From Caldalkalibacillus uzonensis (lineage in GTDB: Bacteria; Bacillota; Bacilli; Caldalkalibacillales; Caldalkalibacillaceae), in assembly GCF_030814135.1 (NCBI RefSeq), contig NZ_JAUSUQ010000015.1, positions 1 to 64,000 of the forward strand: a DNA stretch of 64,000 nucleotides, in the 5' to 3' direction. The first letter of the stretch is position 1. Each line of letters starts with the position of its first letter. Shown here one piece after another: positions 1-64,000 of the stretch. Position numbers and translations under genes: made by a program. Under the pieces are notes generated by a model. It was not told where the DNA came from, did no database searches, and saw only the letters and a program-made list of their open reading frames with translations.

Positions 1-1
1 A

Positions 2-160
2 AGACCCATGAACAGTCTTCCAGATGTCAAAGCAGCCGAAAAAATCGTGTACCTTACTGTACAGGATATCAATCACAAATGGTCAGAAAGAAAATTACGT
101 GGATTTGCTAGTGCCTATCAACAATTGCAAGCTATGTTTAAAGAACGCTATGAGATATAA
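2..160 (+). CDS. IS256-family transposase, C-terminal fragment (cut by window edge)
   Basis: The frame is open from the first bases and ends at TAA 158-160, giving about 52 residues. They include KIVYLTVQDINHKW and end in RYEI. The pattern of an aliphatic-Y-L-x-x-x-D-I stretch followed by W and a final helix rich in Q/L/F is typical of the extreme C-terminus of IS256 (mutator-type, DDE) transposases. The catalytic residues lie upstream, outside the window. Another open frame overlaps at 24-233 but has no family resemblance. Whether the whole transposase is intact cannot be told. Confidence 0.7.
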   Translation, partial: RPMNSLPDVKAAEKIVYLTVQDINHKWSERKLRGFASAYQQLQAMFKERYEI

Positions 161-161
161 G

Positions 162-279
162 CTTCATCATCCTTATGCCATTTTAAAAAGTTCGAAGAAC
201 CTGTCAAGGGGCTCGTATACACTTCGCCCTTGACAGAACCTTCTGATACTTTTTTCATTAGTAATTAAGGATGATGAAG
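162..279. repeat. Nested inverted repeats behind the transposase gene
   Basis: An outer 14-bp perfect inverted repeat (162-175 with 266-279, core CTTCATCATCCTT) encloses an inner 10-bp perfect inverted repeat (201-210 CTGTCAAGGG with 227-236). The unit is 118 bp and begins one base after the transposase stop codon. Without it the distance from stop codon to element end would be about 65 bp, nearer to what IS256 itself has. It may be a transcription stop for the transposase or a small palindromic insertion; the sequence does not decide. Confidence 0.5.
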
Positions 280-310
280 GTCTAAATATAGTCACGATTC
301 CAGAGGTGCC

Positions 311-835
311 CTACGGGCTTACACAAAATTCTTGACGGTACTCAAAAATCTGATCGGTGCCTATTGACAATCCTAAAAAATCTCGTGCTAAACCGTGAAA
401 GCGATTGTATATCTCCTTAGCCAGTTCATCGATTCCTATCAAATGAAGGAGTACACCTTTGGAACGACATACTTCCATTAATCTATAATGTTCCCCTGCG
501 GAAAGGTTTGAAGATGTAAAACAACAAATGATTTCAGCTATATTAGCTGTCTCAACTCCTGTTTTCTCGGGATTTAAGCAATCGCATATATCTTGGTAGA
601 GCTTTTTATAAATATCTGATTGTTGAGTAGTATACATAACAAAGATATATTTGTTTTGAGAATTTAAAAAATATGTGTCTGGTATTCCTATAGTGGTTTT
701 CTTGGTCCCCGGTTTCATCCCTAGAGCAAGAATGTTATCATAACCTATTTTGGATAAATAAGCATCACACAACTCTTGGAATGCTCCACCTTCCAATTGT
801 AATATTTTTTGCTTAATATCAGTTAAATTTGACAT
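311..835 (-). pseudogene. Defence-type nuclease/sensor N-terminal domain, truncated by the IS256-family element
   Basis: The start ATG at 835 follows a GGAGGG ribosome site. About 165 residues match the N-terminal domain often found on large NTPase or SIR2-like defence proteins: GGAFQELCDAYL near the start, then GTKKTTIGIPDTYF, then YIFVMYTTQ, which recalls a PD-(D/E)xK core with the catalytic segment altered. From codon GTDQIF onward the reading frame runs into the insertion-sequence end, which supplies the last residues and the stop. Full-length relatives continue for hundreds of residues, so this is a severed gene. The family assignment is by recalled motif pattern and the molecular activity is not certain. 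Confidence 0.55.
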
Positions 836-916
836 AGATTTCCCTCCTAAAAAAATCAACTGTATATAAACTTAGATTCTTTTAAAAAAACTAATTTTCG
901 CCACTTGCTTTTTACC

Positions 917-2602
917 TTAGGATGCTAATATTGCTCTAATAAGGGTGCTATGGGATTTCTCGTACTCCTCAATTCGTTTTTCTAGTTCATCACAAATTTT
1001 CATAAGCTCATCAACTTTGGCTACAATACGTTTTTGTTCGTTGAATGGGGGAACAGGAATTAATGTGGCTCGTACTCGATCAATGTTTAAGTTTTTTACA
1101 CCTGTCCCAACTGCTTTTTTTTCAAATTGTTTAAAACTACCATTTAAAAAATAAAGCAACCATTCGTTGTTTACATATTTCTTAAATACTTGAAAAGACA
1201 GCCATCCATCATGAATACAACCATTAATACCAAGAATATAGGCTTTTCCAAAACTCATACTGTTTGACATAATTAACGAGCCTGATGTTAAATATACAGA
1301 TTTTTTTGCTCCTTCTTTAGTGATTTTTTCTTTAGTTGATGTAATGTATTTATTACTTTTTTCTGCATCCCCAATTTTAATCCACGGAACCCCATTTTCA
1401 TCTTCTGTAATAAAACTTTTAATAGGTCTGGGAGAAGCACCTCTTCTAATCAGAGTTATATCGTCTAATCGTACCCATTCCCAACTCTCCGGTATCTTAT
1501 AGGGAATCTCCTCATCTTTAATCGTAGGCAACGCTTTTTGGCGACGCATTTTCTTCTCTTTTATAAACCGCTCTTTTTCTTCTTGAATCTTCTCAAGCAA
1601 CACAGACGCAGGCTCGTCACTCGGATCTTGTGGTACAAGTTTTCCTCGCGTAGCGAGACTTAATATACTGTTACGTAACATTTGTACGTCCTCTTTTGTG
1701 TGTACTAAAGAATCCATATGTTCAAGGACAAACCGGATATCGTTTTCTACCTCGGTATTATTCGTATCCTGAATCCGAGTGAAAACCGTTTTATTGAACA
1801 CAGATGATGTGTTATTCTTTTGCTTTATCCTTTCAACCAGTTCATCACACAAAGCCATTAGTTCATCAACTTTAGTTACAATACGTTTTTGTTCGTTGAA
1901 TGGAGGAAGTGGGACTAATGTATCTTCAAAAAATGACTTAGAAACTCGTTGTTGTCCAGCAGTACCGGTATACGTAGATACTCCTTTATCTATAAAAAGT
2001 TTAGTCTTAAATAAAAATAAGATGTATTCTGGGATTATTAAACTAAAATGTAAAGGTCTAAAAACATGCAACTCAGTGGTAGCTGCTCCATATCCATTAA
2101 CAAGCTTAGATAAGACTGCAGATTTTCTATTTTCAAAGCACGGGGTTATTTTTGCAACCACCACATCTCCTTCTCTCACATGAGTATACCCTTTTTTTAC
2201 AGTACACCATTTTTTAACTTTATATGAATATTTATTACTAAACCCATCATGAATAAGTTTCATTGGGATAAATGATACTTCAATACTATCTTCTATATTG
2301 CTGCGAGGATTTATTAATCCTATATCACCTAACCTCACCCATACCCAACTCTCGGGTATTTTGTAGGGAATTTCCTCTTTTTTTATTGGTAGCAACTTTT
2401 TTGGCCGACGAATTATTTTTTCTCTAATCAACTGCTCTTTTTCCTTTTGAATCTTTTCAAGTAATACAGTTACGGGTTCATCGTTAGGGTCTTGAGGCAC
2501 TAATTTCCCCCTAAAGGCTAAATCCAAAATCTTTTCCCTTAGTAGATCAACATCTTCTTCTGTTTGCACAGCATCATGTAAGTGTTTTAATAATTCACTC
2601 AT
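917..2602 (-). CDS. hsdS: Type I restriction-modification specificity subunit HsdS
   Basis: HsdS supplies DNA target recognition to the HsdM2S methylase and HsdR2M2S restriction complexes. The 561 residues show the usual two-fold internal repeat. Conserved stretches with LVPQDPNDEP (near residue 34) and LVPQDPSDEP (near 318) each lead into a variable target recognition domain that opens with IPESWVWVRLGD or IPESWEWVRLDD and closes with PPFNEQKRIV and a helical spacer. The length is on the long side of normal. ATG overlaps the hsdM stop by four bases (ATGA), indicating translational coupling as third gene of hsdR-hsdM-hsdS. Two different recognition domains imply a bipartite asymmetric target. 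No damage is visible. Confidence 0.95.
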   Translation of the reverse strand: MSELLKHLHDAVQTEEDVDLLREKILDLAFRGKLVPQDPNDEPVTVLLEKIQKEKEQLIREKIIRRPKKLLPIKKEEIPYKIPESWVWVRLGDIGLINPRSNIEDSIEVSFIPMKLIHDGFSNKYSYKVKKWCTVKKGYTHVREGDVVVAKITPCFENRKSAVLSKLVNGYGAATTELHVFRPLHFSLIIPEYILFLFKTKLFIDKGVSTYTGTAGQQRVSKSFFEDTLVPLPPFNEQKRIVTKVDELMALCDELVERIKQKNNTSSVFNKTVFTRIQDTNNTEVENDIRFVLEHMDSLVHTKEDVQMLRNSILSLATRGKLVPQDPSDEPASVLLEKIQEEKERFIKEKKMRRQKALPTIKDEEIPYKIPESWEWVRLDDITLIRRGASPRPIKSFITEDENGVPWIKIGDAEKSNKYITSTKEKITKEGAKKSVYLTSGSLIMSNSMSFGKAYILGINGCIHDGWLSFQVFKKYVNNEWLLYFLNGSFKQFEKKAVGTGVKNLNIDRVRATLIPVPPFNEQKRIVAKVDELMKICDELEKRIEEYEKSHSTLIRAILAS

Positions 2603-4041
2603 ACGCTCACCCTACCTATAATTGTAGCCAGTTCATCTGCTAACTTCTGTTTGGTTTCTTTTACACGTTTTAAGGCGTTTTGATACTGTTCATATGCTTC
2701 TTCGGGAGATAATAATTCCTGTTCTTGTGAATAAGGATTTTTGATATCTAAGTTATAATTTCTCTCTTTAATCTCTTCAATACTCACTTTCCAGGCGTAT
2801 TCATTTTCTTCGCGGTTATTCCACCATTGTTTTTCTAGTTCAAACTCTTCAATCCGAATCGGTTTCGTTTTAGAGTAAGATTTCTGTCCCTCCGGATACG
2901 GATGTTCAAAGTACCAGATTTCATCAGTGGGCTTACCTTTTTCAAAAAATAAGAGATTCGTTTTGATCCCTGTATAAGGATTAAACACACCGTTTGGCAA
3001 ACGGACAATGGTATGCAAATTGCATTCTTCAACTAACCGTTCTTTTAAACGGGTTTTGACACCTTCACCAAACAGGAACCCGTCAGGTAATACTACAGCA
3101 GCTCGCCCATTATCTTTCAGCTTGGCAAGAATTAATGCCATAAATAGATCAGCTGTCTCTTTCGTTTGAAAAGCGGCAGGGAAATTCGCCTGAATACCAT
3201 CCTCTTCTTCGCCACCAAACGGAGGATTAGTTAAAATAATATCCACTTTATCCTGAGCACGAATATCACGCAACGGATAACTTAATGAGTTATCTCTTCT
3301 TAATTTCGGAATTTCGATATCATGCAGAATAAGATTAGTCATCGCCAAAATGTGGGGTAAAGGTTTTTTTTCAACCCCTAGAATGGTTTCATCCAATATC
3401 TTACGTTTCTCAACTGTATCCGCTTGTTTCTTGAGATGTTCTAGTGCGCATACGAGAAACCCACCCGTACCACAAGCCGGGTCTAACACCGTTTCTCCCA
3501 GTTTAGGATCTATCATATCAACCATAAATTGAGTGACCGCACGAGGTGTATAATATTCTCCTGCATTGCCTGCACTCTGTAGATCTTTTAAAAATGATTC
3601 ATAAAAATCGTTGAATAGATGGCGATCCTCTGAGCTATTAAAGTCGATTTCGTCTATTTTATTGATCACTTGCCGGATGAGTGTCCCAGATTTCATATAG
3701 TTAAATGTATCTTCAAACACTTCACGTATTATAAATCCACGAGTGCCTTCTATTACATCAGGTAATTCTTTTAAACCGGGAAAAAGTTTATTATTCACAA
3801 AATCAAGTAATTCATCTCCGGTCATGCCTTCATCATCAGCAGCCCAATTTCGCCATCTTAATTCTTCCGGAATAGGTGACTGATAATGATCGTCCAGTAT
3901 TTCCAACTCTTGCTCTTTATCGTCTAATATCTTTAAAAAGATCATCCACACTAACTGGGCGATCCGCTGGGCATCGCCATCAACGCCTACATCCTTTCGC
4001 ATTATATCTTGAATCGACTTGATGATTGTTGTGATGCTCAT
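2599..4041 (-). CDS. hsdM: Type I restriction-modification methylase subunit HsdM
   Basis: N6-adenine DNA methyltransferase subunit that protects the host and is the core of the type I enzyme. An N-terminal helical HsdM domain covers residues 1-130. The SAM-binding motif I, DPACGTGGFL, lies at about 187-196, the catalytic motif IV, NPPF, at about 272-275, and a C-terminal coiled segment contacts HsdS. The 480-residue length fits the family. The start ATG follows AGGAGAG, 19 bp after the hsdR stop. All core motifs are intact, so the enzyme is expected to be active together with HsdS. Confidence 0.96.
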   Translation of the reverse strand: MSITTIIKSIQDIMRKDVGVDGDAQRIAQLVWMIFLKILDDKEQELEILDDHYQSPIPEELRWRNWAADDEGMTGDELLDFVNNKLFPGLKELPDVIEGTRGFIIREVFEDTFNYMKSGTLIRQVINKIDEIDFNSSEDRHLFNDFYESFLKDLQSAGNAGEYYTPRAVTQFMVDMIDPKLGETVLDPACGTGGFLVCALEHLKKQADTVEKRKILDETILGVEKKPLPHILAMTNLILHDIEIPKLRRDNSLSYPLRDIRAQDKVDIILTNPPFGGEEEDGIQANFPAAFQTKETADLFMALILAKLKDNGRAAVVLPDGFLFGEGVKTRLKERLVEECNLHTIVRLPNGVFNPYTGIKTNLLFFEKGKPTDEIWYFEHPYPEGQKSYSKTKPIRIEEFELEKQWWNNREENEYAWKVSIEEIKERNYNLDIKNPYSQEQELLSPEEAYEQYQNALKRVKETKQKLADELATIIGRVSV

Positions 4042-4060
4042 AGTAAATCTCTCCTATCCC

Positions 4061-6418
4061 CTAAGCTGAATAGATGTTTTGTTTAAGTTCATTGACGGCC
4101 TGTAGATATCGGTCTTTACCACCGAATAATTTGATAATTTCAACCACAGAGCCGTACTCGTTAAAGGGAGGCAATTTGAGGACTTCCATGCTTTCGATGT
4201 TTTCAATACCAGAATCAGCATACTTCTCAAGTAAGGCTTCCAATACCTTTCTGGCTTGCTCCCCGTACTTGGTGAAATAATCCTGCTTTTTCACATTTTG
4301 AGCTCGTTCTCTACGGGTCAATGGTTTTTGATCAAAAGCCACATGCAAAATCAGATCGAAGGGATCCATATCTTTTCCCACTTCTTCTTGTAACGCTTCT
4401 AGAAGAACCCCTTGTTCCATTAATTCTTGTATAATAACCTCTTTTCGTTCTGTTTCGTTCCATTTACGCAAAAATTCGTCCAGTGAACGATACTCTTTTT
4501 GTACGGTTTTTTTAGTATAATCCTTTAAAGATTCGGTAATGAGTTTACCATCTTCTCCAATATATTGCACTCTCTCATTAAGTACTTTAATTTGAACGTT
4601 ATCGACAACATATACTCTTGGTTTTTCGTTAATCAAACCTGCTGATCCGGTGTCTACTGGGTAGTCAGATCCAGATTCTTCTGGGTCATTATTTCCTTTA
4701 GTGTCTTCGCTATTTTCTTCTGACGGTAGAATAGGATCATTTTTGCCAGGTTCATATACACTTTCAGGAGGCCCGTCAAAAGCGGGATCAGCAAAAAGTC
4801 GAGTAGCGTTGCGAAAATCTAAGATCGTAAAGGAGTACTTCCCAAATTCCTCATTGACTCTAGTGCCTCGACCAATAATCTGTTTAAATTCGGTCATAGA
4901 ATTAATATTAGAATCTAAAACGATCAGTTTACACGTTTGAGCATCTACTCCTGTCGTCATAAGTTTAGATGTACAGGCGATCACGGGATAGGTACTTCCT
5001 GGATCAATAAAGTTATCCAGTTCCCTTTTACCCTCTTCATCATCACCAGTAATACGCATAACATATTTTCGATTTTGTGAAACCAAATCAGCGTTTTCGT
5101 TCATCATTGCCTGGCGCATCCGTTCAGCATGATCTATGTTGACACAAAAGATAATGGTTTTCTGAAACCGATCCGTCTTCATTAAATACTCTGTCACTTT
5201 TTTAGCAACTAACTTGGTACGTTCATCAATAATTAAATTCCGATCAAAATCCTTCTGATTGTAAATACGGTCTTTAATTTCATAACCATATCTATCTCGT
5301 TGACCTTTTTCCGGTCTCCAACCTTCAACATCTTTATCAATGGTGTAGCGAATGACGCGATAAGGGGCCAAAAATCCATCTTCTATCCCTTGTTTAAGAC
5401 TATAGGTATAGATCGGTTCACCAAAGTAGTGAATGTTCGACACATCTTTTGTTTCTTTTGGTGTTGCTGTCAACCCTATCTGAGTAGCCGACGAAAAGTA
5501 CTCTAAAATCTCTCGCCAGGCCGAATCTTCTGCGGCACTGCCGCGATGACACTCGTCTACAATAACCAAATCAAAAAAGTCTGGTGAAAATTGCTTATAA
5601 ATATTTTTCTCTTCTTCTGCTCCAGAAATCCCTTGATACAGCGACAAATAGATCTCAAATGATTTATCAACTTGACGGTGGGCGATCTTCGTCATCTTGT
5701 CTTTAAAAGGTTTAAAATCATTGGCCTTAGTCTGATCAATTAATATATTGCGATCAGCTAAAAACAAAATCCGTTTTTTCGTTCTTGATTTCCATAAACG
5801 CCAAATAATTTGAAATGCAGTGTAAGTTTTTCCTGTTCCAGTCGCCATTACTAGTAAAATACGATTTTGCCCCTTAGCCACCGCTTCTACAGTTCGATTA
5901 ATGGCAATGCGTTGGTAATACCGAGGTTCTTTACCACTACCATCAACATAATAGTCATAAGTGACGATCTTCTCTTCAACTGGTTGCAAACCCTTCCATT
6001 GTCGATACTTATCCCACAGTTCTTCGGGTGACGGGAATTGGTCCAACGATATCTCTTGTTCGAGAGGCTCGCTTTTACCGGTACGATCATGAAATAAAAA
6101 TCCCTTTCCGTTAGAACTAAACACAAACGGGATATCCAATATCTCAGCATATTCTAAGGCCTGTTGCATACCGGCACCAATAGAATGAGTCATATCCTTT
6201 GCTTCAATGAGAGCAATGGGAAGATTCGGTTTGTAATAAAGAATATAGTCTGCTCGTTTAGATTTTTTTCGTGTATATACGTTGCCTTTGGCCACTATCC
6301 GACCTTTGGTAAAGGTCACTTCTTCTCTGACTTGTTTGTGTATATCCCATCCTGCTTTTTGAATGGCGGGCGTGATATACTTCGTACATACATCACGTTC
6401 AGTTAGTTTGCCTTTCAC
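4061..6418 (-). CDS. hsdR: Type I restriction endonuclease subunit HsdR
   Basis: Motor and nuclease of the type I system: translocates DNA and cuts at a distance when the target is unmethylated. The N-terminal PD-(D/E)xK nuclease is visible as ADYILY (D57) and ALIEAKD (E72, K74). SF2 helicase motifs follow: MATGTGKT at about 191-198, VDECH at 287-291, and GRGTR in motif VI. The C-terminal region (from about 640) resembles the EcoEI-type HsdR C-domain. At 785 residues it is on the compact side. Translation starts at GTG 6418 behind AGGAGGT with good spacing. It is the first gene of the hsd operon and is read away from mcrBC in the same direction. Confidence 0.94.
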
Positions 6419-6488
6419 ACTAAATACCTCCTATCTTTAACCCACTTTAAGAGGCATTCCAATTAACATATCATATAGGTATAGTTCT

Positions 6489-6531
6489 ATTTTACCATTT
6501 TCTATGCAAATTGGTATCACCTCCAAATGGT
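6489..6531 (-). promoter_or_regulatory. Possible extended -10 promoter with inverted repeat upstream of hsdR
   Basis: In the 122-bp gap between mcrC and hsdR the minus strand carries TGGTAAAAT (6489-6497), an extended -10 type element without a convincing -35. It is overlapped by a 7-bp inverted repeat, ACCATTT at 6494-6500 with AAATGGT at 6525-6531. The position is right for a dedicated hsd promoter under local control, but the evidence is short and degenerate. Confidence 0.3.
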
Positions 6532-6540
6532 AGATTTAAA

Positions 6541-7818
6541 TTAGTCTACTAACGTCCAAACTTTCCTCTCTAATTTCTTGACTTCCCTATCCTTTATATC
6601 TGTTAAACACTCCTCGATACCAATCGGCTTGACTGCAAGAACTCCCTGATGGAAAGTATCAGGTAACAAACGAATTTGCAGAGGTTGTGTATTCACCCCT
6701 GAAAACTTGGGATAGACAATGATTGCCCTATGCGGCTTTTCAATATGATGGTGAAAGTACTGGGCATAAAAGTTGAGCTGGAAGATATCTGCAGTTTCCA
6801 CCTTCCGCTCGCCATAGTTTTTATATTTAGTGTCCAGCACGCTGTGATCCCCTGTCTCCTGATCCGTCACGATCATATCAGGAATGATATGCCTGTAACT
6901 GCTGCCATCAGCCATGATCGCTGTGGTGATTCTTTTAGATGCTGTCACCTTATACCTTGCCGGTAAGTATTGCTTTAAGAGTCCCACCACAAACCGTTCA
7001 AATAACTCGTTCATATCAATTAGCAGACTATAATAAGCGCTTTCCTCAAAGCGGTACAGGTTGTTGACAGCCATACTTTTAAATAAATATGAAGTGAGTT
7101 TATGCACTTTTTCATAATGAGCGTTTAACCGATGATAGTGAAACGGGGGCAGCTGCTCTCCTCGATACGGTTCACACCATTGCTCCCATTCTGTTCGGTA
7201 TTGGTGGACTTTCTTCTGTGTTGCTGGATATAGATCGAGCTGCTGAGCCAATGTCAGTCCCTTTAAGATAACCTGATTTTCCGGGATGTTGGTCGCTAGT
7301 TCATCATAGCGGCAATACAGACGATGGGCCAAAGCAAAGTTGTGCTGCAACTGTTTCATAAAATCAGGTCTTCCCCGCAACCGGGTCAAATTGTCCTCTT
7401 CGGTGACATACTCTTTCACTATGCCGATCTCCATCAGTTTTTCTAGTTCAATCAGATAGAGGCGGACAAAAAGTTCCATCAACTGATGTCGACCCCATTC
7501 AGCTTCCGTTTCATCCCACTGATGAAACGGAAGCTGTTCCACAAAACAAATCATATCGATCAGTGACTGAAACCCTTTGTTAAATTTGGGGGTGATCACA
7601 AGTCTAACGCCTTCCAGTTCAATCACCCCCACCCAGCTGGTAGAGCGGAATCTGACACCAGTCCTCAACTCATCAAAATAAAGTTTAACTTCCTGATTTT
7701 GCCCATTAGCAGTGGCTGACAACCTGGATAAATAATCCCTTTCCGCGATGGACAGCCGGTAACCGGCTACATGCAACTCACTGTATTCACTGAGATAACA
7801 GATTTGTTTCATTGCCAT
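6541..7818 (-). CDS. mcrC: McrC-type nuclease subunit of a McrBC restriction system
   Basis: McrC joins the McrB hexamer and cuts modified DNA. The 425-residue protein has an N-terminal beta-rich domain that contacts McrB, with FRSTSWVGVIELEGVRLVI as the usual conserved block near residues 56-75. Its C-terminal PD-(D/E)xK nuclease has PDMIV, then VLDTKYKNYG with the D-x-K pair, then a conserved Q-x-x-x-Y helix. The ATG at 7818 directly abuts the mcrB stop. An in-frame ATG six bases on (7812) has better spacing from AAAGGA and may be the true start. The gene is co-transcribed with mcrB and appears intact. Confidence 0.9.
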   Translation of the reverse strand: MAMKQICYLSEYSELHVAGYRLSIAERDYLSRLSATANGQNQEVKLYFDELRTGVRFRSTSWVGVIELEGVRLVITPKFNKGFQSLIDMICFVEQLPFHQWDETEAEWGRHQLMELFVRLYLIELEKLMEIGIVKEYVTEEDNLTRLRGRPDFMKQLQHNFALAHRLYCRYDELATNIPENQVILKGLTLAQQLDLYPATQKKVHQYRTEWEQWCEPYRGEQLPPFHYHRLNAHYEKVHKLTSYLFKSMAVNNLYRFEESAYYSLLIDMNELFERFVVGLLKQYLPARYKVTASKRITTAIMADGSSYRHIIPDMIVTDQETGDHSVLDTKYKNYGERKVETADIFQLNFYAQYFHHHIEKPHRAIIVYPKFSGVNTQPLQIRLLPDTFHQGVLAVKPIGIEECLTDIKDREVKKLERKVWTLVD

Positions 7819-10281
7819 CTATCCTTTGAAATGTTCATTTAGAGCAGCAATAAATACATCATCGGGCTCCGTAAAAATGGAACGGTTAATATCCATGACT
7901 TCGGTATCCACAAAACTAGGACCGACGATACTGGCCAGTCGTTCATAATCATCAAAACAGTAGTCCTGAACAAGAGGGATAATGTCTAGCTCGTATATTT
8001 CCTTCAAGTCCTCCACAGTAGCAACAGGCTGGCCATCTTTCATAAAATAGGCATGACCGATTTGTTTGTCTCTGCCTCCCATGGCCACTAACTTTTCATT
8101 AATTTGTTCTAAAATGTCTTTTGGACTTAAGCCCAGTTGATCAATGGTTTGATCAATCAATTCATAGCGAGGCATACACTCAATGAAAGCAAAGCGCCGC
8201 TTTAAGGCTGCATCCATCATCTTAATACTTCGATCAGAGGTGTTCATTGTGCCGATGATATATACATTCTCGGGGATTGTAAATGTTTCTTTACTCTGGG
8301 GTAAGGTTACTTTCATACCCCGCTTATCTTTTTCCAGAAGGGTGATAATCTCCCCGAAAATTTTGGGCACATTGCCCCGGTTAATTTCATCTATGATCAG
8401 AAAATATGGTTGATCCGGGTTTTCTTCCGCTTTTTTACATAAAGTTTTTAAGATGCCATCTTGCAGGTTAAACAGAACTTGCCCATGATTGTTAGCTATT
8501 GGCTTAAACCCTTCAATGAAATCTTCGTAGGTGAAGGAGGGATGAAACGTACATACATCCATATTGGTATTGCGCGTTTCACTTAAATATTGAACAGCCT
8601 CTTCATCTTCGATTTCCAGGAGATAATTAACGAGCCATTCAGAGAAACTCTCACTTAACTCAAACATCGTTCCCCGGTTCCCCATCCGACCGGCTTGTGT
8701 TTGTTGGTACTCCCTTATGTCTTTGACCTCTTCAAAAGGAATTGGCTGTTTAAAGGCATACAAACCTTTAACCCTTAACTTCTGCCCGTCAAAAGGCTGA
8801 TCAATTTCAGCCAAACCTACAAAGCATCGTTCATTTCCCCCACCTTTATAGCACAGCACTTTATCACCTTTTTGGGCCAGACGAAAATTACGTTTTACAC
8901 TTTTGAGTTCAAAGTCTATCGTGCCTCCGTTGGTCAGTATATCTTCCCACTGAAAATCATGGCGGACAGACGCGATCATCATCCATAGTTTCTGAGATTG
9001 CTTTCCTTCACTCGTCAGCAGCTCTTCTTTCTCGTTTTTCCACTGAATGTAACGCTTGGCCAAGTATGTTTTACCGGTTCCGGAGGGCCCATACAGTATG
9101 CACTGACCTTTTCTTTCAAGGGCTTTTTCCAGCTTTGTGAAAAATAGTTCTTCTTCCTCAGTATAGTTTTCCGCATCAATACCACTGTGTTGCTCTCGAT
9201 GTTTCGTCCACTTGAGCACCTCTTTTTTAGACACTTCACGTAAAGTCGCAAAAGCCCAGTAGTCTTGTTTGGGTATGGAAAGAGGGGGATCATATACTGT
9301 ATCCCACTGTACATAGACAACGTGTTTGTATGGGCTAAGATCCTCCCGGTATTCATATCCTTTGGTTACTGTGCCTATGCCCAGAATTTTAGAAGTCCCT
9401 TGATTTGCAATAACCTTATCTCCCGGCTGTAAGTTGTAGAATTCCCATAATTCATTGGCCTTAGCATTGTTTGGGGTGCCAGTGTGGAAATGATGTTTAA
9501 GAAAAGCTGTTTTAAATTCCTCATAATCGGGATACTGCGTCAAATCCCCTACCTCGTTCCATCCTACTGAGATCAAACCTTCCTTCAAGAATTGAGACCA
9601 TAGACTAGCATTTTCACCAGGTGCAATTTTGTAGTACTTTTCATCTGTTATGACAACATGCCATAAGAAAGCCATCAGTTTAACCGGATGCCACTTATTT
9701 AAGGGTTCTAACTCATTTACAACATTTTTGAGCAAAAGATTGCATTCGATGGTATCTTTACCTTTCCATTCATTCTCTGGAACGTTAAGTGCAGACAAAA
9801 TGGCATGCAAGTGTTTGGCCTTGTAAATGGGTAAAAATTTATCGGGGTGATAGAGAAAGAGCAGCTTCCCTTTTAACATATTAGCGTTAAAAACTAAGCT
9901 GTCCGGACTAATACCTTCTGAGGGTAACTGATCATATGCGTCAAGAAGCTCACATATATCATGTCGTAGTTGTTGCCAAGCCTGCTCCACAGAATCGAAG
10001 TGATCCGGATACTTCCATTCCTGATCCTTGGTGCTGTAATAGATAATATGCTTGCCGGCAAATCCTCCTTTGATGCTGCCTAACGGGCTTGTATGGTATT
10101 CCAGCCACCAACATAACGAATCTTTCTTCTTATAGCCAAGGGCATATTCCTCCAGACTGAGGGAAGAGAGATTCTCGCGAGGAAAACGGGATAAAAATTC
10201 TTTATGTAACTGTTTTGCTTTTTCAAGTGTTTCATAATCGTATCTTTGCTCAAATTGAGAAGCCAACTCCATCAGTTCCAT
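7819..10281 (-). CDS. mcrB: McrB-type GTPase/AAA+ motor with two EVE/PUA-like modules
   Basis: GTP-driven motor that recognises modified DNA and activates McrC. Residues 1-210 form an unassigned helical domain. Residues about 220-355 look like an EVE/PUA-type base-reading module (LWSQFLKEGLISVGW through DYWAFATL). The AAA+ part has Walker A GPSGTGKT at 398-405, Walker B LIIDEINRGN at 628-637 and the McrB-type GTP signature MNTSDRS at about 679-685. Between Walker A and Walker B sit roughly 130 extra residues (430-560, LWMMIASVRHDF, GDKVLCYKGG, CFVGLAEI) that again read as an EVE-like domain. The ATG follows AAAGGAGG. The gene overlaps none and is coupled to mcrC. Modified-cytosine specificity is inferred from the family only. 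Confidence 0.9.
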   Translation of the reverse strand: MELMELASQFEQRYDYETLEKAKQLHKEFLSRFPRENLSSLSLEEYALGYKKKDSLCWWLEYHTSPLGSIKGGFAGKHIIYYSTKDQEWKYPDHFDSVEQAWQQLRHDICELLDAYDQLPSEGISPDSLVFNANMLKGKLLFLYHPDKFLPIYKAKHLHAILSALNVPENEWKGKDTIECNLLLKNVVNELEPLNKWHPVKLMAFLWHVVITDEKYYKIAPGENASLWSQFLKEGLISVGWNEVGDLTQYPDYEEFKTAFLKHHFHTGTPNNAKANELWEFYNLQPGDKVIANQGTSKILGIGTVTKGYEYREDLSPYKHVVYVQWDTVYDPPLSIPKQDYWAFATLREVSKKEVLKWTKHREQHSGIDAENYTEEEELFFTKLEKALERKGQCILYGPSGTGKTYLAKRYIQWKNEKEELLTSEGKQSQKLWMMIASVRHDFQWEDILTNGGTIDFELKSVKRNFRLAQKGDKVLCYKGGGNERCFVGLAEIDQPFDGQKLRVKGLYAFKQPIPFEEVKDIREYQQTQAGRMGNRGTMFELSESFSEWLVNYLLEIEDEEAVQYLSETRNTNMDVCTFHPSFTYEDFIEGFKPIANNHGQVLFNLQDGILKTLCKKAEENPDQPYFLIIDEINRGNVPKIFGEIITLLEKDKRGMKVTLPQSKETFTIPENVYIIGTMNTSDRSIKMMDAALKRRFAFIECMPRYELIDQTIDQLGLSPKDILEQINEKLVAMGGRDKQIGHAYFMKDGQPVATVEDLKEIYELDIIPLVQDYCFDDYERLASIVGPSFVDTEVMDINRSIFTEPDDVFIAALNEHFKG

Positions 10282-10342
10282 ATTCGGTTTCCTCCTTTTT
10301 TTAACCGGGTTAAGGGATAAGTTTGGGTTTAATATACCAAAT

Positions 10343-10380
10343 CATTTTGACACAATAGTGTCAGGGAAAATATGTTCTGA
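10343..10380. repeat. 38-bp direct repeat, copy A (left of RusA-like gene)
   Basis: This copy matches 10957-10994 at 29 of 38 positions, including an uninterrupted TGTCAGGGAA and a TATGTTC. It contains a perfect 6-bp palindrome with 4-bp spacer, TGACAC-AATA-GTGTCA at 10348-10363. It lies 67 bp beyond the RusA-like gene's stop, and the second copy lies 68 bp before its start. It could be an insertion boundary, an att-like site or a protein-binding site. Confidence 0.6.
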
Positions 10381-10446
10381 TTACATGTGTTTACACTTTA
10401 ATACTACAATGGACTCATTTCTATTACTAGATAATGTTATTTGATC

Positions 10447-10889
10447 CTAAATTTGATCGATCCCCTCAATAATGACTTTATAGTACGGGCGTCTGTGTTC
10501 AAATGATTTCCTTTTCCAGGCTGTAATGGCCATCACTTGGCTATCATCCTCAATCAGCAAGGGTCGGGAAGGATCAATATCTCTGTTCTTAGAATCTCTA
10601 AACACGGGATGAGGTTGAACCTTGGATGGGCCGCTTGAATCCCATCACATATACCGGTAATGAAATTATCCAAATCACCCACCCGCTCTATTTTATCTGG
10701 TGGAAGATAGATGAAAAGGGATAAATGAATATGCCCTTTAAAGCAGCAGTCAAAACCAACCCTTTGCATTGCCTCGAAGGCCCTCGTTCTGAGGGAAATA
10801 ATCCGGTGTGCTTCAATTTCTTTTTTCCACATAGAATTCGCGCCGTCTTTTTTAGGTGGAATATCCTCCACAACAAATTCTAGTCTCAT
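10447..10889 (-). pseudogene. RusA-like Holliday-junction resolvase family gene with one frameshift
   Basis: RusA-type enzymes cleave Holliday junctions. The first about 87 codons read from ATG 10889 through VGDLDNFITGICDGIQ, the conserved D-x-D-N block, to AAHPR. Shifting by one base at about 10618-10626 restores a frame that continues through DIDPSRPLLIEDDSQV, which carries the second acidic pair, to a natural stop at 10447. A single missing A in the CCAAGG run explains the break. The rebuilt protein is about 147 residues, normal for the family. Without repair the product ends early and lacks the second acidic pair. It may be real decay or a sequencing slip. It stands alone between two direct repeats. 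Confidence 0.75.
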
Positions 10890-10956
10890 ATTTCATCACC
10901 TATTTCAAGGAAAAATCCATCAAAATAAAATAAATTTTTATATTAGTTTATCGCAA

Positions 10957-10994
10957 GATTTTTACATATTAATGTCAGGGAATTTATGTTCGTA
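10957..10994. repeat. 38-bp direct repeat, copy B (right of RusA-like gene)
   Basis: Second copy of the repeat at 10343-10380, in the same orientation, 29 of 38 positions identical. Its internal palindrome is weaker (ACAT-ATTA-ATGT) but in the same place. As it lies upstream of the RusA-like start it could also serve as that gene's operator. The two copies bound a 652-bp unit. Confidence 0.55.
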
Positions 10995-11023
10995 AAAAAT
11001 TTAATAAGGAAAATTTCACCTAG

Positions 11024-11048
11024 AAAAAAAGCACGTGTTATCCCGTGC
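11024..11048 (-). terminator. Short hairpin with T-run (minus strand)
   Basis: GCACG at 11031-11035 pairs with CGTGC at 11044-11048. On the minus strand the stem is followed by seven T (11024-11030). The stem is short. It would stop transcription coming from the degenerate fragments to its right before the RusA-like gene. Confidence 0.45.
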
Positions 11049-11114
11049 CTGTCTTGCATTGCTATCCCTATTACGTTCCATATTATTAAAACCTAAAATA
11101 TTCCTCCTTGCTTG

Positions 11115-11280
11115 TGTCGATCAATAATCCACTTCACTCGCTGCCGTAACTTTGGCATAAATATGTTCAATTTCTTAAACCGGGAGCACATCTGGATATT
11201 GACAGATAAATTCTTGTAACTATTCTTCATCGAATTCCTTTTGCCTAAAAGGTATTGCCCTCAGGTTTTTCAATGTCTCC
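11115..11280 (-). pseudogene. Degenerate fragment of a PD-(D/E)xK-like hypothetical protein
   Basis: In the roughly 470-bp stretch between the RusA-like gene and the MBL fragment, one minus-strand frame still reads LRAIPFRQKEFDEE, then a stop, LQEFICQYPDVLPV, a stop, and EIEHIYAKVTAASEVDY. This resembles the N-terminus of a widespread family of uncharacterised nuclease-like proteins with an L-R-x-I-P-F...L-Q-E-x-I...P-x-x-L-P-x-x-E-I-E pattern. Several in-frame stops and no start make it a relic. The rest of the gap (10890-11364) shows nothing else I can identify. Confidence 0.4.
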
Positions 11281-11364
11281 CCCGTGTTTGACCATCATCG
11301 GTCTTATACTTGTCCGTTCGCCCCACACCTTGATCTCTGCCTCTTTCCCCTCTCATTTACTCTG

Positions 11365-11620
11365 CTAGACAATAGTCCGATATTTTAAAACACCCTTATC
11401 CATTTCCTCCACAATCTCTCCCCATTCGATTAACAGGTCCAAATGACCAACCGTCTCGGAAACAGTTAACATCGGTTCAGATTGATATTTTGTGGGAAAC
11501 AGGGCTTGCACAATTTCAAAGCCAGTTTTCGGACGGCCTTTGATGATCTCCTTGATATCGTTGGCCCGTTTTTCTGCATGGGTTAGCCGTTCACTGACCA
11601 ATTCCGGAACATACCGTTTT
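11365..11620 (-). pseudogene. C-terminal fragment of an MBL-fold hydrolase
   Basis: About 80 residues, from RYVPELVSERLTHAEKR to the stop at 11365, match the winged-helix-like C-terminus of LACTB2/glyoxalase-II-type metallo-beta-lactamase hydrolases: H-x-E-K-R, then K-G-x-x-x-T/G-x-E, then a late V-x-E-T-x-x-H-L-x-x-L block and a final V-L-K-Y-R. The metal-binding N-terminal domain is absent. The open frame continues to 11763, but that part is only the reverse of the transporter gene. The fragment ends where the AbgT-like gene begins, marking a deletion or recombination joint. Confidence 0.6.
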
Positions 11621-13105
11621 TTGAATGTGATTGAGATATACGGTAACAAGCTTCCTGATCCTGTAACCTTGTTTGTCATCATTGCCCTTATTATTCTTGT
11701 CGCTTCTGCTTTGGCAGCGATGACCAATGTATCTGCTATTAATCCCTCAACAGGAGAAAACATTGAAGCCGTTAACCTCTTATCTGGTGAAGGATTGGTT
11801 CAAATTCTGACTGAAATGGTCTCCAACTTTGCCAATTTCCCGCCCCTGGGTCTGGTCTTAGTGGTGATGATCGGGGTTGGTTTGGCTGAAGCAACCGAAC
11901 TGATTCAGGCGCTTATGAGACGAGCTTTATCAAGCACGCCGCCTAAGTTTGTCATTCCGGCTATTATCTTTATCGGCATGTTAGGCAATATGGCCGGAGA
12001 CGCAGCCTTTATTGTTTTACCCCCTATTGCCGCCATGCTGCTGATGGGACTTGGCTTAAACCCGCTTGCCGGTCTGATCGTTGCTTATGCCTCAGTAGCT
12101 GGGGGATTTGCAGCCAACCTGATTGTGAATATGTTGGATGTGTTAGTGGCCGGTTTCACGGAAGTAGGGGCCCAAATTATGGATCCGAATTATGCGGCTA
12201 ACCCGGCTATGAACTGGTATTTCTTAATTGTTTCATTCCTTGTCCTCGTGATCGTGGCCACCATTGTCACCAACAAATTTACGATTCCACGTTTAGGGAA
12301 ATATGACGGTAAAGTGGAGCAAATGGAGGAATTAACAGACGATGAAAAAAGGGGATTGCGCTGGGCTGGCTGGTCAGCACTGATCTATGTTGCCATTCTG
12401 CTCGTTTTGACCCTGCCAAGCAACGGCATTCTCCGAAATCCTGAGACGGGATCACTCGTCAGTGGCTCTCCCCTCATGACAGGATTAGTCCCTATCATTA
12501 TGTTCCTATTCTTCATCCCAGCCTTGTTCTATGGCCTGGGAGCAAAAACGATTAAAAATGACAAAGATGTGGCCACGATGTTAGGTAAAGCCATGGTCAC
12601 GATGGGGCCATACATCATTCTGGCTTTTGTGGCCGCCCAAATGATCGCTTATTTCAACTGGAGCAACTTAGGGCCGATCATTGCCATTAAAGGAGCAGAA
12701 TTTTTACAGTCTGTCGGTTTAACTGGTATAGGCTTATTGGTAGGCTTTGTACTCATATCTGCTTTGATCAACTTACTGGTGGCCAACTCTTCGGCCAAAT
12801 GGGCCATTCTGGCTCCAGTCTTTATACCCATGTTCATGATATTGGGGTATGACCCAGCCTTTACCCAAATGGCTTACCGCATCGGTGATTCCATTACCAA
12901 TCCGATTACACCCATGCTGCCATATTTTGCGATCCTCCTCTCATTTGCTAAAGTCTATCAGTCAAAAATAGGGATCGGGACATTGATGTCAGCACTGCTT
13001 CCGTATTCCATTTTCTTTGCTATGGCCTGGATCATACTCCTGGTGATTTGGTTCTTCTTAGGCCTGCCTTTAGGACCGGATGGCCCGATCTTTCTTCCAT
13101 CATAA
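11621..13105 (+). CDS. AbgT-family transporter (p-aminobenzoyl-glutamate type), 5' end truncated
   Basis: Multi-spanning membrane protein of the AbgT family, which moves p-aminobenzoyl-glutamate or related compounds and in some members exports sulfonamides. Family resemblance starts at FLNVIEIYGNKLPDPVTLF and runs to the C-terminus, with the loop GNMAGDAAFIVLPPIAA and LLVANSSAKWAILAPVF. About a dozen N-terminal residues normally precede this. The DNA upstream instead encodes, on the other strand, an MBL-hydrolase fragment. TTG 11621 or GTG 11627 are the only nearby starts and neither has a strong ribosome site, so expression is doubtful. From 11621 the protein is 494 residues. The convergent amidohydrolase gene fits the idea of peptide-like substrate use. 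Confidence 0.8.
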   Translation: MNVIEIYGNKLPDPVTLFVIIALIILVASALAAMTNVSAINPSTGENIEAVNLLSGEGLVQILTEMVSNFANFPPLGLVLVVMIGVGLAEATELIQALMRRALSSTPPKFVIPAIIFIGMLGNMAGDAAFIVLPPIAAMLLMGLGLNPLAGLIVAYASVAGGFAANLIVNMLDVLVAGFTEVGAQIMDPNYAANPAMNWYFLIVSFLVLVIVATIVTNKFTIPRLGKYDGKVEQMEELTDDEKRGLRWAGWSALIYVAILLVLTLPSNGILRNPETGSLVSGSPLMTGLVPIIMFLFFIPALFYGLGAKTIKNDKDVATMLGKAMVTMGPYIILAFVAAQMIAYFNWSNLGPIIAIKGAEFLQSVGLTGIGLLVGFVLISALINLLVANSSAKWAILAPVFIPMFMILGYDPAFTQMAYRIGDSITNPITPMLPYFAILLSFAKVYQSKIGIGTLMSALLPYSIFFAMAWIILLVIWFFLGLPLGPDGPIFLPS

Positions 13106-13117
13106 GGCGTAAACACA

Positions 13118-13154
13118 AAGGACCTCTAATCGTACCAAATGATTGGAGGTCCTT
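13118..13154. terminator. Strong hairpin between convergent genes
   Basis: A 14-bp stem, AAGGACCTCTAATC at 13118-13131 with GATTGGAGGTCCTT at 13141-13154 and one G-T pair, has a 9-nt loop. It is flanked by an A-rich left side and a T-containing right side, so it can act for both the transporter gene and the amidohydrolase gene. Confidence 0.8.
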
Positions 13155-13185
13155 CACTTTAGCTTTCTATTAACTTCATGTGATC

Positions 13186-14505
13186 TTAACAGTGCTCTTC
13201 CGTCACCAATTGTTCCAGAAGGTGTTTAAGGACATGGACGGCTTGTACACAGTCATTAAGCTCAGACCACTCGTTAGGATTGTGGCTGATCCCCTCCTTG
13301 CTCTGCACAAATAACATGGCGACGGGCACATGGCGTCCCAATACCATGGCATCATGTCCTGCCCCACTAGGGAGAAACAGAGGGGGGATGCCCAACGCCT
13401 CAACAGCAGTCCTCACTGTTTGCTGCATGTTTTCATAGATGGGGACAGGTTCGACCCTCAATGTTTCCGAAAGCTCCACTTGCAAACGACGCTGTTGGGC
13501 AATGTGGTGTGCCTCTTTCTGCACAGCATCAATCAGTTGATCTCTCGTTTCCCGCTTAATGTCTCTGAGATCCACGTACACTTTCACTTCACCTGGAATA
13601 ACATTGATACCCCCCGGATGAACTTGTATTTTGCCGACCGTACCCACTGCGGTCGAACTGATTCGCTTAGGCAATGATTCCACCTGAAGAATAAACTGAC
13701 TGGCCGCCGCTAACGCATCGAAGCGTTGGTTCATAGGGGTATTACCCGCATGACCCGCTTGCCCTCTAAAAGTCACTTCCAGCCAGCAAGGGCCGGCGAT
13801 TCCGTTGACAATGCCAACCGGAATTCCAGCGTCTTCAAGGGTTTTCCCTTGTTCAATGTGAACTTCAACAAAAGCCGCAATCTCCGCAGGATCCCGCTTG
13901 GCCGCCATAAATTGTTCAACCGTCAAGCCATCCCGTTCTATCACGGATTGAAATGAATCGCCGTTAATATCTTTTAACTGCTGCTGTTTCTCCAGGTTAA
14001 CTTCACCCATCATGGCCCGGCTGCCGGTCAGTCCTCCGTTAAATCGGGCCCCTTCTTCATCTGAGAAAATGACCACTTCATAGGGAGCATCAGGGCGATA
14101 GCCAGTCTCCTTCCAGGCTTGCGCCACTTCCAGCGCGGCTAACACACCCAAGGTGCCGTCAAAATGGCCGCCGTTGGGAACACTGTCTACATGGGAACCG
14201 GACATGACGACAGGCAAGTGATCTTGTTGAGCCGTGAACCGTCCAATGACATTACCTGCACCGTCTTCCCTCACCTCCAGCCCTGCTTCGTTCATCCACT
14301 GTTTGACTAACTCTTTTGCAGCTCTTTCTTCGGGTGAAAAACCAATCCGCTGAGAACCACCCTCTTCCGTCAGGCCAATAGCTGCTAGCTGAGCCAGTCT
14401 TGCAGCCAGCCTTTCTCCACTGACACCTGAATGATCGTGACTGTCATTATATGTCGCCATTAGCCGGTCTAGCACCTTCTTGTTTACTTCCGATACACCA
14501 GCCAT
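13186..14505 (-). CDS. M20-family Zn-dependent amidohydrolase (N-carbamoyl-L-amino acid hydrolase/allantoate amidohydrolase type)
   Basis: Cytosolic binuclear metalloenzyme that removes a carbamoyl or related group from an amino-acid-like substrate. The 439 residues carry all expected metal ligands: GSHVDSVPNGGHFDG (H and D), FSDEEGARF (E), EVHIEQG (H) and GAGHDAM (H). A dimerisation domain sits between about 225 and 340. Members include carbamoylases (AmaB/HyuC), allantoate amidohydrolase and beta-ureidopropionase, and sequence alone does not separate these. No hydantoinase gene is adjacent. The neighbouring AbgT-type gene suggests, weakly, an amidated glutamate-like substrate. The ATG follows AGGAAGGAG. 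Confidence 0.85.
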   Translation of the reverse strand: MAGVSEVNKKVLDRLMATYNDSHDHSGVSGERLAARLAQLAAIGLTEEGGSQRIGFSPEERAAKELVKQWMNEAGLEVREDGAGNVIGRFTAQQDHLPVVMSGSHVDSVPNGGHFDGTLGVLAALEVAQAWKETGYRPDAPYEVVIFSDEEGARFNGGLTGSRAMMGEVNLEKQQQLKDINGDSFQSVIERDGLTVEQFMAAKRDPAEIAAFVEVHIEQGKTLEDAGIPVGIVNGIAGPCWLEVTFRGQAGHAGNTPMNQRFDALAAASQFILQVESLPKRISSTAVGTVGKIQVHPGGINVIPGEVKVYVDLRDIKRETRDQLIDAVQKEAHHIAQQRRLQVELSETLRVEPVPIYENMQQTVRTAVEALGIPPLFLPSGAGHDAMVLGRHVPVAMLFVQSKEGISHNPNEWSELNDCVQAVHVLKHLLEQLVTEEHC

Positions 14506-14633
14506 GTATAAAAACTCCTTCCTCTATTTGTCACTGTTCTTCCTGTTATGATTAGAGCAAATAAAACAGCGTTTTGTTATCATTTCTTTGTTTGTTTCGA
14601 AATTCCTGCCTATCAGTAGGAGGAATGTGGTAT

Positions 14634-14664
14634 AAAAAAAGCCCCCTATTCTATAATAGAGGGC
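14634..14664 (-). terminator. Terminator of the symporter operon
   Basis: The stem GCCCCCTATT (14641-14650) with AATAGAGGGC (14655-14664) has one mismatch and a 4-nt loop. On the minus strand it is followed by seven T (14634-14640), a standard intrinsic terminator about 120 bp behind the symporter stop. The remaining gap 14506-14783 shows only a weak AAAAC-AGC-GTTTT palindrome upstream of the amidohydrolase gene. Confidence 0.8.
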
Positions 14665-14783
14665 ACCTTATTGTGACCACACATACCGATAAGCCTGTAA
14701 AGAGATATTTAAGGCCTTCTCACCTGAAGGTATAGTCGTTATTACAGAATAAACTTGTTAAATCATACTAAAAGTTAACACTC

Positions 14784-16310
14784 TTATTTATTAATAGCAG
14801 GAGATTGGTCAGTTTCGTTTTCCGCTTCAAATATCTTATTTAAATGCTCTTCGGGAAGCGGTATAGTAAATAAACTCACTATGATACAGGATGAAAAGGC
14901 GATAATCATCGCAACAGTACTCCCTGCCCAAGGGACTGTAAATAGTGTTACACCTAACTGCTGACCCATTATAAAGTATAGAATTAAATATGAACCAAAC
15001 CCTAGAGTAGAGCCAACAATCGCACCGGCTTTTGTCGTTTTTCTCCACACGCTGCCCACTATCATGACTGGGGAGATCCCCCCTACAAATGCTCCGATAC
15101 CAATCCACATAAGAGCCGTAAGGAATTGTGGAGGATTAAAAGCAATAATGATTCCAACAAGCATTACTATTGGTATCATCATTCTGGTTCCTAGAAATGT
15201 AATTCTGTCCGCTTGTTCTTCAGACATTTTCTTTTTAAAACGCGGAACTATTAAATCTCTAAAAATATCATTAGCCACCGCTATACTTAATACTAGAAAC
15301 AGTCCTGACGTTGTTGACATGATAGCAGCAAGTATAGCCACTCCTGCCATGGCAATAACAGGTGCTGGCATAAACTTTGTAAGCATCTCTAATACCCCTA
15401 CATCTGGAGGAACATCAGGGACTACTGCTCTTGCTCCCAAACCCCCTAACCACATTAACAGTCCCATGAAGAACATAAATACCAATCCTACAAGTAATGT
15501 AGTGGGGATTTGCCTTTCCTCACGCAGAGTAAACCACATCTTTGACAGTTGCGGTGTTAAGGCAAACAAAGCCAGTGAAATCATAATACCGGGTCCGGTA
15601 AATTCTCCGAAGAAGGGGTTATTAAATACGACATCCCAACTTAAATTAGGGTCTTGTGCTGTAAGCTTATCATTTATTTCGGAAATTGTACCTACGTAAT
15701 ATAAGACTGTAAATGTAACAAATAAGGCCAAGACAAGCATAATGACACCCTGAATTGCTGAATTCAAAACCTCCGCATGGGTACCTCCAATGACGATATA
15801 TGCTGCAATAATTATTCCAGCCAAAATGACTCCAAAATGATAAGGAATATTTAATATCCGGTCAAAAATCCAACCTGTTCCGGCAAATTGGCCGGCCACA
15901 TAATAAATCATTGTTAAGGTGACTATGGCAGTAATGGCTCTCATGTAATTGCTTTGGAATCTAATGCCCATGTAATCTGGCAAAGACTTGGCGGACATCC
16001 TTGTACTTATCTTAGATAGTTTAAAGGCTACAAACGCCCAAGCAACTACTGCTCCACCATAACCAAATGCGTACCATAAAGCCGGCCAGCCCATATTAAA
16101 TACCAGACCAGGGTTACCCATAGTTGCCGCAGCACTGCATGTTGTTGCCCCTAATGCCAGCCCAACAATAATGGGCCCATATGACCTTCGGGCTGCAAGG
16201 AAATCAACTAACCCCTTAGTCTTCTTATGCCCGAAATATGTTAAAAAAGCTAAAAAAGCGAAAAATAGCAAGAACAAGTTCCAACCCCAAACTACAACTG
16301 ATTTATCCAT
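14784..16310 (-). CDS. Sodium:solute symporter (SSS family)
   Basis: Membrane symporter of the SSS (LeuT-fold) family, expected to couple Na+ to uptake of an organic solute. At 508 residues it has about 13 hydrophobic segments, the N-terminal block DFLAARRSYGPIIVGLALG, the family's G-A-T-x-x-S-A-A-T signature, and a hydrophilic C-terminus. The substrate cannot be read from sequence. Its location beside acyl-CoA ligase, thiolase and acetone carboxylase genes suggests a short carboxylic acid or ketone-derived acid. The ATG follows AGAGGAG, 15 bp after the stop of the 43-codon gene just upstream, so the two form one transcription unit. Confidence 0.88.
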   Translation of the reverse strand: MDKSVVVWGWNLFLLFFAFLAFLTYFGHKKTKGLVDFLAARRSYGPIIVGLALGATTCSAAATMGNPGLVFNMGWPALWYAFGYGGAVVAWAFVAFKLSKISTRMSAKSLPDYMGIRFQSNYMRAITAIVTLTMIYYVAGQFAGTGWIFDRILNIPYHFGVILAGIIIAAYIVIGGTHAEVLNSAIQGVIMLVLALFVTFTVLYYVGTISEINDKLTAQDPNLSWDVVFNNPFFGEFTGPGIMISLALFALTPQLSKMWFTLREERQIPTTLLVGLVFMFFMGLLMWLGGLGARAVVPDVPPDVGVLEMLTKFMPAPVIAMAGVAILAAIMSTTSGLFLVLSIAVANDIFRDLIVPRFKKKMSEEQADRITFLGTRMMIPIVMLVGIIIAFNPPQFLTALMWIGIGAFVGGISPVMIVGSVWRKTTKAGAIVGSTLGFGSYLILYFIMGQQLGVTLFTVPWAGSTVAMIIAFSSCIIVSLFTIPLPEEHLNKIFEAENETDQSPAINK

Positions 16311-16325
16311 TGGCAGTACTCCTCT

Positions 16326-16457
16326 CTATACATTTTTACTTTCACTTTTCTTAGAATCGATTACTTTGTGTTTGTTTTTATGCCAGAAATATATACCAAT
16401 TATTACAGCAGTCCAAAAAAACCATTGAGCATACCACAGTATTGCCATCGTTCCCAT
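16326..16457 (-). CDS. Small membrane protein (symporter small accessory protein type)
   Basis: A 43-residue open frame runs from ATG 16457, with GGAGG nine bases upstream, to TAG at 16326. It begins MGTMAILWYAQWFFW, has one transmembrane helix rich in W/F (about residues 5-25) and ends in a charged tail (KNKHKVIDSKKSES). The symporter start lies 15 bp downstream behind its own ribosome site. Short single-span proteins at this place are known in Firmicutes as small accessory proteins of SSS symporters, probably helping folding or regulating activity. The assignment rests on position and composition. Confidence 0.75.
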   Translation of the reverse strand: MGTMAILWYAQWFFWTAVIIGIYFWHKNKHKVIDSKKSESKNV

Positions 16458-16511
16458 ACTCAGTCACCTCCTTATCCTGATTCTCTGATAAACAAATAAG
16501 CAATACAGTTT

Positions 16512-18054
16512 TTACTTTATGTTGTAGTATTTATTTCTCCAGTCAGGAATTTCTTTATTTCTATCCCAACCATGACATTCACGCGCTCTTTCTTCATTTT
16601 TTAATGTCATTTTTTGAATCCTTTCTGTTGAAGTTTTCGGAAATTTACTCACAATTTCTATATATCTCGGCACTTTAAAGTACGCCAATCTTTGTGCACA
16701 ATGCTCAATGATTTCCTCCATATTAACGTCATTTATTCCCTCTTTGAGCTTAATAAATATTTTTATTTCTTCTCCTCTAATGGGGTCCGGTACAGGTATG
16801 GCCGCTGATTGCTCAATAGCTGGATGACTATTGACAACATCTTCAACTTCAAAAGCAGATACATTTTCTCCAGCCACTCTAATGATGAACTTCTTTCTAT
16901 CTACAAAATAGTGGTATCCTTCTTCGTCTTTTCTTACAATATCTCCTGAGTGAATCCACCCATCTGCATCAAATACTTCTGATGTTGCCTTTGGTGCATT
17001 GAGATACTCCTTCATCATAAAATCTTGCCCCTTTTGTATAAGTTCCCCTACCCCTGCTTTTACTTCTTGGTTATGATCATCAACAATTTTAGTTTCTCTA
17101 CCGAGATCAGCAAAAATAGGTTTGCCAAATGAGCCAACTTTTCTTTTGCTTTTTTCCGGGTGGAAATTTCCAAATAATACAGGAACTTCACTCATACTAT
17201 AAGCCTCAAAAATATCGACTTTAAATTTCTTTTCAAACCGTTCCCATAGCTCTTTAGGAGTTCCACCTACAGCTACAAATTTAGCAGTATGTTCCGGAAC
17301 GTCTTCTTCTCCGAACGTTACATCTAAAATCTGCATCATTCCACCAATGGAATTAAAATATGTTGCCTTATATTTTGATATCTTGTTAAAGAAATTTCTT
17401 GGTGAGAAGTGATCCGACAAAACAAGTGATGCCCCTAAACATCTCATCCCGGTTACGGAGTACAATTGAGCATTGGCATGAAAGAGGGGAAGACATGTAT
17501 AATTTCTCGATTTTTTGTTTACTAAAGGAATAGCACAAATACTTTTGGCAGCAAGAATATATGTTTTGTTTGAAAGTGGAGCTCCTTTAGGTAATCCTGT
17601 CGTACCTGATGTAAAAAATATGCAAGTTGGATCTGATTCATTTACTTTAATATCTGGATTACTTTCATCCGAATTCTCCATCAATTCAGTTAATAAATAT
17701 ATATTGGCTTCCATTTTTGGTTTTTTTTGATATCACCTACGATGATTACATTTTTTAATACAGATGATTCACTGGATATTTTAGAAAGAATATTTATGAA
17801 TTCCATATTTGCTTCAACGATAATGGTCGATACATGAGCGGTATTTATAATATGCAGTATTTCTGGTTCTCTAAAGTTAGGATTTATCGGTACTTCGACT
17901 AATCCGGCTTTTCCAATTGCAAATAAGCTGAAAACATAAAACGGGTTGTTTTTCATGTAAATTCCAACACGGTCACCCTTAGATAATCCAATACCCAATA
18001 ATGAGTGAGCAATTTTATTTGATCCTTCGGATCACAATAGATTTTTCGAAATAT
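16512..18054 (-). pseudogene. AMP-forming acyl-CoA ligase, N-terminally truncated and frameshifted
   Basis: Two frames together give most of an ANL-superfamily acyl-CoA synthetase (CaiC-like). The first (about 18054 to 17730) includes LLGIGLSKGDRVGIYMKNN. The second (about 17735 to 16512) includes FFTSGTTGLPKGAPL, SGDIV and DRKKFIIRVAGENVS. They join by a one-base shift in an A8 run (plus strand T-run near 17725-17733). Upstream of 18054 the frame is closed by a stop and the first 30-40 residues of the family are missing, so this is a dead gene even if the homopolymer shift is a read error. Its 5' end abuts the tetR control region, which suggests a deletion there. Confidence 0.85.
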
Positions 18055-18089
18055 TTATGTTAATCTACTTACAAAAATGACTTGATTCA

Positions 18090-18103
18090 ATGACTGTAGT
18101 CAT
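18090..18103. promoter_or_regulatory. Candidate TetR operator upstream of tetR
   Basis: ATGACT-GT-AGTCAT is a perfect 6-bp palindrome with 2-bp spacer, 32 bp before the tetR start. The same half-sites, TGACT-TA-AGTCA, occur at 21662-21673 just behind the -10 of the ligase-thiolase promoter. Two copies at the two promoters of one locus make this the likely binding site of the TetR protein. Confidence 0.6.
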
Positions 18104-18135
18104 CTTTGCAATGAAAATAAGGAGGGTAATCTGAT

Positions 18136-18747
18136 ATGGGTAAAGAAAAATTGACCCAAAGACAATTAAAAGCGTTACAGACAAAAAAGGATCTTTTTGA
18201 AAGTGCAATCACTCTTTTTAGACAAAAAGGATATGATGAAGTTTCTATTGATGATATTGCTGAAAGAGCAGGGACAGCCAAAGGTACTTTTTATACTTAC
18301 TTCAAGTCCAAAGACCAGGTCATCATTGAGCAATTTAATAAAATAGATGAACAATACTTACAAGTATTTAAAAGCTTTAATAATCAACAATCTGCAACAG
18401 AAAAACTGATGCGGTTTGTTAAAGAACAGCATTTATATTGTAGCCATGTGATAGGGATAGATTTGCTAAAAATTGTCTATTACAGCCAAATTAGAAATAA
18501 AGGTGAAGCAGTCGAAGTCATTGACGAAAATAGATGGTTATATAGGTTAGTTCGCAATATAATTGAAGAGGGACAGGCTTCGGGTGAATTTAGGACTGAT
18601 TTATCTTCTGAGGAACTAACAAGGATGGTTGTCCGCTGTATGAGAGGTACATTGTACGACTATTGCTTATACAATGGTCAATTTGATTTGGTCGAAGATG
18701 GACAAAAATTTTTCGAATTATTCATCAATGGTGTCTTAAAACAATGA
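18136..18747 (+). CDS. TetR/AcrR-family transcriptional regulator
   Basis: Probable ligand-responsive repressor. The 203 residues have an N-terminal helix-turn-helix (about 27-65) reading VSIDDIAERAGTAKGTFYTYF, then an all-helical ligand domain without further recognisable motifs. The ATG lies behind AAGGAGGG. The gene is convergent with the thiolase-ligase operon. A palindrome upstream of the regulator recurs at that operon's promoter, so negative control of acyl-CoA metabolism, released by an acyl-CoA or acid, is the natural reading. The effector is not known from sequence. Confidence 0.9.
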   Translation: MGKEKLTQRQLKALQTKKDLFESAITLFRQKGYDEVSIDDIAERAGTAKGTFYTYFKSKDQVIIEQFNKIDEQYLQVFKSFNNQQSATEKLMRFVKEQHLYCSHVIGIDLLKIVYYSQIRNKGEAVEVIDENRWLYRLVRNIIEEGQASGEFRTDLSSEELTRMVVRCMRGTLYDYCLYNGQFDLVEDGQKFFELFINGVLKQ

Positions 18748-18792
18748 TACTTCAGTGTTTTTATATATAGCACTGCCCCAGCCACAACTCTT

Positions 18793-19977
18793 TTATTTTT
18801 TTAGTAAATGAATAAACGCAGCGGCATTATCGTTATTAATAAATCCCCCTACATTTTCTGTTAGACCAACTTTTGGATCGGTTGAGACTTGCCGTTTCCC
18901 TGCAGCACCTCGAAGCTGCCATACGATCTCAACGATTTGGGCCACTCCAGTTGCACCGACTGGGTGCCCTCTCGAAATTAATCCTCCGCTTGGATTTACA
19001 GGTAAATCACCATCAAGTTTTGTTTTCCCTGATTCAATCAGTTCTCCACCTTGCCCTTTTTGACAAAGTCCCAATTGCTCATAAGCTAACAGTTCGCCGA
19101 TGACGGTTGCATCATGAACTTCAAGGACATCCAAGTCATCCGGACCTAATCCTGCCTTTTCATAAGATTTTATGGCAGCCCTTTCTACAGTACTTTTATC
19201 GTTTGTAGATCCTACTTCTGAAACACCAACTGAACTTGCAACGTATATAGGTTTTGTTGAAAATTTACTCGCCACTTTTTTATTGCAAAGTACTGCAGCT
19301 GCGGCGCCATCAGAAACCGGTGAACACATCAGTAACCTTAGCGGGTCACTAATCATACGGGATTGAAGTATACTCTCAAGTGAATGAGCTTCTTGATATT
19401 GTGCATAAGGGTTAAAACTTCCATTATAACTGTTCTTTTCTGCAATTTTTGCTAGTGTTTCAATTGATGTTCCATACTGATTCATATGCTTATTGGCTTC
19501 GTCTGCATAATAATCCATAAAAATACTTTTTCCTTTACTATTTTCACAGTATCCAGGAAAATTCTTGAGTTGTTCTACATCGGTTCCACTCTCTAGCGCC
19601 TTAAACGCTTTATTTTTATCTTGATAAACCATCTTTTCTGCTGCAAGTACCAATACAACGTCATATACTCCTGAAGCGACTGCTGTCCATGCCAAATGAA
19701 AAGCACTAGAACCACTTGCGCAGGCGTTTTCTGTATTAATAACGTTTACATCAGATAAACCTACGTCATTTAATATCACTTGCCCTCTGATACATTCCTG
19801 GCCAGACAATATACCTGCCATTGCATTTCCAACAAAAGCGGCTTCTATTTGCGAATGATCAATGTTGACATCTTCAATCGCATTTAATGCAGCCTCTTTC
19901 CCCAATTCTTTCAAACTTTTATCCAGATGCTTTCCAAACCTTGTCATCCCCACCCCAATGATACAAACATCGTTCAT
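18793..19977 (-). CDS. Thiolase-family protein (SCP-x/acetyl-CoA acetyltransferase-like)
   Basis: Acyl-CoA-processing thiolase. The 394 residues hold the nucleophilic cysteine in NTENACASGSSAFHLAW (near 86) and the histidine in GGLISRGHPVGATG (near 340). The second catalytic cysteine block near the C-terminus of classical thiolases is replaced by ENVGGFINNDNAAAF, the form seen in SCP-x-like members, so degradative cleavage is more likely than condensation. The ATG follows GGGGAGG. It sits 20 bp behind the acyl-CoA ligase in one operon. With acetone carboxylase next door, cleavage of acetoacetyl-CoA or another 3-ketoacyl-CoA is plausible. Confidence 0.88.
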   Translation of the reverse strand: MNDVCIIGVGMTRFGKHLDKSLKELGKEAALNAIEDVNIDHSQIEAAFVGNAMAGILSGQECIRGQVILNDVGLSDVNVINTENACASGSSAFHLAWTAVASGVYDVVLVLAAEKMVYQDKNKAFKALESGTDVEQLKNFPGYCENSKGKSIFMDYYADEANKHMNQYGTSIETLAKIAEKNSYNGSFNPYAQYQEAHSLESILQSRMISDPLRLLMCSPVSDGAAAAVLCNKKVASKFSTKPIYVASSVGVSEVGSTNDKSTVERAAIKSYEKAGLGPDDLDVLEVHDATVIGELLAYEQLGLCQKGQGGELIESGKTKLDGDLPVNPSGGLISRGHPVGATGVAQIVEIVWQLRGAAGKRQVSTDPKVGLTENVGGFINNDNAAAFIHLLKK

Positions 19978-19997
19978 TTGTTTTCCTCCCCGGAGTT

Positions 19998-21551
19998 TTA
20001 ATTAATTTGACGCTCTTTCTTTTCCCAATATCGTTTACGCAATGCCTTTTTATCTATTTTTCCATATGGAGTTAATGGTAAAGTGTCAACAAAGTCAATT
20101 GATTTAGGCACTTCATAACCGGATAAATGTTTTTTACAATGTGATAGGAGTTCAACTTCAGTAACATTTGATTTATCGTGTTTGACTACAATGGCCTTTA
20201 CAGCTTCTCCCCATTTATCATCTGGAACACCGATGACGGCTGCTTGTTTGACACCGGGATGCTTGAATAAAGCGCTTTCAACATTTGTCGTATAAATATT
20301 AAAGCCACCGCTGATGATCATATCTTTTTTTCTATCTACCAGATAAATATAGCCTTCTTGATCTCGATAAGCTAAATCACCTGTATAAATCCAACCCTTC
20401 TTTATTGTTTCCATCGTTTCTTTCCTAAGTTTCCAATATCCTTTCATCATATGTGGACCACGTGTTATTATTTCTCCTACTTCTTCAACCCCCACCTCTT
20501 GCCCATTGTCATCTACAATTTTCACCTGTGAAATAATAACCTCTTTTCCACAAGAGGCCAGACGTTTCTTATCGTTTTTCAAAAACTTAACATGGTCTTG
20601 CTTAGTCAGTACTGTTGTTTGGTTGGCTACCTCCATTTGTGAATAGATTTGGATTAGTATTGGGCCAAAGGTTTCAAGTGCCTGTTCTATACGCGCAGGC
20701 GCCATTGGTGCCGCGCCATATACAATCGTTTGTAAACTGCTCAAATCATAGCTGGATCTTTCCTCAAGATCTAAAATGGCATAAATCATAGTAGGAACTA
20801 ATAATGCAAATGTGACTCTTTCTCGTTCAACAGTTTCACAAAATTTGGCTGGATTAAATTCTTTATGGAGAATATGAGTGCATCCTCTTAGCAAGCCGGG
20901 TAGGATGAAGAAGCCAGCTGCATGAGGAAGTGGGGTACTGTGAAGTAATACACCTTCTCGAGTAATGTCACATTCAATAATTTCACTGTACATTAAAGAA
21001 ATGAGTGATTTGTGTGTATGAATAACACCCTTTGAACGCCCAGTAGTTCCTCCCGTGTACATAATTGCTGCGATATCTTCTTCTTTTACATGAGGTTCTT
21101 GAACATCACTTGAAGACTTCTTCATTAGTGAATTGAGGCTAAAATCATCTTCATTATCTACTGTTACGACTATAAGGTCTTTTAGATCGCGATTTTTAAT
21201 ACTTTGTATACGATTATAAAATTCTGCACTACAAAAAATGGCTTTCGATTGTGAATCTGTTAATCGATATTCAACCTCTTTTTCATTTAAAAAATGGTTT
21301 AAAGGTACTCGCACAGCACCAACTTTGGCAATAGCAAATTCCAATACGATATATTCGATACAGTTTTTCATATATAATGCAACCCGATCACCATGTTTAA
21401 TTCCGAGCTGCATTAATAAATGAGCACACTTATTCACTTCTACTCTTAGTTCGTTATAAGTAACCGACCTTCTATAGTCTTTAATAGCTGTTTTATGAGA
21501 GTATTGACTGACTGATTTTTCAAACAAATCTCCAATCGAAGTCCCTATCAT
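19998..21551 (-). CDS. AMP-forming acyl-CoA ligase (class I adenylate-forming)
   Basis: Activates a carboxylic acid to its CoA thioester via an acyl-adenylate. The roughly 517 residues include the P-loop-like YTGGTTGRSKGV (about 170), the middle motif YTGDLA, and the C-terminal hinge DRKKDMIISGGFNIY followed by the catalytic lysine motif PYGKIDKKALR. The start is ATG 21551 behind GGGAGGG; an upstream TTG is less well placed. It is the first gene of a two-gene operon with thiolase. The substrate is unproven; candidates include acetoacetate and medium-chain or branched acids. All motifs are intact, unlike the dead paralogue at 16512-18054. Confidence 0.9.
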   Translation of the reverse strand: MIGTSIGDLFEKSVSQYSHKTAIKDYRRSVTYNELRVEVNKCAHLLMQLGIKHGDRVALYMKNCIEYIVLEFAIAKVGAVRVPLNHFLNEKEVEYRLTDSQSKAIFCSAEFYNRIQSIKNRDLKDLIVVTVDNEDDFSLNSLMKKSSSDVQEPHVKEEDIAAIMYTGGTTGRSKGVIHTHKSLISLMYSEIIECDITREGVLLHSTPLPHAAGFFILPGLLRGCTHILHKEFNPAKFCETVERERVTFALLVPTMIYAILDLEERSSYDLSSLQTIVYGAAPMAPARIEQALETFGPILIQIYSQMEVANQTTVLTKQDHVKFLKNDKKRLASCGKEVIISQVKIVDDNGQEVGVEEVGEIITRGPHMMKGYWKLRKETMETIKKGWIYTGDLAYRDQEGYIYLVDRKKDMIISGGFNIYTTNVESALFKHPGVKQAAVIGVPDDKWGEAVKAIVVKHDKSNVTEVELLSHCKKHLSGYEVPKSIDFVDTLPLTPYGKIDKKALRKRYWEKKERQIN

Positions 21552-21661
21552 CAAATTTACCCTCCCACTATAAATTAAGGTTTATCTAACTAAATATGGA
21601 AGTGTATACATGCTCACCTTCATCTAAGATTCAATAGGATCTTGATTTTGACCAGGGTCAG

Positions 21662-21708
21662 TGACTTAAGTCATTTTCAAGTATAATCACATTATTTAAT
21701 ATTGTCAA
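21662..21708 (-). promoter_or_regulatory. Sigma-A promoter with overlapping TetR-type operator for the ligase-thiolase operon
   Basis: On the minus strand TTGACA (21703-21708), a 17-bp spacer and TATACT (21680-21685) form a near-consensus vegetative promoter. The palindrome TGACTTAAGTCA at 21662-21673 lies just downstream of the -10, around the start site, ideal for repression. It shares half-sites with the palindrome before tetR. Confidence 0.75.
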
Positions 21709-21790
21709 TGTTAAAAATCATTTAACAAAATTTAACGTGTATATCACAGTTTGCATTTGCCGTTTGGCATTAGCGTCTATAGTTCAACAG

Positions 21791-21837
21791 TGTAGCGTTT
21801 CGCTGCAGTACTATAATACGTGTAGCGAAATGATACA
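21791..21837 (+). promoter_or_regulatory. Two upstream activator sites for the acx operon
   Basis: TGTAGCGTTTCGCTGCA (21791-21807) and TGTAGCGAAATGATACA (21821-21837) share the left half TGTAGCG and have imperfect dyad symmetry (TGTAGCG-N3-CGCTACA type). They begin exactly 30 bp apart, about three helical turns, so two regulator dimers would sit on the same face. They lie about 90-135 bp upstream of a sigma-54 promoter, as expected for enhancer sites of the adjacent activator. Confidence 0.65.
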
Positions 21838-21926
21838 TGTCCCCAACTTCGGTGGATTTAACCGAAAAGTAGTGAAATACACAATTTTGCGCATTTTATG
21901 GCACGCTTTTTTGGGTTTTTAGCAGT

Positions 21927-21942
21927 TGGCACGGTTTTTGCT
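21927..21942 (+). promoter_or_regulatory. Sigma-54 (RpoN/SigL) promoter of acxABC
   Basis: TGGCACG-GTTT-TTGCT has the -24 GG at 21928-21929 and the -12 GC at 21940-21941 with the obligatory 10 bases between, an essentially perfect match to the sigma-54 consensus. Predicted transcription starts near 21953, about 40 bases before the proposed TTG start of acxA. A further inverted repeat (TTCGGT/ACCGAA, 21848-21866) lies between activator sites and promoter. Confidence 0.88.
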
Positions 21943-21992
21943 ATTTAATTTAGTACAACATGATAAAAATTGTTGAAAGGAGCGAATGTAGG

Positions 21993-24134
21993 TTGGCCAC
22001 AAGAAATTCACAAATTTTAGCCATTGATGCAGGCGGAACAATGACCGATACGTTCATCATTGACAACAACGGGGAATTTGTCGTTGGCAAAGCACAATCG
22101 ACACCCGAAGATGAATCGATTGGTCTCTTAAATTCCGCCAGGGATGCACTCAGTTATTGGGATACCACGGTAGAAGAGGAATTCCCCAAGTTGCTTGCCG
22201 GTGTGTATTCGGGAACGGCGATGCTAAACAGGCTTGTTTCACGAAAAGGGCGCCGGGTCGGTTTGATCGTCAACAAGGGAATGGAAGATTTTCACCGCAT
22301 GGGGAGGGCGATTCAAGCGTATTTGGGGTATTCGTATTCCGATCGCCTTCATCTGAATACGCACCGTTATGATCCACCGCTGGTGCCAAGGGAGTTGACA
22401 CGTGGAGTAACCGAAAGAGTGGACTTGTTTGGAAACGTTGTCATTCCCCTTTATGAACATGAAGTGGCACCGGCTGTGCAAGATCTTCTCGATCAAGACG
22501 TGGAAGCCATTGTCATCAGCTTGCTTCATTCGTATAAATACCCGCATCACGAGAGAAAGATCAGGGACATTGCCCGCGACATCATCAAGTCGAGTGGAAA
22601 AGAGATTCCCGTTTTTGCCTCAGTTGATTATTATCCCGTGCGTAAGGAGTCTCATCGCACAAACACAACCATTATTGAAGCCTATGCCGCGGATCCGTCG
22701 CGGGAAACGTTAAACAAAATCAGCAAACGTATCCGTGACCATGGTGCAACCTTTGACCTCCGTGTCATGGCCAGCCATGGCGGGACGATCAGTACCAAGG
22801 CGAACGAATTGGCCCGGACCCTTGTCTCCGGACCGATCGGTGGCGTCGTCGGTGCTAAATATCTGGGAGAATACCTCGGCATTTCCAATATCGCCTGTTC
22901 AGACATCGGTGGCACCAGCTTTGACATGGCCCTTATTACACAAGGGGATTTAAGTATCAACACCAGCCCCGACATGGCTCGCTTAGTGCTTTCACTCCCG
23001 CTTGTCGCCATGGATACAGTCGGAGCGGGCGCAGGCAGCTACGTGCGCATAGATCCCAACTTTAAATCCATCACTTTGGGACCTGACAGTGCAGGACACC
23101 GCGTTGGTGTATGCTATCCTGAAGGCGGTGTGGAGACAGTGACCGTGTCTGACTGTCACGTCGTGCTCGGCTTGATTAACCCGGACAATTTCCTGGGCGG
23201 TGAAGTGAAATTGCATCCGGAACGGGCTTATGAAGCGGTTAAAACTCAAATTGCAGAACCGCTCGGATTGTCCGTTGAAGATGCGGCTTACGGTGTGATC
23301 GACTTGTTAGAGTCACAACTGCGCAACTACCTCGAATCGATGATCCTGGGCAAAGGTTATTCTCCTTCGCAATACGTCTGCTTCTCATACGGTGGCGGCG
23401 GGCCGCTGCATACGGCAGGTTATACGAAAGGACTCGGTTTCGAAGATGTGCTTGTTCCCGCTTGGGCGGCCGGGTTTTCAGCCTTCGGATGCGGTGCGGC
23501 TGACTTTGAATATCGCTACGATAAAACACTGGACATCAACGTCAATGATGGTGCAAGTGAGCAAGAGAAAATCGCGGCTGGACGTGAATTGCAGGACGCC
23601 TGGAATGAGTTGATGGAAAAGGTGGCCCAGGAGTTTGAGAAAAACAAATTTTCCAGAGATGAAGTAGATTTTCGTTTGTATTTCAGAATGCAATACCAAG
23701 GACAGCTAAACGATTTGGAAATCGAAAGCCCGATTCAGTCTTTTAAACACGTCGGTCACTGGGAAGATCTTGTGCAAGCATTTGAAGAGATGTACACCCG
23801 TGTCTATGCCAAAGCAGCAACCTCGCCGGAGTTAGGCTACAGCATTACCGGTGCCATCGTCCGCGGAATCGTCGAAGTGGCCAAACCGAAAGTGCCCGAA
23901 GAACCGCTGGAAGGCGAAACCCCGCCGCAAGACGCCTATCTTGGCAAACGCCGCGTGTATTGGAAAGGCGAATGGATTGAGGCCGACATCTGGGAGATGG
24001 AAAAACTGAAAGCCGGAAACAAAATCAAAGCGTTCGCCATTTTGGAATCACCAGCAACGACGTTTGTTATTCCCCCCGGCTTTGAGACCTATCTTGATCA
24101 ACACCGCATCTTCCACTTGAAAGAATTAAAATAA
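21993..24134 (+). CDS. acxA: Acetone carboxylase beta subunit (HyuA/oxoprolinase-A family)
   Basis: Part of the alpha2-beta2-gamma2 enzyme that carboxylates acetone to acetoacetate with ATP hydrolysis. The protein belongs to the hydantoinase A family: an N-terminal ASKHA-type phosphate loop, AIDAGGTMTDTFI, a central SDIGGTSFDMALI block and a C-terminal GGGGPLHTAGY. I place the start at TTG 21993, ten bases behind AAAGGAG. The in-frame ATG 21960 would lie only about seven bases from the predicted sigma-54 transcript start and has no ribosome site. From TTG the protein is 713 residues, usual for the family. First gene of acxABC, 25 bp before acxB. Confidence 0.9.
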   Translation: MATRNSQILAIDAGGTMTDTFIIDNNGEFVVGKAQSTPEDESIGLLNSARDALSYWDTTVEEEFPKLLAGVYSGTAMLNRLVSRKGRRVGLIVNKGMEDFHRMGRAIQAYLGYSYSDRLHLNTHRYDPPLVPRELTRGVTERVDLFGNVVIPLYEHEVAPAVQDLLDQDVEAIVISLLHSYKYPHHERKIRDIARDIIKSSGKEIPVFASVDYYPVRKESHRTNTTIIEAYAADPSRETLNKISKRIRDHGATFDLRVMASHGGTISTKANELARTLVSGPIGGVVGAKYLGEYLGISNIACSDIGGTSFDMALITQGDLSINTSPDMARLVLSLPLVAMDTVGAGAGSYVRIDPNFKSITLGPDSAGHRVGVCYPEGGVETVTVSDCHVVLGLINPDNFLGGEVKLHPERAYEAVKTQIAEPLGLSVEDAAYGVIDLLESQLRNYLESMILGKGYSPSQYVCFSYGGGGPLHTAGYTKGLGFEDVLVPAWAAGFSAFGCGAADFEYRYDKTLDINVNDGASEQEKIAAGRELQDAWNELMEKVAQEFEKNKFSRDEVDFRLYFRMQYQGQLNDLEIESPIQSFKHVGHWEDLVQAFEEMYTRVYAKAATSPELGYSITGAIVRGIVEVAKPKVPEEPLEGETPPQDAYLGKRRVYWKGEWIEADIWEMEKLKAGNKIKAFAILESPATTFVIPPGFETYLDQHRIFHLKELK

Positions 24135-24159
24135 ATTAAAATGAAAGGGAGGAATTTCG

Positions 24160-26433
24160 ATGGCCATTCGAGAGGAAGAGCTTTATCGTAAAAATAAATT
24201 TCCCATCGGTTGGGACGGAAAAACGCTTAAGCAAATGAGGATGGAGATTGATGAGATCAGCAGGGCCACAGGCCATTATGCGGGATTGAAAGAACTGCCT
24301 TTTAAAGAAGCAGAGCCGATCCGCTATGAAAAAATCTTCTCCAAATTGCGCGGTGGGGTTGTTCATGCCAGGGAAACGGCCAAAAAGGTAGCCGCCTCCC
24401 CGATTGTTGAACAGGAAGGGGAACTTTGCTTTACGCTGTATACACCGGAAGGAGACTCTATCGTCACTTCGACGGGGATTATTATACACGTCGGGACGAT
24501 GGGAGCAGCGATCAAATACATGATCAAAAACGACTATGAAGACAACCCCGGGATTGAAGACGGTGATATCTTCTGTAATAATGACTGTCAAATCGGAAAC
24601 GTACACCCGTGTGACGTGCACACCATTGTACCCATCTTTTATGACGGGGAATTGATCGGCTGGGTTGGCGGCGTTACCCATGTCATCGATGTGGGCGCAA
24701 CGGCACCTGGAAGCATGACCGTAGGACCAGTCACACGCTATGACGACGGGTATCAGGTGGCTTGCCGGAAAATTGGCGCGAATGACACTTTGTTCAAAGA
24801 TTGGCTCATTGAAAGCCAACGCTCTGTGCGTACGACCAAATATTGGCTGTTGGACGAACGAACTCGTCTCGCCGGTTGCCACATGATACGCGACCTCGTC
24901 CTCGATATCGTCAATGAAGAAGGCATCGAGGCCTACAAGCAATTTATCCGCGAAGTGATCGAAGACGGACGACGGGGCTTTATTAATCAAGTCAAAACCT
25001 TGCTCATTCCGGGACGATACCGCCAAGTCTCCTTTGTCGACGTGCCGTATAAAAATTTGGATGTTCCGCCATATGCTAAGGTGGATACGATCATGCACGC
25101 ACCGACGGAGGTCATCGTGCATAAAGACGGCAAATTCGAGATCGACTTCGAAGGGGTTAACCGTTGGGGATGGCACAGTTATAATGCCACACCAGTCTCC
25201 ATCACGAGCGGCATTTGGGTGATGATGTCTCAAACGCTCATCCCAAATGACCGGGTCAATGACGGCGCCTATTACGCCAGTCAGTTCGATTTGCCATATG
25301 GTTCTTGGTTAAATCCCGACGACATCCGCACAGCGCACAGTTACGCTTGGCACTTCCTCGTCTCCGCTTGGAGTCCGTTATGGCGGGCCTTGAGCCGCAA
25401 TTATTTTGCCCGCGGCTATCTGGAAGAAGTCAACGCCGGAAATGCCAATACATCCAACTGGCTGCAAGGCGGCGGTTACAATCAGTTTAACGAAAACCAC
25501 GCTGTGAACAGTTTTGAATCAGCTGCTGAAGGTGTCGGGGCAAGTGCCGTACGGGATGGAATCAGCCACGCCGCAGCTATTTGGAATCCGGAAGGCGACA
25601 TGGGCGATATGGAAATTTGGGAATTGGCCGAACCGCTCATCTATTTAGGCAGAAGCATCAAGCCCAACACGGGCGGTTACGGCAAATACCGGGGAGGCAG
25701 CGGATACGAGACATTACGCTTAGTATATGGCGCCAAAGACTGGACCATGTTTTTCATGGGTAACGGTTATATCTCCAGTGATTGCGGGCTGATGGGCGGC
25801 TATCCGGCCGCATCAGGCTATCGTTTTGAGGCGCACGGAACGGACATTAAAGAGCGGATCGAAAAACGATTACCCATTCCGACTGGCGGCGATCCGGATC
25901 CTGACAACCCTCAATACGAAACAGTCATGAATGCCAAAGAAGTCGTTCGTGACAAACAATCGATTACGACCGAAACCATCTTTGAAAACTATGATCTGTA
26001 TCTCAATTATTTACGCGGAGGCCCGGGATTCGGTGATCCACTGGAAAGAAAACCGCACATGATCGAAGCAGACCTGAACGAAGGTCACTTGCTGCCCCGG
26101 TTTGCCGAGAGCGTGTACGGCGCTGTTGTGTATCAGGATGAAACAGGCACCTACAAAGTTGATGTCGAAAAAACAGCACAACGCCGCCAAGAAAAGAGAA
26201 GAGAGCGCCTAAAGCGGGGCGTGCCGGTCAAAGAGTGGATGAAACAAGAAAGAGAAAAAATTATCAACAAAGAGGCGTCCGTACAAGTTCAGCATATGTA
26301 TGCTTCAAGTTTCGGCCTGAGTGAAAAATTCTTTAATGAGTTTAAATCATTTTGGTCTTTACCTGCTGATTGGGTGTTAAAGGAAGAGGAGTTGGATATG
26401 CCAACCTTCGGAGTTAAAATCAAGCGGAATTAG
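24160..26433 (+). CDS. acxB: Acetone carboxylase alpha subunit (HyuB/oxoprolinase-B family)
   Basis: Large catalytic partner of AcxA. The 757 residues follow the hydantoinase B pattern, with an N-terminal RGGVVHARETAKKVAASP block, CNNDCQIGNVHPCDVHTI, a conserved GGVTHVIDVG segment, the central ARGYLEEVNAGNANTSN and a late NTGGYGKYRGGSGYE glycine-rich region. The metal-binding acidic and histidine residues expected for the Mn site are in the D-C-Q/H-P-C-D-V-H region. The ATG is preceded by AGGGAGGAA. GC content of acxAB is visibly higher than that of the flanking ligase and thiolase genes, compatible with separate origin. Acetone rather than acetophenone as substrate is supported by the adjacent gamma-subunit gene. 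Confidence 0.92.
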   Translation: MAIREEELYRKNKFPIGWDGKTLKQMRMEIDEISRATGHYAGLKELPFKEAEPIRYEKIFSKLRGGVVHARETAKKVAASPIVEQEGELCFTLYTPEGDSIVTSTGIIIHVGTMGAAIKYMIKNDYEDNPGIEDGDIFCNNDCQIGNVHPCDVHTIVPIFYDGELIGWVGGVTHVIDVGATAPGSMTVGPVTRYDDGYQVACRKIGANDTLFKDWLIESQRSVRTTKYWLLDERTRLAGCHMIRDLVLDIVNEEGIEAYKQFIREVIEDGRRGFINQVKTLLIPGRYRQVSFVDVPYKNLDVPPYAKVDTIMHAPTEVIVHKDGKFEIDFEGVNRWGWHSYNATPVSITSGIWVMMSQTLIPNDRVNDGAYYASQFDLPYGSWLNPDDIRTAHSYAWHFLVSAWSPLWRALSRNYFARGYLEEVNAGNANTSNWLQGGGYNQFNENHAVNSFESAAEGVGASAVRDGISHAAAIWNPEGDMGDMEIWELAEPLIYLGRSIKPNTGGYGKYRGGSGYETLRLVYGAKDWTMFFMGNGYISSDCGLMGGYPAASGYRFEAHGTDIKERIEKRLPIPTGGDPDPDNPQYETVMNAKEVVRDKQSITTETIFENYDLYLNYLRGGPGFGDPLERKPHMIEADLNEGHLLPRFAESVYGAVVYQDETGTYKVDVEKTAQRRQEKRRERLKRGVPVKEWMKQEREKIINKEASVQVQHMYASSFGLSEKFFNEFKSFWSLPADWVLKEEELDMPTFGVKIKRN

Positions 26434-26476
26434 GATAAAAAGAGCAGATCAGAACCAACAAAATTCAGACGGTGGG

Positions 26477-26989
26477 GTGAGTGATTTGACGGTTTATGAT
26501 CGTAAGACGATTGAGGAGTTGATCGACGGCACGATCGAGTTTTATAAATTAAAAGAAATGCTGTCCAACTTTAAGGACAGGGACCGTTTTGACAAGTATA
26601 TCAGCATATTGCAGGAACGGGTGCCCTGGGATGATCCGATCCTGTTGCCGGCAGGACTTCACTTATACATCGTTCAAAAACCGGATGGTCAGCGTATTGT
26701 GAAGTGCGATTGCGGTCACGAATTTTGTGATTATCGCGACAATTGGAAGTTGCATGCCTTAATTCATGTGCGCGATACAGAGGAAAAAATGGCTGAACTG
26801 TATCCGAAACTGTTAGCTCCAGATCCACAGTGGCAGGTTATACGTGAGTATTATTGTCCAAACTGTGCGACCCAACTCGAAGTGGAAGCAGTGACGCCGT
26901 GGTATCCGGTCATAAAAGATTTCGAGCCTGATATAGATACGTTCTATACGGAATGGTTGCAAAAACCGCTCCCTGGGTCAAAGGGATAA
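26477..26989 (+). CDS. acxC: Acetone carboxylase gamma subunit
   Basis: Small zinc-binding subunit specific to acetone carboxylases. The 170 residues contain ILLPAGLHLYIVQ, a KCDCGHEFCDYRDNWKLHALIHVRD block split around CxC and H, and REYYCPNCATQLEVEA with the CPxC zinc pair. The C-terminus ends FEPDIDTFYTEWL, typical for the family. The start is GTG 26477, with TTG 26486 as an alternative; the stretch GGTGGGG serves either. Third gene of the operon, followed by a strong bidirectional terminator. Its presence distinguishes this from other hydantoinase-like carboxylases. Confidence 0.92.
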   Translation: MSDLTVYDRKTIEELIDGTIEFYKLKEMLSNFKDRDRFDKYISILQERVPWDDPILLPAGLHLYIVQKPDGQRIVKCDCGHEFCDYRDNWKLHALIHVRDTEEKMAELYPKLLAPDPQWQVIREYYCPNCATQLEVEAVTPWYPVIKDFEPDIDTFYTEWLQKPLPGSKG

Positions 26990-27034
26990 AATCTGAGAAG
27001 CTATTGTACTGAGATTGTTCCTGAGACACAAGAA

Positions 27035-27070
27035 GGGGCTGTCTCAAAAGTCTGGAGACAGCCCCATTTT
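27035..27070. terminator. Bidirectional terminator between acxC and the sigma-54 activator gene
   Basis: A perfect 11-bp stem, GGGGCTGTCTC (27035-27045) with GAGACAGCCCC (27055-27065), has a 9-nt loop and is followed by ATTTTA on the plus strand. It separates the converging acxC and activator genes. Confidence 0.9.
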
Positions 27071-27083
27071 ACTTTGAACCGAT

Positions 27084-29156
27084 TCACCTTAACCCGTACT
27101 TTTTGATTTTACGGTATAACGTCGTCCGGGCAATATTGCATTTTTTGGCCACCGCTGATAAATTCCAATTTGTCTGATCGAGCAATTGGAGCAACAATTT
27201 CTTTTCCTTGATTTCTAATGGGGATAAGTTCTTGTCTTGCTGCTGGGCATGGATGAGGTCATTTTCCCCTTCACTAAGGGACAAACCGGATGTCTCCTGC
27301 CCCTGCCCATAACCTTCAGTAGGGTCACGATGTCTTTCCTGCTGCCGTATTGTTGACGGGAGATGCTGAGGTTGTATGTAAGCTGTCTCTGCAAAAATAA
27401 CGGCATATTGAATAACGTTTTGCAGCTCACGGATGTTTCCAGGCCAGGAATACGATTCAAACAGAGATAAGGTACTCTCATCCAAACCGTCAATATTTTT
27501 ATTGTGTTGACGTGCATATTCTTTGAGAAAATAATGAGCCAGCGAAGGGATATCCTCTTTCCGCTCCCGCAAAGGGGGCATGTGTATGTCTACCACATTC
27601 AAGCGATAATACAAATCCTTGCGGAAACGCCCTTCCCGGACCATCTCCTCCAAATTTTTATTCGTCGCAGCAATGATACGTACATTGACTCTCCTGGGGG
27701 CGGAAGCGCCCAGCCGCAATACCTCACTCTCCTGTAAGACACGGAGCAAATAGACTTGCAGATCCAACGGCATTTCCCCGATTTCATCCAGAAACAATGT
27801 TCCGCCGTCTGCTTCTTCGAATTTCCCCTTTTTTCCTGCTTTGGCGCCACCGGTAAAAGTGCCAGGTTCATAACCAAACATTTCGCTTGCCATAAGCTCC
27901 TTCGGAATCGCACCGCAGTTAATGGCCAAAAATGTTTCTTTTTTACGCGGGCTGGCCTCATGAATTGTGCGGGCGATCTTTTCTTTTCCTGTACCGCTTT
28001 CACCGGTCAACAGGACGGGTACATCAGTATGGGCCACTTTCTGACATTGACGGATAACATTTTTAATGGCGTTGGATTGGCCAACGATGTGCTGCCACGG
28101 CTGGACATCATCAATAAGATAAAATGTACGGTTAATCTTGTTGATGTTTTTAAAAACGATTAAGTAACCGGCTATATCTTGATTGCACTGCAGGCGTTCA
28201 ATGCAGGCGTTACATCCGAATGCAGGTAATTCAACTTCGCTTTTCGTGTTGTTTTGCTGCTGTGGTGGACTTTGTGAATGCCTGACAAGTTCATTGACAA
28301 GCGGGTGGAATTCAGGTTTACTTTGCAAGTCTTTCCATTTTGAAAGTTGGAAATATTTAAGCATATGCGGATCACCTTTTACAACTTCCATGGCCGGATT
28401 TAAGAGTAAGACACCGTCATTTGGCCATCGGTTAACGGCTTGATCATAACTTGAGACTAAATAGTGATGCATGTCGGTCAATGACTGTTGGAATTGCTGC
28501 TGAATGGTAAAAGCGCTGGACAGAGCGGTGGCTAAAGTGTGAGGTTGTGCATCAGGCCAAAGTCCGGTAAGATCAAGGGCACCCAGCACTTCATTGGTAA
28601 ATGGATGAAGAATGGGAGCAGATGAGCACGTCCAGGGGTGACATCCTTGGCAAAAATGTTCTGCCGAAAAAATTTGCGTCGGTTGTTTAGTTACGATAGA
28701 TGTGCCGATTGCATTCGTTCCCGCTGCTTGTTCACTCCAATCTGCTCCTGGAACAAAGTTCATTTTTTCCGCTTCATTAAGAATACGGCGTTCACCTTTC
28801 AGATAGATAATCCGGCCGTTTTGATCGCATAAGGTGACAATGTAACCCGTCCCTGAAAGATGAAAAGATAAATCATCGATAATCGGTTTGGCAATCCGGT
28901 ACAGTTGAGAATTTTGGAGCAACTCCGTTAACTCTTTGTCGGTCAAGGCAAGCTTTGTTTCTTTTTGGCCTGGATCAACGCGGAGCGCCTGACAACGTTG
29001 CCATGATTGCAGGATTATTTCCCGTAATTTCTCTGTAAAAGGATTGCCGCCGGGGGGAGGATTTCCCTTAACGAAGTGTTCCCATGCATACTGTAATTCA
29101 GTGTTTTTTTGAGCCAGTTCACGGGTTGAGTATATAGCTATGTTGGGGTTTTTCAT
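27084..29156 (-). CDS. acxR: Sigma-54-dependent activator, AcoR/AcxR type
   Basis: Enhancer-binding protein expected to switch on acxABC. Domains in order: a GAF-like sensory region (about 80-220, with [15 protein letters not shown]), a linker with three cysteines in C-x2-C-x5-C spacing (315, 318, 324), an AAA+ domain with Walker A GESGTGKE (385-392) and Walker [12 protein letters not shown], and a C-terminal Fis-type helix-turn-helix ([20 protein letters not shown]). No receiver domain, so it likely senses a ligand directly. The sigma-54 contact loop reads GTFTGG instead of GAFTGA. The ATG follows GGAGGG. The gene is convergent with acxC. Two palindromic sites and a sigma-54 promoter stand before acxA. 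Confidence 0.88.
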
Positions 29157-29281
29157 AGCTATCCCTCCAACTTAATATGTCTCACAATTTATAATATTAT
29201 AACATCAATTCGTCTTATATGTAAAAAAACATTTGTTTACCCGTGAAACACCACGTGGACAAATCATAATGAACTATACCA

Positions 29282-30191
29282 TCATACGGTAACGGTTGGT
29301 TCAAGTACAGTCAAAGTATTATTGACGGTATCCAGATTAACAGTGGCACCGATTGGAATAGTCGCCTTATAGAAACCATGGGCAGTAGCCAGGTTGGTCA
29401 TGAGCGGTTTTCCTAACGGCACTAATAAAGCATTTATCAAATCTTGATACGATGTGCCGTAAGAGACAGGGCAATTGGTGCATTCCCCCATGATAATGCC
29501 CAGACAATTGTCAAATTTTCCTGCCATCAACAGCTGTATTAAATACCGGTAAATCAGCGTTGTGGGTGTATTGGTATCTTCTAAGAACAGGATTTTCCCG
29601 TCCATGGTGTGCCAAGCGTATTGACGATCGAGGTTAGATTGCCACCCACGATAGGGGCAGTGACATTGCTGGAACCAAGCTAATCAGGGGGATGCCCGGG
29701 GGATTGAGGATCATCCTGGGTGCAGTCAATGTAGAGGTTGCTGTAAAAAATTGATCGAAATTATAAGCGGGTGTGTCCGGCCGAAAATCAATCAGCATCA
29801 AACTGTGAAAGGTAACTAAGTCACTCAGCTGGTACAAAATATTAAGTAATACGGTTATGTCGCTGTATCCTGTGACGATTTTAGGGTTGTCTCTTATCAC
29901 GTCATAATCCAGATAGGGAAGCATGTTCTGAACTCCTGTCCCACCCCGTGTGGGCAGTATCATTTTCACTCTTGGGTCCGTAAACATCGTCATGACGTCC
30001 TCAGCCCTCTGTTCAGCTGGTGCAGTGACAATACCTTCAAAAGCATAAACATACCTGCCAAAAACGACATTAAAGCCCATCGCGATCAATGTTTGTACTC
30101 TGGCATTAATCAAGTTCGCATCAAGAGGACTGCCAGGTGTCACCAAGCCAATGGTATCTCCCCTCTGCAACAACGGTGGTTTAATGGCCAT
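29282..30191 (-). pseudogene. S66-family LD-carboxypeptidase/immunity-type peptidase, broken
   Basis: Serine peptidases of family S66 trim murein peptides or inactivate microcin-like compounds. The N-terminal part from ATG 30191 (RBS AGGAGG) shows DTIGLVTPGSPLD, ILPTRGGTGVQNMLPYLDYD and VTGYSDITVLL with the nucleophile region. The frame breaks at about 29672-29690; a shifted frame then reads NVTAPIVGGNLTSIVNTLGTP, and a second shift near 29605 gives GKILFLEDTNTPTTLIYRYL and the C-terminus ending at 29282. Two frameshifts within 90 bp make this a probable pseudogene, or a low-quality stretch. If repaired it would be about 300 residues, normal for S66. Confidence 0.8.
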
Positions 30192-30318
30192 ATTTTACCT
30201 CCTGCACTCATGTTCATTTTATTCATGCTAAGATGTATATGCTTTAAAACCACCAGCATTGATGCCTATTTTTAATAGGAAGGTAACACCCGGCATATAA
30301 AAGTTTTTATTTTGTGTC

Positions 30319-30373
30319 TTGAAAATATCTCCAACATCTGATATAGTACATTACAACACTAATGCACTATATC
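30319..30373 (+). promoter_or_regulatory. Promoter and GntR operator of the ytr-type operon
   Basis: TTGAAA (30319-30324), a 17-bp spacer and TATAGT (30342-30347) form a sigma-A promoter. A long inverted repeat, GATATAGTACATT (30340-30352) with AATGCACTATATC (30361-30373), one mismatch, covers the -10 and start site. The GntR protein encoded 18 bp further on is the obvious ligand. Confidence 0.8.
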
Positions 30374-30390
30374 GGAAAAGGAGGGTAGAT

Positions 30391-30786
30391 GTGCCCTTGC
30401 CAATTAATCCAGATGGGACGAAACCAATCTATGTTCAGATAGCTGAATGGTTAGAAACGGAGATTTTGTCAGGCAATATTGCTGCTGATGAAAAAATTTA
30501 CTCCCAATATCAACTGGCTGAGATGTTTAACATTAACCCAGCTACCGCAGCTAAAGGATTAAAATTGTTGGCTGAACAAAACATTCTCTACAAAAAACGG
30601 GGGTTAGGCATGTTTGTCTCTTCGCAAGCAAAAGAATTGATCCTCCACAGGCGCAAAAACGAAACCTTAATCCACCTGGTTGAGGAGCTCATCACTGAAG
30701 CCCAGCGTGTGGGTCTCAGTGAAACTGAATTGTTGTCTTTAGTCCAATCTTCATATCAACAACGCAAGGGGAAAGGGGAATCTTGA
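30391..30786 (+). CDS. GntR-family regulator, YtrA subfamily
   Basis: Repressor of the ABC transporter genes that follow. From GTG 30391, with AAAGGAGGG correctly spaced, the protein is 131 residues. A longer frame from 30319 would start inside the promoter. The winged helix-turn-helix spans about 15-80 (PIYVQIAEWLETEILSG, then YQLAEMFNINPATAAKG), and a short C-terminal helical tail replaces the usual ligand domain, as in YtrA, which responds to cell-wall antibiotics in Bacillus subtilis. The stop overlaps the next start (TGATG). Autoregulation is indicated by the large palindrome over the promoter. Confidence 0.9.
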   Translation: MPLPINPDGTKPIYVQIAEWLETEILSGNIAADEKIYSQYQLAEMFNINPATAAKGLKLLAEQNILYKKRGLGMFVSSQAKELILHRRKNETLIHLVEELITEAQRVGLSETELLSLVQSSYQQRKGKGES

Positions 30787-31688
30787 TGCATGTCATTGAA
30801 ACGGAAAAGCTGAGCAAAGTATATGGTTCTGCCACAGCGATTGACCAGCTTTCCTTGACCATTGGAGAAAACAAACTGATCGGTTTGATTGGGCGCAACG
30901 GGGCTGGCAAAACGACTCTGATGAAACTGATCGCTGGCTATCTTTTACCCTCGGCTGGCCAGATCAAGGTCTTTGGAGAGCCGCCTTTCAACAATCTGAC
31001 AGTCTCTAGCAACATGATTCTGACCAATGACCGCCTGCCTGTTATACCCACGCTGACCATTGCCGAGATCATGGATAGCATGGCCCTATTTTATCCCCAC
31101 TGGGATCATGGACTGGCCAAACGCTTGTGTCAATATTTTGAATTGAATTCCAAAGTCTACCCGAATACATTGTCCAAAGGGCAACAAAGCACCTTGTACA
31201 CCATTATTGGCATTGCTGCCCGCTGTCCCTTAACGATGCTTGATGAGCCAACCACAGGGATGGATAAAGCGGTACGTAAGGATATCTACCGGGTGTTGCT
31301 CAAAGATTATCTCAACCATCCCCGCACCATGATCATTTCCAGTCACTTGCTGAACGAGCTGGAAGAGATCCTGGAAGAGATTATCTTGCTCGATAAGGGA
31401 CAAAAAAAAGTGCATTTGCCTGTGGAGGAATTAAGCCGGCTGGTGATCCGGCTGAGAGGTAAAAAAGACGCGCTGGCACCTGTGTTAGAGACAAAGCTGG
31501 TCATTGACCAGCAACCGCTGGGCCCTGACAGCCTCACTGTGGTCGTGAAGAATGAGTTGCCGGAGGATCTGCTGCGCTCTCTTCGTCAGCAACAGGTGGA
31601 AATATTGTCTGTGCCCACAGATGAAACTTGCGTCTATCTGACCAAAACGAGACAAGGAGGCATTGATGATGTCTTTAACCACAACTAG
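30786..31688 (+). CDS. ABC transporter ATP-binding protein
   Basis: ATPase of an ABC-2-type exporter. Walker A GRNGAGKT lies near residue 37, the signature LSKGQQ near 122 and Walker B TMLDEPTTGMD near 150. A C-terminal extension after about 215 is typical of YtrB-like ATPases. The roughly 300 residues start at ATG 30786, overlapping the regulator's stop by one base. The 3' end overlaps the permease gene, which implies tight coupling. The substrate is unknown; relatives are induced by lantibiotic-like or lipid II-targeting compounds. Confidence 0.9.
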   Translation: MHVIETEKLSKVYGSATAIDQLSLTIGENKLIGLIGRNGAGKTTLMKLIAGYLLPSAGQIKVFGEPPFNNLTVSSNMILTNDRLPVIPTLTIAEIMDSMALFYPHWDHGLAKRLCQYFELNSKVYPNTLSKGQQSTLYTIIGIAARCPLTMLDEPTTGMDKAVRKDIYRVLLKDYLNHPRTMIISSHLLNELEEILEEIILLDKGQKKVHLPVEELSRLVIRLRGKKDALAPVLETKLVIDQQPLGPDSLTVVVKNELPEDLLRSLRQQQVEILSVPTDETCVYLTKTRQGGIDDVFNHN

Positions 31689-32412
31689 CCTGGCCCACAA
31701 TGTCAAGCAACTCTACCGCTACAAACTGCATGCCTATTTTACCGTATTTGGGTCATTAATTGCCGTGCAGCTGCTAGGATTACTCCTTTCTCTTAATGGA
31801 GTGGGCCAGTTCGCAACGTATTTTGATCATATCTATATTCATGTGAATCATTTCTCCGCCAATTTCATTATTATATTCAGCCTGATGTGGGTATTTATTA
31901 TTGCTGTGACGGTCACCACCCAACCTTACCGGGACGCCGATTTTGTGTTTGTGGCCAACCGGATGAGCAGTCATTTGTCCAATATCCTTTTTCTGCTCAC
32001 GGCCAGTGTGATTGGGGGCGTCACAGCTATGTTGTGCGGTTTTGTCCTTAAACTGGTGGCTGGGTACATACTCTATCAGGATCTGGTATTCCAGCAGACG
32101 CTTTCACTGCCTGAACTGCTGCTCGGCCTTGCCGCGGCCAGTTTGTACATGATTCTCCTCAGCTCAGCTGGCTTTTTGGCCGGTATGCTCTCACAACTGC
32201 ACAAGGCCGTTAAGTTTGTACTCCCAGCATTAGTGTTGGCCATGCTTATCATGGAAACAGGAAGTCCCAGATTACCAATTATGATCATGCTGGCCCAATT
32301 TTTCACAAATGAGGATTCATTTGTTATCTTTGTCATCAAAGTAGCGGCCAGTTCAAGCCTGCTGTTTGGCACTGCCCTACTGATTTCCAACCGGCTGGAG
32401 GTGAGACAATAA
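31666..32412 (+). CDS. ABC transporter permease, ABC-2 type
   Basis: About 248 residues with six hydrophobic segments and a short loop between the second and third, as in small ABC-2 permeases paired with YtrB-type ATPases. The start is ATG 31666 or 31669 behind AAGGAGG, inside the ATPase gene's last codons. Its stop overlaps the next gene's start. No sequence motif tells the cargo. Confidence 0.8.
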   Translation: MMSLTTTSLAHNVKQLYRYKLHAYFTVFGSLIAVQLLGLLLSLNGVGQFATYFDHIYIHVNHFSANFIIIFSLMWVFIIAVTVTTQPYRDADFVFVANRMSSHLSNILFLLTASVIGGVTAMLCGFVLKLVAGYILYQDLVFQQTLSLPELLLGLAAASLYMILLSSAGFLAGMLSQLHKAVKFVLPALVLAMLIMETGSPRLPIMIMLAQFFTNEDSFVIFVIKVAASSSLLFGTALLISNRLEVRQ

Positions 32413-33128
32413 TGGGGGTTGTGGTTGTGTGGAGTTTACTGCTGTTAATTGTGATTCTCGTTCTGATGATCATCTTGATACAACGCTTGTTGAAAAGGGG
32501 TAACCGCTTCTGGACACTGAACCGTCTCAAATGGTTAAGTGGTGCATACTTGTTGATCTTGCTGCTCGCCCTGGCGCTCTATTATGTATTGCCTATAAAG
32601 GAGACCTCTGAGCTGAGGACGATCAGCTACGAGGAAGCAGAACAGCGCAGATTAGATTTTTACCGGGCTGTAGAGCAAGGCAAACTAGCAGAGCTTGAAC
32701 AGGATGACTTCCGGGAACAATGGCGGTTTGAAACATATGTTGAACGTCTCTACATTAAGCTGAATAAGACCGTTTATCCCGAAGAAATGGGTTCAGAACT
32801 TATCGTTGAACAAACAGATGACACTGAGGGAGCGATTGAGGTGCGGTACATAATGACACCAACAGTAATAGAGAGGCTCGATGTGACTGATCAACTCGAC
32901 ACTCCTCGCGTTGACTTACAGGGAGAACATTTGTTCATCCATTTTCCGGATCATCAAGAGCTGCGGCTGGCTCACTTCAGTAAGGCATTTACGATCAAAC
33001 AGTTCAGTGCTCCGGAATATATTGAGGGAGTGTCTTCCCCAGGAGCCAGTGCCTTGTATATCCGCCTGCCCCAGCATATTGAACTTGAGGCCAGTGACAA
33101 TCTGCCTATCCGCTGGGTTGGACAGTAG
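32412..33128 (+). CDS. Membrane-anchored protein of the ytr-type operon, function unknown
   Basis: 238 residues with two N-terminal membrane spans (about 3-25 and 40-60) and a roughly 170-residue hydrophilic domain, probably outside the cell, with alternating strands and no motif I recognise. It overlaps the permease gene by one base and ends the operon before a G+C-rich terminator. By position it could be a sensory or substrate-handling partner of the exporter. Confidence 0.7.
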   Translation: MGVVVVWSLLLLIVILVLMIILIQRLLKRGNRFWTLNRLKWLSGAYLLILLLALALYYVLPIKETSELRTISYEEAEQRRLDFYRAVEQGKLAELEQDDFREQWRFETYVERLYIKLNKTVYPEEMGSELIVEQTDDTEGAIEVRYIMTPTVIERLDVTDQLDTPRVDLQGEHLFIHFPDHQELRLAHFSKAFTIKQFSAPEYIEGVSSPGASALYIRLPQHIELEASDNLPIRWVGQ

Positions 33129-33167
33129 CCTATTAGCCGGCTAAGCATCGGTGCTCTTGAGTTTACA

Positions 33168-33193
33168 GGGGGCGTCACCGTCGCCCCCTTTTC
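33168..33193 (+). terminator. Terminator of the ytr-type operon
   Basis: The stem GGGGGCG (33168-33174) with CGCCCCC (33182-33188) has a 7-nt loop and is followed by TTTTCCCTTT on the plus strand, 40 bp after the last stop. The convergent gpx gene may use it weakly. Confidence 0.8.
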
Positions 33194-33231
33194 CCTTTAC
33201 TCCCTGCACAGTCTGAAAAAGGACTTGTGGA

Positions 33232-33729
33232 TTAAGCATTGGTGGCAGAACCCTGCCCTAATAAACGCTCAATATCGGGAGCTATTTTTAGAGGTGAGGT
33301 AGTGGGCGCGTAACGTTTGACAACCTGGCCATCCTTGTCGATCAGGAACTTGGTGAAATTCCATTTGATTTCATCCGTGAAGATCCCCTTCGCTTGCCGG
33401 GTCAGATAGCGGAACAAGGGGTGGGCTGAATTCCCTTTCACCTCCACCTTGGCGAACAGGGGAAACGTGGCATTGTAATTCGTCTGGCAAAAAGAAAGAA
33501 TCTCCTCCTCACTGCCTGGTTCCTGGTTCATGAACTGGTTGCAAGGAAAACCTAGCACAACAAATCCTCGATCCTTGTAAGTTTGGTAGAGTTGTTCCAG
33601 CTCCCGGTACTGTGGTGTAAAACCGCAGCGGCTGGCTGTGTTGACAATTAAAACCACCTGTCCCTTGTAATCTGCCAAAGATTGCTCTTGGCCATTAATC
33701 AAGCGGGCAGTAAAATCATAGATACTCAT
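33232..33729 (-). CDS. Glutathione peroxidase-family thiol peroxidase
   Basis: Reduces peroxides through a cysteine. In Bacillaceae the electron donor is normally thioredoxin or bacillithiol rather than glutathione. The 165 residues contain NTASRCGFT with the active cysteine near 36, LGFPCNQF with the second region, and IKWNFTKFLID with the W-N pair. It is a cysteine, not selenocysteine, form. The ATG overlaps the stop of the upstream pterin dehydratase gene, so they are co-transcribed. Confidence 0.93.
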   Translation of the reverse strand: MSIYDFTARLINGQEQSLADYKGQVVLIVNTASRCGFTPQYRELEQLYQTYKDRGFVVLGFPCNQFMNQEPGSEEEILSFCQTNYNATFPLFAKVEVKGNSAHPLFRYLTRQAKGIFTDEIKWNFTKFLIDKDGQVVKRYAPTTSPLKIAPDIERLLGQGSATNA

Positions 33730-34034
33730 GGTGCTTCCCCTTTTCCTGTTTGTTGTGCCTCATACAGCTGGTCATAGCGCTCAGCTGAAGTAAAATCCAG
33801 TTCGGTCAATCCGCCAGCATGCCAGCTGGTTAAGCGCAGAGTGACCAGTTTGTACTCAATATGGATCATGGGATGGTGATTGAGTGATTCAGCTACCTGA
33901 GCTATCTGATTGACAAACTCAATGGCATCCATAAATTCTTGAAAGCGGTATTTGCGCTCAATCCACTTGCCGTCCCTCTTCCACGTTTTAAGCTGAGCAA
34001 GATGCTCGGTGATGGCTTGTTCTTCCAAACGCAT
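33726..34034 (-). CDS. phhB: 4a-hydroxytetrahydrobiopterin dehydratase (pterin carbinolamine dehydratase)
   Basis: Recycles 4a-hydroxy-tetrahydropterin made by aromatic amino acid hydroxylases. The 102 residues show the family's ESLNHHPMIHIEYK and WHAGGLTELD blocks, where the first His pair is catalytic. The more common TH-D-x-G-G-L-T block reads TSWHAGGLT here, a mild variant. The ATG follows AAGGAGG. No hydroxylase gene is present in the window. Coupled to the peroxidase gene downstream. Confidence 0.9.
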   Translation of the reverse strand: MRLEEQAITEHLAQLKTWKRDGKWIERKYRFQEFMDAIEFVNQIAQVAESLNHHPMIHIEYKLVTLRLTSWHAGGLTELDFTSAERYDQLYEAQQTGKGEAP

Positions 34035-34055
34035 GTGATCTCCTCCTTGAAATAT

Positions 34056-35012
34056 TTACAATCCCAATGTCATGGAATTGATTTGCTCAAGCTGCTCTTC
34101 CAGCCAGCTGACGATATCTGCATAAACTTCTTGCCTGTTAAGTTCATTCAACATTTCGTGGCGTCCATCTGGATACAATTTGTATGACACATGCTTCAGC
34201 CCGGCCCGTTTATACATCTGAACAGCGGCCAGGACACCCTTGGCCTGTTTTCCTACCGGGTCTTGATCTCCGGATATAAACAATAGGGGCAGGTTCTTAG
34301 GTATTTGTGCAACCTGTCCCTGATCATGGATCAGTTGCAAACCATGAAACAAATCATAGAAAAAGCCCGCTGTACATATTCCTCCGCACAAGGGATCCTT
34401 GATGTATTGATCCACCTCCTGCTCATCCCTTGTTAACCAGTCAAATGCTGTTCTGTTTGGTTTAAAACCTTTGTTAAAGCTGCCAAACGTCAGTTTGTCT
34501 AACAGCGGGCTGGGTATTTTTCTTCCTTTCTTCCTGATCTCATACTGGGTAACAAGTTTTCCCAGCTTGCCCAACAGACCAGGGTCTCCCCCTGTTCCAG
34601 ATAAAATCACCCCTTGGATGTGGTCACCGTGCAACTGGATATATCTCCTGGCCAAAAAGGAACCCATGCTGTGCTCAAACAAAAATACAGGAACACCTGG
34701 ATGTTCTGTTTTAATCATGTTGGTCAGTTGCAGCATATCACTGACCACTTTATCAAAGCCATCCTCATCTGCAAAATAGCCAGCTATGCCCATTTTTTGA
34801 CCTGTTAAACCATGTCCCCGGTGATCATTACCATATACGGCAAACTGATGTTTGACCAAATGCCTGGCAAACTGGTCGTAACGCTGAATATGTTCGGCCA
34901 TGCCATGGGCAATTTGGACAACCGCTTTGGGTTTCACCTGATCATGCACCCATCTTCTGGCAACAATCTGCACACCATCCTGTGCTGTAAATGTAAAGGT
35001 AATGGCAGACAT
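34056..35012 (-). CDS. Alpha/beta hydrolase, monoacylglycerol-lipase type
   Basis: Cytosolic serine hydrolase of the lysophospholipase/monoacylglycerol lipase group. The 318 residues include an oxyanion region QIAHGMAEHIQRYDQFA, GNDHRGHGLT and the nucleophile elbow FEHSMGS near residue 115. A late D (SGDQDPVG) and H (YPDGRHEMLNE) complete the triad. The elbow begins with Glu rather than the almost invariant Gly of GHSMG, an unusual exchange next to the nucleophile. It is separated by 21 bp from phhB and probably in the same transcript. Confidence 0.9.
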   Translation of the reverse strand: MSAITFTFTAQDGVQIVARRWVHDQVKPKAVVQIAHGMAEHIQRYDQFARHLVKHQFAVYGNDHRGHGLTGQKMGIAGYFADEDGFDKVVSDMLQLTNMIKTEHPGVPVFLFEHSMGSFLARRYIQLHGDHIQGVILSGTGGDPGLLGKLGKLVTQYEIRKKGRKIPSPLLDKLTFGSFNKGFKPNRTAFDWLTRDEQEVDQYIKDPLCGGICTAGFFYDLFHGLQLIHDQGQVAQIPKNLPLLFISGDQDPVGKQAKGVLAAVQMYKRAGLKHVSYKLYPDGRHEMLNELNRQEVYADIVSWLEEQLEQINSMTLGL

Positions 35013-35094
35013 TTGCTAAGCCCTAGCTCCCTTCTTAGGAAACAATACCACCCTTGTCTGTGGACATATTCAACAATAGTGAGTCTATAAATAA

Positions 35095-36762
35095 TTACTC
35101 TAGAATCAAGATAGGTTCCAATTCCGCTTCAAAGATTCGAGGCCATGGTAGCTTCACGTGGACATCTTCTAATTTTGAAATTGTTGCGTAAAAATCTTTA
35201 TTTCCTCTTGAACCAATATAGACTTCCTTACCTGCGAAGTGCTCAAAATAATTTTCCGTTTCTGATTTTAATTGTTCTTGTACAAAACCATTAACTTCAT
35301 CATAATGGTCTCCCAAGTCCCACTCGCTTCCACCAATAGACTGAATAAAGTTTCTTGCTCTGGGATGGACAACATTTTTGTAACCGTCATCTTTGGCAAA
35401 GCGGTGGAGTAAAAATTCATAATGGGCTTTAGCAGCATGCAAATATTGAGGAACGCCCATCCCTGACGTTTGTTCTAAGAATGTATAGCGTGAAGCAGCA
35501 TGACCAATGGTAATCCCCAAAGTATTGCCGGCTGTGTTCCACCCACTGTAGGCAAGCAGCTTGGTTACATCGATTTGCTCCAGAAGCATTTCAACAAAGA
35601 CGGCTTCAGAACGGTTCACCTCAATCACATCTCCAATGGCCACCTGCTTATTTAAATCAATTAATTCTTTTATTCGATTAACTAGTTTATTAATATCTTC
35701 TGGTCTGTTGTCAGAAGGTGTGTTTAGTAATAAATAAATATCTGCATCCTCTTGGTTCTCTACAATAGTTCCGCCTGCGGCAAGAATGTGTTTTTCAACA
35801 TTATAGTCAAAAGTGGTGTCTTCAAAGGGAGCAATCCATTCTGATCCATGAATCCCTGCATACTCAACATAAAAAGCAGGCGACTGTTTCAATAATTGAT
35901 TAACAAACCTTGCAACCAGAACGGCATCGATCTCATCAGCGCCAGGGAATACAAATGCCCGATCCTGTACTTGAAGCTGTTCTATTTTATTAACCAAGAC
36001 CTCCCTTTCCGCTCGATGAAGTCCGTATTCAGCAGCATCATCCTGAGCAAGAATCAGAAAATCTATTATCCCTTCATCCACCCAATCCACCAATAGTTGA
36101 TTTATTTGATGATTTCTTGCTCTGGCATTTAAATAATCTTCCAAGACATGAGGCGGTATCGTGCGCTGCAATTCCTCCAATCTCTCTCTTCCTTCTTCCA
36201 TGCCAAGATTCACTACTTTATCATATAGGATGGCCCATTCTCTAACTTCATTGTAATATTCAAGATACTCATCGCTAATGGCGGTGACCGCTAACCGTTG
36301 GATCGTATCATAAACATAAATCGGTTTGTCCGGATATTTCTCTCTAATGTTTTTAATGATCTGTACATTTTCAACTGCTTTTTCATAAGATTGGATCCCT
36401 GTTCTTGACGCAATTAAACCTCCGTACGCCAACATGCTGACTGAAATTACAAAAGCATCTGCATGATCCCCTTGTTCCAGCAACCATTCACCTATGGCTT
36501 CTCCATCCCCCGGGGATGTAAAATAACCCAATTTTTCCCTTGGAGGAATCAAGACATCAATCCCTGCCGCTTTACCGATGTGTTGGGGGAAATAAATATT
36601 AGCGGGGCGGTCATCGAGTGGAACAAGTAAAATTGTCGCTAAAGGTTTAACTTTACCTTGTTTTCCTAAAGCATGAACATCGCTCATTGGCAAGCTGAAA
36701 AATGCTGTCGTACAGAGAGAAAACACCATCATGAGACATATTAACTTTTTAACTTTCTTCAT
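35095..36762 (-). CDS. DUF4127 family secreted protein
   Basis: 555 residues beginning with a signal peptide (basic MKKVKK, then a hydrophobic stretch, with cleavage likely around 26-32). The conserved start of the mature domain, ILLVPLDDRPANIYFP, and SVSMLAYGGLIASR are hallmarks of DUF4127, a Firmicutes family without known activity. It is the last gene of the sugar-type ABC locus, 60 bp behind the FAD oxidoreductase gene. Location outside the membrane and linkage to an importer suggest a role in releasing or modifying an extracellular glycan, but this is inference. Confidence 0.8.
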   Translation of the reverse strand: MKKVKKLICLMMVFSLCTTAFFSLPMSDVHALGKQGKVKPLATILLVPLDDRPANIYFPQHIGKAAGIDVLIPPREKLGYFTSPGDGEAIGEWLLEQGDHADAFVISVSMLAYGGLIASRTGIQSYEKAVENVQIIKNIREKYPDKPIYVYDTIQRLAVTAISDEYLEYYNEVREWAILYDKVVNLGMEEGRERLEELQRTIPPHVLEDYLNARARNHQINQLLVDWVDEGIIDFLILAQDDAAEYGLHRAEREVLVNKIEQLQVQDRAFVFPGADEIDAVLVARFVNQLLKQSPAFYVEYAGIHGSEWIAPFEDTTFDYNVEKHILAAGGTIVENQEDADIYLLLNTPSDNRPEDINKLVNRIKELIDLNKQVAIGDVIEVNRSEAVFVEMLLEQIDVTKLLAYSGWNTAGNTLGITIGHAASRYTFLEQTSGMGVPQYLHAAKAHYEFLLHRFAKDDGYKNVVHPRARNFIQSIGGSEWDLGDHYDEVNGFVQEQLKSETENYFEHFAGKEVYIGSRGNKDFYATISKLEDVHVKLPWPRIFEAELEPILILE

Positions 36763-36822
36763 CGTATCCCTCCATTTATATTGGTGATGATTTAAAAGCT
36801 TGCCCGGTTACTGCCGGGCAGC

Positions 36823-38160
36823 TTATAAAACCACATTGTCTTTTCGCAATTGATCCTGCAACACATTGATGTTTACTTCCCCCGGGCTTATCCCCTCTCT
36901 GATGGCCAGCGCTGCTGCTGTTCCTGCAGCCTGTCCAGTCGCCATTGCGCTTGGTGTTAAGCGCGTCGTAGCAAACGCTTCATGAGTGGTTGATATGCAA
37001 CGTCCTGCTGCCAAGAGGTTACTTATTTTTTGTGGAACTAAACAGCGGTAAGGGATATCAAATGTACCGTCGCCGGAAACAAAGGCAACTTGTAATCCCT
37101 TCTTTGTTGGGTCGTGAATGTCAATGGGGTAACCGCTTTTAGCAATAACATCATCAAATTTGCGTGCATGGACCACATCGTCTTTTGTTAACGTGTATTG
37201 CCCGATAATTCTTCTCGTCTCACGAATGCCGATTTGAGTCCCAACGTTTGAAATGGATGCCTGCTCGAAACCGGGAATATGCTTTTGAAGAAATTCGGCA
37301 ATCATCAAAACTTGTTTTCGTCCCTCATATTCTCCGAGTGTGAGGTCCTCTGTTTTTGTCCCATCATAGCCTTGCACACGGGACATATTTACTAACACTT
37401 CGTCCTTTTCCGGTCCTATGAAAAACAGAACTTGATCACGATTTATGGGAAGGTTGGCTGCTTCCCACTGGGGGTAAAATCCTTGCACCGCTGTCAAGGG
37501 TAACTCATCCAACCGATCAACAAGAGTTTTCTCATAAAAATGTTCCGGATGAGCTTTGATATACGCTTTAATCTTTTCTGTATCAACACTCCGCATTCTA
37601 AATTTCATGGTCAGCGGCTGGGTCCTGTTATCCGACTCTCTCCCTTTTACCGTAGGCGCTCCTGCCAAATAGGCCACATCCGCATCACCTGAGGAATCGA
37701 TAAACACCTTGGCCGTAAGTTTCCTTCGTCCCGATTTTCCAGTAACTGAAACAGATTGAATCCGGTCTCCATCCGTCTCCACCTCGTCAACATAGCTGTG
37801 CAACAGGACATCTACATTTGCTTCTCGCAGCATTTCAAAGGCCAGCACTTTATATATTTCCGGATGGTAAGGCGTCACGGAATAAACAAAACCGATGGTA
37901 TCTCTTAAATGACCGGGTGATCCACCGTGTTCCATCAATCTTTCGACAATTTCCTGTGCAATCCCCTTAATGACTTGATCACCTTGACTGTTATGAAACG
38001 TCATCCACGGGTAAACCAATGCGGCCGTTGACATTCCACCCAGAAAACCGTAACGTTCAATGATAAGCGTCTTCATTTGCTGTCTGCCAGCGGCAATCGC
38101 CGCATTGATTCCTGCAGGGCCTCCTCCAATCACAATGACATCATACATCGTGGTCAACAT
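36823..38160 (-). CDS. FAD-dependent oxidoreductase (PF12831-type)
   Basis: Flavoprotein of about 445 residues. The N-terminal dinucleotide fold YDVIVIGGGPAGINAA is followed by GFLGGMSTAALVYPW; a KVFIDSSGDADVAYLAG block and a C-terminal RCISTTHEAFATTRL segment complete the family pattern. I prefer ATG 38160, behind AAAAGGAG, over the upstream frame extension. Its electron acceptor and substrate are unknown. Such enzymes often lie beside sugar ABC importers, which suggests oxidation of an imported or released sugar derivative. Not secreted by sequence, whereas its neighbour DUF4127 is. Confidence 0.85.
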   Translation of the reverse strand: MLTTMYDVIVIGGGPAGINAAIAAGRQQMKTLIIERYGFLGGMSTAALVYPWMTFHNSQGDQVIKGIAQEIVERLMEHGGSPGHLRDTIGFVYSVTPYHPEIYKVLAFEMLREANVDVLLHSYVDEVETDGDRIQSVSVTGKSGRRKLTAKVFIDSSGDADVAYLAGAPTVKGRESDNRTQPLTMKFRMRSVDTEKIKAYIKAHPEHFYEKTLVDRLDELPLTAVQGFYPQWEAANLPINRDQVLFFIGPEKDEVLVNMSRVQGYDGTKTEDLTLGEYEGRKQVLMIAEFLQKHIPGFEQASISNVGTQIGIRETRRIIGQYTLTKDDVVHARKFDDVIAKSGYPIDIHDPTKKGLQVAFVSGDGTFDIPYRCLVPQKISNLLAAGRCISTTHEAFATTRLTPSAMATGQAAGTAAALAIREGISPGEVNINVLQDQLRKDNVVL

Positions 38161-38185
38161 TACCACTCCTTTTATCAATGACTTG

Positions 38186-39007
38186 TTATTCTTTCACACT
38201 TCCCAAGGTCATGCCTTCAATGAACTTTTTCTGTGCAAAGAAGAAAATGATCAACAACGGAATGGTTGCTAAAGTGGTTGCTCCCATCAAATGGTGCCAA
38301 GCTGTCCCTGTTTCATCTGTAAACAAGGAAAGACCAACAGGCAGTGTCATAAGCTCCCTTGAGTTAATAAAAATGAGCGGGTTCAAAAACTCATCCCAAT
38401 TCTGTAAGAAGGTAAAGATCGTCAGTGTGGAAATTGCAGGAACTGCTAAAGGCAACATGAGCCGCCAATAGACTTTCCAGCGTGAACACCCATCAATTTT
38501 GGCAGCTTCTTCTAATTCTTTAGGAATCGTTAAAAAGAACTGGCGCATGAGAAACACACCAAAAGCCCCCGGTGCTCCAAAAATGGGAAGTAAAATTAAC
38601 GGGATGTGTGTGTTGATCCATCCTAGTTCCCTCATGAATAAAAAGAGGGGGATAATGGTCACCTCTGGTGGAATCATCATCATACTTAACAATAAAAGAA
38701 AGGCAAAATCACGGCCAAAAAAATTTAATCTTGCAAAAGCATAACCTGCCATTGAAGAGAAAATAATGGTTCCCACTGTGACGACAATGCCAATATAAAT
38801 ACTGTTTAAGTACTGCCTTAAAAAAACGGTATTGGCCAAAACTTCCACGTAGTTTTCCCACCGGATGGGCCAGGGAAAAAACTGGGTAAAAACACGGGCT
38901 GGTTCTTTTAAAGATGTCAGCATCATCCAAATCAGCGGTATGATCATCAGCAGAGAGATGATAGATAAGATAATATATTTTATGACATGTGAGCCTTTAA
39001 TTCTCAT
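38186..39007 (-). CDS. Carbohydrate ABC transporter permease (MalG type)
   Basis: Inner-membrane subunit of a CUT1-type sugar importer. 273 residues from ATG 39007 (RBS GAAAGAGGTGGG), six spans, with the EAA loop ELEEAAKIDGCSRWKVYWRLMLPLAVPA facing the ATPase (split here as EEAAKIDGCSRW and YWRLMLPLAVPA). A longer open frame upstream is only the reverse-frame tail of the previous gene. It overlaps the partner permease by 11 bp. No ATPase gene is nearby; CUT1 systems in Bacillaceae commonly share MsmX, encoded elsewhere. Confidence 0.92.
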   Translation of the reverse strand: MRIKGSHVIKYIILSIISLLMIIPLIWMMLTSLKEPARVFTQFFPWPIRWENYVEVLANTVFLRQYLNSIYIGIVVTVGTIIFSSMAGYAFARLNFFGRDFAFLLLLSMMMIPPEVTIIPLFLFMRELGWINTHIPLILLPIFGAPGAFGVFLMRQFFLTIPKELEEAAKIDGCSRWKVYWRLMLPLAVPAISTLTIFTFLQNWDEFLNPLIFINSRELMTLPVGLSLFTDETGTAWHHLMGATTLATIPLLIIFFFAQKKFIEGMTLGSVKE

Positions 39008-39950
39008 GGAATACCCACCTCTTTCTGAGCTGCCATAAAATGAGTGTAAACACGAGCAAAATGAAGAACAAAACGAAAGCCAGTGCTGCGGCATAGCCCA
39101 TCTCAAAGTGCCGAAATGCTTTTTCCCAAATATAGTAAACCAGCACCTTTGTGCTTGTCCCCGGGCCACCGCGTGTCATGACATATATCTGAGCAAAAAT
39201 TTTCATGGCTCCAATGGTAGTAATAATCATCGTCATGAACACCGTAGGCATAATCATTGGAAACGTAATATGCCAAAACGTTCTCCACCGTTTTGCTCCG
39301 TCCAAAGCTGCAGCCTCATATAATGAATGAGGCACCTGCTGCAAGGCAGTTAAAAATAAAATCATATTAAGGCCCACATTTTTTAGGACACTGACAATGA
39401 TGACAGATGGCATGGCCAGACGATTGTCCAACAGCCAGGCAGGACCCTGTATACCAAAGAGTCCCAATAATTGGTTGATAAAACCTGATTCAGGAGCTAA
39501 CATATACTTCCAAATAATAGCCCACACGACAAGGGACGTTACTACAGGAACAAATATAGCTGTCCGGAACAAACCGATCCCTGCCATTTTTTCCTTTAAC
39601 AGCAAAGCCAGCCCAAGGGCAAGCATCAGATTCAACGGCACAAGTCCTGCCGTAAATATAAACGTGTTTTTCAATACAATCCTGAACTCTTGATCATTGA
39701 TTATATTTTGATAATTGTTCAAACCGATGAAACGGGCATCTCCTAAGAGGGGCCATTCAAGGAAACTCATGTAAAACGCATAAATTAAGGGTCCCAGCAT
39801 AAAAATGAGAAAGCCAATAAACATCGGTGATATAAACAGCCATCCCGTCAGGTTTTCATTACCGGAGAAAGCCTTCTTGCGCTGTTTAAACTTAACCATC
39901 CCGTGTGGCTCAGGCCCTGTTAACCGAGGGTTATTTGCCGCTTGTTTCAC
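38997..39950 (-). CDS. Carbohydrate ABC transporter permease (MalF/UgpA type)
   Basis: First membrane subunit of the same CUT1 importer. 317 residues, cytoplasmic N-terminus of about 35, then six spans. The EAA loop reads SLYEAAALDGAKRWRTFWHI with the family's G-A-x-x-W-x-x-F-x-x-I. The ATG is behind a GGAGGACATG-type region 27 bp after the stop of the TIM-barrel gene. Overlap with the second permease shows translational coupling. Confidence 0.92.
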   Translation of the reverse strand: MKQAANNPRLTGPEPHGMVKFKQRKKAFSGNENLTGWLFISPMFIGFLIFMLGPLIYAFYMSFLEWPLLGDARFIGLNNYQNIINDQEFRIVLKNTFIFTAGLVPLNLMLALGLALLLKEKMAGIGLFRTAIFVPVVTSLVVWAIIWKYMLAPESGFINQLLGLFGIQGPAWLLDNRLAMPSVIIVSVLKNVGLNMILFLTALQQVPHSLYEAAALDGAKRWRTFWHITFPMIMPTVFMTMIITTIGAMKIFAQIYVMTRGGPGTSTKVLVYYIWEKAFRHFEMGYAAALAFVLFFILLVFTLILWQLRKRWVFHEN

Positions 39951-39977
39951 CTACATGTCCTCCTGTCCCTATATCTC

Positions 39978-40673
39978 TTATGTTGAGAGTTTGTCTACCT
40001 CATTGCGAAAGTCGCTGACAGCCTTCTTTAAAGTTTCGACGTGATCACCCGTAACAACTGCACCAAGCATGATAGCTTTGACTCCCGCTTCTCTCAAAGG
40101 CCGCACATCCTCGGGAACAAGACTGCGCTGAGACGGTACGATCGTTGGGATGTTAACCTGTTGCACGATGGCACTGTATAACAATACATCTTCAAAATGC
40201 AGGCGGCTTCCATACTCTTCCTTGGGTACCGTAGAGATTTCCAATGCATCCAAATTAAACTTAGACAAACCCTGAAGGATAACCGGATCATAACCATGAG
40301 CAATGGCAAAAGTGCGCGCCATTCCCTCGGCATTGACCAGTGAGGCTGGAAGATGAAAACCGTATAAAGAATAATAGTCAAATCCCCATTCGACCGCACG
40401 GTTAAATTCTTCTCGATTGATCTTCGATAAGCTGTCTCCCAGAACGATGCCCATCAAACCGTTAAATTCTTTTCTTACCTGAACAAACACATCATGATAG
40501 TGATCCAGCCCTTGAAAATGATTACCTGAGGCCCGATGGTTCACGTTAATATGAAACTTGATACCATCAGCGCCTGCATCTATTGCCGCTCTGGCAAGTT
40601 CCAAGTCATTATCCGGCAAACTCACGATCAAAGACATGGGTTTGGATTGAATCATTTGTTGAAATTTATTCAT
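39978..40673 (-). CDS. TIM-barrel protein of unknown function
   Basis: 231 residues from ATG 40673 behind AGGAGGATC. The pattern of alternating strands and helices with short acidic or glycine turns (IVSLPDNDLELARAAIDAGADGIKFH, split as LARAAIDAGADGIKFH; WGFDYYSLYG; GVKAIMLGAVVTG near the C-terminus) indicates a phosphate-binding-type (beta/alpha)8 barrel. I do not recognise a defined family. The last motif is like the phosphate loop of NanE and related epimerases. It lies between binding protein and permease genes, which suggests early metabolism of the imported sugar. Confidence 0.65.
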   Translation of the reverse strand: MNKFQQMIQSKPMSLIVSLPDNDLELARAAIDAGADGIKFHINVNHRASGNHFQGLDHYHDVFVQVRKEFNGLMGIVLGDSLSKINREEFNRAVEWGFDYYSLYGFHLPASLVNAEGMARTFAIAHGYDPVILQGLSKFNLDALEISTVPKEEYGSRLHFEDVLLYSAIVQQVNIPTIVPSQRSLVPEDVRPLREAGVKAIMLGAVVTGDHVETLKKAVSDFRNEVDKLST

Positions 40674-40692
40674 TTTAGATCCTCCTAGTAAA

Positions 40693-40720
40693 TGGCGATC
40701 CAACCAGAGTTGGATCGCCA
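40693..40720 (-). promoter_or_regulatory. Intercistronic hairpin behind the binding-protein gene
   Basis: A perfect 12-bp stem, TGGCGATCCAAC (40693-40704) with GTTGGATCGCCA (40709-40720), has a 4-nt loop and lies 11 bp behind the binding-protein stop and 20 bp before the next start. No T-run follows. Such hairpins commonly stabilise the upstream message or cut down read-through, giving more binding protein than permease. Confidence 0.65.
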
Positions 40721-40731
40721 CTGTTTTGTTG

Positions 40732-42027
40732 TTATTTTTGAAGAATGGGATTGATTTCGTTTTCCATCTTTTGAAGGATCTCTTCCGGAGTTGCTGATTG
40801 AGAAAACAACTCGTCAAACCCACTCACAATGATACTTTCTATTTGTGTCCAGTCTTTATGCAAGGGATAAATCCGCCCGTTGTCCATTTCGTTTAGCAAC
40901 GCCCGTTCAATCGACTCTCTCGGTGGGTTATTTGGCACATTTACAAATTCGTCAGACTCAAGAACAGACTGCCTCGGAGGCACGAAAAACTGGGACTGAG
41001 CCTGAATCCCTTTTTTACTGGCCAGAAATTTTAGCAGTTCCATTGCTGCTTCGGGATGTTCACTCCCCTCAAAGGCAACTAGACCTGCCTGGCCCAATAA
41101 TGGTGCTGTTCCTTCAGGACCGGACGGGAGGGGTGCAATATCCCATTCAAAATCGTCAATACCGCGAACATTAGCAATGTAACTATACATAAAGGTAAAC
41201 ATCCCCACTCGGCCTGTTTCAAATGGGATATTTTCTCCAGGCGGAACATGTGACTTATCCTCAAACATCATCCGCTGTAACATTTTAAAGGTTTCGATCC
41301 CTTCAGGTGAATTCCATTTAAATTCGGTCATATCTTCATTAAAGATTTCTCCACCTGCTGACCAAGTGTGAGAAAGTACCGTGGCAAAGTTAGTCCAATC
41401 GATCCACAAATTTGCTCCATAGATCCGGTTGGCACCTTCACCAGATGAAATTGCTTTGGCTGTTTCTTCAAATTGTTCCCACGTCCATGTGCCTTCTTCT
41501 GCGTGTTCATTTGGTGTTTTTACACCAGCTTCATCAAAAATCGTTTTATTGAAGTACATGATCATCGGTGGTGTCGAAAAGGGAAAACCGAGTAATTTTC
41601 CATCGTGCTGCCATAATTCAAGTGTTGATGGGTAAAAATCTTCAAAATCAAACTCAGGATCCTCGGTAATTTCGGTCACATCTCTCAAAATACCATTTTC
41701 CACAAATTGTGGGACCATCCGTTCAGCTACCCAGCCAACATCCGGTAACTCTTGTCCTGCAGCCAAAACCGACATTTTTTGTTGGTAATCGGCGTGGGGA
41801 TAACTTTCAATATTCACCTTAATATGCGGATGATCTTCATAGAACTCTTCCAGTAGCTCCTCATACATGGCAACGTGATGTTCATTTCCCCAAACCGAAA
41901 AGGTCAATTCTACCGTTTCTGTGTTATTACTTTGATTCGAATCATCACTTGAGCCCGTATCACTGCTGCATGCAGAGACTGCGAGTATCAATAAAAGGCT
42001 CAAAAAGGCAATTGTTGTCTTTTTCAT
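40732..42027 (-). CDS. Sugar ABC transporter substrate-binding lipoprotein (UgpB-like)
   Basis: Extracellular receptor of the importer. 431 residues from ATG 42027 behind AAGGGGG. The lipoprotein signal MKKTTIAFLSLLLILAVSAC has the lipobox cysteine near 20, followed by an S/N/D-rich linker and a type I solute-binding fold. The segment YPHADYQQKMSVLAAGQELPDV (read as YQQKMSVLAAGQELPDV) is typical of the CUT1 family (COG1653). The sugar is not identifiable. A TGAAAACGCTTAAT sequence lies 37 bp upstream as possible CcpA site. Confidence 0.92.
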   Translation of the reverse strand: MKKTTIAFLSLLLILAVSACSSDTGSSDDSNQSNNTETVELTFSVWGNEHHVAMYEELLEEFYEDHPHIKVNIESYPHADYQQKMSVLAAGQELPDVGWVAERMVPQFVENGILRDVTEITEDPEFDFEDFYPSTLELWQHDGKLLGFPFSTPPMIMYFNKTIFDEAGVKTPNEHAEEGTWTWEQFEETAKAISSGEGANRIYGANLWIDWTNFATVLSHTWSAGGEIFNEDMTEFKWNSPEGIETFKMLQRMMFEDKSHVPPGENIPFETGRVGMFTFMYSYIANVRGIDDFEWDIAPLPSGPEGTAPLLGQAGLVAFEGSEHPEAAMELLKFLASKKGIQAQSQFFVPPRQSVLESDEFVNVPNNPPRESIERALLNEMDNGRIYPLHKDWTQIESIIVSGFDELFSQSATPEEILQKMENEINPILQK

Positions 42028-42063
42028 CAAGATCCCCCTTTCTTGTTTGTTATTTTAGCAGGA

Positions 42064-42077
42064 TGAAAACGCTTAAT
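42064..42077 (-). promoter_or_regulatory. Possible cre (CcpA) site upstream of the binding-protein gene
   Basis: TGAAAACGCTTAAT matches the catabolite-responsive element consensus TGWNANCGNTNWCA at 12 of 14 positions, missing the last two. It lies between the response regulator stop and the binding-protein start, where glucose repression of sugar uptake would act. A single short match, so tentative. Confidence 0.4.
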
Positions 42078-42097
42078 TAATAGCGCGGTCTTCAGAT

Positions 42098-42841
42098 TTA
42101 GTATGATATCTTAATATTTCGATATTTTTTAGGGGACATATTAGTATGTTTTTTAAAAACTGACATAAAATGCTTTGAGCTTTGGTAACCGACCAAATGG
42201 GCTATTTCATATATTTTAAGGTTTGTATTTCTCAACAGTTCTTTCGCTTTCCTGATACGCTGCTCAGTGACATAAGCGGAAAAACTTTTTCCCGTTTCTT
42301 TAGCAAATATTTGGCTTATGTAATTGGGATGTAAATTGACAACCTCGCTAATGGATTGTAAGCTGATCTCATGACTCAAGTTCTCAGCAATAAATTCCTT
42401 GATTTGTTGTATTATTTTTGACTCAGTTCGATTTTCTTCACTGGGATTCAATGTGTTTTGTTTTTTCTCAGATAACTGTTTTTTAATGTCCTGCAGGGCT
42501 TCTGCAAGTTCGACCCGGTTAACCGGCTTGAGCAAATAATGCCTAACACCGTATTTCATCGCTTTTTTGGCATAGTCAAAGTCTCCATACCCGCTAATAA
42601 TTACAATAGGAGCTTGGGGATATATTTGTTTGGCCTGTTTGATAAAATCCAAACCGTTCATCACCGGCATCCGAATATCTGTCATGATGACATCAGGGAT
42701 ATCGCTGTTCATGATCTCTAATGCTCTGCGCCCATGATCGGCTTCCCACGTCACCCGGAACACATCCATCACATGTTCAATCGTTTTCTTTAAACCTTGA
42801 CGGATCAGTTTTTCATCCTCAACCAATAAAACATGATACAT
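42098..42841 (-). CDS. Response regulator, YesN/AraC type
   Basis: Activates sugar transport genes after phosphorylation by the partner kinase. 247 residues from ATG 42841: a receiver domain with VLLVEDE and the phospho-acceptor region PDVIMTDIRMPVMNGL (D about 55), then two AraC-type helix-turn-helix motifs (residues about 150-245; SISEVVNLHPNYISQIF and IYEIAHLVGYQSSKHFMSVF). The start overlaps the kinase stop by one base. Its direct target is probably the binding-protein promoter 70 bp downstream. Confidence 0.93.
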   Translation of the reverse strand: MYHVLLVEDEKLIRQGLKKTIEHVMDVFRVTWEADHGRRALEIMNSDIPDVIMTDIRMPVMNGLDFIKQAKQIYPQAPIVIISGYGDFDYAKKAMKYGVRHYLLKPVNRVELAEALQDIKKQLSEKKQNTLNPSEENRTESKIIQQIKEFIAENLSHEISLQSISEVVNLHPNYISQIFAKETGKSFSAYVTEQRIRKAKELLRNTNLKIYEIAHLVGYQSSKHFMSVFKKHTNMSPKKYRNIKISY

Positions 42842-44592
42842 CAGTTGCTCTCCTCCTTCATGGTGGGAATGGTTATAACAACAGAAGTGCCCAAACCCAT
42901 TTGGGATTGAATCGTTAAGCCGTAACGCCGGCCATACAGCAAAACAATACGGCGGTGAATATTCCATAAGCCGATGCTGTCACGGGTTTGAACATTGTTA
43001 TCGACACGGGCCAAGTTTGAAGTAATCGCTTTGACCTGTTTATCAGGCATGCCTGCTCCGTTGTCCTTAATCGTACACCTGATGCAATTGTCTTCTTTAA
43101 TGATACTGATCCATACTCTGCCTCCCTCTTCAAGAGAAGAGATGCCGTGTATGATGGCGTTTTCCACAACCGGTTGAAGGGACAATTTCGGAATAAGAAA
43201 ATCCAGTGCTTCTTCATCCACATCCCACTCAACTTCCAATCGTTCTCCCAAGCGTGTCTGCATAATGAAAATATAAGATTTAAGGACGGCGACTTCCTCC
43301 CTAATCTGGACCATCTTTTTTCGGTGATCAGTGGAATAACGGAGCAAATGCCCCAATCCGGTCACCATATCAGAAATTTGGTAATTGTCTTTCTCTAACG
43401 CCAGCATGTTGATCGATTCTAACGTATTGTAAATAAAATGGGGATTAATCTGACTTTGCAATGCTTTAAATTCCGCTTCTTTTTCACGCAGTCCTTTTTC
43501 ATAAATTTCGTTTATGAGACGATTGATTTCTTCAATCATGTTATTAAATCCCTCAGCCAGCTTGCCGATTTCATCTTTACGCCTGATGTTAATCCTTTCA
43601 TCCAAACGACCATGCTGAACGCGCTCCATACTCATTTTCAATTCTTCGATCGGACGGACCACTTGTTTAGAACTGACAACCGAGAGGCCAAAAGCAATCA
43701 TTGAACTGACCAACATAAAGCCAAGAGTGACCATTCCCAGTTGTTTGGATTCTTGTAATATATCATCTTCAGGAATAAGACAGAGGATGGAAAGACCTGA
43801 TTCAGCAGAGGTATGCTTAATGGCTAAATATTTTTTATCTTGATCGTAGAGCCATTGTGGTGTATCAAGCTCAACCGCGGCTCTGTCAAAAACTTCTGCT
43901 AATGATCCTTCTTCGTAAATCAGACGCCCCTGTGCATCTTCTACCCTCACCAATGCACCAGCTATAGAAGACAACAACTCTTGCATATACTCCATTTTGA
44001 CATCGATCTTCATGATCCCTAAAGGAGTATAAGTATTTGGATCTCTCACCAGGCGTCCGATACCGAAGTGTTGATCTTGGTGTTGAAAACGGTAATAAGT
44101 GGGAGTATGTGCAGGAAGAATAACGGCTGCACCGTTCGCTTTAATCACCTCATCCACCCAACCATTTTCCTGATTCGAATCGAACCAAGGCCTCAACTCA
44201 TTGCGGTCCATATGACTGAAGACGTTACCATCATTAGAGATTAAATGAATTCCTTGTAATTCGCTCCTTTTATACATTAACGCGGACAAAAACATGGAGA
44301 TTTTCTCATTGTCTGCCGCACTTCTATAGAATCTTTTAGAACTGTCACTGTGTTTTTTCAAAATAGACAGAACACTTTTATCATAGAGAGGCGATAAACT
44401 AAGCCGGGACAAATCAGACATAAGCAAGTCAAGGTTGTTAATGATTTGTATAGCCACTCTTTGAGTCGATTGTACCGCATTCTGCTCCAAGGTGTTTGAA
44501 AAGCGCTCATAGACCATAATTCCTAATATTCCAAGCGGAAGTAATGTTAACAAAAAGAAGATAAGGGTGATTTTTCTGCGCAGCAAAGTCAT
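42841..44592 (-). CDS. Sensor histidine kinase, YesM/LytS type
   Basis: Membrane sensor for an extracellular sugar or its binding protein. 583 residues: TM1 at about 8-30, an extracellular Cache-like domain to about 280, TM2 near 285-305, HAMP to about 360, then the His_kinase block LQSQINPHFIYNTLESINML with the phospho-accepting His, and HATPase with NAIIHGISS and GLWNIHRRI. A G8 run touches ATG 44592; TTG two codons later has better ribosome site spacing and may be the real start. First gene of the locus. Confidence 0.92.
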   Translation of the reverse strand: MTLLRRKITLIFFLLTLLPLGILGIMVYERFSNTLEQNAVQSTQRVAIQIINNLDLLMSDLSRLSLSPLYDKSVLSILKKHSDSSKRFYRSAADNEKISMFLSALMYKRSELQGIHLISNDGNVFSHMDRNELRPWFDSNQENGWVDEVIKANGAAVILPAHTPTYYRFQHQDQHFGIGRLVRDPNTYTPLGIMKIDVKMEYMQELLSSIAGALVRVEDAQGRLIYEEGSLAEVFDRAAVELDTPQWLYDQDKKYLAIKHTSAESGLSILCLIPEDDILQESKQLGMVTLGFMLVSSMIAFGLSVVSSKQVVRPIEELKMSMERVQHGRLDERINIRRKDEIGKLAEGFNNMIEEINRLINEIYEKGLREKEAEFKALQSQINPHFIYNTLESINMLALEKDNYQISDMVTGLGHLLRYSTDHRKKMVQIREEVAVLKSYIFIMQTRLGERLEVEWDVDEEALDFLIPKLSLQPVVENAIIHGISSLEEGGRVWISIIKEDNCIRCTIKDNGAGMPDKQVKAITSNLARVDNNVQTRDSIGLWNIHRRIVLLYGRRYGLTIQSQMGLGTSVVITIPTMKEESN

Positions 44593-44732
44593 CCCCCCCC
44601 CTGTAACCTGTCAAAGACATAAACACAACTGATTGTTTAACACAACTCTAGGAAGAACCAGATTGCCATGACCGGGTTGTGATCATGATACCTCCACGGG
44701 CCAAAATCAACAAGTAAAATTTTTGTAAAAAA

Positions 44733-44762
44733 AGTAGGACCCCATAAAATACCCAGGGGTCC
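44733..44762 (-). terminator. Terminator of the BCCT operon
   Basis: GGACCCC (44737-44743) pairs with GGGGTCC (44756-44762) around a 12-nt loop, with a run of T on the minus strand just beyond (complement of the A-run near 44727-44733). It lies about 70 bp behind the BCCT stop and before the kinase gene. Otherwise 44593-44830 holds nothing recognisable. Confidence 0.75.
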
Positions 44763-44830
44763 CAAAGCAATATATAAGTTTATTCATAACTGATTTTCTT
44801 TTTCTATAAATTTTCTAGTGTTTTCCTAAA

Positions 44831-46417
44831 CTACATTGCCTCATGGACCTCTTTATTTGATACCTCTACGCCTTTCTCATCTTGTTCCTCACTTTGTTCT
44901 TCGGTGATTGTCATGTCGTATTTCTCAGGAGATCTCGCAACCTTGATAAGTGAAATAACGACCATCAACCCCAGCAGCACAGCCGGGACGCCGCCAAGAT
45001 TAGAAAGCATTTTTATACCGTCGATTTGAGCAAAGCTGATCATCACCCAGGCAACTACACTTATTGTAACTCCCCATATGACTTTAATCATAATCCCCGG
45101 TTCAGGACTCTCGGGAGAGATACCTGTTGAACTGATACCCCCCATGGCTGCCAAAGTTGAATCTGCAGCCGTGACGAATGCTATAAAGACTATAAACAGA
45201 TAAACTGGAATGACCACTTGTGCTAAAGGCAGCGCGGCCATAACAGCATAAAGTACAGCTTCAGGGCCATTATTGGCTAAGATTTCACCAAGTCCTGCTC
45301 CGTTCATCTGCATGTAAATCGATGTTCCGCTGAATATGGTCATCCATAAACCGCCAAACAGTGCAGGCAAAGCAAAGTTGACCAAAATAAACGCTCTTAC
45401 CGTTTGGCCATAAGCAATTCTTCCCAGGAACAGGGCAGTGATAGCAGCCCAAGAAAACCAGTTGGCCCAGTAGAATGTAGTCCACCACTGTGGCCATTGG
45501 TCATCTGCAGCTGCACCAGTAAACAAACTTTTATCAAAAAAGTTGCTTAAATAATGCCCAAACGCTTCTGTTCCCAAATTTAACAAGTAGGCCGTTGGAC
45601 CAGCAAGAAACAAAAATAAAATGATTACAAAAAATAACTTGAAGTTGATATCAGACAAAATGCGTATCCCTTTCATTAACCCCGTAGAGGCGGAGACAAC
45701 AAAGGTGACCATCACAACAATGGCAATAACAGCCCAAAGGGATGGGGTACTTGGCAAACCACTTAAATAATTAACGCCCCCAGCTAAGTTCAGTATGCTT
45801 GTGCCCATCGCTGCAGCCATACCTAACGCCAATGTATATAAGCAAATGGCATCGATCCCTTTTCCCCATTTGCCAGTGATCTTATCCCCCAACAAAGGAG
45901 TCAGCGTAGAACTTAAACTGAAAGGCTTACGCATATTATAGTAAGCAAAAGCAAACATAAGAGCTGGGACACAGTAAATCGCATATGGTGTAATGGTCCA
46001 GTGCAAATACATAGTAGACATAGCAAATAGAGCCGCTTGTGGGCTATTGGCTTCAATACCAAGAGAAGCAGGGGGTGCTGTGAGATGATATATTGGTTCT
46101 ACTATCCCCCAGAATGTAATCCCAGCAGCAATCGTTGTCGTTAATGTAATTGCAAACCAATTACGAAAGGAAAGCAATGGCTTGGCATTTGTACCGCCTA
46201 TTCTTACCTTTCCCAAGGGTGAAAAATAAACACCGACACAGACTAAAACCATAATAAAGCCACTAACACTAAAAACCCAACCGAAATTAGCGATTAACCA
46301 TTCGTTGGCTCCATTGGCCATGCTTGTAAACGCATCTCGATGTGTGAAGCTTAAAATAGCAGCAATGAGTACAAGTAAAAATGGCGGCCAAAATACTAAA
46401 TGTTTTATCTTTTTCAT
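44831..46417 (-). CDS. BCCT-family transporter (betaine/carnitine/choline type)
   Basis: Secondary importer for a quaternary ammonium or sulfonium compound. 528 residues, twelve predicted spans, with the family's conserved WGIVEPIYHL near 110 and, in span 8, the tryptophan-rich FYWANWFSWAAITALFLGRIAYG, which I split as FYWANWFSWA and FLGRIAYGQTVR. The charged C-terminal tail (about 490-528) could sense osmolarity, as in BetP. The ATG follows GGAGGAT. It is the last gene of a seven-gene catabolic operon, so substrate uptake for catabolism rather than osmoprotection is the likely role. Confidence 0.92.
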   Translation of the reverse strand: MKKIKHLVFWPPFLLVLIAAILSFTHRDAFTSMANGANEWLIANFGWVFSVSGFIMVLVCVGVYFSPLGKVRIGGTNAKPLLSFRNWFAITLTTTIAAGITFWGIVEPIYHLTAPPASLGIEANSPQAALFAMSTMYLHWTITPYAIYCVPALMFAFAYYNMRKPFSLSSTLTPLLGDKITGKWGKGIDAICLYTLALGMAAAMGTSILNLAGGVNYLSGLPSTPSLWAVIAIVVMVTFVVSASTGLMKGIRILSDINFKLFFVIILFLFLAGPTAYLLNLGTEAFGHYLSNFFDKSLFTGAAADDQWPQWWTTFYWANWFSWAAITALFLGRIAYGQTVRAFILVNFALPALFGGLWMTIFSGTSIYMQMNGAGLGEILANNGPEAVLYAVMAALPLAQVVIPVYLFIVFIAFVTAADSTLAAMGGISSTGISPESPEPGIMIKVIWGVTISVVAWVMISFAQIDGIKMLSNLGGVPAVLLGLMVVISLIKVARSPEKYDMTITEEQSEEQDEKGVEVSNKEVHEAM

Positions 46418-46454
46418 CTCTTATCCTCCTCAATTTTACAATTATAGTAAATAG

Positions 46455-47663
46455 TTACAAAATTGACTGATTCAAATCCTTTGATTTACTTGAAGTTTGC
46501 AAAATATCTGCTGCAAATTGTTTTAAATCAGCAGAGGTTGCTAAACGGCAGTTGTTCAGGCGCATGGGCGCATTCTCTTCTGATTCCATCACCTCCAAAA
46601 AACAATCTATGTCAGCTGCAGATAAATTTTCATCTTGGAGGGATAAATTTAACCCGCTTTCGGCTACCATTTGAGAAAATTGACTGGCACCTGCCAACGC
46701 CAATTCCTTCTCTGTTAATCCTTCATCTTTTACCCCGAGAGCGCGGGCGATTTCAGCATACATAGTGACCGCTGCTTCTGCGTTCCACATGTACGTCGCC
46801 ATTAAGGCAATGGTGACGGCCTTCCCGTGATGAATCCGCGCCAGCGTTCCCAGAGCATGACCAATACAATGGGCTATTCCTGTCCCTCCTTGTTCAATGG
46901 CCATGCCGGCCATAGTAGCAGCAAGGGCAAGCTTACCGCGTGCTTCAAGGTCATCAGGCCTGTGCAAAACCTTCTTTATGTTTTGGCTGATCAAGCGAAT
47001 CGCCTGTAAGCTAAAGGCTTCAATGATTGGGGTTGTTCTTTTTCCAGTGCAGGCTTCAATGGCATGAACAAGGGCGTCAAAAGTAGTAGCCGCAGTTAAT
47101 TGAGCGGGAAGAGCTGCTGTTAATTGGGGATCAATGATGGCCATATCAGGAGCCATTTCCGCATCCCAAGCCCACACCTTACGCTTATTTTCATCCGAAA
47201 AAACCACAGTGTTTGTCACTTCAGCACCCGTACCTGATGTTGTTGGAATCATGATTGTACAAATACTCTTTGGTGCAAAAGGATTTGCCATGAGTGCATA
47301 ATGCATGGCGGCTCTCTCCCCTCCAGCAACGAGCGCAGCCATTTTAGCTACATCCATGGCAGACCCTCCCCCAAGACCAAGCACACATTTGGCCCCACAG
47401 GAGCGGATGATTTCAGCTGCTTCATCAATAGATCCAGCCATTGGATCACTTTGCACATTGTGGAAGACCTGAATCTCAATGTCTTCCTTTTCCAAGGCCC
47501 CTATGACGTGATCAGCTAAACCTGCCTTTATTATCCCCGGATCAGTAATGAGTACAGCTTTATTACTTCGGCTCAATTTTTTGACATCTTTGCCAAGTTC
47601 CAAAGAGCGGTCAATCCCAAAAGCAATTTTTGTACGCGAACTAAATTCAAACGTATTTCCCAT
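46455..47663 (-). CDS. Iron-containing alcohol dehydrogenase (group III)
   Basis: NAD(P)-dependent oxidoreductase of 402 residues from ATG 47663 behind AGGAGGG. GLGGGSAMDVAK (about 95) binds the nucleotide, PTTSGTGAEVTN (about 135) is the family signature, and HCIGHALGTLARIHHGKA (about 260-277) supplies metal-binding histidines. It is similar in type to enzymes oxidising short hydroxy-acids or hydroxy-aldehydes, for instance in choline- or DMSP-like pathways. The substrate is not defined. Lies 37 bp before the BCCT gene. Confidence 0.9.
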   Translation of the reverse strand: MGNTFEFSSRTKIAFGIDRSLELGKDVKKLSRSNKAVLITDPGIIKAGLADHVIGALEKEDIEIQVFHNVQSDPMAGSIDEAAEIIRSCGAKCVLGLGGGSAMDVAKMAALVAGGERAAMHYALMANPFAPKSICTIMIPTTSGTGAEVTNTVVFSDENKRKVWAWDAEMAPDMAIIDPQLTAALPAQLTAATTFDALVHAIEACTGKRTTPIIEAFSLQAIRLISQNIKKVLHRPDDLEARGKLALAATMAGMAIEQGGTGIAHCIGHALGTLARIHHGKAVTIALMATYMWNAEAAVTMYAEIARALGVKDEGLTEKELALAGASQFSQMVAESGLNLSLQDENLSAADIDCFLEVMESEENAPMRLNNCRLATSADLKQFAADILQTSSKSKDLNQSIL

Positions 47664-47699
47664 CAAGCTATCCCTCCTAAACACCTATGCTAGCTAGCC

Positions 47700-47717
47700 G
47701 GCCGCACGGCAGCGGCC
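47700..47717 (-). promoter_or_regulatory. Intercistronic GC-rich hairpin
   Basis: GGCCGC (47700-47705) pairs with GCGGCC (47712-47717) around a 6-nt loop between the Zn-ADH stop and the Fe-ADH start. No T-run, so it is more likely an mRNA processing or stability element than a terminator. Confidence 0.45.
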
Positions 47718-47727
47718 ACAATCATTT

Positions 47728-48894
47728 TTAAGAAACGAATTCAAACCCTTCGCAGTCATCCATCGTTTGTGTGTCGGTTTTCACCGGCATCTCTATGATG
47801 GAACGTCCAACATTTATACAATTGCAGTCATGAAATGCATCAAATGCCTGGTTAATTTCCTCCAGCTTGAGGCGATTCAAAATGAGTTCATCAAGCATAA
47901 ATCGTCCATCTAAATAAAGACGGGCAATTGTCGGAAAATCACGAAACGGTTGTACATCTCCGTAAAAGCTTCCTCTCAAAATTTTCCCAACACGGTGAAA
48001 ACCTCCGGCGGGAAGACTGAGCACCTTGTGTGGATTAAACGCCCCCACAACAACCACAGTTCCTCCTTTTCGAGTGCCTTTCCATGCATTTTCTGTTGCT
48101 TCCGTATGACCTGAACAATCAATGGCAAAATGAACACCAAAACCTCCTGTTAACTCCTTCAGTGCTTCTTCTACATTGTCTTTAGCGACATTAACGGTAT
48201 GAGTCGCTCCAAACTTCTTGGCTATTTCCAAATTAGCTGGTTTCACATCACAGGCAATGATTTTGGCTGCCCCAGCAATTCGTGCACCCTGAATGGCATT
48301 AACGCCAACACCGCCAATACCAAAAACAGCTACAGTAGAACCTGGGGTTACTTTTGCTGCATTCACTGCCGCCCCATATCCCGTTGCCACACCGCAGCCG
48401 ATCAGAGAGGCTTGGGCCATGGGCATTTCATCAGGAAGCTTGACACATGACATCTCCGGCACCACGGTATATTCTGCAAAGGTTGACAGCAAGGAGTAAT
48501 GAAAAATGATGTTGTCATCTTTACTAAGTCTTGAAGTACCATCCAATAAGGTCCCATTAAACATAGGACCAAAAGCAGATTCACATAAATGTACCGCTCC
48601 TGTGACACAAAACTCACAGCGTCCGCAGTAAGGTACCCAGTTTAGAGCTACTTTATCCCCGACTTGAACGTTTGTTACATTGGGACCAACTTCCACTACA
48701 ATTCCTGCACCTTCATGACCAAGTATAGTCGGAGTGGGGGTCGTGCTGTCATTTAGCGCATTTAAATCACTGTGGCAAACACCTGTAGCTTCCACCTTAA
48801 CCAATACTTCATTTGCTTTTGGCGGAGCCAGATCGACCGCCTGGATTTCAAGCGGCCGTCCAACTCCTGTCATCACCGCTGCTTTTATTTTCAC
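47728..48894 (-). CDS. Zinc-dependent alcohol dehydrogenase (class III-like)
   Basis: Medium-chain dehydrogenase of about 388 residues. Catalytic zinc ligands lie in GVCHSDLN and GHEGAGIV, structural zinc cysteines in CGRCEFCVTGAVHLC, and the Rossmann GIGGVGVNA motif near 195. GTG 48894, behind GAGGGG, is preferred over the upstream ATG 48918, which has too short a spacing. The family includes glutathione-dependent formaldehyde dehydrogenases and aryl or short-chain ADHs. Formaldehyde removal during demethylation, or oxidation of an alcohol intermediate, are both possible. Confidence 0.88.
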   Translation of the reverse strand: MKIKAAVMTGVGRPLEIQAVDLAPPKANEVLVKVEATGVCHSDLNALNDSTTPTPTILGHEGAGIVVEVGPNVTNVQVGDKVALNWVPYCGRCEFCVTGAVHLCESAFGPMFNGTLLDGTSRLSKDDNIIFHYSLLSTFAEYTVVPEMSCVKLPDEMPMAQASLIGCGVATGYGAAVNAAKVTPGSTVAVFGIGGVGVNAIQGARIAGAAKIIACDVKPANLEIAKKFGATHTVNVAKDNVEEALKELTGGFGVHFAIDCSGHTEATENAWKGTRKGGTVVVVGAFNPHKVLSLPAGGFHRVGKILRGSFYGDVQPFRDFPTIARLYLDGRFMLDELILNRLKLEEINQAFDAFHDCNCINVGRSIIEMPVKTDTQTMDDCEGFEFVS

Positions 48895-48922
48895 TTTTTT
48901 CCCCTCATTTCCTCTCAAATGT

Positions 48923-50440
48923 TTAATAAGCTACCCAGATTGCTTTTGTTTTGGTGTAAGACTGAAGGGAATGAATGGCATATTCCTTACCCCAGCCACT
49001 TTGCTTTAAGCCTCCAAACGGACTGGCAAAATCATAACAGCCGTATCTGTTGACAAAAACCATTCCTGCCTGAAGCTTGTTGGCAACCCTGTGGGCGCGG
49101 GATACATCATTGGTCCACAATCCGGCGGCCAATCCATAGATGGTATCATTGGCCATTCTGATCACTTCTTCTTCCGTATCAAAAGGAATAATACACAGTA
49201 CAGGGCCAAATATTTCCTCTTGGGCAATGGTCATCTTGTTATCGACATCAGCAAATATAGTAGGGCGTATATAATATCCATTGGCATTCGTTCCTGTCAC
49301 ATCCCGCTCTCCGCCTGCTACAAGACGGGCTCCCTCCTGTTTGCCAATGTCAATATATCTTAAAATAGATTCCATATGAGCTTTTGATACTTGGGGGCCT
49401 TGGTCGCTTTCCGGGTCAAACGGGTCTCCGCATTTATAACCATTAGCGTATTCTGCCATTTTTTGAACCACGATGTCATAGATTTCGCGCTGCACAAACA
49501 GTCGAGTAGGTGCCGAACATTTTTCCCCTTTGTGTGTAAATAACCCGTAAAATGAACGCTCTATGGCACCATCCAAGTCAGGCGCATCACTGAAAATAAT
49601 ATTAGGAGATTTGCCACCCAGCTCCAGTGTCACCGGTTTCAAATTGGAGTCAGCTGAATCGTGAACCAATTGTTTACCTACCTTCGTACTGCCTGTAAAA
49701 GATATTTTGTCGACATCCATATGCCGGCTGAGGTAAGAGCCGATAGAACCCCGGCCCAGAATCAGATTAATCACACCCGGTGGCAGAAGTTCAGCCTTAT
49801 CGATAAGTTCAAATAAGCGAATCGCTGAGTAAGACGTGAGGCTGGAAGGTTTTAATACAACCGTATTGCCCATAGCCAGTGCAGGAGCCAGCTTCCAAAC
49901 GGCCATCCCAAGCGGAAAGTTGAATGGTACGATTTGTCCGCACACACCAATAGGATCCCGCGTTGTAAAACTTAAAAAATTCCCTTCTACCGGGTTGTTT
50001 TCCCCGTAATATTTATCAGTCCAACCAGCGTAATACTCAAATAAATCTGAGGCTTCCTGCACATCATCGTTGTAAGATTCCCTGTACAGTTTCCCATTAT
50101 CAAGAGATTCAAGTGTAGCTAGTTCAGCCTGATGTTGTTTAATTAACACACTAATTTGACGAAGTATTTTAGCTCTCTCTTTTCGGGACATATTTGGCCA
50201 TGGTCCATCGTCAAATGCCTTTCTGGCAGCAGCCACCGCGTGGTCTACATCCTCCCTTGTGGCACTTTGGATTGTGCCGTTAACCTCCCCGTTGGCCGGG
50301 TTGATAGATTCAATTACTTCGCTGCTTGAGCTATCCACCCATTGACCAGCGATATACAGCTTTTTGGTTTCCTTCAACCAATCTTTTGCCCAGTCAAGCT
50401 TAGGCTGCTCAATCCCTTCAAACACCTTAAAATGTGTCAT
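48923..50440 (-). CDS. Aldehyde dehydrogenase (ALDH superfamily, betaine-aldehyde type)
   Basis: Oxidises an aldehyde to its acid with NAD(P). 505 residues from ATG 50440 behind GGAGGGG. VTLELGGKSPNIIF (Glu base) lies near 260 and the nucleophile in GEKCSAPTRLF near 296; the substrate-tunnel end PFGGLKQSGWGKE is intact. The start lies inside the last codons of the aspartase-type gene, so translation is coupled. One of two ALDHs in this operon, which suggests two separate aldehyde steps. Confidence 0.93.
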   Translation of the reverse strand: MTHFKVFEGIEQPKLDWAKDWLKETKKLYIAGQWVDSSSSEVIESINPANGEVNGTIQSATREDVDHAVAAARKAFDDGPWPNMSRKERAKILRQISVLIKQHQAELATLESLDNGKLYRESYNDDVQEASDLFEYYAGWTDKYYGENNPVEGNFLSFTTRDPIGVCGQIVPFNFPLGMAVWKLAPALAMGNTVVLKPSSLTSYSAIRLFELIDKAELLPPGVINLILGRGSIGSYLSRHMDVDKISFTGSTKVGKQLVHDSADSNLKPVTLELGGKSPNIIFSDAPDLDGAIERSFYGLFTHKGEKCSAPTRLFVQREIYDIVVQKMAEYANGYKCGDPFDPESDQGPQVSKAHMESILRYIDIGKQEGARLVAGGERDVTGTNANGYYIRPTIFADVDNKMTIAQEEIFGPVLCIIPFDTEEEVIRMANDTIYGLAAGLWTNDVSRAHRVANKLQAGMVFVNRYGCYDFASPFGGLKQSGWGKEYAIHSLQSYTKTKAIWVAY

Positions 50441-51773
50441 CTGTATCCCCTCCATCTCTGAGTAATTGTTTAATTCCTTCAGGCCCCTCTTTTTTCAATA
50501 GCTGCGCTAAGGCAAAGTAACCATATTTTTCTTTCAAATCTACGACAGCCGGGATCAAACTCGTTGATAATGCCTCGCACCTTTCTTTATTGGCTTCAAT
50601 ACCGTACAAACATTTTTCAACGAATAAACGCAGGGCCTTGTTCAACATGTCCATGGCATCTAAGATATTGGCACCTGCCAAACCCTCGAATACATTCAAG
50701 TCAAGCTCTCCATGCTCAATAGCAGCTTGGACAGCACGGTCACAGCCAAGCACCTGAAAGCAGCATTGAATGAGGGTTTCAGGAATGACCGGATTCACCT
50801 TCCCTGGGAAAAATGAAGAACCAGCTTGCACAGCAGGAAGCCGCAATTCACCAAAACCGGCTTCAGGTCCAGATGACAAAAGACGTAAATCTTTAGCTAT
50901 CTTAATCAAACTTGTGGCAAGCAAACACAATTCACTGGACACTTGGGCAAGGTCATCCATATTTTGAGCTGCATCAAACAGATTTTCACGGTAACTGAGG
51001 GGCAGCTTGGAAACTTGGCACAGCTTTGGCAACACTGTTTCACGATACAACTTTGGAGCTCCAACCCCTGATCCGATCACCGTGCCCCCCAGATTGACTT
51101 GATGCAAGTTGGCAATGGTGGTAACAAGATGATCCAATCTCCTTTGAATAACAGTAGAATAAGCACTGAACTTTTCACCCAGTTTTGCGCGCATACCGTC
51201 CTGCAAACAGGTCCGGGCAATCGTATTGATATCTTGAAACTGCATGGCTTTTTCTTTGGTCACCTCAACCGTCGCTTTCACCGCCTCGCTGAGGGTATTA
51301 AAACTGAGGATAATGGCCATACGTATCGCAGTGTGGCATACATCGGAAGTGGATTGGGAGGCATTGACATGTGTTATCGGATGAACCGGATCATAATTTC
51401 CTCTGCTTCCTCCCAACTTTTCATTGGCTAAATTGGCTACCACCTCGTTCACATTCATATTGGCGCCAATACCGCCCCCGCCATGCAGCATATCAACCGG
51501 AAAATGCTCATGGTGTAACCCTGCTATGATCTCGTCACATGCCTGGATAATGGCCTCGCTCATTGCTTGGCTTAATAAGCCGGCTTCAAAATTGGCCTGG
51601 GCAGCCGCATGTTTGACCATGGCCAGTGCTTTCACATACATAGGATAGTGTTGTAACAGACGCCCTGAAAATGAAAGGTTGAGCATGGCCCGGGCCGTTT
51701 GAATACCGTACAAGGCAGCAGCGGGGATTTGCAAAGCTCCCAAATCATCTTTTTCTACCCTGAACTTGTTCAA
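50427..51773 (-). CDS. Aspartase/fumarase-superfamily lyase, divergent substrate site
   Basis: Member of the superfamily that eliminates an amine or water across the C2-C3 bond of a succinyl group. The SS-loop GSSFFPGKVNPVIPE is present. Positions that hold the carboxylates in aspartase differ: G-T-S-x-N-M-N reads GIGANMN (about 101-107), S-T-N-D reads STSD (about 141-144) and R-T-H/Q-L-Q-D reads RTCLQD (about 187-192). Straight aspartate ammonia-lyase activity is therefore doubtful; cleavage of an N-substituted or otherwise altered substrate is an alternative. TTG 51773 behind GAAGGTGA is chosen over ATG codons at 51803-51806, which lack a ribosome site. 448 residues. Clustered with ALDH genes on both sides. 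Confidence 0.85.
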   Translation of the reverse strand: MNKFRVEKDDLGALQIPAAALYGIQTARAMLNLSFSGRLLQHYPMYVKALAMVKHAAAQANFEAGLLSQAMSEAIIQACDEIIAGLHHEHFPVDMLHGGGGIGANMNVNEVVANLANEKLGGSRGNYDPVHPITHVNASQSTSDVCHTAIRMAIILSFNTLSEAVKATVEVTKEKAMQFQDINTIARTCLQDGMRAKLGEKFSAYSTVIQRRLDHLVTTIANLHQVNLGGTVIGSGVGAPKLYRETVLPKLCQVSKLPLSYRENLFDAAQNMDDLAQVSSELCLLATSLIKIAKDLRLLSSGPEAGFGELRLPAVQAGSSFFPGKVNPVIPETLIQCCFQVLGCDRAVQAAIEHGELDLNVFEGLAGANILDAMDMLNKALRLFVEKCLYGIEANKERCEALSTSLIPAVVDLKEKYGYFALAQLLKKEGPEGIKQLLRDGGDTDDTF

Positions 51774-51814
51774 TCTGTCACCTTCCCTGCCGTTGGTATT
51801 CATCATTGATCTAA

Positions 51815-53269
51815 TCAGAAATTAAGATTTAAAAACTTGTATTCCAAATAATCTTCCAATCCATGGCGGCCACCTTCACGTCCCATGCCGCTTTGTTTGA
51901 TACCACCAAACGGTGCCTGCACATATCCTAGAGTTGAAGCATTAATTCCCACCATGCCGTATTCTAGTTCATTGGAGACGCGCATGGTGCGTGCCAGATC
52001 ACGCGTATAGAGATAAGCAGCTAGACCGTATGGTGTATCATTGGCCATCTGCACCACTTCTTCATCTGTATTAAATACAATGATTGGTGCAACTGGGCCG
52101 AAGGTTTCTTCACGGTATACCTTCATGTCGGGTGTTACACCACAGAGCACTGTCGGCTGATAAAAGTTTCCCCTTGCATACTCACCCTCAGTAAGCGGCT
52201 GTCCTCCCGCGACGATAACTGCCCCTTTGGAGACAGCATCTTGCACATGTTCCATGACTTTTTCCAACGCTTGCTGATGAATAAGGGGACCCACTTGATT
52301 GGCAGGATCCAGACCATTGCCCACTTTCAATCCTTTCACTTTTTCCACTAATTTGACCGTAAATGCATCAGCCACTTCACTGTGAACAAAAATACGGTTG
52401 GCGCAAATACATGTTTGACCGTTGTTTTGAAATTTGTTGATCATTAAGCCGTCCACCGCGAGATCAAGGTCTGCGTCGTTGAAGACAATATACGGTGCAT
52501 GCCCCCCTAGTTCCAGGGATACCTTCTTCACGGTTTTGGCGGATTGCTCCATTAAGTACTTGCCAACTTGAGTCGATCCCGTAAAACTGATTTTTCTTAC
52601 TTTTTCACTGCTAACAAGCACAGAACCAATTTCTTGGGCATCTCCCAGCACCAGGTTGGCGACACCTCTGGGCAAACCGGCCTGTTCAAAGATTTCAAAT
52701 AAGGCTATAGCTGAAAGCGGTGTCTCCGGTGCTGGCTTAACAACGACAGTACAGCCTGCTGCCAACGCCGGGGCCAACTTTCTAGTAATCATAGAAGAAG
52801 GGAAATTCCAGGGGGTGATGGCCCCTACGACACCGATGGGTTGTCTTTGCACCAGCAGCCGCTGTCTATGTCCAGAAGGCGGGATGATCTCACCGTAGAC
52901 CCGCCGCGCCTCTTCGGCATACCACAACATAAACTCGGCTCCCCAAAGCACTTCACCCTTGGCTTCTTCAAACGGCTTTCCTTGTTCAAGTGTCATGATT
53001 TCGGCCAATCGGTCTGCCTTGTCTATAATTAAATGATAGATTTGACGCAGTATGGCTGCGCGTTCATCTGCTGTACTGTTTGCCCATGCTGGAAATGCCT
53101 GATAAGCTGCTTCTACGGCTTGTTGTGCTTCTTGTGCTCCTCCATAAGCCACCTCAGCCACGACTTCCCCTGTAGCAGGGTTTAAAATAGTTGATTTGGC
53201 ATCTGAACAAGCCTCTGTCCATTGTCCGTCAATATACATTTGTGTTCTTACCTTTACAGACGTTTCCAT
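51815..53269 (-). CDS. Aldehyde dehydrogenase (succinate-semialdehyde dehydrogenase-like)
   Basis: 484 residues from ATG 53269 (RBS GAGAGGAG), one base after the stop of the enolase-type gene. VSLELGGHAPYIVF near 250 and NGQTCICANRIFV near 286 supply the catalytic Glu and Cys; PFGGIKQSGMGREGG closes the active site. The closest recognisable type is GabD, which converts C4 semialdehydes to dicarboxylates. Together with a lyase acting on succinyl-type compounds it suggests the carbon skeleton ends as a C4 dicarboxylate. Confidence 0.93.
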   Translation of the reverse strand: METSVKVRTQMYIDGQWTEACSDAKSTILNPATGEVVAEVAYGGAQEAQQAVEAAYQAFPAWANSTADERAAILRQIYHLIIDKADRLAEIMTLEQGKPFEEAKGEVLWGAEFMLWYAEEARRVYGEIIPPSGHRQRLLVQRQPIGVVGAITPWNFPSSMITRKLAPALAAGCTVVVKPAPETPLSAIALFEIFEQAGLPRGVANLVLGDAQEIGSVLVSSEKVRKISFTGSTQVGKYLMEQSAKTVKKVSLELGGHAPYIVFNDADLDLAVDGLMINKFQNNGQTCICANRIFVHSEVADAFTVKLVEKVKGLKVGNGLDPANQVGPLIHQQALEKVMEHVQDAVSKGAVIVAGGQPLTEGEYARGNFYQPTVLCGVTPDMKVYREETFGPVAPIIVFNTDEEVVQMANDTPYGLAAYLYTRDLARTMRVSNELEYGMVGINASTLGYVQAPFGGIKQSGMGREGGRHGLEDYLEYKFLNLNF

Positions 53270-53270
53270 G

Positions 53271-54401
53271 TTACTCCTCTCCCACGTAGACATGGTTGAT
53301 TTCATATTTTTTCAGTGCCTCTTCATTTAACTCAATGCCAAGCCCCGGTTTTTCCGGTACGATCAAATAACCGTCTGAATCAATCATAAGCGGCTCCTGT
53401 TGAACAAAATCACGCCGGTCAACGGACCACACCGGAGGATCATACGGAAACTCCAAATACGGACAGTGGCTTACCGCTGCAGCAAGATGCAGATTGGCCA
53501 GCAAGCCGATGCCATTGGACCAGGTATGGGGACTAAACCAGGCACCACTACCTTGCACAAGATCAGCAATTTTCTTCACCTGTGTAATCCCTCCCGCCAG
53601 GGCAACATCCGGCTGATAAACGTCAAGGACATGATGTTTATTCATCTCTCTAAAGTCATACCAATTACGGTTCATTTCTCCACCCGCTATACGGAGGCTC
53701 ACCATTTCCCGCAGCTTGGCCATCAGTTCAAAATGGTGTGAGGGCAGGGGCTCTTCAAGCCAAAAAACATTTAATTGTTCAAGTTCCTTGGCAACCTGGC
53801 AGGCCATTTTCAAATCCCAAGTCCGCTCAACATCCCATGGCATTTTCCAGCCCTGGTTGGCATCAACCATAATGTCAAGCTTGTTACCCACTGCTTTTCT
53901 AACCGCTTCGACTACCTTAAGATCTTCTCTCACATCTTCATGATGGAAGCGAATCTTCATTGCTTTAAATCCTTGCTCAACTAACAACTGGGCACGCTCA
54001 GCCCTTTCTTCCGGTGAGACAATTTCACCGGTTGAAGCGTAAGCAAGTAATTTATTTGAACGTCCCCCAAGCAGTTTATAAACGGGCTGACCCGTTGCTT
54101 TTCCAATCAAATCCCATAAGGCCAAATCAAGGGGCCAGCACCGTCCATAGTGGAAATTGATATTGTCAATCACCTGCACATGACGCTCAATGGCAAATGG
54201 ATCCTGGCCGATAAAAAGGTGTTCATGTCCTTCGAATCCAACCATTAAATCTCCAGAACCAATGCCCGTGAGACCTTCATCTGTGTGCACATAGACAATG
54301 GTTGTGGCAAACTTTCTGCGCGGTTCAGGATCCCACGCCGCTTTAAACGGAGGCTCTAGCGGAAGCAGATAGTGCTTGATCTCAACCGATGTAATTTTCA
54401 T
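53271..54401 (-). CDS. Enolase-superfamily enzyme, mandelate racemase subgroup
   Basis: Acts on a carboxylate by taking its alpha proton. 376 residues: capping domain 1-115, then a barrel with metal ligands in VDANQGW (D), FWLEEPL (E) and AGGEMN (E). The His-Asp dyad of the mandelate racemase subgroup is seen in YQPDVALAGG (D) and FSPHTWSNG (H). The K-x-K base motif reads K-I-R, so only one side has a clear base, which favours dehydration or a one-sided reaction over racemisation. The ATG follows AGGAAGG. First gene of a sigma-54-driven operon. The substrate is unknown. Confidence 0.87.
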   Translation of the reverse strand: MKITSVEIKHYLLPLEPPFKAAWDPEPRRKFATTIVYVHTDEGLTGIGSGDLMVGFEGHEHLFIGQDPFAIERHVQVIDNINFHYGRCWPLDLALWDLIGKATGQPVYKLLGGRSNKLLAYASTGEIVSPEERAERAQLLVEQGFKAMKIRFHHEDVREDLKVVEAVRKAVGNKLDIMVDANQGWKMPWDVERTWDLKMACQVAKELEQLNVFWLEEPLPSHHFELMAKLREMVSLRIAGGEMNRNWYDFREMNKHHVLDVYQPDVALAGGITQVKKIADLVQGSGAWFSPHTWSNGIGLLANLHLAAAVSHCPYLEFPYDPPVWSVDRRDFVQQEPLMIDSDGYLIVPEKPGLGIELNEEALKKYEINHVYVGEE

Positions 54402-54450
54402 CTCAACCTTCCTCCCTGAAAAGTTACTCCAATCTTCATGCGCTTATAGA

Positions 54451-54470
54451 TTTGCAAAAATGATGCCAAA
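54451..54470 (-). promoter_or_regulatory. Sigma-54 promoter of the onium-type catabolic operon
   Basis: On the minus strand TTTGGCATCATTTTTGCAAA has GG (54466-54467) and GC (54454-54455) separated by exactly 10 bases, fitting TGGCAC-N5-TTGCA well. Transcription would start near 54442, about 40 bases before the enolase-type gene. The NtrC-type regulator gene lies 1.2 kb away. Confidence 0.82.
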
Positions 54471-54513
54471 GACAAAAATCCCTTTCTGGCAATCATTGAT
54501 TGAATGGGAACAT

Positions 54514-54542
54514 CAAAAGTGTGTGAAGATTCAACACTTTTG
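54514..54542. promoter_or_regulatory. Inverted repeat, candidate enhancer site
   Basis: CAAAAGTGT (54514-54522) and ACACTTTTG (54534-54542) form a 9-bp perfect inverted repeat with an 11-bp spacer, about 50-70 bp upstream of the sigma-54 promoter. This fits binding by a dimeric NtrC-type regulator. A second weaker dyad (TCAC-AGATTCA-GTGA) lies near 54574-54588. Confidence 0.55.
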
Positions 54543-54629
54543 CTGTGTGATTGTTCTACACTGTTGAGGTTTTTCACAGATTCAGTGACCACACAACAGA
54601 CATTCCCCACAGTCAGGGATCATTTGATC

Positions 54630-54677
54630 AAAAAAAAAAGCGCCCTTTTTACTGAGGACGTATACATCATGGCGCTT
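54630..54677 (-). terminator. Terminator of the kinase-regulator-lipoprotein operon
   Basis: On the minus strand AAGCGCC (54671-54677) pairs with GGCGCTT (54638-54644), followed by about ten T (54630-54639). The loop is 26 nt and includes the lipoprotein stop codon, an unusually long loop. Confidence 0.6.
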
Positions 54678-55632
54678 CTAGCAAACCTTTTTCTATTAAA
54701 AATTCTTTCGCTACTTTTGTCAGATCCATGTGTTGAACATCAACCAAATAGTTTAAATGGATCATCTCTTCATTCGTAATGGACCGGGCCAGCTCTTCCA
54801 ATACGGGGATGACAGGGGCGTGTTTATGATACACCTCTTCTAAAACAACAGGTGCGGCATGATAAGGAGGAAAAGCTTGTTGATCATCTTGCAAAACGGT
54901 TAGGTGGTATTCTTCGATTCGGCTGTCTGAGATCATACCGACAGCAACATGAACCCTGTCTTCTTTGACGGCAAGTGTTAAGAGCTCAGAATCAATAGCG
55001 ATGAGTTGATCTTGACTAACAGAAAAATGATACACATGCTGCAAATGTTCCAGACCGTCTTCCCTAATAAGAAATTCTTCATTTGTTGCAAATTTTATAG
55101 GGTGGTCATGAGCTTTAATATACCTGATTAAGTCACTGATAGTGACTAGCTGATGTTCTTCAGCAAATGATTTTTTGACGATAATGCCCCAGCTGCTGTT
55201 AAAGTCACTGCGGTCAAGCCAGATCAGATGATGTTGGGCATCATGCTCTTTTACCGCTGCATAAGCCTCATCCGGATCAAAAATTGGAAGCTCTTTATGA
55301 TAATACATTCGGGCTGTACTGGTGTATTCCCAATATATATCGATGACCTGCTCTTCTATGGCTGTACGGATGGAAGGGCTGTCCAAAAAACGTATCTCTT
55401 TCACATCATAACCTTGGTCCCGCAGTAATAACGCAGTCATCTTCATTAATAAGTATTGTTCGGTGAGAGACTTGGAACCCAGTGTGATCAGCGGGCGTTG
55501 TTCCGACTGTATCACAAGTTCTTTTTCCACTGTCTGGCTGGAGCGGATACTGCAAGAAACAAGCAAGAAGATGCAAAACAATAGGATCAGGGTGTTCAGG
55601 TTAATTTTTATCAAGATGGGGCTTCTTCTCAT
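54667..55632 (-). CDS. OpuCC/ProX-like substrate-binding lipoprotein without ABC partner
   Basis: 321 residues: N-terminal hydrophobic signal ending LLVSCS (lipobox cysteine about 27), then the OpuAC-type fold with TLGSKSLTEQYLLMKM, VIDIYWEYTSTARM and FNSSWGIIVKK, which parallel the G-S-K-x-x-T-E-Q, D-x-Y-x-E-Y-T-x-T and F-N-N-T blocks of OpuCC/ProX osmoprotectant receptors. No permease or ATPase gene is adjacent. It follows the response regulator by 12 bp, so it most likely presents a betaine-like ligand to the kinase rather than to a transporter. Confidence 0.85.
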   Translation of the reverse strand: MRRSPILIKINLNTLILLFCIFLLVSCSIRSSQTVEKELVIQSEQRPLITLGSKSLTEQYLLMKMTALLLRDQGYDVKEIRFLDSPSIRTAIEEQVIDIYWEYTSTARMYYHKELPIFDPDEAYAAVKEHDAQHHLIWLDRSDFNSSWGIIVKKSFAEEHQLVTISDLIRYIKAHDHPIKFATNEEFLIREDGLEHLQHVYHFSVSQDQLIAIDSELLTLAVKEDRVHVAVGMISDSRIEEYHLTVLQDDQQAFPPYHAAPVVLEEVYHKHAPVIPVLEELARSITNEEMIHLNYLVDVQHMDLTKVAKEFLIEKGLLEAP

Positions 55633-55644
55633 CTCTTTTCCCCC

Positions 55645-57012
55645 TCACGATTTCAGACCCATCTTTTTAATTTTATAGATCAGTGCGTGACGGGAAATAC
55701 CCAGTCTCTCTGCTGCCTTGGTTTGATTGCCGTTTGTTTCTTCCAAAGCCTGCTTGATCATTTTGGCCTCCACTTCTTCCAGCACCTTGGGTAAAGGACC
55801 TGATAAGAAATTGAACGACTGGTCCGTTCCGGATGGGAAATTATGTCGTTTTTCTTCAAAATAAAGAGATGCTTGAACTAAGTCTTCCGGATGAATGGTG
55901 CCTTTTCGTTTTAAAATATGCACCCTTTCCAAGATATTTAACAGTTCCCTTACATTGCCCGGCCAATGGTAATCGGAAAGGATGGTGAGACACTGTGCAT
56001 CAATAGATATGTGTTTGTTATACTTTGCATTTAAATAGGACATGTAATGATCAATTAAAAGGGGAATGTCCTCCTTGCGTTCTCGCAATGGGGGCACATT
56101 CACTTCGATTAGGTTTAAGCGATAATAAAGATCCTCTCGGAATGCTCCGGCTTTAACCATTTCTCTTATGTTTTTGTTGGTAGCTGTGATGATTCTGACG
56201 TCCACTTCCTGGTAATCATTACTTCCTAACTGCATGACACGCTTTTCTTCCAGGACATGCAGAAGTTTGGCTTGCATCTTAGCGGAGATTTCCCCAATTT
56301 CATCTAAAAAAATCGTACCGCCGCCAGCTGCAGTAAATTTCCCCGCCTTGGACGAAGTCGCACCGGTAAAAGCACCTTTTTTATAACCAAACAATTCGCT
56401 TTCCAGTAAGGACTCCGGGATAGCAGCACAGTTGATGGACAGAAAGGGCCCGTTTCGACGATGACTATGCTCATGAATCCACTTTGCCAGGGCCGTTTTT
56501 CCCACTCCGCTCTCACCCAGAATTAATATGCTGACATCAGTTTCTTTGACTTGTTCCAATAGTGCCATGATGCTTTTCATTTTTTGGCTTTTAAACTTAA
56601 AGACATTCCTTGTATCGCTTTTTCCGTGCTGGATATTTTTCGATCGTTCAGCACAGTATTTTAAAACAACATCCTTCAGTTCTGCTAATTCAATTGGTTT
56701 ATTCAAATAGTCTGCCGCCCCTAATTTCATGGCCTTAACAGCACTTTCCACATTTCCATAGGCCGTAAGCATAATGACCGGAAGACGCTCCTTATTTTTC
56801 TTAATCTCTTTAAGGACTTCCAATCCTGTCATATCAGGAAGCAAATAGTCCAGAATGACAACATCAACGTGATGATGTTTTAAAAGCGTCAACGCTTCCT
56901 TGCCATTATGAGCCAAATGGCAATGGATAGCTGCCTTCTTCAATTTGCGAGCAATTAATTTACACAACTGGACTTCATCATCAACTATTAATACAGTGTA
57001 TTGCTCTGTCAT
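55645..57012 (-). CDS. NtrC-family response regulator (sigma-54 activator)
   Basis: Activates the sigma-54 promoter of the neighbouring catabolic operon after phosphorylation. 455 residues from ATG 57012 (RBS GGGAGGA): receiver domain with VDDE and acceptor DVVILDYLLPDMTGL (D about 53), AAA+ domain with GESGVGKT, the canonical loop GAFTGA and GGTIFLDEIGE, and a Fis-type DNA-binding end TKAAERLGISRHALIYKIKK. Four-base overlap with the kinase stop (ATGA) shows coupling. All functional residues are present. Confidence 0.94.
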   Translation of the reverse strand: MTEQYTVLIVDDEVQLCKLIARKLKKAAIHCHLAHNGKEALTLLKHHHVDVVILDYLLPDMTGLEVLKEIKKNKERLPVIMLTAYGNVESAVKAMKLGAADYLNKPIELAELKDVVLKYCAERSKNIQHGKSDTRNVFKFKSQKMKSIMALLEQVKETDVSILILGESGVGKTALAKWIHEHSHRRNGPFLSINCAAIPESLLESELFGYKKGAFTGATSSKAGKFTAAGGGTIFLDEIGEISAKMQAKLLHVLEEKRVMQLGSNDYQEVDVRIITATNKNIREMVKAGAFREDLYYRLNLIEVNVPPLRERKEDIPLLIDHYMSYLNAKYNKHISIDAQCLTILSDYHWPGNVRELLNILERVHILKRKGTIHPEDLVQASLYFEEKRHNFPSGTDQSFNFLSGPLPKVLEEVEAKMIKQALEETNGNQTKAAERLGISRHALIYKIKKMGLKS

Positions 57013-59183
57013 ATTAATTCCTCCCTTACTCTGTCTTGTGCAAACCGACATTGAACCTTCGTTCCTTCACCAACCAGGCTGTCTATTGTCAATTCGCCGT
57101 TATGCTCGCTGATAATATCCCTGGCAATGGTTAAGCCGAGCCCATTCCCGCTTTCTTTTGTTGAGAAAAATGGATCAAACAGCCACTCTAAATCCTTTTC
57201 CGGAATACCTGCACCTGTATCAGTAATTGTGACAACTTTCTCCTTGGAGTGATCCCCTACTCCCTCTGTCCCAATGGAGACTGTTAATGTCCCTCCGTCT
57301 GGCATCGCTTCAATGGCATTTAAAACTAAATTTAAGAAGGCCTGGATCAGTTGATCTCTTTGTCCAATCAATTTAAAAGGATGAGCATAGTGGCGGTCGA
57401 CAATTACTCTACATTCACGTAATTTTAAACGCACAAGATGAAGGACTTCTTCCATCACATCCTTGATATCAATCAGTTCTTTGTTTCTTTTGTTTATTTT
57501 AGCAAAGCTCAGAAAGTTATTGACCGTATCTTTCATTCGCTGGACAACCTGGTAGATATCTAACGATAGTTCCTTCACTTCTTCCGTGCAAGCTGCTTCT
57601 TCAGCCGATTCCAACAAAAGCTCAGTAGAACCAGAAAGAATAGCAAGGGGATTCTTGATCTCATGGGCAATGCCTGTTGTAATTTGTCCGATTAAAGCTA
57701 ATTTATCATTTTGTTTGAGGCGTGATTCAAGCAATTTCATCTGGGAAATGTCTTGCAATACGGCGATACTCCCGATTACTTCTTGCTGCTCATTATAAAA
57801 TCTTGCCGTACATATTTTCACAATCAGCTTTTGTCCTTCCGAATTGATAATGTAACTCTCACTTTCTCCTTGAGAAGATTCAGAAGACAATGCGTCCAGC
57901 AGGAGGAAATCATCATCTTGTTTGATTGGCAGCTGTGACAGCGGCTTGCCAATCATGTCTTTACGGCAATAACCCACCATATTTTCAAATTGCTTATTGA
58001 CATAACTAATCTTAGCTTCTTTATTGATCGTAATAATGCCATAAGGAATTCCTTCCAGCACATCTTGCAAATAACGTTCTTTTTCCTCCAGCATTTTTTG
58101 TTTTTGATAATTGCTGTTTCCTACCGAAATAATCGTTTTCCACAGCTCTCCCAATTCATCATCAGGGTACTTATAAATATTTTCCTCGGGTTCATAATAT
58201 ATTTGCTCGCGGTAGCGTTTGGCATAATTGGTCAATCGGACAATCGGATAAACAATGTTGCGCATGCCCGTCCAGATAAAAAGCAGTGAAAGAGCTAATA
58301 TGCTGGCAAAACTGATTGTCAGGACGGATGAAAGTTTTTGGATTGGTTCATAGGCAATATATTCAGGAACCCCAAAGACTAAACTCCAGCCATCACGCAG
58401 GGTTTGGTAAGCAATGATACTTTTCTCATCACGATAATGGTCCTTCAAGACACCATACAAATCATGATCTAAATGACCAAATACTGCTTCTGCTGAAAGA
58501 TCAACACCAATTTCTCTTTCATTCGTGGAAGCAATCACACGACCCTGACTATCGATCAAAAAGCTGAAATGTCCGTTTGTTACACTAAAACTCTTCAAAA
58601 CTTCAGACAGATAATCATTGCTCAGTTCTGCTATTAGTACACCCTTGAACTGCTGCCTATCTGAAAGGACCGGAATGGCTACTGTCACAACGCCTTCACC
58701 GCGGGGGTTAGTTACGAAGTCCGATACAGCATAATTGCGGCTCCAGTACACCTGAGAAAAGTATGGATAATCATAATAGACCGGCTCTATATCCGGAGCA
58801 AACGGAGCCTCAAACAGAATCAACTGGTCCTCATTAAGTAAGTAAATAGAGTGAATGATGGAGCTCTGGGAGATAGCCAATTTAGAACGATGGAAGATTC
58901 GTTCCACATCAAGTTGATGATCTTCAACATTCCCAACAATAAGCCTTAGTTGCAAAACAACATCGGTTAGTTCGTTGTTTAAACGTTTCACCATCCCATC
59001 AGTGGTGACTACATTCGTATTAATAATATCCTGCTCAATGGTTTGTTTTGCATAACCAACAATTAACTGATAAATAATGAGAGTTGGAATAATAAATGTG
59101 ATGGCGAACAAGACCACATACTTTAATCTAATACTTTTTCTTAGAGGACTTACTAATCTGTTATAAAGCGCTGTCAAATCCAT
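57009..59183 (-). CDS. Sensor histidine kinase with extracellular dCache and PAS domains
   Basis: 724 residues: TM1 about 23-45, extracellular double-Cache region about 50-290, TM2 about 295-315, a linker, PAS domain about 365-480 (GIPYGIITINKEAKISYVN), HisKA with GIAHEIKNPLAIL (phospho-His) and HATPase with NLVLNAIEAMPDGG, DTGAGIPE and GNGLGLTI. This is the DctB/AtoS-like layout that pairs with NtrC-type regulators. The ATG follows AAGGAG. The ligand is likely a small carboxylate or the loaded lipoprotein encoded downstream. Confidence 0.93.
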   Translation of the reverse strand: MDLTALYNRLVSPLRKSIRLKYVVLFAITFIIPTLIIYQLIVGYAKQTIEQDIINTNVVTTDGMVKRLNNELTDVVLQLRLIVGNVEDHQLDVERIFHRSKLAISQSSIIHSIYLLNEDQLILFEAPFAPDIEPVYYDYPYFSQVYWSRNYAVSDFVTNPRGEGVVTVAIPVLSDRQQFKGVLIAELSNDYLSEVLKSFSVTNGHFSFLIDSQGRVIASTNEREIGVDLSAEAVFGHLDHDLYGVLKDHYRDEKSIIAYQTLRDGWSLVFGVPEYIAYEPIQKLSSVLTISFASILALSLLFIWTGMRNIVYPIVRLTNYAKRYREQIYYEPEENIYKYPDDELGELWKTIISVGNSNYQKQKMLEEKERYLQDVLEGIPYGIITINKEAKISYVNKQFENMVGYCRKDMIGKPLSQLPIKQDDDFLLLDALSSESSQGESESYIINSEGQKLIVKICTARFYNEQQEVIGSIAVLQDISQMKLLESRLKQNDKLALIGQITTGIAHEIKNPLAILSGSTELLLESAEEAACTEEVKELSLDIYQVVQRMKDTVNNFLSFAKINKRNKELIDIKDVMEEVLHLVRLKLRECRVIVDRHYAHPFKLIGQRDQLIQAFLNLVLNAIEAMPDGGTLTVSIGTEGVGDHSKEKVVTITDTGAGIPEKDLEWLFDPFFSTKESGNGLGLTIARDIISEHNGELTIDSLVGEGTKVQCRFAQDRVREELI

Positions 59184-59265
59184 ACGTGTATCTCCTTATG
59201 TGCACAGTTCTTTGTCCAAATTGTACACATCTTCGATCAGAAATATCTACCCCTTCCGCCATTTT

Positions 59266-59690
59266 TCAATCAAATGGAGCAGTTTTTTGGCCCTGAAACG
59301 TAAATCGGCTAAGAATCACCCGTCGCAACTCCCGCCACAGGCGGTACTGTGCCCCATTTTTTAATGTCAGCTCAGGCAGTTCAACTGCTTGGCGGAATAA
59401 CTCCAGGTCGTCAACAAATGGGATGACACCCCGTAACCTCTTGGTTCAATTGGTTGTTATTCTTCCATTTCTCCACATTAGAACGAACATACAACCGTTC
59501 ATCCCGCTAGTAAAGACGGGGAAGCTCTTTCTTCGCACGGCGCCTCACAATTTGAAAATCCTTCACTTTGCCGTAATAGATAATGCCCCCCGGCGGATAA
59601 TAGCGCTTCTGCTGATACAAGGCCACATATTCACTCTGGGGCTCAAATGGTTCTTGATGTTCCTCAAAGGAACAAAAGCTTCATCTTCGC
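59266..59690 (-). pseudogene. DUF2357/PD-(D/E)xK-type nuclease, C-terminal remnant
   Basis: Three minus-strand segments in different frames line up as one protein end. The first has DEAFVPL, then PQSEYVALYQQKRYYPPGG and IIYYGKVKDFQIVRRRAKKE. The second has ERLYVRSNVEKWK. The third has GVIPFVDDLELFRQAVELPE and YRLWRELRRVI, ending at TGA 59266. This pattern is that of the C-terminal part of restriction-endonuclease-like DUF2357 proteins. Multiple shifts, an internal stop and loss of the N-terminal two-thirds make it a relic. The gap 59691-60003 beyond it shows no gene. Confidence 0.6.
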
Positions 59691-60036
59691 TTTAAAAAGT
59701 ATCCTAACAAATAATTAGCTAATTTGGGGACAAGTGGCTTTATAGTCAATTACGTCGAATGTTCCGTTTAAGTTTTAAAAAAGAGGATAATATCAATAGA
59801 CAACGAAATCTGAGAATAAGAAATCGCTGACAAAGGGAAGGAAGCCAATCCTTAGTGGATTTGGAAATAAACAATTGAAATAAAAATTTGTATAGGGAAT
59901 TCCCCACAAAAACTTAACACAGTCGAGTTATTGCGTACTCTTCAAAGGAGAATAATTTTTATGGTAAAATGACAAGGTGATTTCCCTTCTGTAGCTGGAT
60001 AAAGTGCTTTATAATCTTTACAGGGGGTTGAAACTC

Positions 60037-60966
60037 TTGATAGAGCTAATTGGCAATTTAAGCTTGAAAGATATCATTACATTATTGCCTGTTATATTTG
60101 CTTTCTTGTATAGCTCTGTAAAATTTATGTTCTATCACTCCTCACTCACGGCGGAAGAGCTTGCGCTTCTTTCACACAAACAAAAAAAACAGAATGATAT
60201 TGCAATTAGTGTTCTGGTTTGGTCTTCATTTTTTTTAGTTCCTTCATTATTTTTTCTTTATATGACAACTATTAACGAGGCACTACTCTCTAAACTTTTC
60301 AACGGGCTGACAACTTCTGTCTTTGCTCTATTTGGCCTTGTATTCCAAGTAATAATTATAATTATTCTCATATTAAAGTTTATAGTAGATGTAGTAAATA
60401 ACAAAAAACAAGAATTACAGACAGCCTATACTGGTGATTATCGGCTGTCAACAATACCGCAGGGCAAGCTTTCTTTCACCCAAATTAGTAGGGAGTGGAA
60501 TACTTTCTTAAATAAAGTGAGCTCAATAATAAATCAAATTTATTCCTCTGGAAAATTAACATTTATTTTCGTACTTAGCTTTATCAGCCTTTATTATCTA
60601 AATATATACATTCTTTATCACGTCTCAACCATTTATGATGAACCTCAATTTTGGCTAAACCTAGACGGCTATCGAGAAATATTTTCTCTTGCTTTCTTCA
60701 ATGCTATCATGGTGGCTGTTTATATGAAACTAGGGCCGCTAATTCAAAAGACAGACTTCCGTTATCAGATCCAAATCATACAAGGTCAGGAGAAAGATAA
60801 CCAGTTGATGAAACTGATATTTGAATACCAGCGCACCGATGGGACATATATTTTAAAAGAATCAAACAGTTCCGATACCAAAGCCACCCATCGTTTCTTT
60901 GTTTATAACCCTGAGACAGATACATTGATTCAATTTGAAGGACAAAAAGTGCCGAAAAGTCAATAA
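60037..60966 (+). CDS. Four-span membrane protein of unknown function
   Basis: 309 residues from TTG 60037, chosen because CAGGGGG lies at proper distance; the open frame itself extends to GTG 60004. Four hydrophobic segments (about 10-28, 60-80, 95-120, 180-205, possibly a fifth near 220-240 of the long form) and a C-terminal soluble domain with alternating strands (FRYQIQIIQGQEKDNQLMKL split around YQIQIIQGQEKDN). No motif is recognised. It is AT-rich, stands among pseudogenes of a defence island, and is the only gene here on the plus strand. Confidence 0.6.
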   Translation: MIELIGNLSLKDIITLLPVIFAFLYSSVKFMFYHSSLTAEELALLSHKQKKQNDIAISVLVWSSFFLVPSLFFLYMTTINEALLSKLFNGLTTSVFALFGLVFQVIIIIILILKFIVDVVNNKKQELQTAYTGDYRLSTIPQGKLSFTQISREWNTFLNKVSSIINQIYSSGKLTFIFVLSFISLYYLNIYILYHVSTIYDEPQFWLNLDGYREIFSLAFFNAIMVAVYMKLGPLIQKTDFRYQIQIIQGQEKDNQLMKLIFEYQRTDGTYILKESNSSDTKATHRFFVYNPETDTLIQFEGQKVPKSQ

Positions 60967-61020
60967 ATTCAATAGCACCTAAGCTGATTGCCATAGGCTT
61001 GGTGTAGGGGTAAAAAGTGG

Positions 61021-61872
61021 TCATGCACCAGGCGTTAGCATGGCATAATCAATTCGTGTGCAATACGGTGGTGAAGTTAGGACTAGATTAACCGTATTAT
61101 CCGTAATAGGCAGCTGTTCTGATGTCGCAACATCTAGTATTACCTCTGTATTTTTTTGTATTTGTTGTCCTCTTCTATGCTTTAGGTCAAGTGCAGCTAA
61201 CAAGTGTAAGACTTCCTGTTCAAAAGTAGTATACAAATCAACAGCTTGCAGCTTTATCCTTTCAGTTGGTGTTTTAGGTTTTTTTAGCCAAGTCGGGTTT
61301 TGTGATTTAAATTTCCTTGAAAACTGCCGCAAGGTACGAAATAACGCCACATAAAAAAAAGCAAGAATATCGGGAATCTGGTTCATCTTTGCTGTATACA
61401 TCACTTCATATTCTCGTTCTGGACTTAACAAATATTGCATAGCCCTTTCAAACTTTCGAATCAATGTGACACCCTCAGCCTGAAACCAAGTGGATAAAGG
61501 ATCTGGATAAAGGATCGTGTTGGATTTCACACCACTTTTCTGATTCCTCTAGTACACAGTCCACAATCTGTTTCGTCAACGTTAAAATGTCTAGTTTAGA
61601 ATAATTTCGCCACACGCGTCTGCCCTTGGCAATTAACACCATAACCGGATTTATATCCAGGCCGATAGCAAAATAACCCATTTGCTCAGCTACATCTGTG
61701 GTTGTACCCGTTCCATTCCAAGGATCCATGACCGTTGCTGACCACGGTAAATCAAGATTCATCAACATATCCTTTACAAACAGGGTCGAATAACCTGCAT
61801 AGTATTCGTACCATTCAAGATGGTTTGTTCCATATCCGTCTTTCTCTTGGGGCTATTCTCTAAGCGTAACAT
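61021..61872 (-). pseudogene. DNA methyltransferase (N4/N6 type), frameshifted and truncated
   Basis: From ATG 61872 (RBS AGGGGAG) the protein starts MLRLENSPKRKTD. A shift near 61835 leads to GYGTNHLEWYEYYAGYSTLF, then motif I MDPWNGTGTTT. A second break near 61490-61530 leads to the long middle part and motif IV TSPPYCTRIDYAM. The frame ends at 61021 right after motif IV, where the family normally continues. At least two frameshifts and loss of the 3' end show a dead gene. Motif order X-I-...-IV resembles alpha or gamma class amino-methyltransferases of restriction systems. Confidence 0.75.
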
Positions 61873-62018
61873 CTTTGTTGTCAAAGCTCCCCTCTCCTTT
61901 ATCCAGCTTATCCTGTTTCTCCTATATCTCAAATGTTCAGGGGTAGATGCTGACTGACTTTAGTCTTTAACATTATTATGTTCGACTTATTCAATGTTTT
62001 TCCTTCTTACTACTTTAA

Positions 62019-62050
62019 AAGGCACGATTAATCAAGCGAAATCGTGCCTT
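62019..62050 (-). terminator. Hairpin between helicase and methyltransferase remnants
   Basis: A perfect 10-bp stem, AAGGCACGAT (62019-62028) with ATCGTGCCTT (62041-62050), has a 12-nt loop and a moderate T-run on the minus side. The stretch 61873-62018 shows nothing else. Confidence 0.6.
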
Positions 62051-62075
62051 CCTCAGGTTCATTTTTAAGTATCTT

Positions 62076-62400
62076 TCAAATATTCATCGAGTGAACAAAA
62101 AGTTCAATCCCCATTTCGTCTAGTTTCACTTGTGGGATAAAGCTTAATGTCTCAAACTGAAGTTCCATCCGCGTGACCAGAAAAGGACGCTCGATTTTTT
62201 CCTCACCAATGCTCCAAGTTAAAAGCCCGTGCCTCCAAGCCAGTTACAGCAAATCCCCTTCCCGTTGAACCCTTTGATATAGCGTAAACAGATCATTATA
62301 TAAGCGTTGAATATTCAGTTTGCGGGAAGGTGCTTCGGGTACATGACACCATATTTTAAAAATTCAGTGCCAAGAACAAAGCGTGTTTGCCTGGGTCCCG
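62076..62400 (-). pseudogene. SF1-type helicase/AAA protein, C-terminal remnant
   Basis: One uninterrupted minus-strand frame, broken only by in-frame stops, reads KLNIQRLYNDLFTLYQRVQ, then REGDLL-stop-LAWRHGLLTWSIGEEKI, then ERPFLVTRMELQFET, ending at TGA 62076. The succession of L-F-x-L-Y-Q-x-x-Q-R-E-G-E, G-H-G-L-L-T-W and R-P-x-L-V-T-R-x-E-L-x-F resembles a region of large DNA2/NAM7-type helicases found in defence loci. The nonsense changes and missing remainder mark it as decayed. Confidence 0.45.
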
Positions 62401-62506
62401 ACAGTCACTTCAGTCTCGAGACAAGCGAATGTGACAACTGCATGTCATGAAATATATGTTCTGCTCTAGCGCGTTTTATTGTTATCAAGATATTGTTAAC
62501 AAAATG

Positions 62507-62532
62507 GGCACGGGAAGTCCGTGCCTGTTTTT
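62507..62532 (+). terminator. Hairpin with T-run
   Basis: GGCACGG (62507-62513) pairs with CCGTGCC (62519-62525) around a 5-nt loop, followed by TGTTTTT. It lies just behind the stop of the convergent kinase gene. The remaining 62401-62589 contains no recognisable gene. Confidence 0.7.
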
Positions 62533-62589
62533 AAACCATTTGCCAGGAAAAATGTGCATTTTATCATTAAGCTTAACCTACGTAAGGAT

Positions 62590-64000
62590 TTACCGTTGTA
62601 AGATTTTTTCGATTAAAGGTTCTACACCATTTCTAATAAGCCTATCTATCATTCTTTGTGAACTAAAACGATTCACTGAATAGGCAATATATGAGAGAAT
62701 TTTGGCAGCCTTTTCTTTAGTTAGAAAAGAAAAGTTATTATTTTTTAAAACTACGTAAGCAAATGATGCGATAGGATCATATGACTCAAATGTAGGACAA
62801 GTATGTTTAAAGTTTTTTTCAACTTCTTCGATGACATATTTTTCGTTTTTTTCGCTTATCTTCATATATTCCACTAGTATATCTTTAAAAACACTATTGA
62901 TAACTATCTCTTTACATAATTCTTCACCATTTAGACTATTGATATATTGTAATACTTCTGGTGTTAGTTTTCCATTACGCAAATCATTTTTTACAATTTC
63001 TTTAAAATTGTCTTTTTGTATAATTTGGATGAGTGTTTCAATATCTTGTAACATTTCTATAGCAGATTCATATCTGTTTTCTCTGTTCTCACTTGTAGCT
63101 TTATTGACTATTGGACCAAAATCATGCCTTTCATTATTAGGGTTACCGGTGAAGATGAAGTTAATCACTTTCCCCAATGAGTAAACCATCACTTTTTTTA
63201 TCACCATCCTTCAGGGCATTCAATTGTTCAGGTGAACAGTAAAAAAACTGCCCATATGCATTTGTATACATCGTTTGATGGGAATGAATCACTTCAAAGT
63301 TCTTTCCTAATCCGAAATCAGCTATTTTCATTTTTCCATCAACAAATAAAATATTTGACGGGCTTAGGTCTCTATGTATGACATTTCGTTGGTGTATATT
63401 CGCCATTATGCTCATTAATTGTATAACAAGGTGATATTTTTCTTTCTTTGAAAGATTTCTTTCGGTAATAAGTGTTTTTAATGTGTAATCACCTTTTTCC
63501 ATTTCATACAACTGCTTGTTTTCATCAAACGAATACAATTTTATTATGCCATCTATATCTTGCAAAGATTTTGTTATTTCATACTCTCTTTTAAATCTGC
63601 TTCTAATACCAGGATGAGATATATACTCATCTTTTAATTTTTTTAATACTTTATTATCACTTTTCCGATAATAAACAAGCGCAAAACCGCCTTCTCCAAT
63701 AAGTTCAAGATCTTCAGCCTCATTTATCAATAAGAACCTCTCATCCTTTTGAATTAGTTGATAAGCATCATATTGCAATTGTTCATTAAATAACTTAAGT
63801 GCTTTTTCTCTCGTTTCCAATGCTTCAATTTCATTGATTTTCTTATCTTTCATTAAGTATCTTTTGCTCAAAATCAATGTAAAAAAATCATTAATTTGCC
63901 CTCTTTCATTAAGTTCTTTTAATTTATCTAATACATACCACCATCTTGAGGGGAACCCCGATTGATATATATCTTCAAAACCGAAATTTTGGTTAAAAAA
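62590..64000 (-). pseudogene. Serine/threonine protein kinase, frameshifted; 5' end beyond the window
   Basis: The frame is open from the window edge. A roughly 70-residue N-terminal part (SRWWYVLDKLKELNERGQ, ILSKRYLM) of unknown family precedes a Hanks-type kinase with LIGEGGFALVY, the lysine in KVLKKLK, the catalytic loop VIHRDLSPSNILFV and IADFGLGK. After NALKDGDKKSD near 63190 the frame shifts by one base, and the other frame continues VYSLGKVINFIFTGNP with kinase helix F, then a helical C-terminal region to 62590. One extra G next to an A7 run explains the break. The kinase core is complete, so it may be a read error. Kinases of this kind occur in phage-defence loci. Confidence 0.75.

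Follow-up and report, generated by a model that had tools for sequence, protein, structure and literature searches.

A predicted SigL-dependent control circuit for a betaine-type catabolic operon of Caldalkalibacillus uzonensis and its apparent rewiring in Cohnella-type relatives

The 64-kb stretch of the Caldalkalibacillus uzonensis genome analyzed here (64,000 nucleotides; hereafter "the window") carries a catabolic operon directly next to the genes of a two-component system, which raises the question of whether this system controls the operon and, if so, through which promoter and which binding sites. A first-pass annotation of the sequence had proposed that a sigma-54 promoter and a perfect 9-bp inverted repeat upstream of the operon tie the two together. 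We conclude with high confidence that the neighboring kinase and regulator together with SigL would drive the seven-gene operon through a three-site enhancer and a -24/-12 promoter. The features on which this conclusion is built, i.e., the promoter element, the enhancer array, sigL, the intact GAFTGA loop, gene order, and covariation with regulator type, are all established as sequence features. The earlier reading needs two corrections: the predicted operator is an array of three TGT-N11-ACA sites and not the 9-bp dyad, and the distance between enhancer and promoter varies between genomes.

The catabolic operon and the adjoining two-component system

The seven catabolic genes are encoded on the minus strand (54401 to 44831) and form an operon based on their spacing, as they overlap or are separated by gaps of no more than 43 bp. 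The first gene is preceded by a ribosome-binding site (GGGAGGAAGG; 54407-54416, minus strand) and encodes an enolase superfamily protein of the mandelate racemase / sugar-acid dehydratase type (53271-54401; Pfam MR_MLE_C, 9.6e-65; orthologues at 66-86%). It is followed on the same strand by an aldehyde dehydrogenase of the succinate-semialdehyde dehydrogenase type (51815-53305; TIGR01780, 672 bits, over the cut-off), a lyase of the aspartase/fumarase superfamily (50427-51806; Pfam Lyase_1; PRK12273, 494.8 bits, below the cut-off of 510), a betaine-aldehyde dehydrogenase-like aldehyde dehydrogenase (48923-50455; TIGR01804, 552 bits, below the cut-off), a zinc-type alcohol dehydrogenase (47728-48918), an iron-type alcohol dehydrogenase (46455-47684; closest to the models for choline dehydrogenase GbsB and ErcA, with both matches below the cut-off), and, as the last gene, a transporter of the BCCT (betaine/carnitine/choline) family (44831-46417; Pfam BCCT, 3.2e-129). 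In many relatives, the BCCT transporter is replaced by an OpuB-type ABC transporter, and this supports some quaternary-ammonium or betaine-like compound as the substrate. Candidates considered in light of the BCCT and OpuB transporters and the enzyme set were carnitine, choline, and a sulfonium compound similar to DMSP, and none was adopted because matches to solved structures and families were not decisive.

The two-component operon lies upstream in the same direction and ends in a terminator-like stem followed by a T run (54641-54660, minus strand). It encodes a sensor histidine kinase with dCache, PAS, HisKA, and HATPase domains (57009-59183, minus strand), a response regulator of the NtrC/AtoC type (55645-57051, minus strand; the true start may be an internal Met at about 57012), and, as its third gene, a lipoprotein-like substrate-binding protein of the OpuAC family (54667-55632, minus strand; Pfam OpuAC, 1.3e-48) with relatives that bind choline-like ligands. 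The response regulator has the domain composition of NtrC-type proteins with a receiver, an AAA+ domain (Sigma54_activat), and a Fis-type HTH (HTH_8), and both its GAFTGA sigma-54 contact loop and its Walker motifs are intact. As the first-pass annotation had stated, it is the only NtrC-type regulator with a receiver in the window, since the second of the two Sigma54_activat proteins encoded there (27084-29156) has no receiver domain. The gene for the binding protein is kept together with the kinase and regulator genes in all operon-linked loci that have the system as well as in L104 and L124-L128.

In the proposed circuit, the histidine kinase would detect an external quaternary-ammonium or betaine-like compound, probably with the help of the adjacent OpuAC-type lipoprotein, and would then phosphorylate the response regulator. 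The latter is predicted, with strong support from the sequence, to bind three 17-bp palindromic sites upstream of the -24/-12 element. Going by the mechanism of its family, the regulator would oligomerize there and loop to the SigL RNA polymerase, and GAFTGA-dependent ATPase remodeling would open the promoter at 54469-54453. The seven-gene operon would thereby be switched on and the compound imported and broken down.

A -24/-12 promoter and a three-site enhancer

The first-pass annotation had located a GG-N10-GC motif on the minus strand before the operon, and direct reading bears this out: positions 54470-54451 read TTTGGCATCATTTTTGCAAA, with GG at 54467-54466 and GC at 54455-54454. The 17-base site TTGGCATCATTTTTGCA (54453-54469, minus strand) matches the sigma-54 consensus TTGGCAY-N5-TTGCW with GG and GC 10 bp apart. 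Even the slightly shorter pattern TGGCAY-N5-TTGCW is found at only two places in the 64-kb window, at the operon head and at 21926-21942 on the plus strand. Sigma-54 promoter geometry predicts a transcription start at 54442 on the minus strand, 12 bp past the -12 GC and about 41 nt from the A of the ATG at 54401. The described position of about 40 bases before the start codon therefore fits this predicted start point but not the site itself, whose 3' end is 51 bp away from that A.

Two findings could have undermined the assignment according to the first-pass annotation, i.e., a genome without sigL or a transcription start elsewhere with a sigma-A promoter, and we encountered neither. A single sigL gene is present in this genome and encodes all three of the AID, CBD, and DBD domains, and a crude scan of the intergenic region (54380-54700) gave no sigma-A-type match. 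Across the whole 3.88-Mb genome, the strict pattern TTGGCAYN5TTGCW occurs at 33 sites compared to none for the same pattern read backwards as a control. About 22 of 25 strict sites examined (from 20 genome regions) are located 24-163 bp before the start of an open reading frame, so that -24/-12 matches in this genome are mostly real promoters.

The perfect 9-bp inverted repeat CAAAAGTGT-N11-ACACTTTTG is likewise present upstream of the promoter (54514-54542, minus strand; 45-73 bp upstream of the site). Its perfection and its position are what would speak for the repeat itself being the operator, possibly of an unrelated repressor. On its own the repeat is marginal, though, given that around 11 such dyads occur in the 64-kb window and that 4.1% of dinucleotide shuffles of the upstream region contain one. 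A genome-wide search for relaxed copies yielded 31 matches per strand compared to 42 in the control, which means that no regulon is visible from the dyad, and it was rejected as an operator on these grounds. It also overlaps the third site of an array whose layout is conserved, as described below, and we thus regard an operator role of the repeat as highly improbable.

This predicted upstream activating sequence (UAS) extends from 54578 to 54520 on the minus strand and consists of three 17-bp TGT-N11-ACA sites with the spacing 17-1-17-7-17. Site 1 (TGTGAAAAACCTCAACA; 54562-54578) is separated by 1 bp from site 2 (TGTAGAACAATCACACA; 54544-54560), which is in turn 7 bp from the promoter-proximal site 3 (TGTTGAATCTTCACACA; 54520-54536), so that the whole array reads TGTGAAAAACCTCAACA-G-TGTAGAACAATCACACA-GCAAAAG-TGTTGAATCTTCACACA. 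At the same place, orthologous loci show perfect dyads with arms of 20 bp (L061), 19 bp (L069), and 17 bp (L060), and these large dyads are made up of 17-bp units that follow the pattern TGT-N11-ACA or a variant thereof. The Peribacillus locus L060 has three such units with the same 17-1-17-7-17 spacing. The register of the sites was first chosen by eye across genomes, and the window had been viewed in this way before the layout was fixed; the L060 units are near-perfect palindromes, which fixes the register independently of that choice.

We built a matrix solely from the three L060 units, with their layout held fixed, and ran it on other sequences. In the 64-kb window its best score is 25.7 at 54578-54520, followed by 2.1 as the next best on the same strand and by a best score of 13.8 on the opposite strand that falls into the same region. 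None of 5000 shuffles of the window's upstream region reached the score of the array (maximum 11.1, mean -11.6). In the Paenibacillus radicis locus (L067), the matrix gave a best score of 38.7 compared to -1.6, and this match is located just upstream of the -24/-12 element. The sites in the window are imperfect palindromes, and the -24/-12 element follows roughly 50-110 bp downstream of them. The 9-bp dyad is an off-register piece of this predicted three-site enhancer that overlaps its third unit.

Palindromic enhancer sites at a variable distance from the promoter are a hallmark of NtrC-type regulators, and this is what the comparison of loci with a GAFTGA-bearing regulator revealed. The distance from enhancer to -24/-12 element is 71 bp in the window (calculated from coordinates), 58.5 bp in L067, 69.5 bp in L060, 79.5 bp in L064, 81 bp in L068, and about 82 bp in L061 and L069, as would be expected for looping. 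No triple array was found upstream of other sigma-54 promoters examined in the C. uzonensis genome, and we therefore claim no further member of the regulon. A check for autoregulation revealed no UAS ahead of the window's kinase gene.

Conservation and change of the circuit across genomes

Scanning the genomes of 84,980 species for the first enzyme of the operon identified 41 loci, of which about 17 are close. All six other loci that combine the operon with a system of the sigma-54 (GAFTGA) type carry a -24/-12 element at the operon head (L060, L061, L064, L067, L068, and L069). Their gene order is kinase, regulator, and OpuAC-type protein followed by the -24/-12 element and the operon, except that regulator and kinase are swapped in L067, and the first operon genes of L061 and L067 are transporter genes. 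No -24/-12 element was found in five operon loci without the two-component system (L059, L062, L063, L070, and L073), which belong to two Fictibacillus, a Lysinibacillus, a Metabacillus, and an Aeribacillus and have a divergent AraC-type gene upstream. The response regulator is absent from related genomes of the same family and order. Cre-like sequences were seen upstream of the catabolic genes in the AraC-type loci, e.g., TGAAAGCGTTTTTA in L073.

These five close relatives have the same genes without a -24/-12 element, and the Cohnella-type loci described below show a sigma-A-like box. Both observations could suggest that the operon of C. uzonensis is mainly transcribed by sigma-A polymerase, with the -24/-12 match being decorative or of minor importance. 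The crude scan of the window's intergenic region and the exact -24/-12 elements in all six other GAFTGA-type loci argue against this explanation, which we consider the least probable of those weighed here. Another possibility would be a true sigma-54 promoter that is driven by some other enhancer-binding protein than the neighboring regulator. The genome encodes around 25 strong Sigma54_activat proteins, and the nearest paralogue of the regulator (48% identical) adjoins a transporter operon of the OpuB type that has a sigma-54 promoter of its own. However, this promoter lacks TGT-N11-ACA sites, the triple array was seen at no other sigma-54 promoter examined in the genome, and UAS and -24/-12 element track the neighboring regulator across genera. 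Control by another activator is thus very unlikely, even though it ranks first among the alternatives. The link between operon and neighboring two-component system that the first-pass annotation had drawn is accordingly supported by gene order, by co-occurrence with the -24/-12 element, by the conserved enhancer, and by the loop-less clade presented below.

In three Paenibacillus genomes, an rpoN gene is located inside or beside the catabolic cluster (L108:1359-2684, L106:8819-10114, and L107:8982-10286), which again links the cluster to sigma-54. The sole rpoN gene of P. radicis is found directly upstream of the regulator gene, while P. alginolyticus and Paenibacillus sp. N3.4 have an extra rpoN just beyond the last dehydrogenase of the operon and a DUF2179 gene. 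At another locus (L104:3375-4595), the linker of the regulator before the HTH contains an in-frame TGA, and a selA-like gene is located 3.8 kb downstream; this TGA may stem from a nonsense mutation, an error in sequencing, or another cause.

Three Cohnella loci (L065, L066, and L074) have the two-component system without a -24/-12 element, and their regulators lack the GAFTGA stretch but retain a Walker A motif and the greater part of the AAA+ domain. Adding five further Cohnella-type genomes (L124-L128), the GAFTGA loop is absent from 8/8 regulators, and none of these eight relatives shows a -24/-12 element at the operon. All seven loop-less loci with the operon downstream have kept a pair of 17-bp UAS units with 6-bp spacing, and in each of them a CATAAT box follows exactly 33 bp downstream of the UAS. 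A spacing this constant suggests that the regulator contacts sigma-A polymerase directly, just as the variable enhancer distance of the other loci suggests looping. A phylogenetic tree indicates a single origin of the loop-less clade (support 100/100), which groups with GAFTGA-bearing regulators of Brevibacillus and Paenibacillus (100/99). The loop deletion is hence one event on the tree, and loop loss and promoter change count as one correlated observation rather than many. The sigma-54 gene is absent from five of the eight loop-less genomes and present in the other three, so that genome-wide loss of sigma-54 alone did not drive the change. The loop-less clade also has another UAS-like pair (17-4-17) ahead of the kinase gene (L065:2356, L066:2212, L074:5371, L124:900, L125:1097, and L126:910), which suggests autoregulation there.

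The Cohnella-type lineage would fairly likely represent a case of natural rewiring in which exactly the GAFTGA loop and also the -24/-12 element were lost, the enhancer was kept, and a sigma-A-type -10 box was gained at a fixed distance of 33 bp, turning an NtrC-type looping activator into one that activates the same operon by conventional contact. Within the wider family, a regulator has apparently been converted from sigma-54 to sigma-A dependence, a view that rests on a single evolutionary event. Together with the window, these relatives would supply before-and-after versions of one promoter on the way from AAA+ looping activator to sigma-A activator.

Known systems and the sigma-54 network of the genome

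NtrC/AtoC-type two-component activators acting on sigma-54 promoters via TGT-N10-12-ACA enhancers are well known, e.g., from groups reconstructed in Clostridiales (PMC6615313). The system described here shares with them a GAFTGA-bearing AAA+ activator with Fis-type HTH, multiple TGT-N11-ACA sites, the promoter consensus TTGGCATNNNNNTTGCT, and a target adjoining the regulator gene. It differs in regulator group and lineage, in having a response regulator whose operon encodes an OpuAC-type lipoprotein as its third gene, and in its closer enhancers (58-82 bp compared to typically 100-250 bp). The predicted circuit is very probably real and of an already known type. Word searches of the literature found no published description of this particular system, which would add a concrete SigL circuit for an uncharacterized betaine-type catabolic operon in Bacilli.

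For the loop-less regulators, the closest precedents are the NtrC proteins of Rhodobacter capsulatus and Caulobacter, which lack GAFTGA and act on sigma-70 promoters (PMC10274813). Like the Cohnella-type orthologues, they are receiver-AAA-HTH regulators from which the L1 loop is deleted, whereas the regulator in the window keeps the loop, and the promoter of the same operon can here be compared between loop-bearing and loop-less relatives. We found no loop-less NtrC described for Bacillota in open papers, with the precedents being from Alphaproteobacteria. For the lipoprotein, the closest precedent is GltB, which assists two-component sensing by GtrS-GltR in Pseudomonas aeruginosa (PMC7927077). 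Both cases combine an extracytoplasmic solute-binding protein with a kinase/regulator pair, but the assistance is a prediction here and the protein belongs to the OpuAC (choline/betaine) family instead of being sugar-binding.

Strict -24/-12 sites number 33 in this 3.9-Mb genome, which also encodes about 25 activators, and many of its catabolic operons are apparently under sigma-54 control; the first genes behind these sites encode, e.g., acyl-CoA dehydrogenase, enoyl-CoA hydratase, and CoA-transferase-like proteins. Two sites with identical promoter 17-mers (C18:7054 and C22:22928) were considered as co-regulated; neither has upstream TGT-N11-ACA sites, and we thus treat the identity as coincidence. 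The paralogous kinase/regulator pair with the 48% identical regulator (G000 C1; L129:5347-12529) is followed by the sigma-54 promoter and the OpuB-type ABC transporter operon mentioned above, with a different enhancer. The second promoter in the window has the full consensus (TTGGCACGGTTTTTGCT; 21926-21942, plus strand) and precedes acetone-carboxylase-like genes that begin at 21960, with the receiver-less Sigma54_activat protein (27084-29156) as their probable activator.
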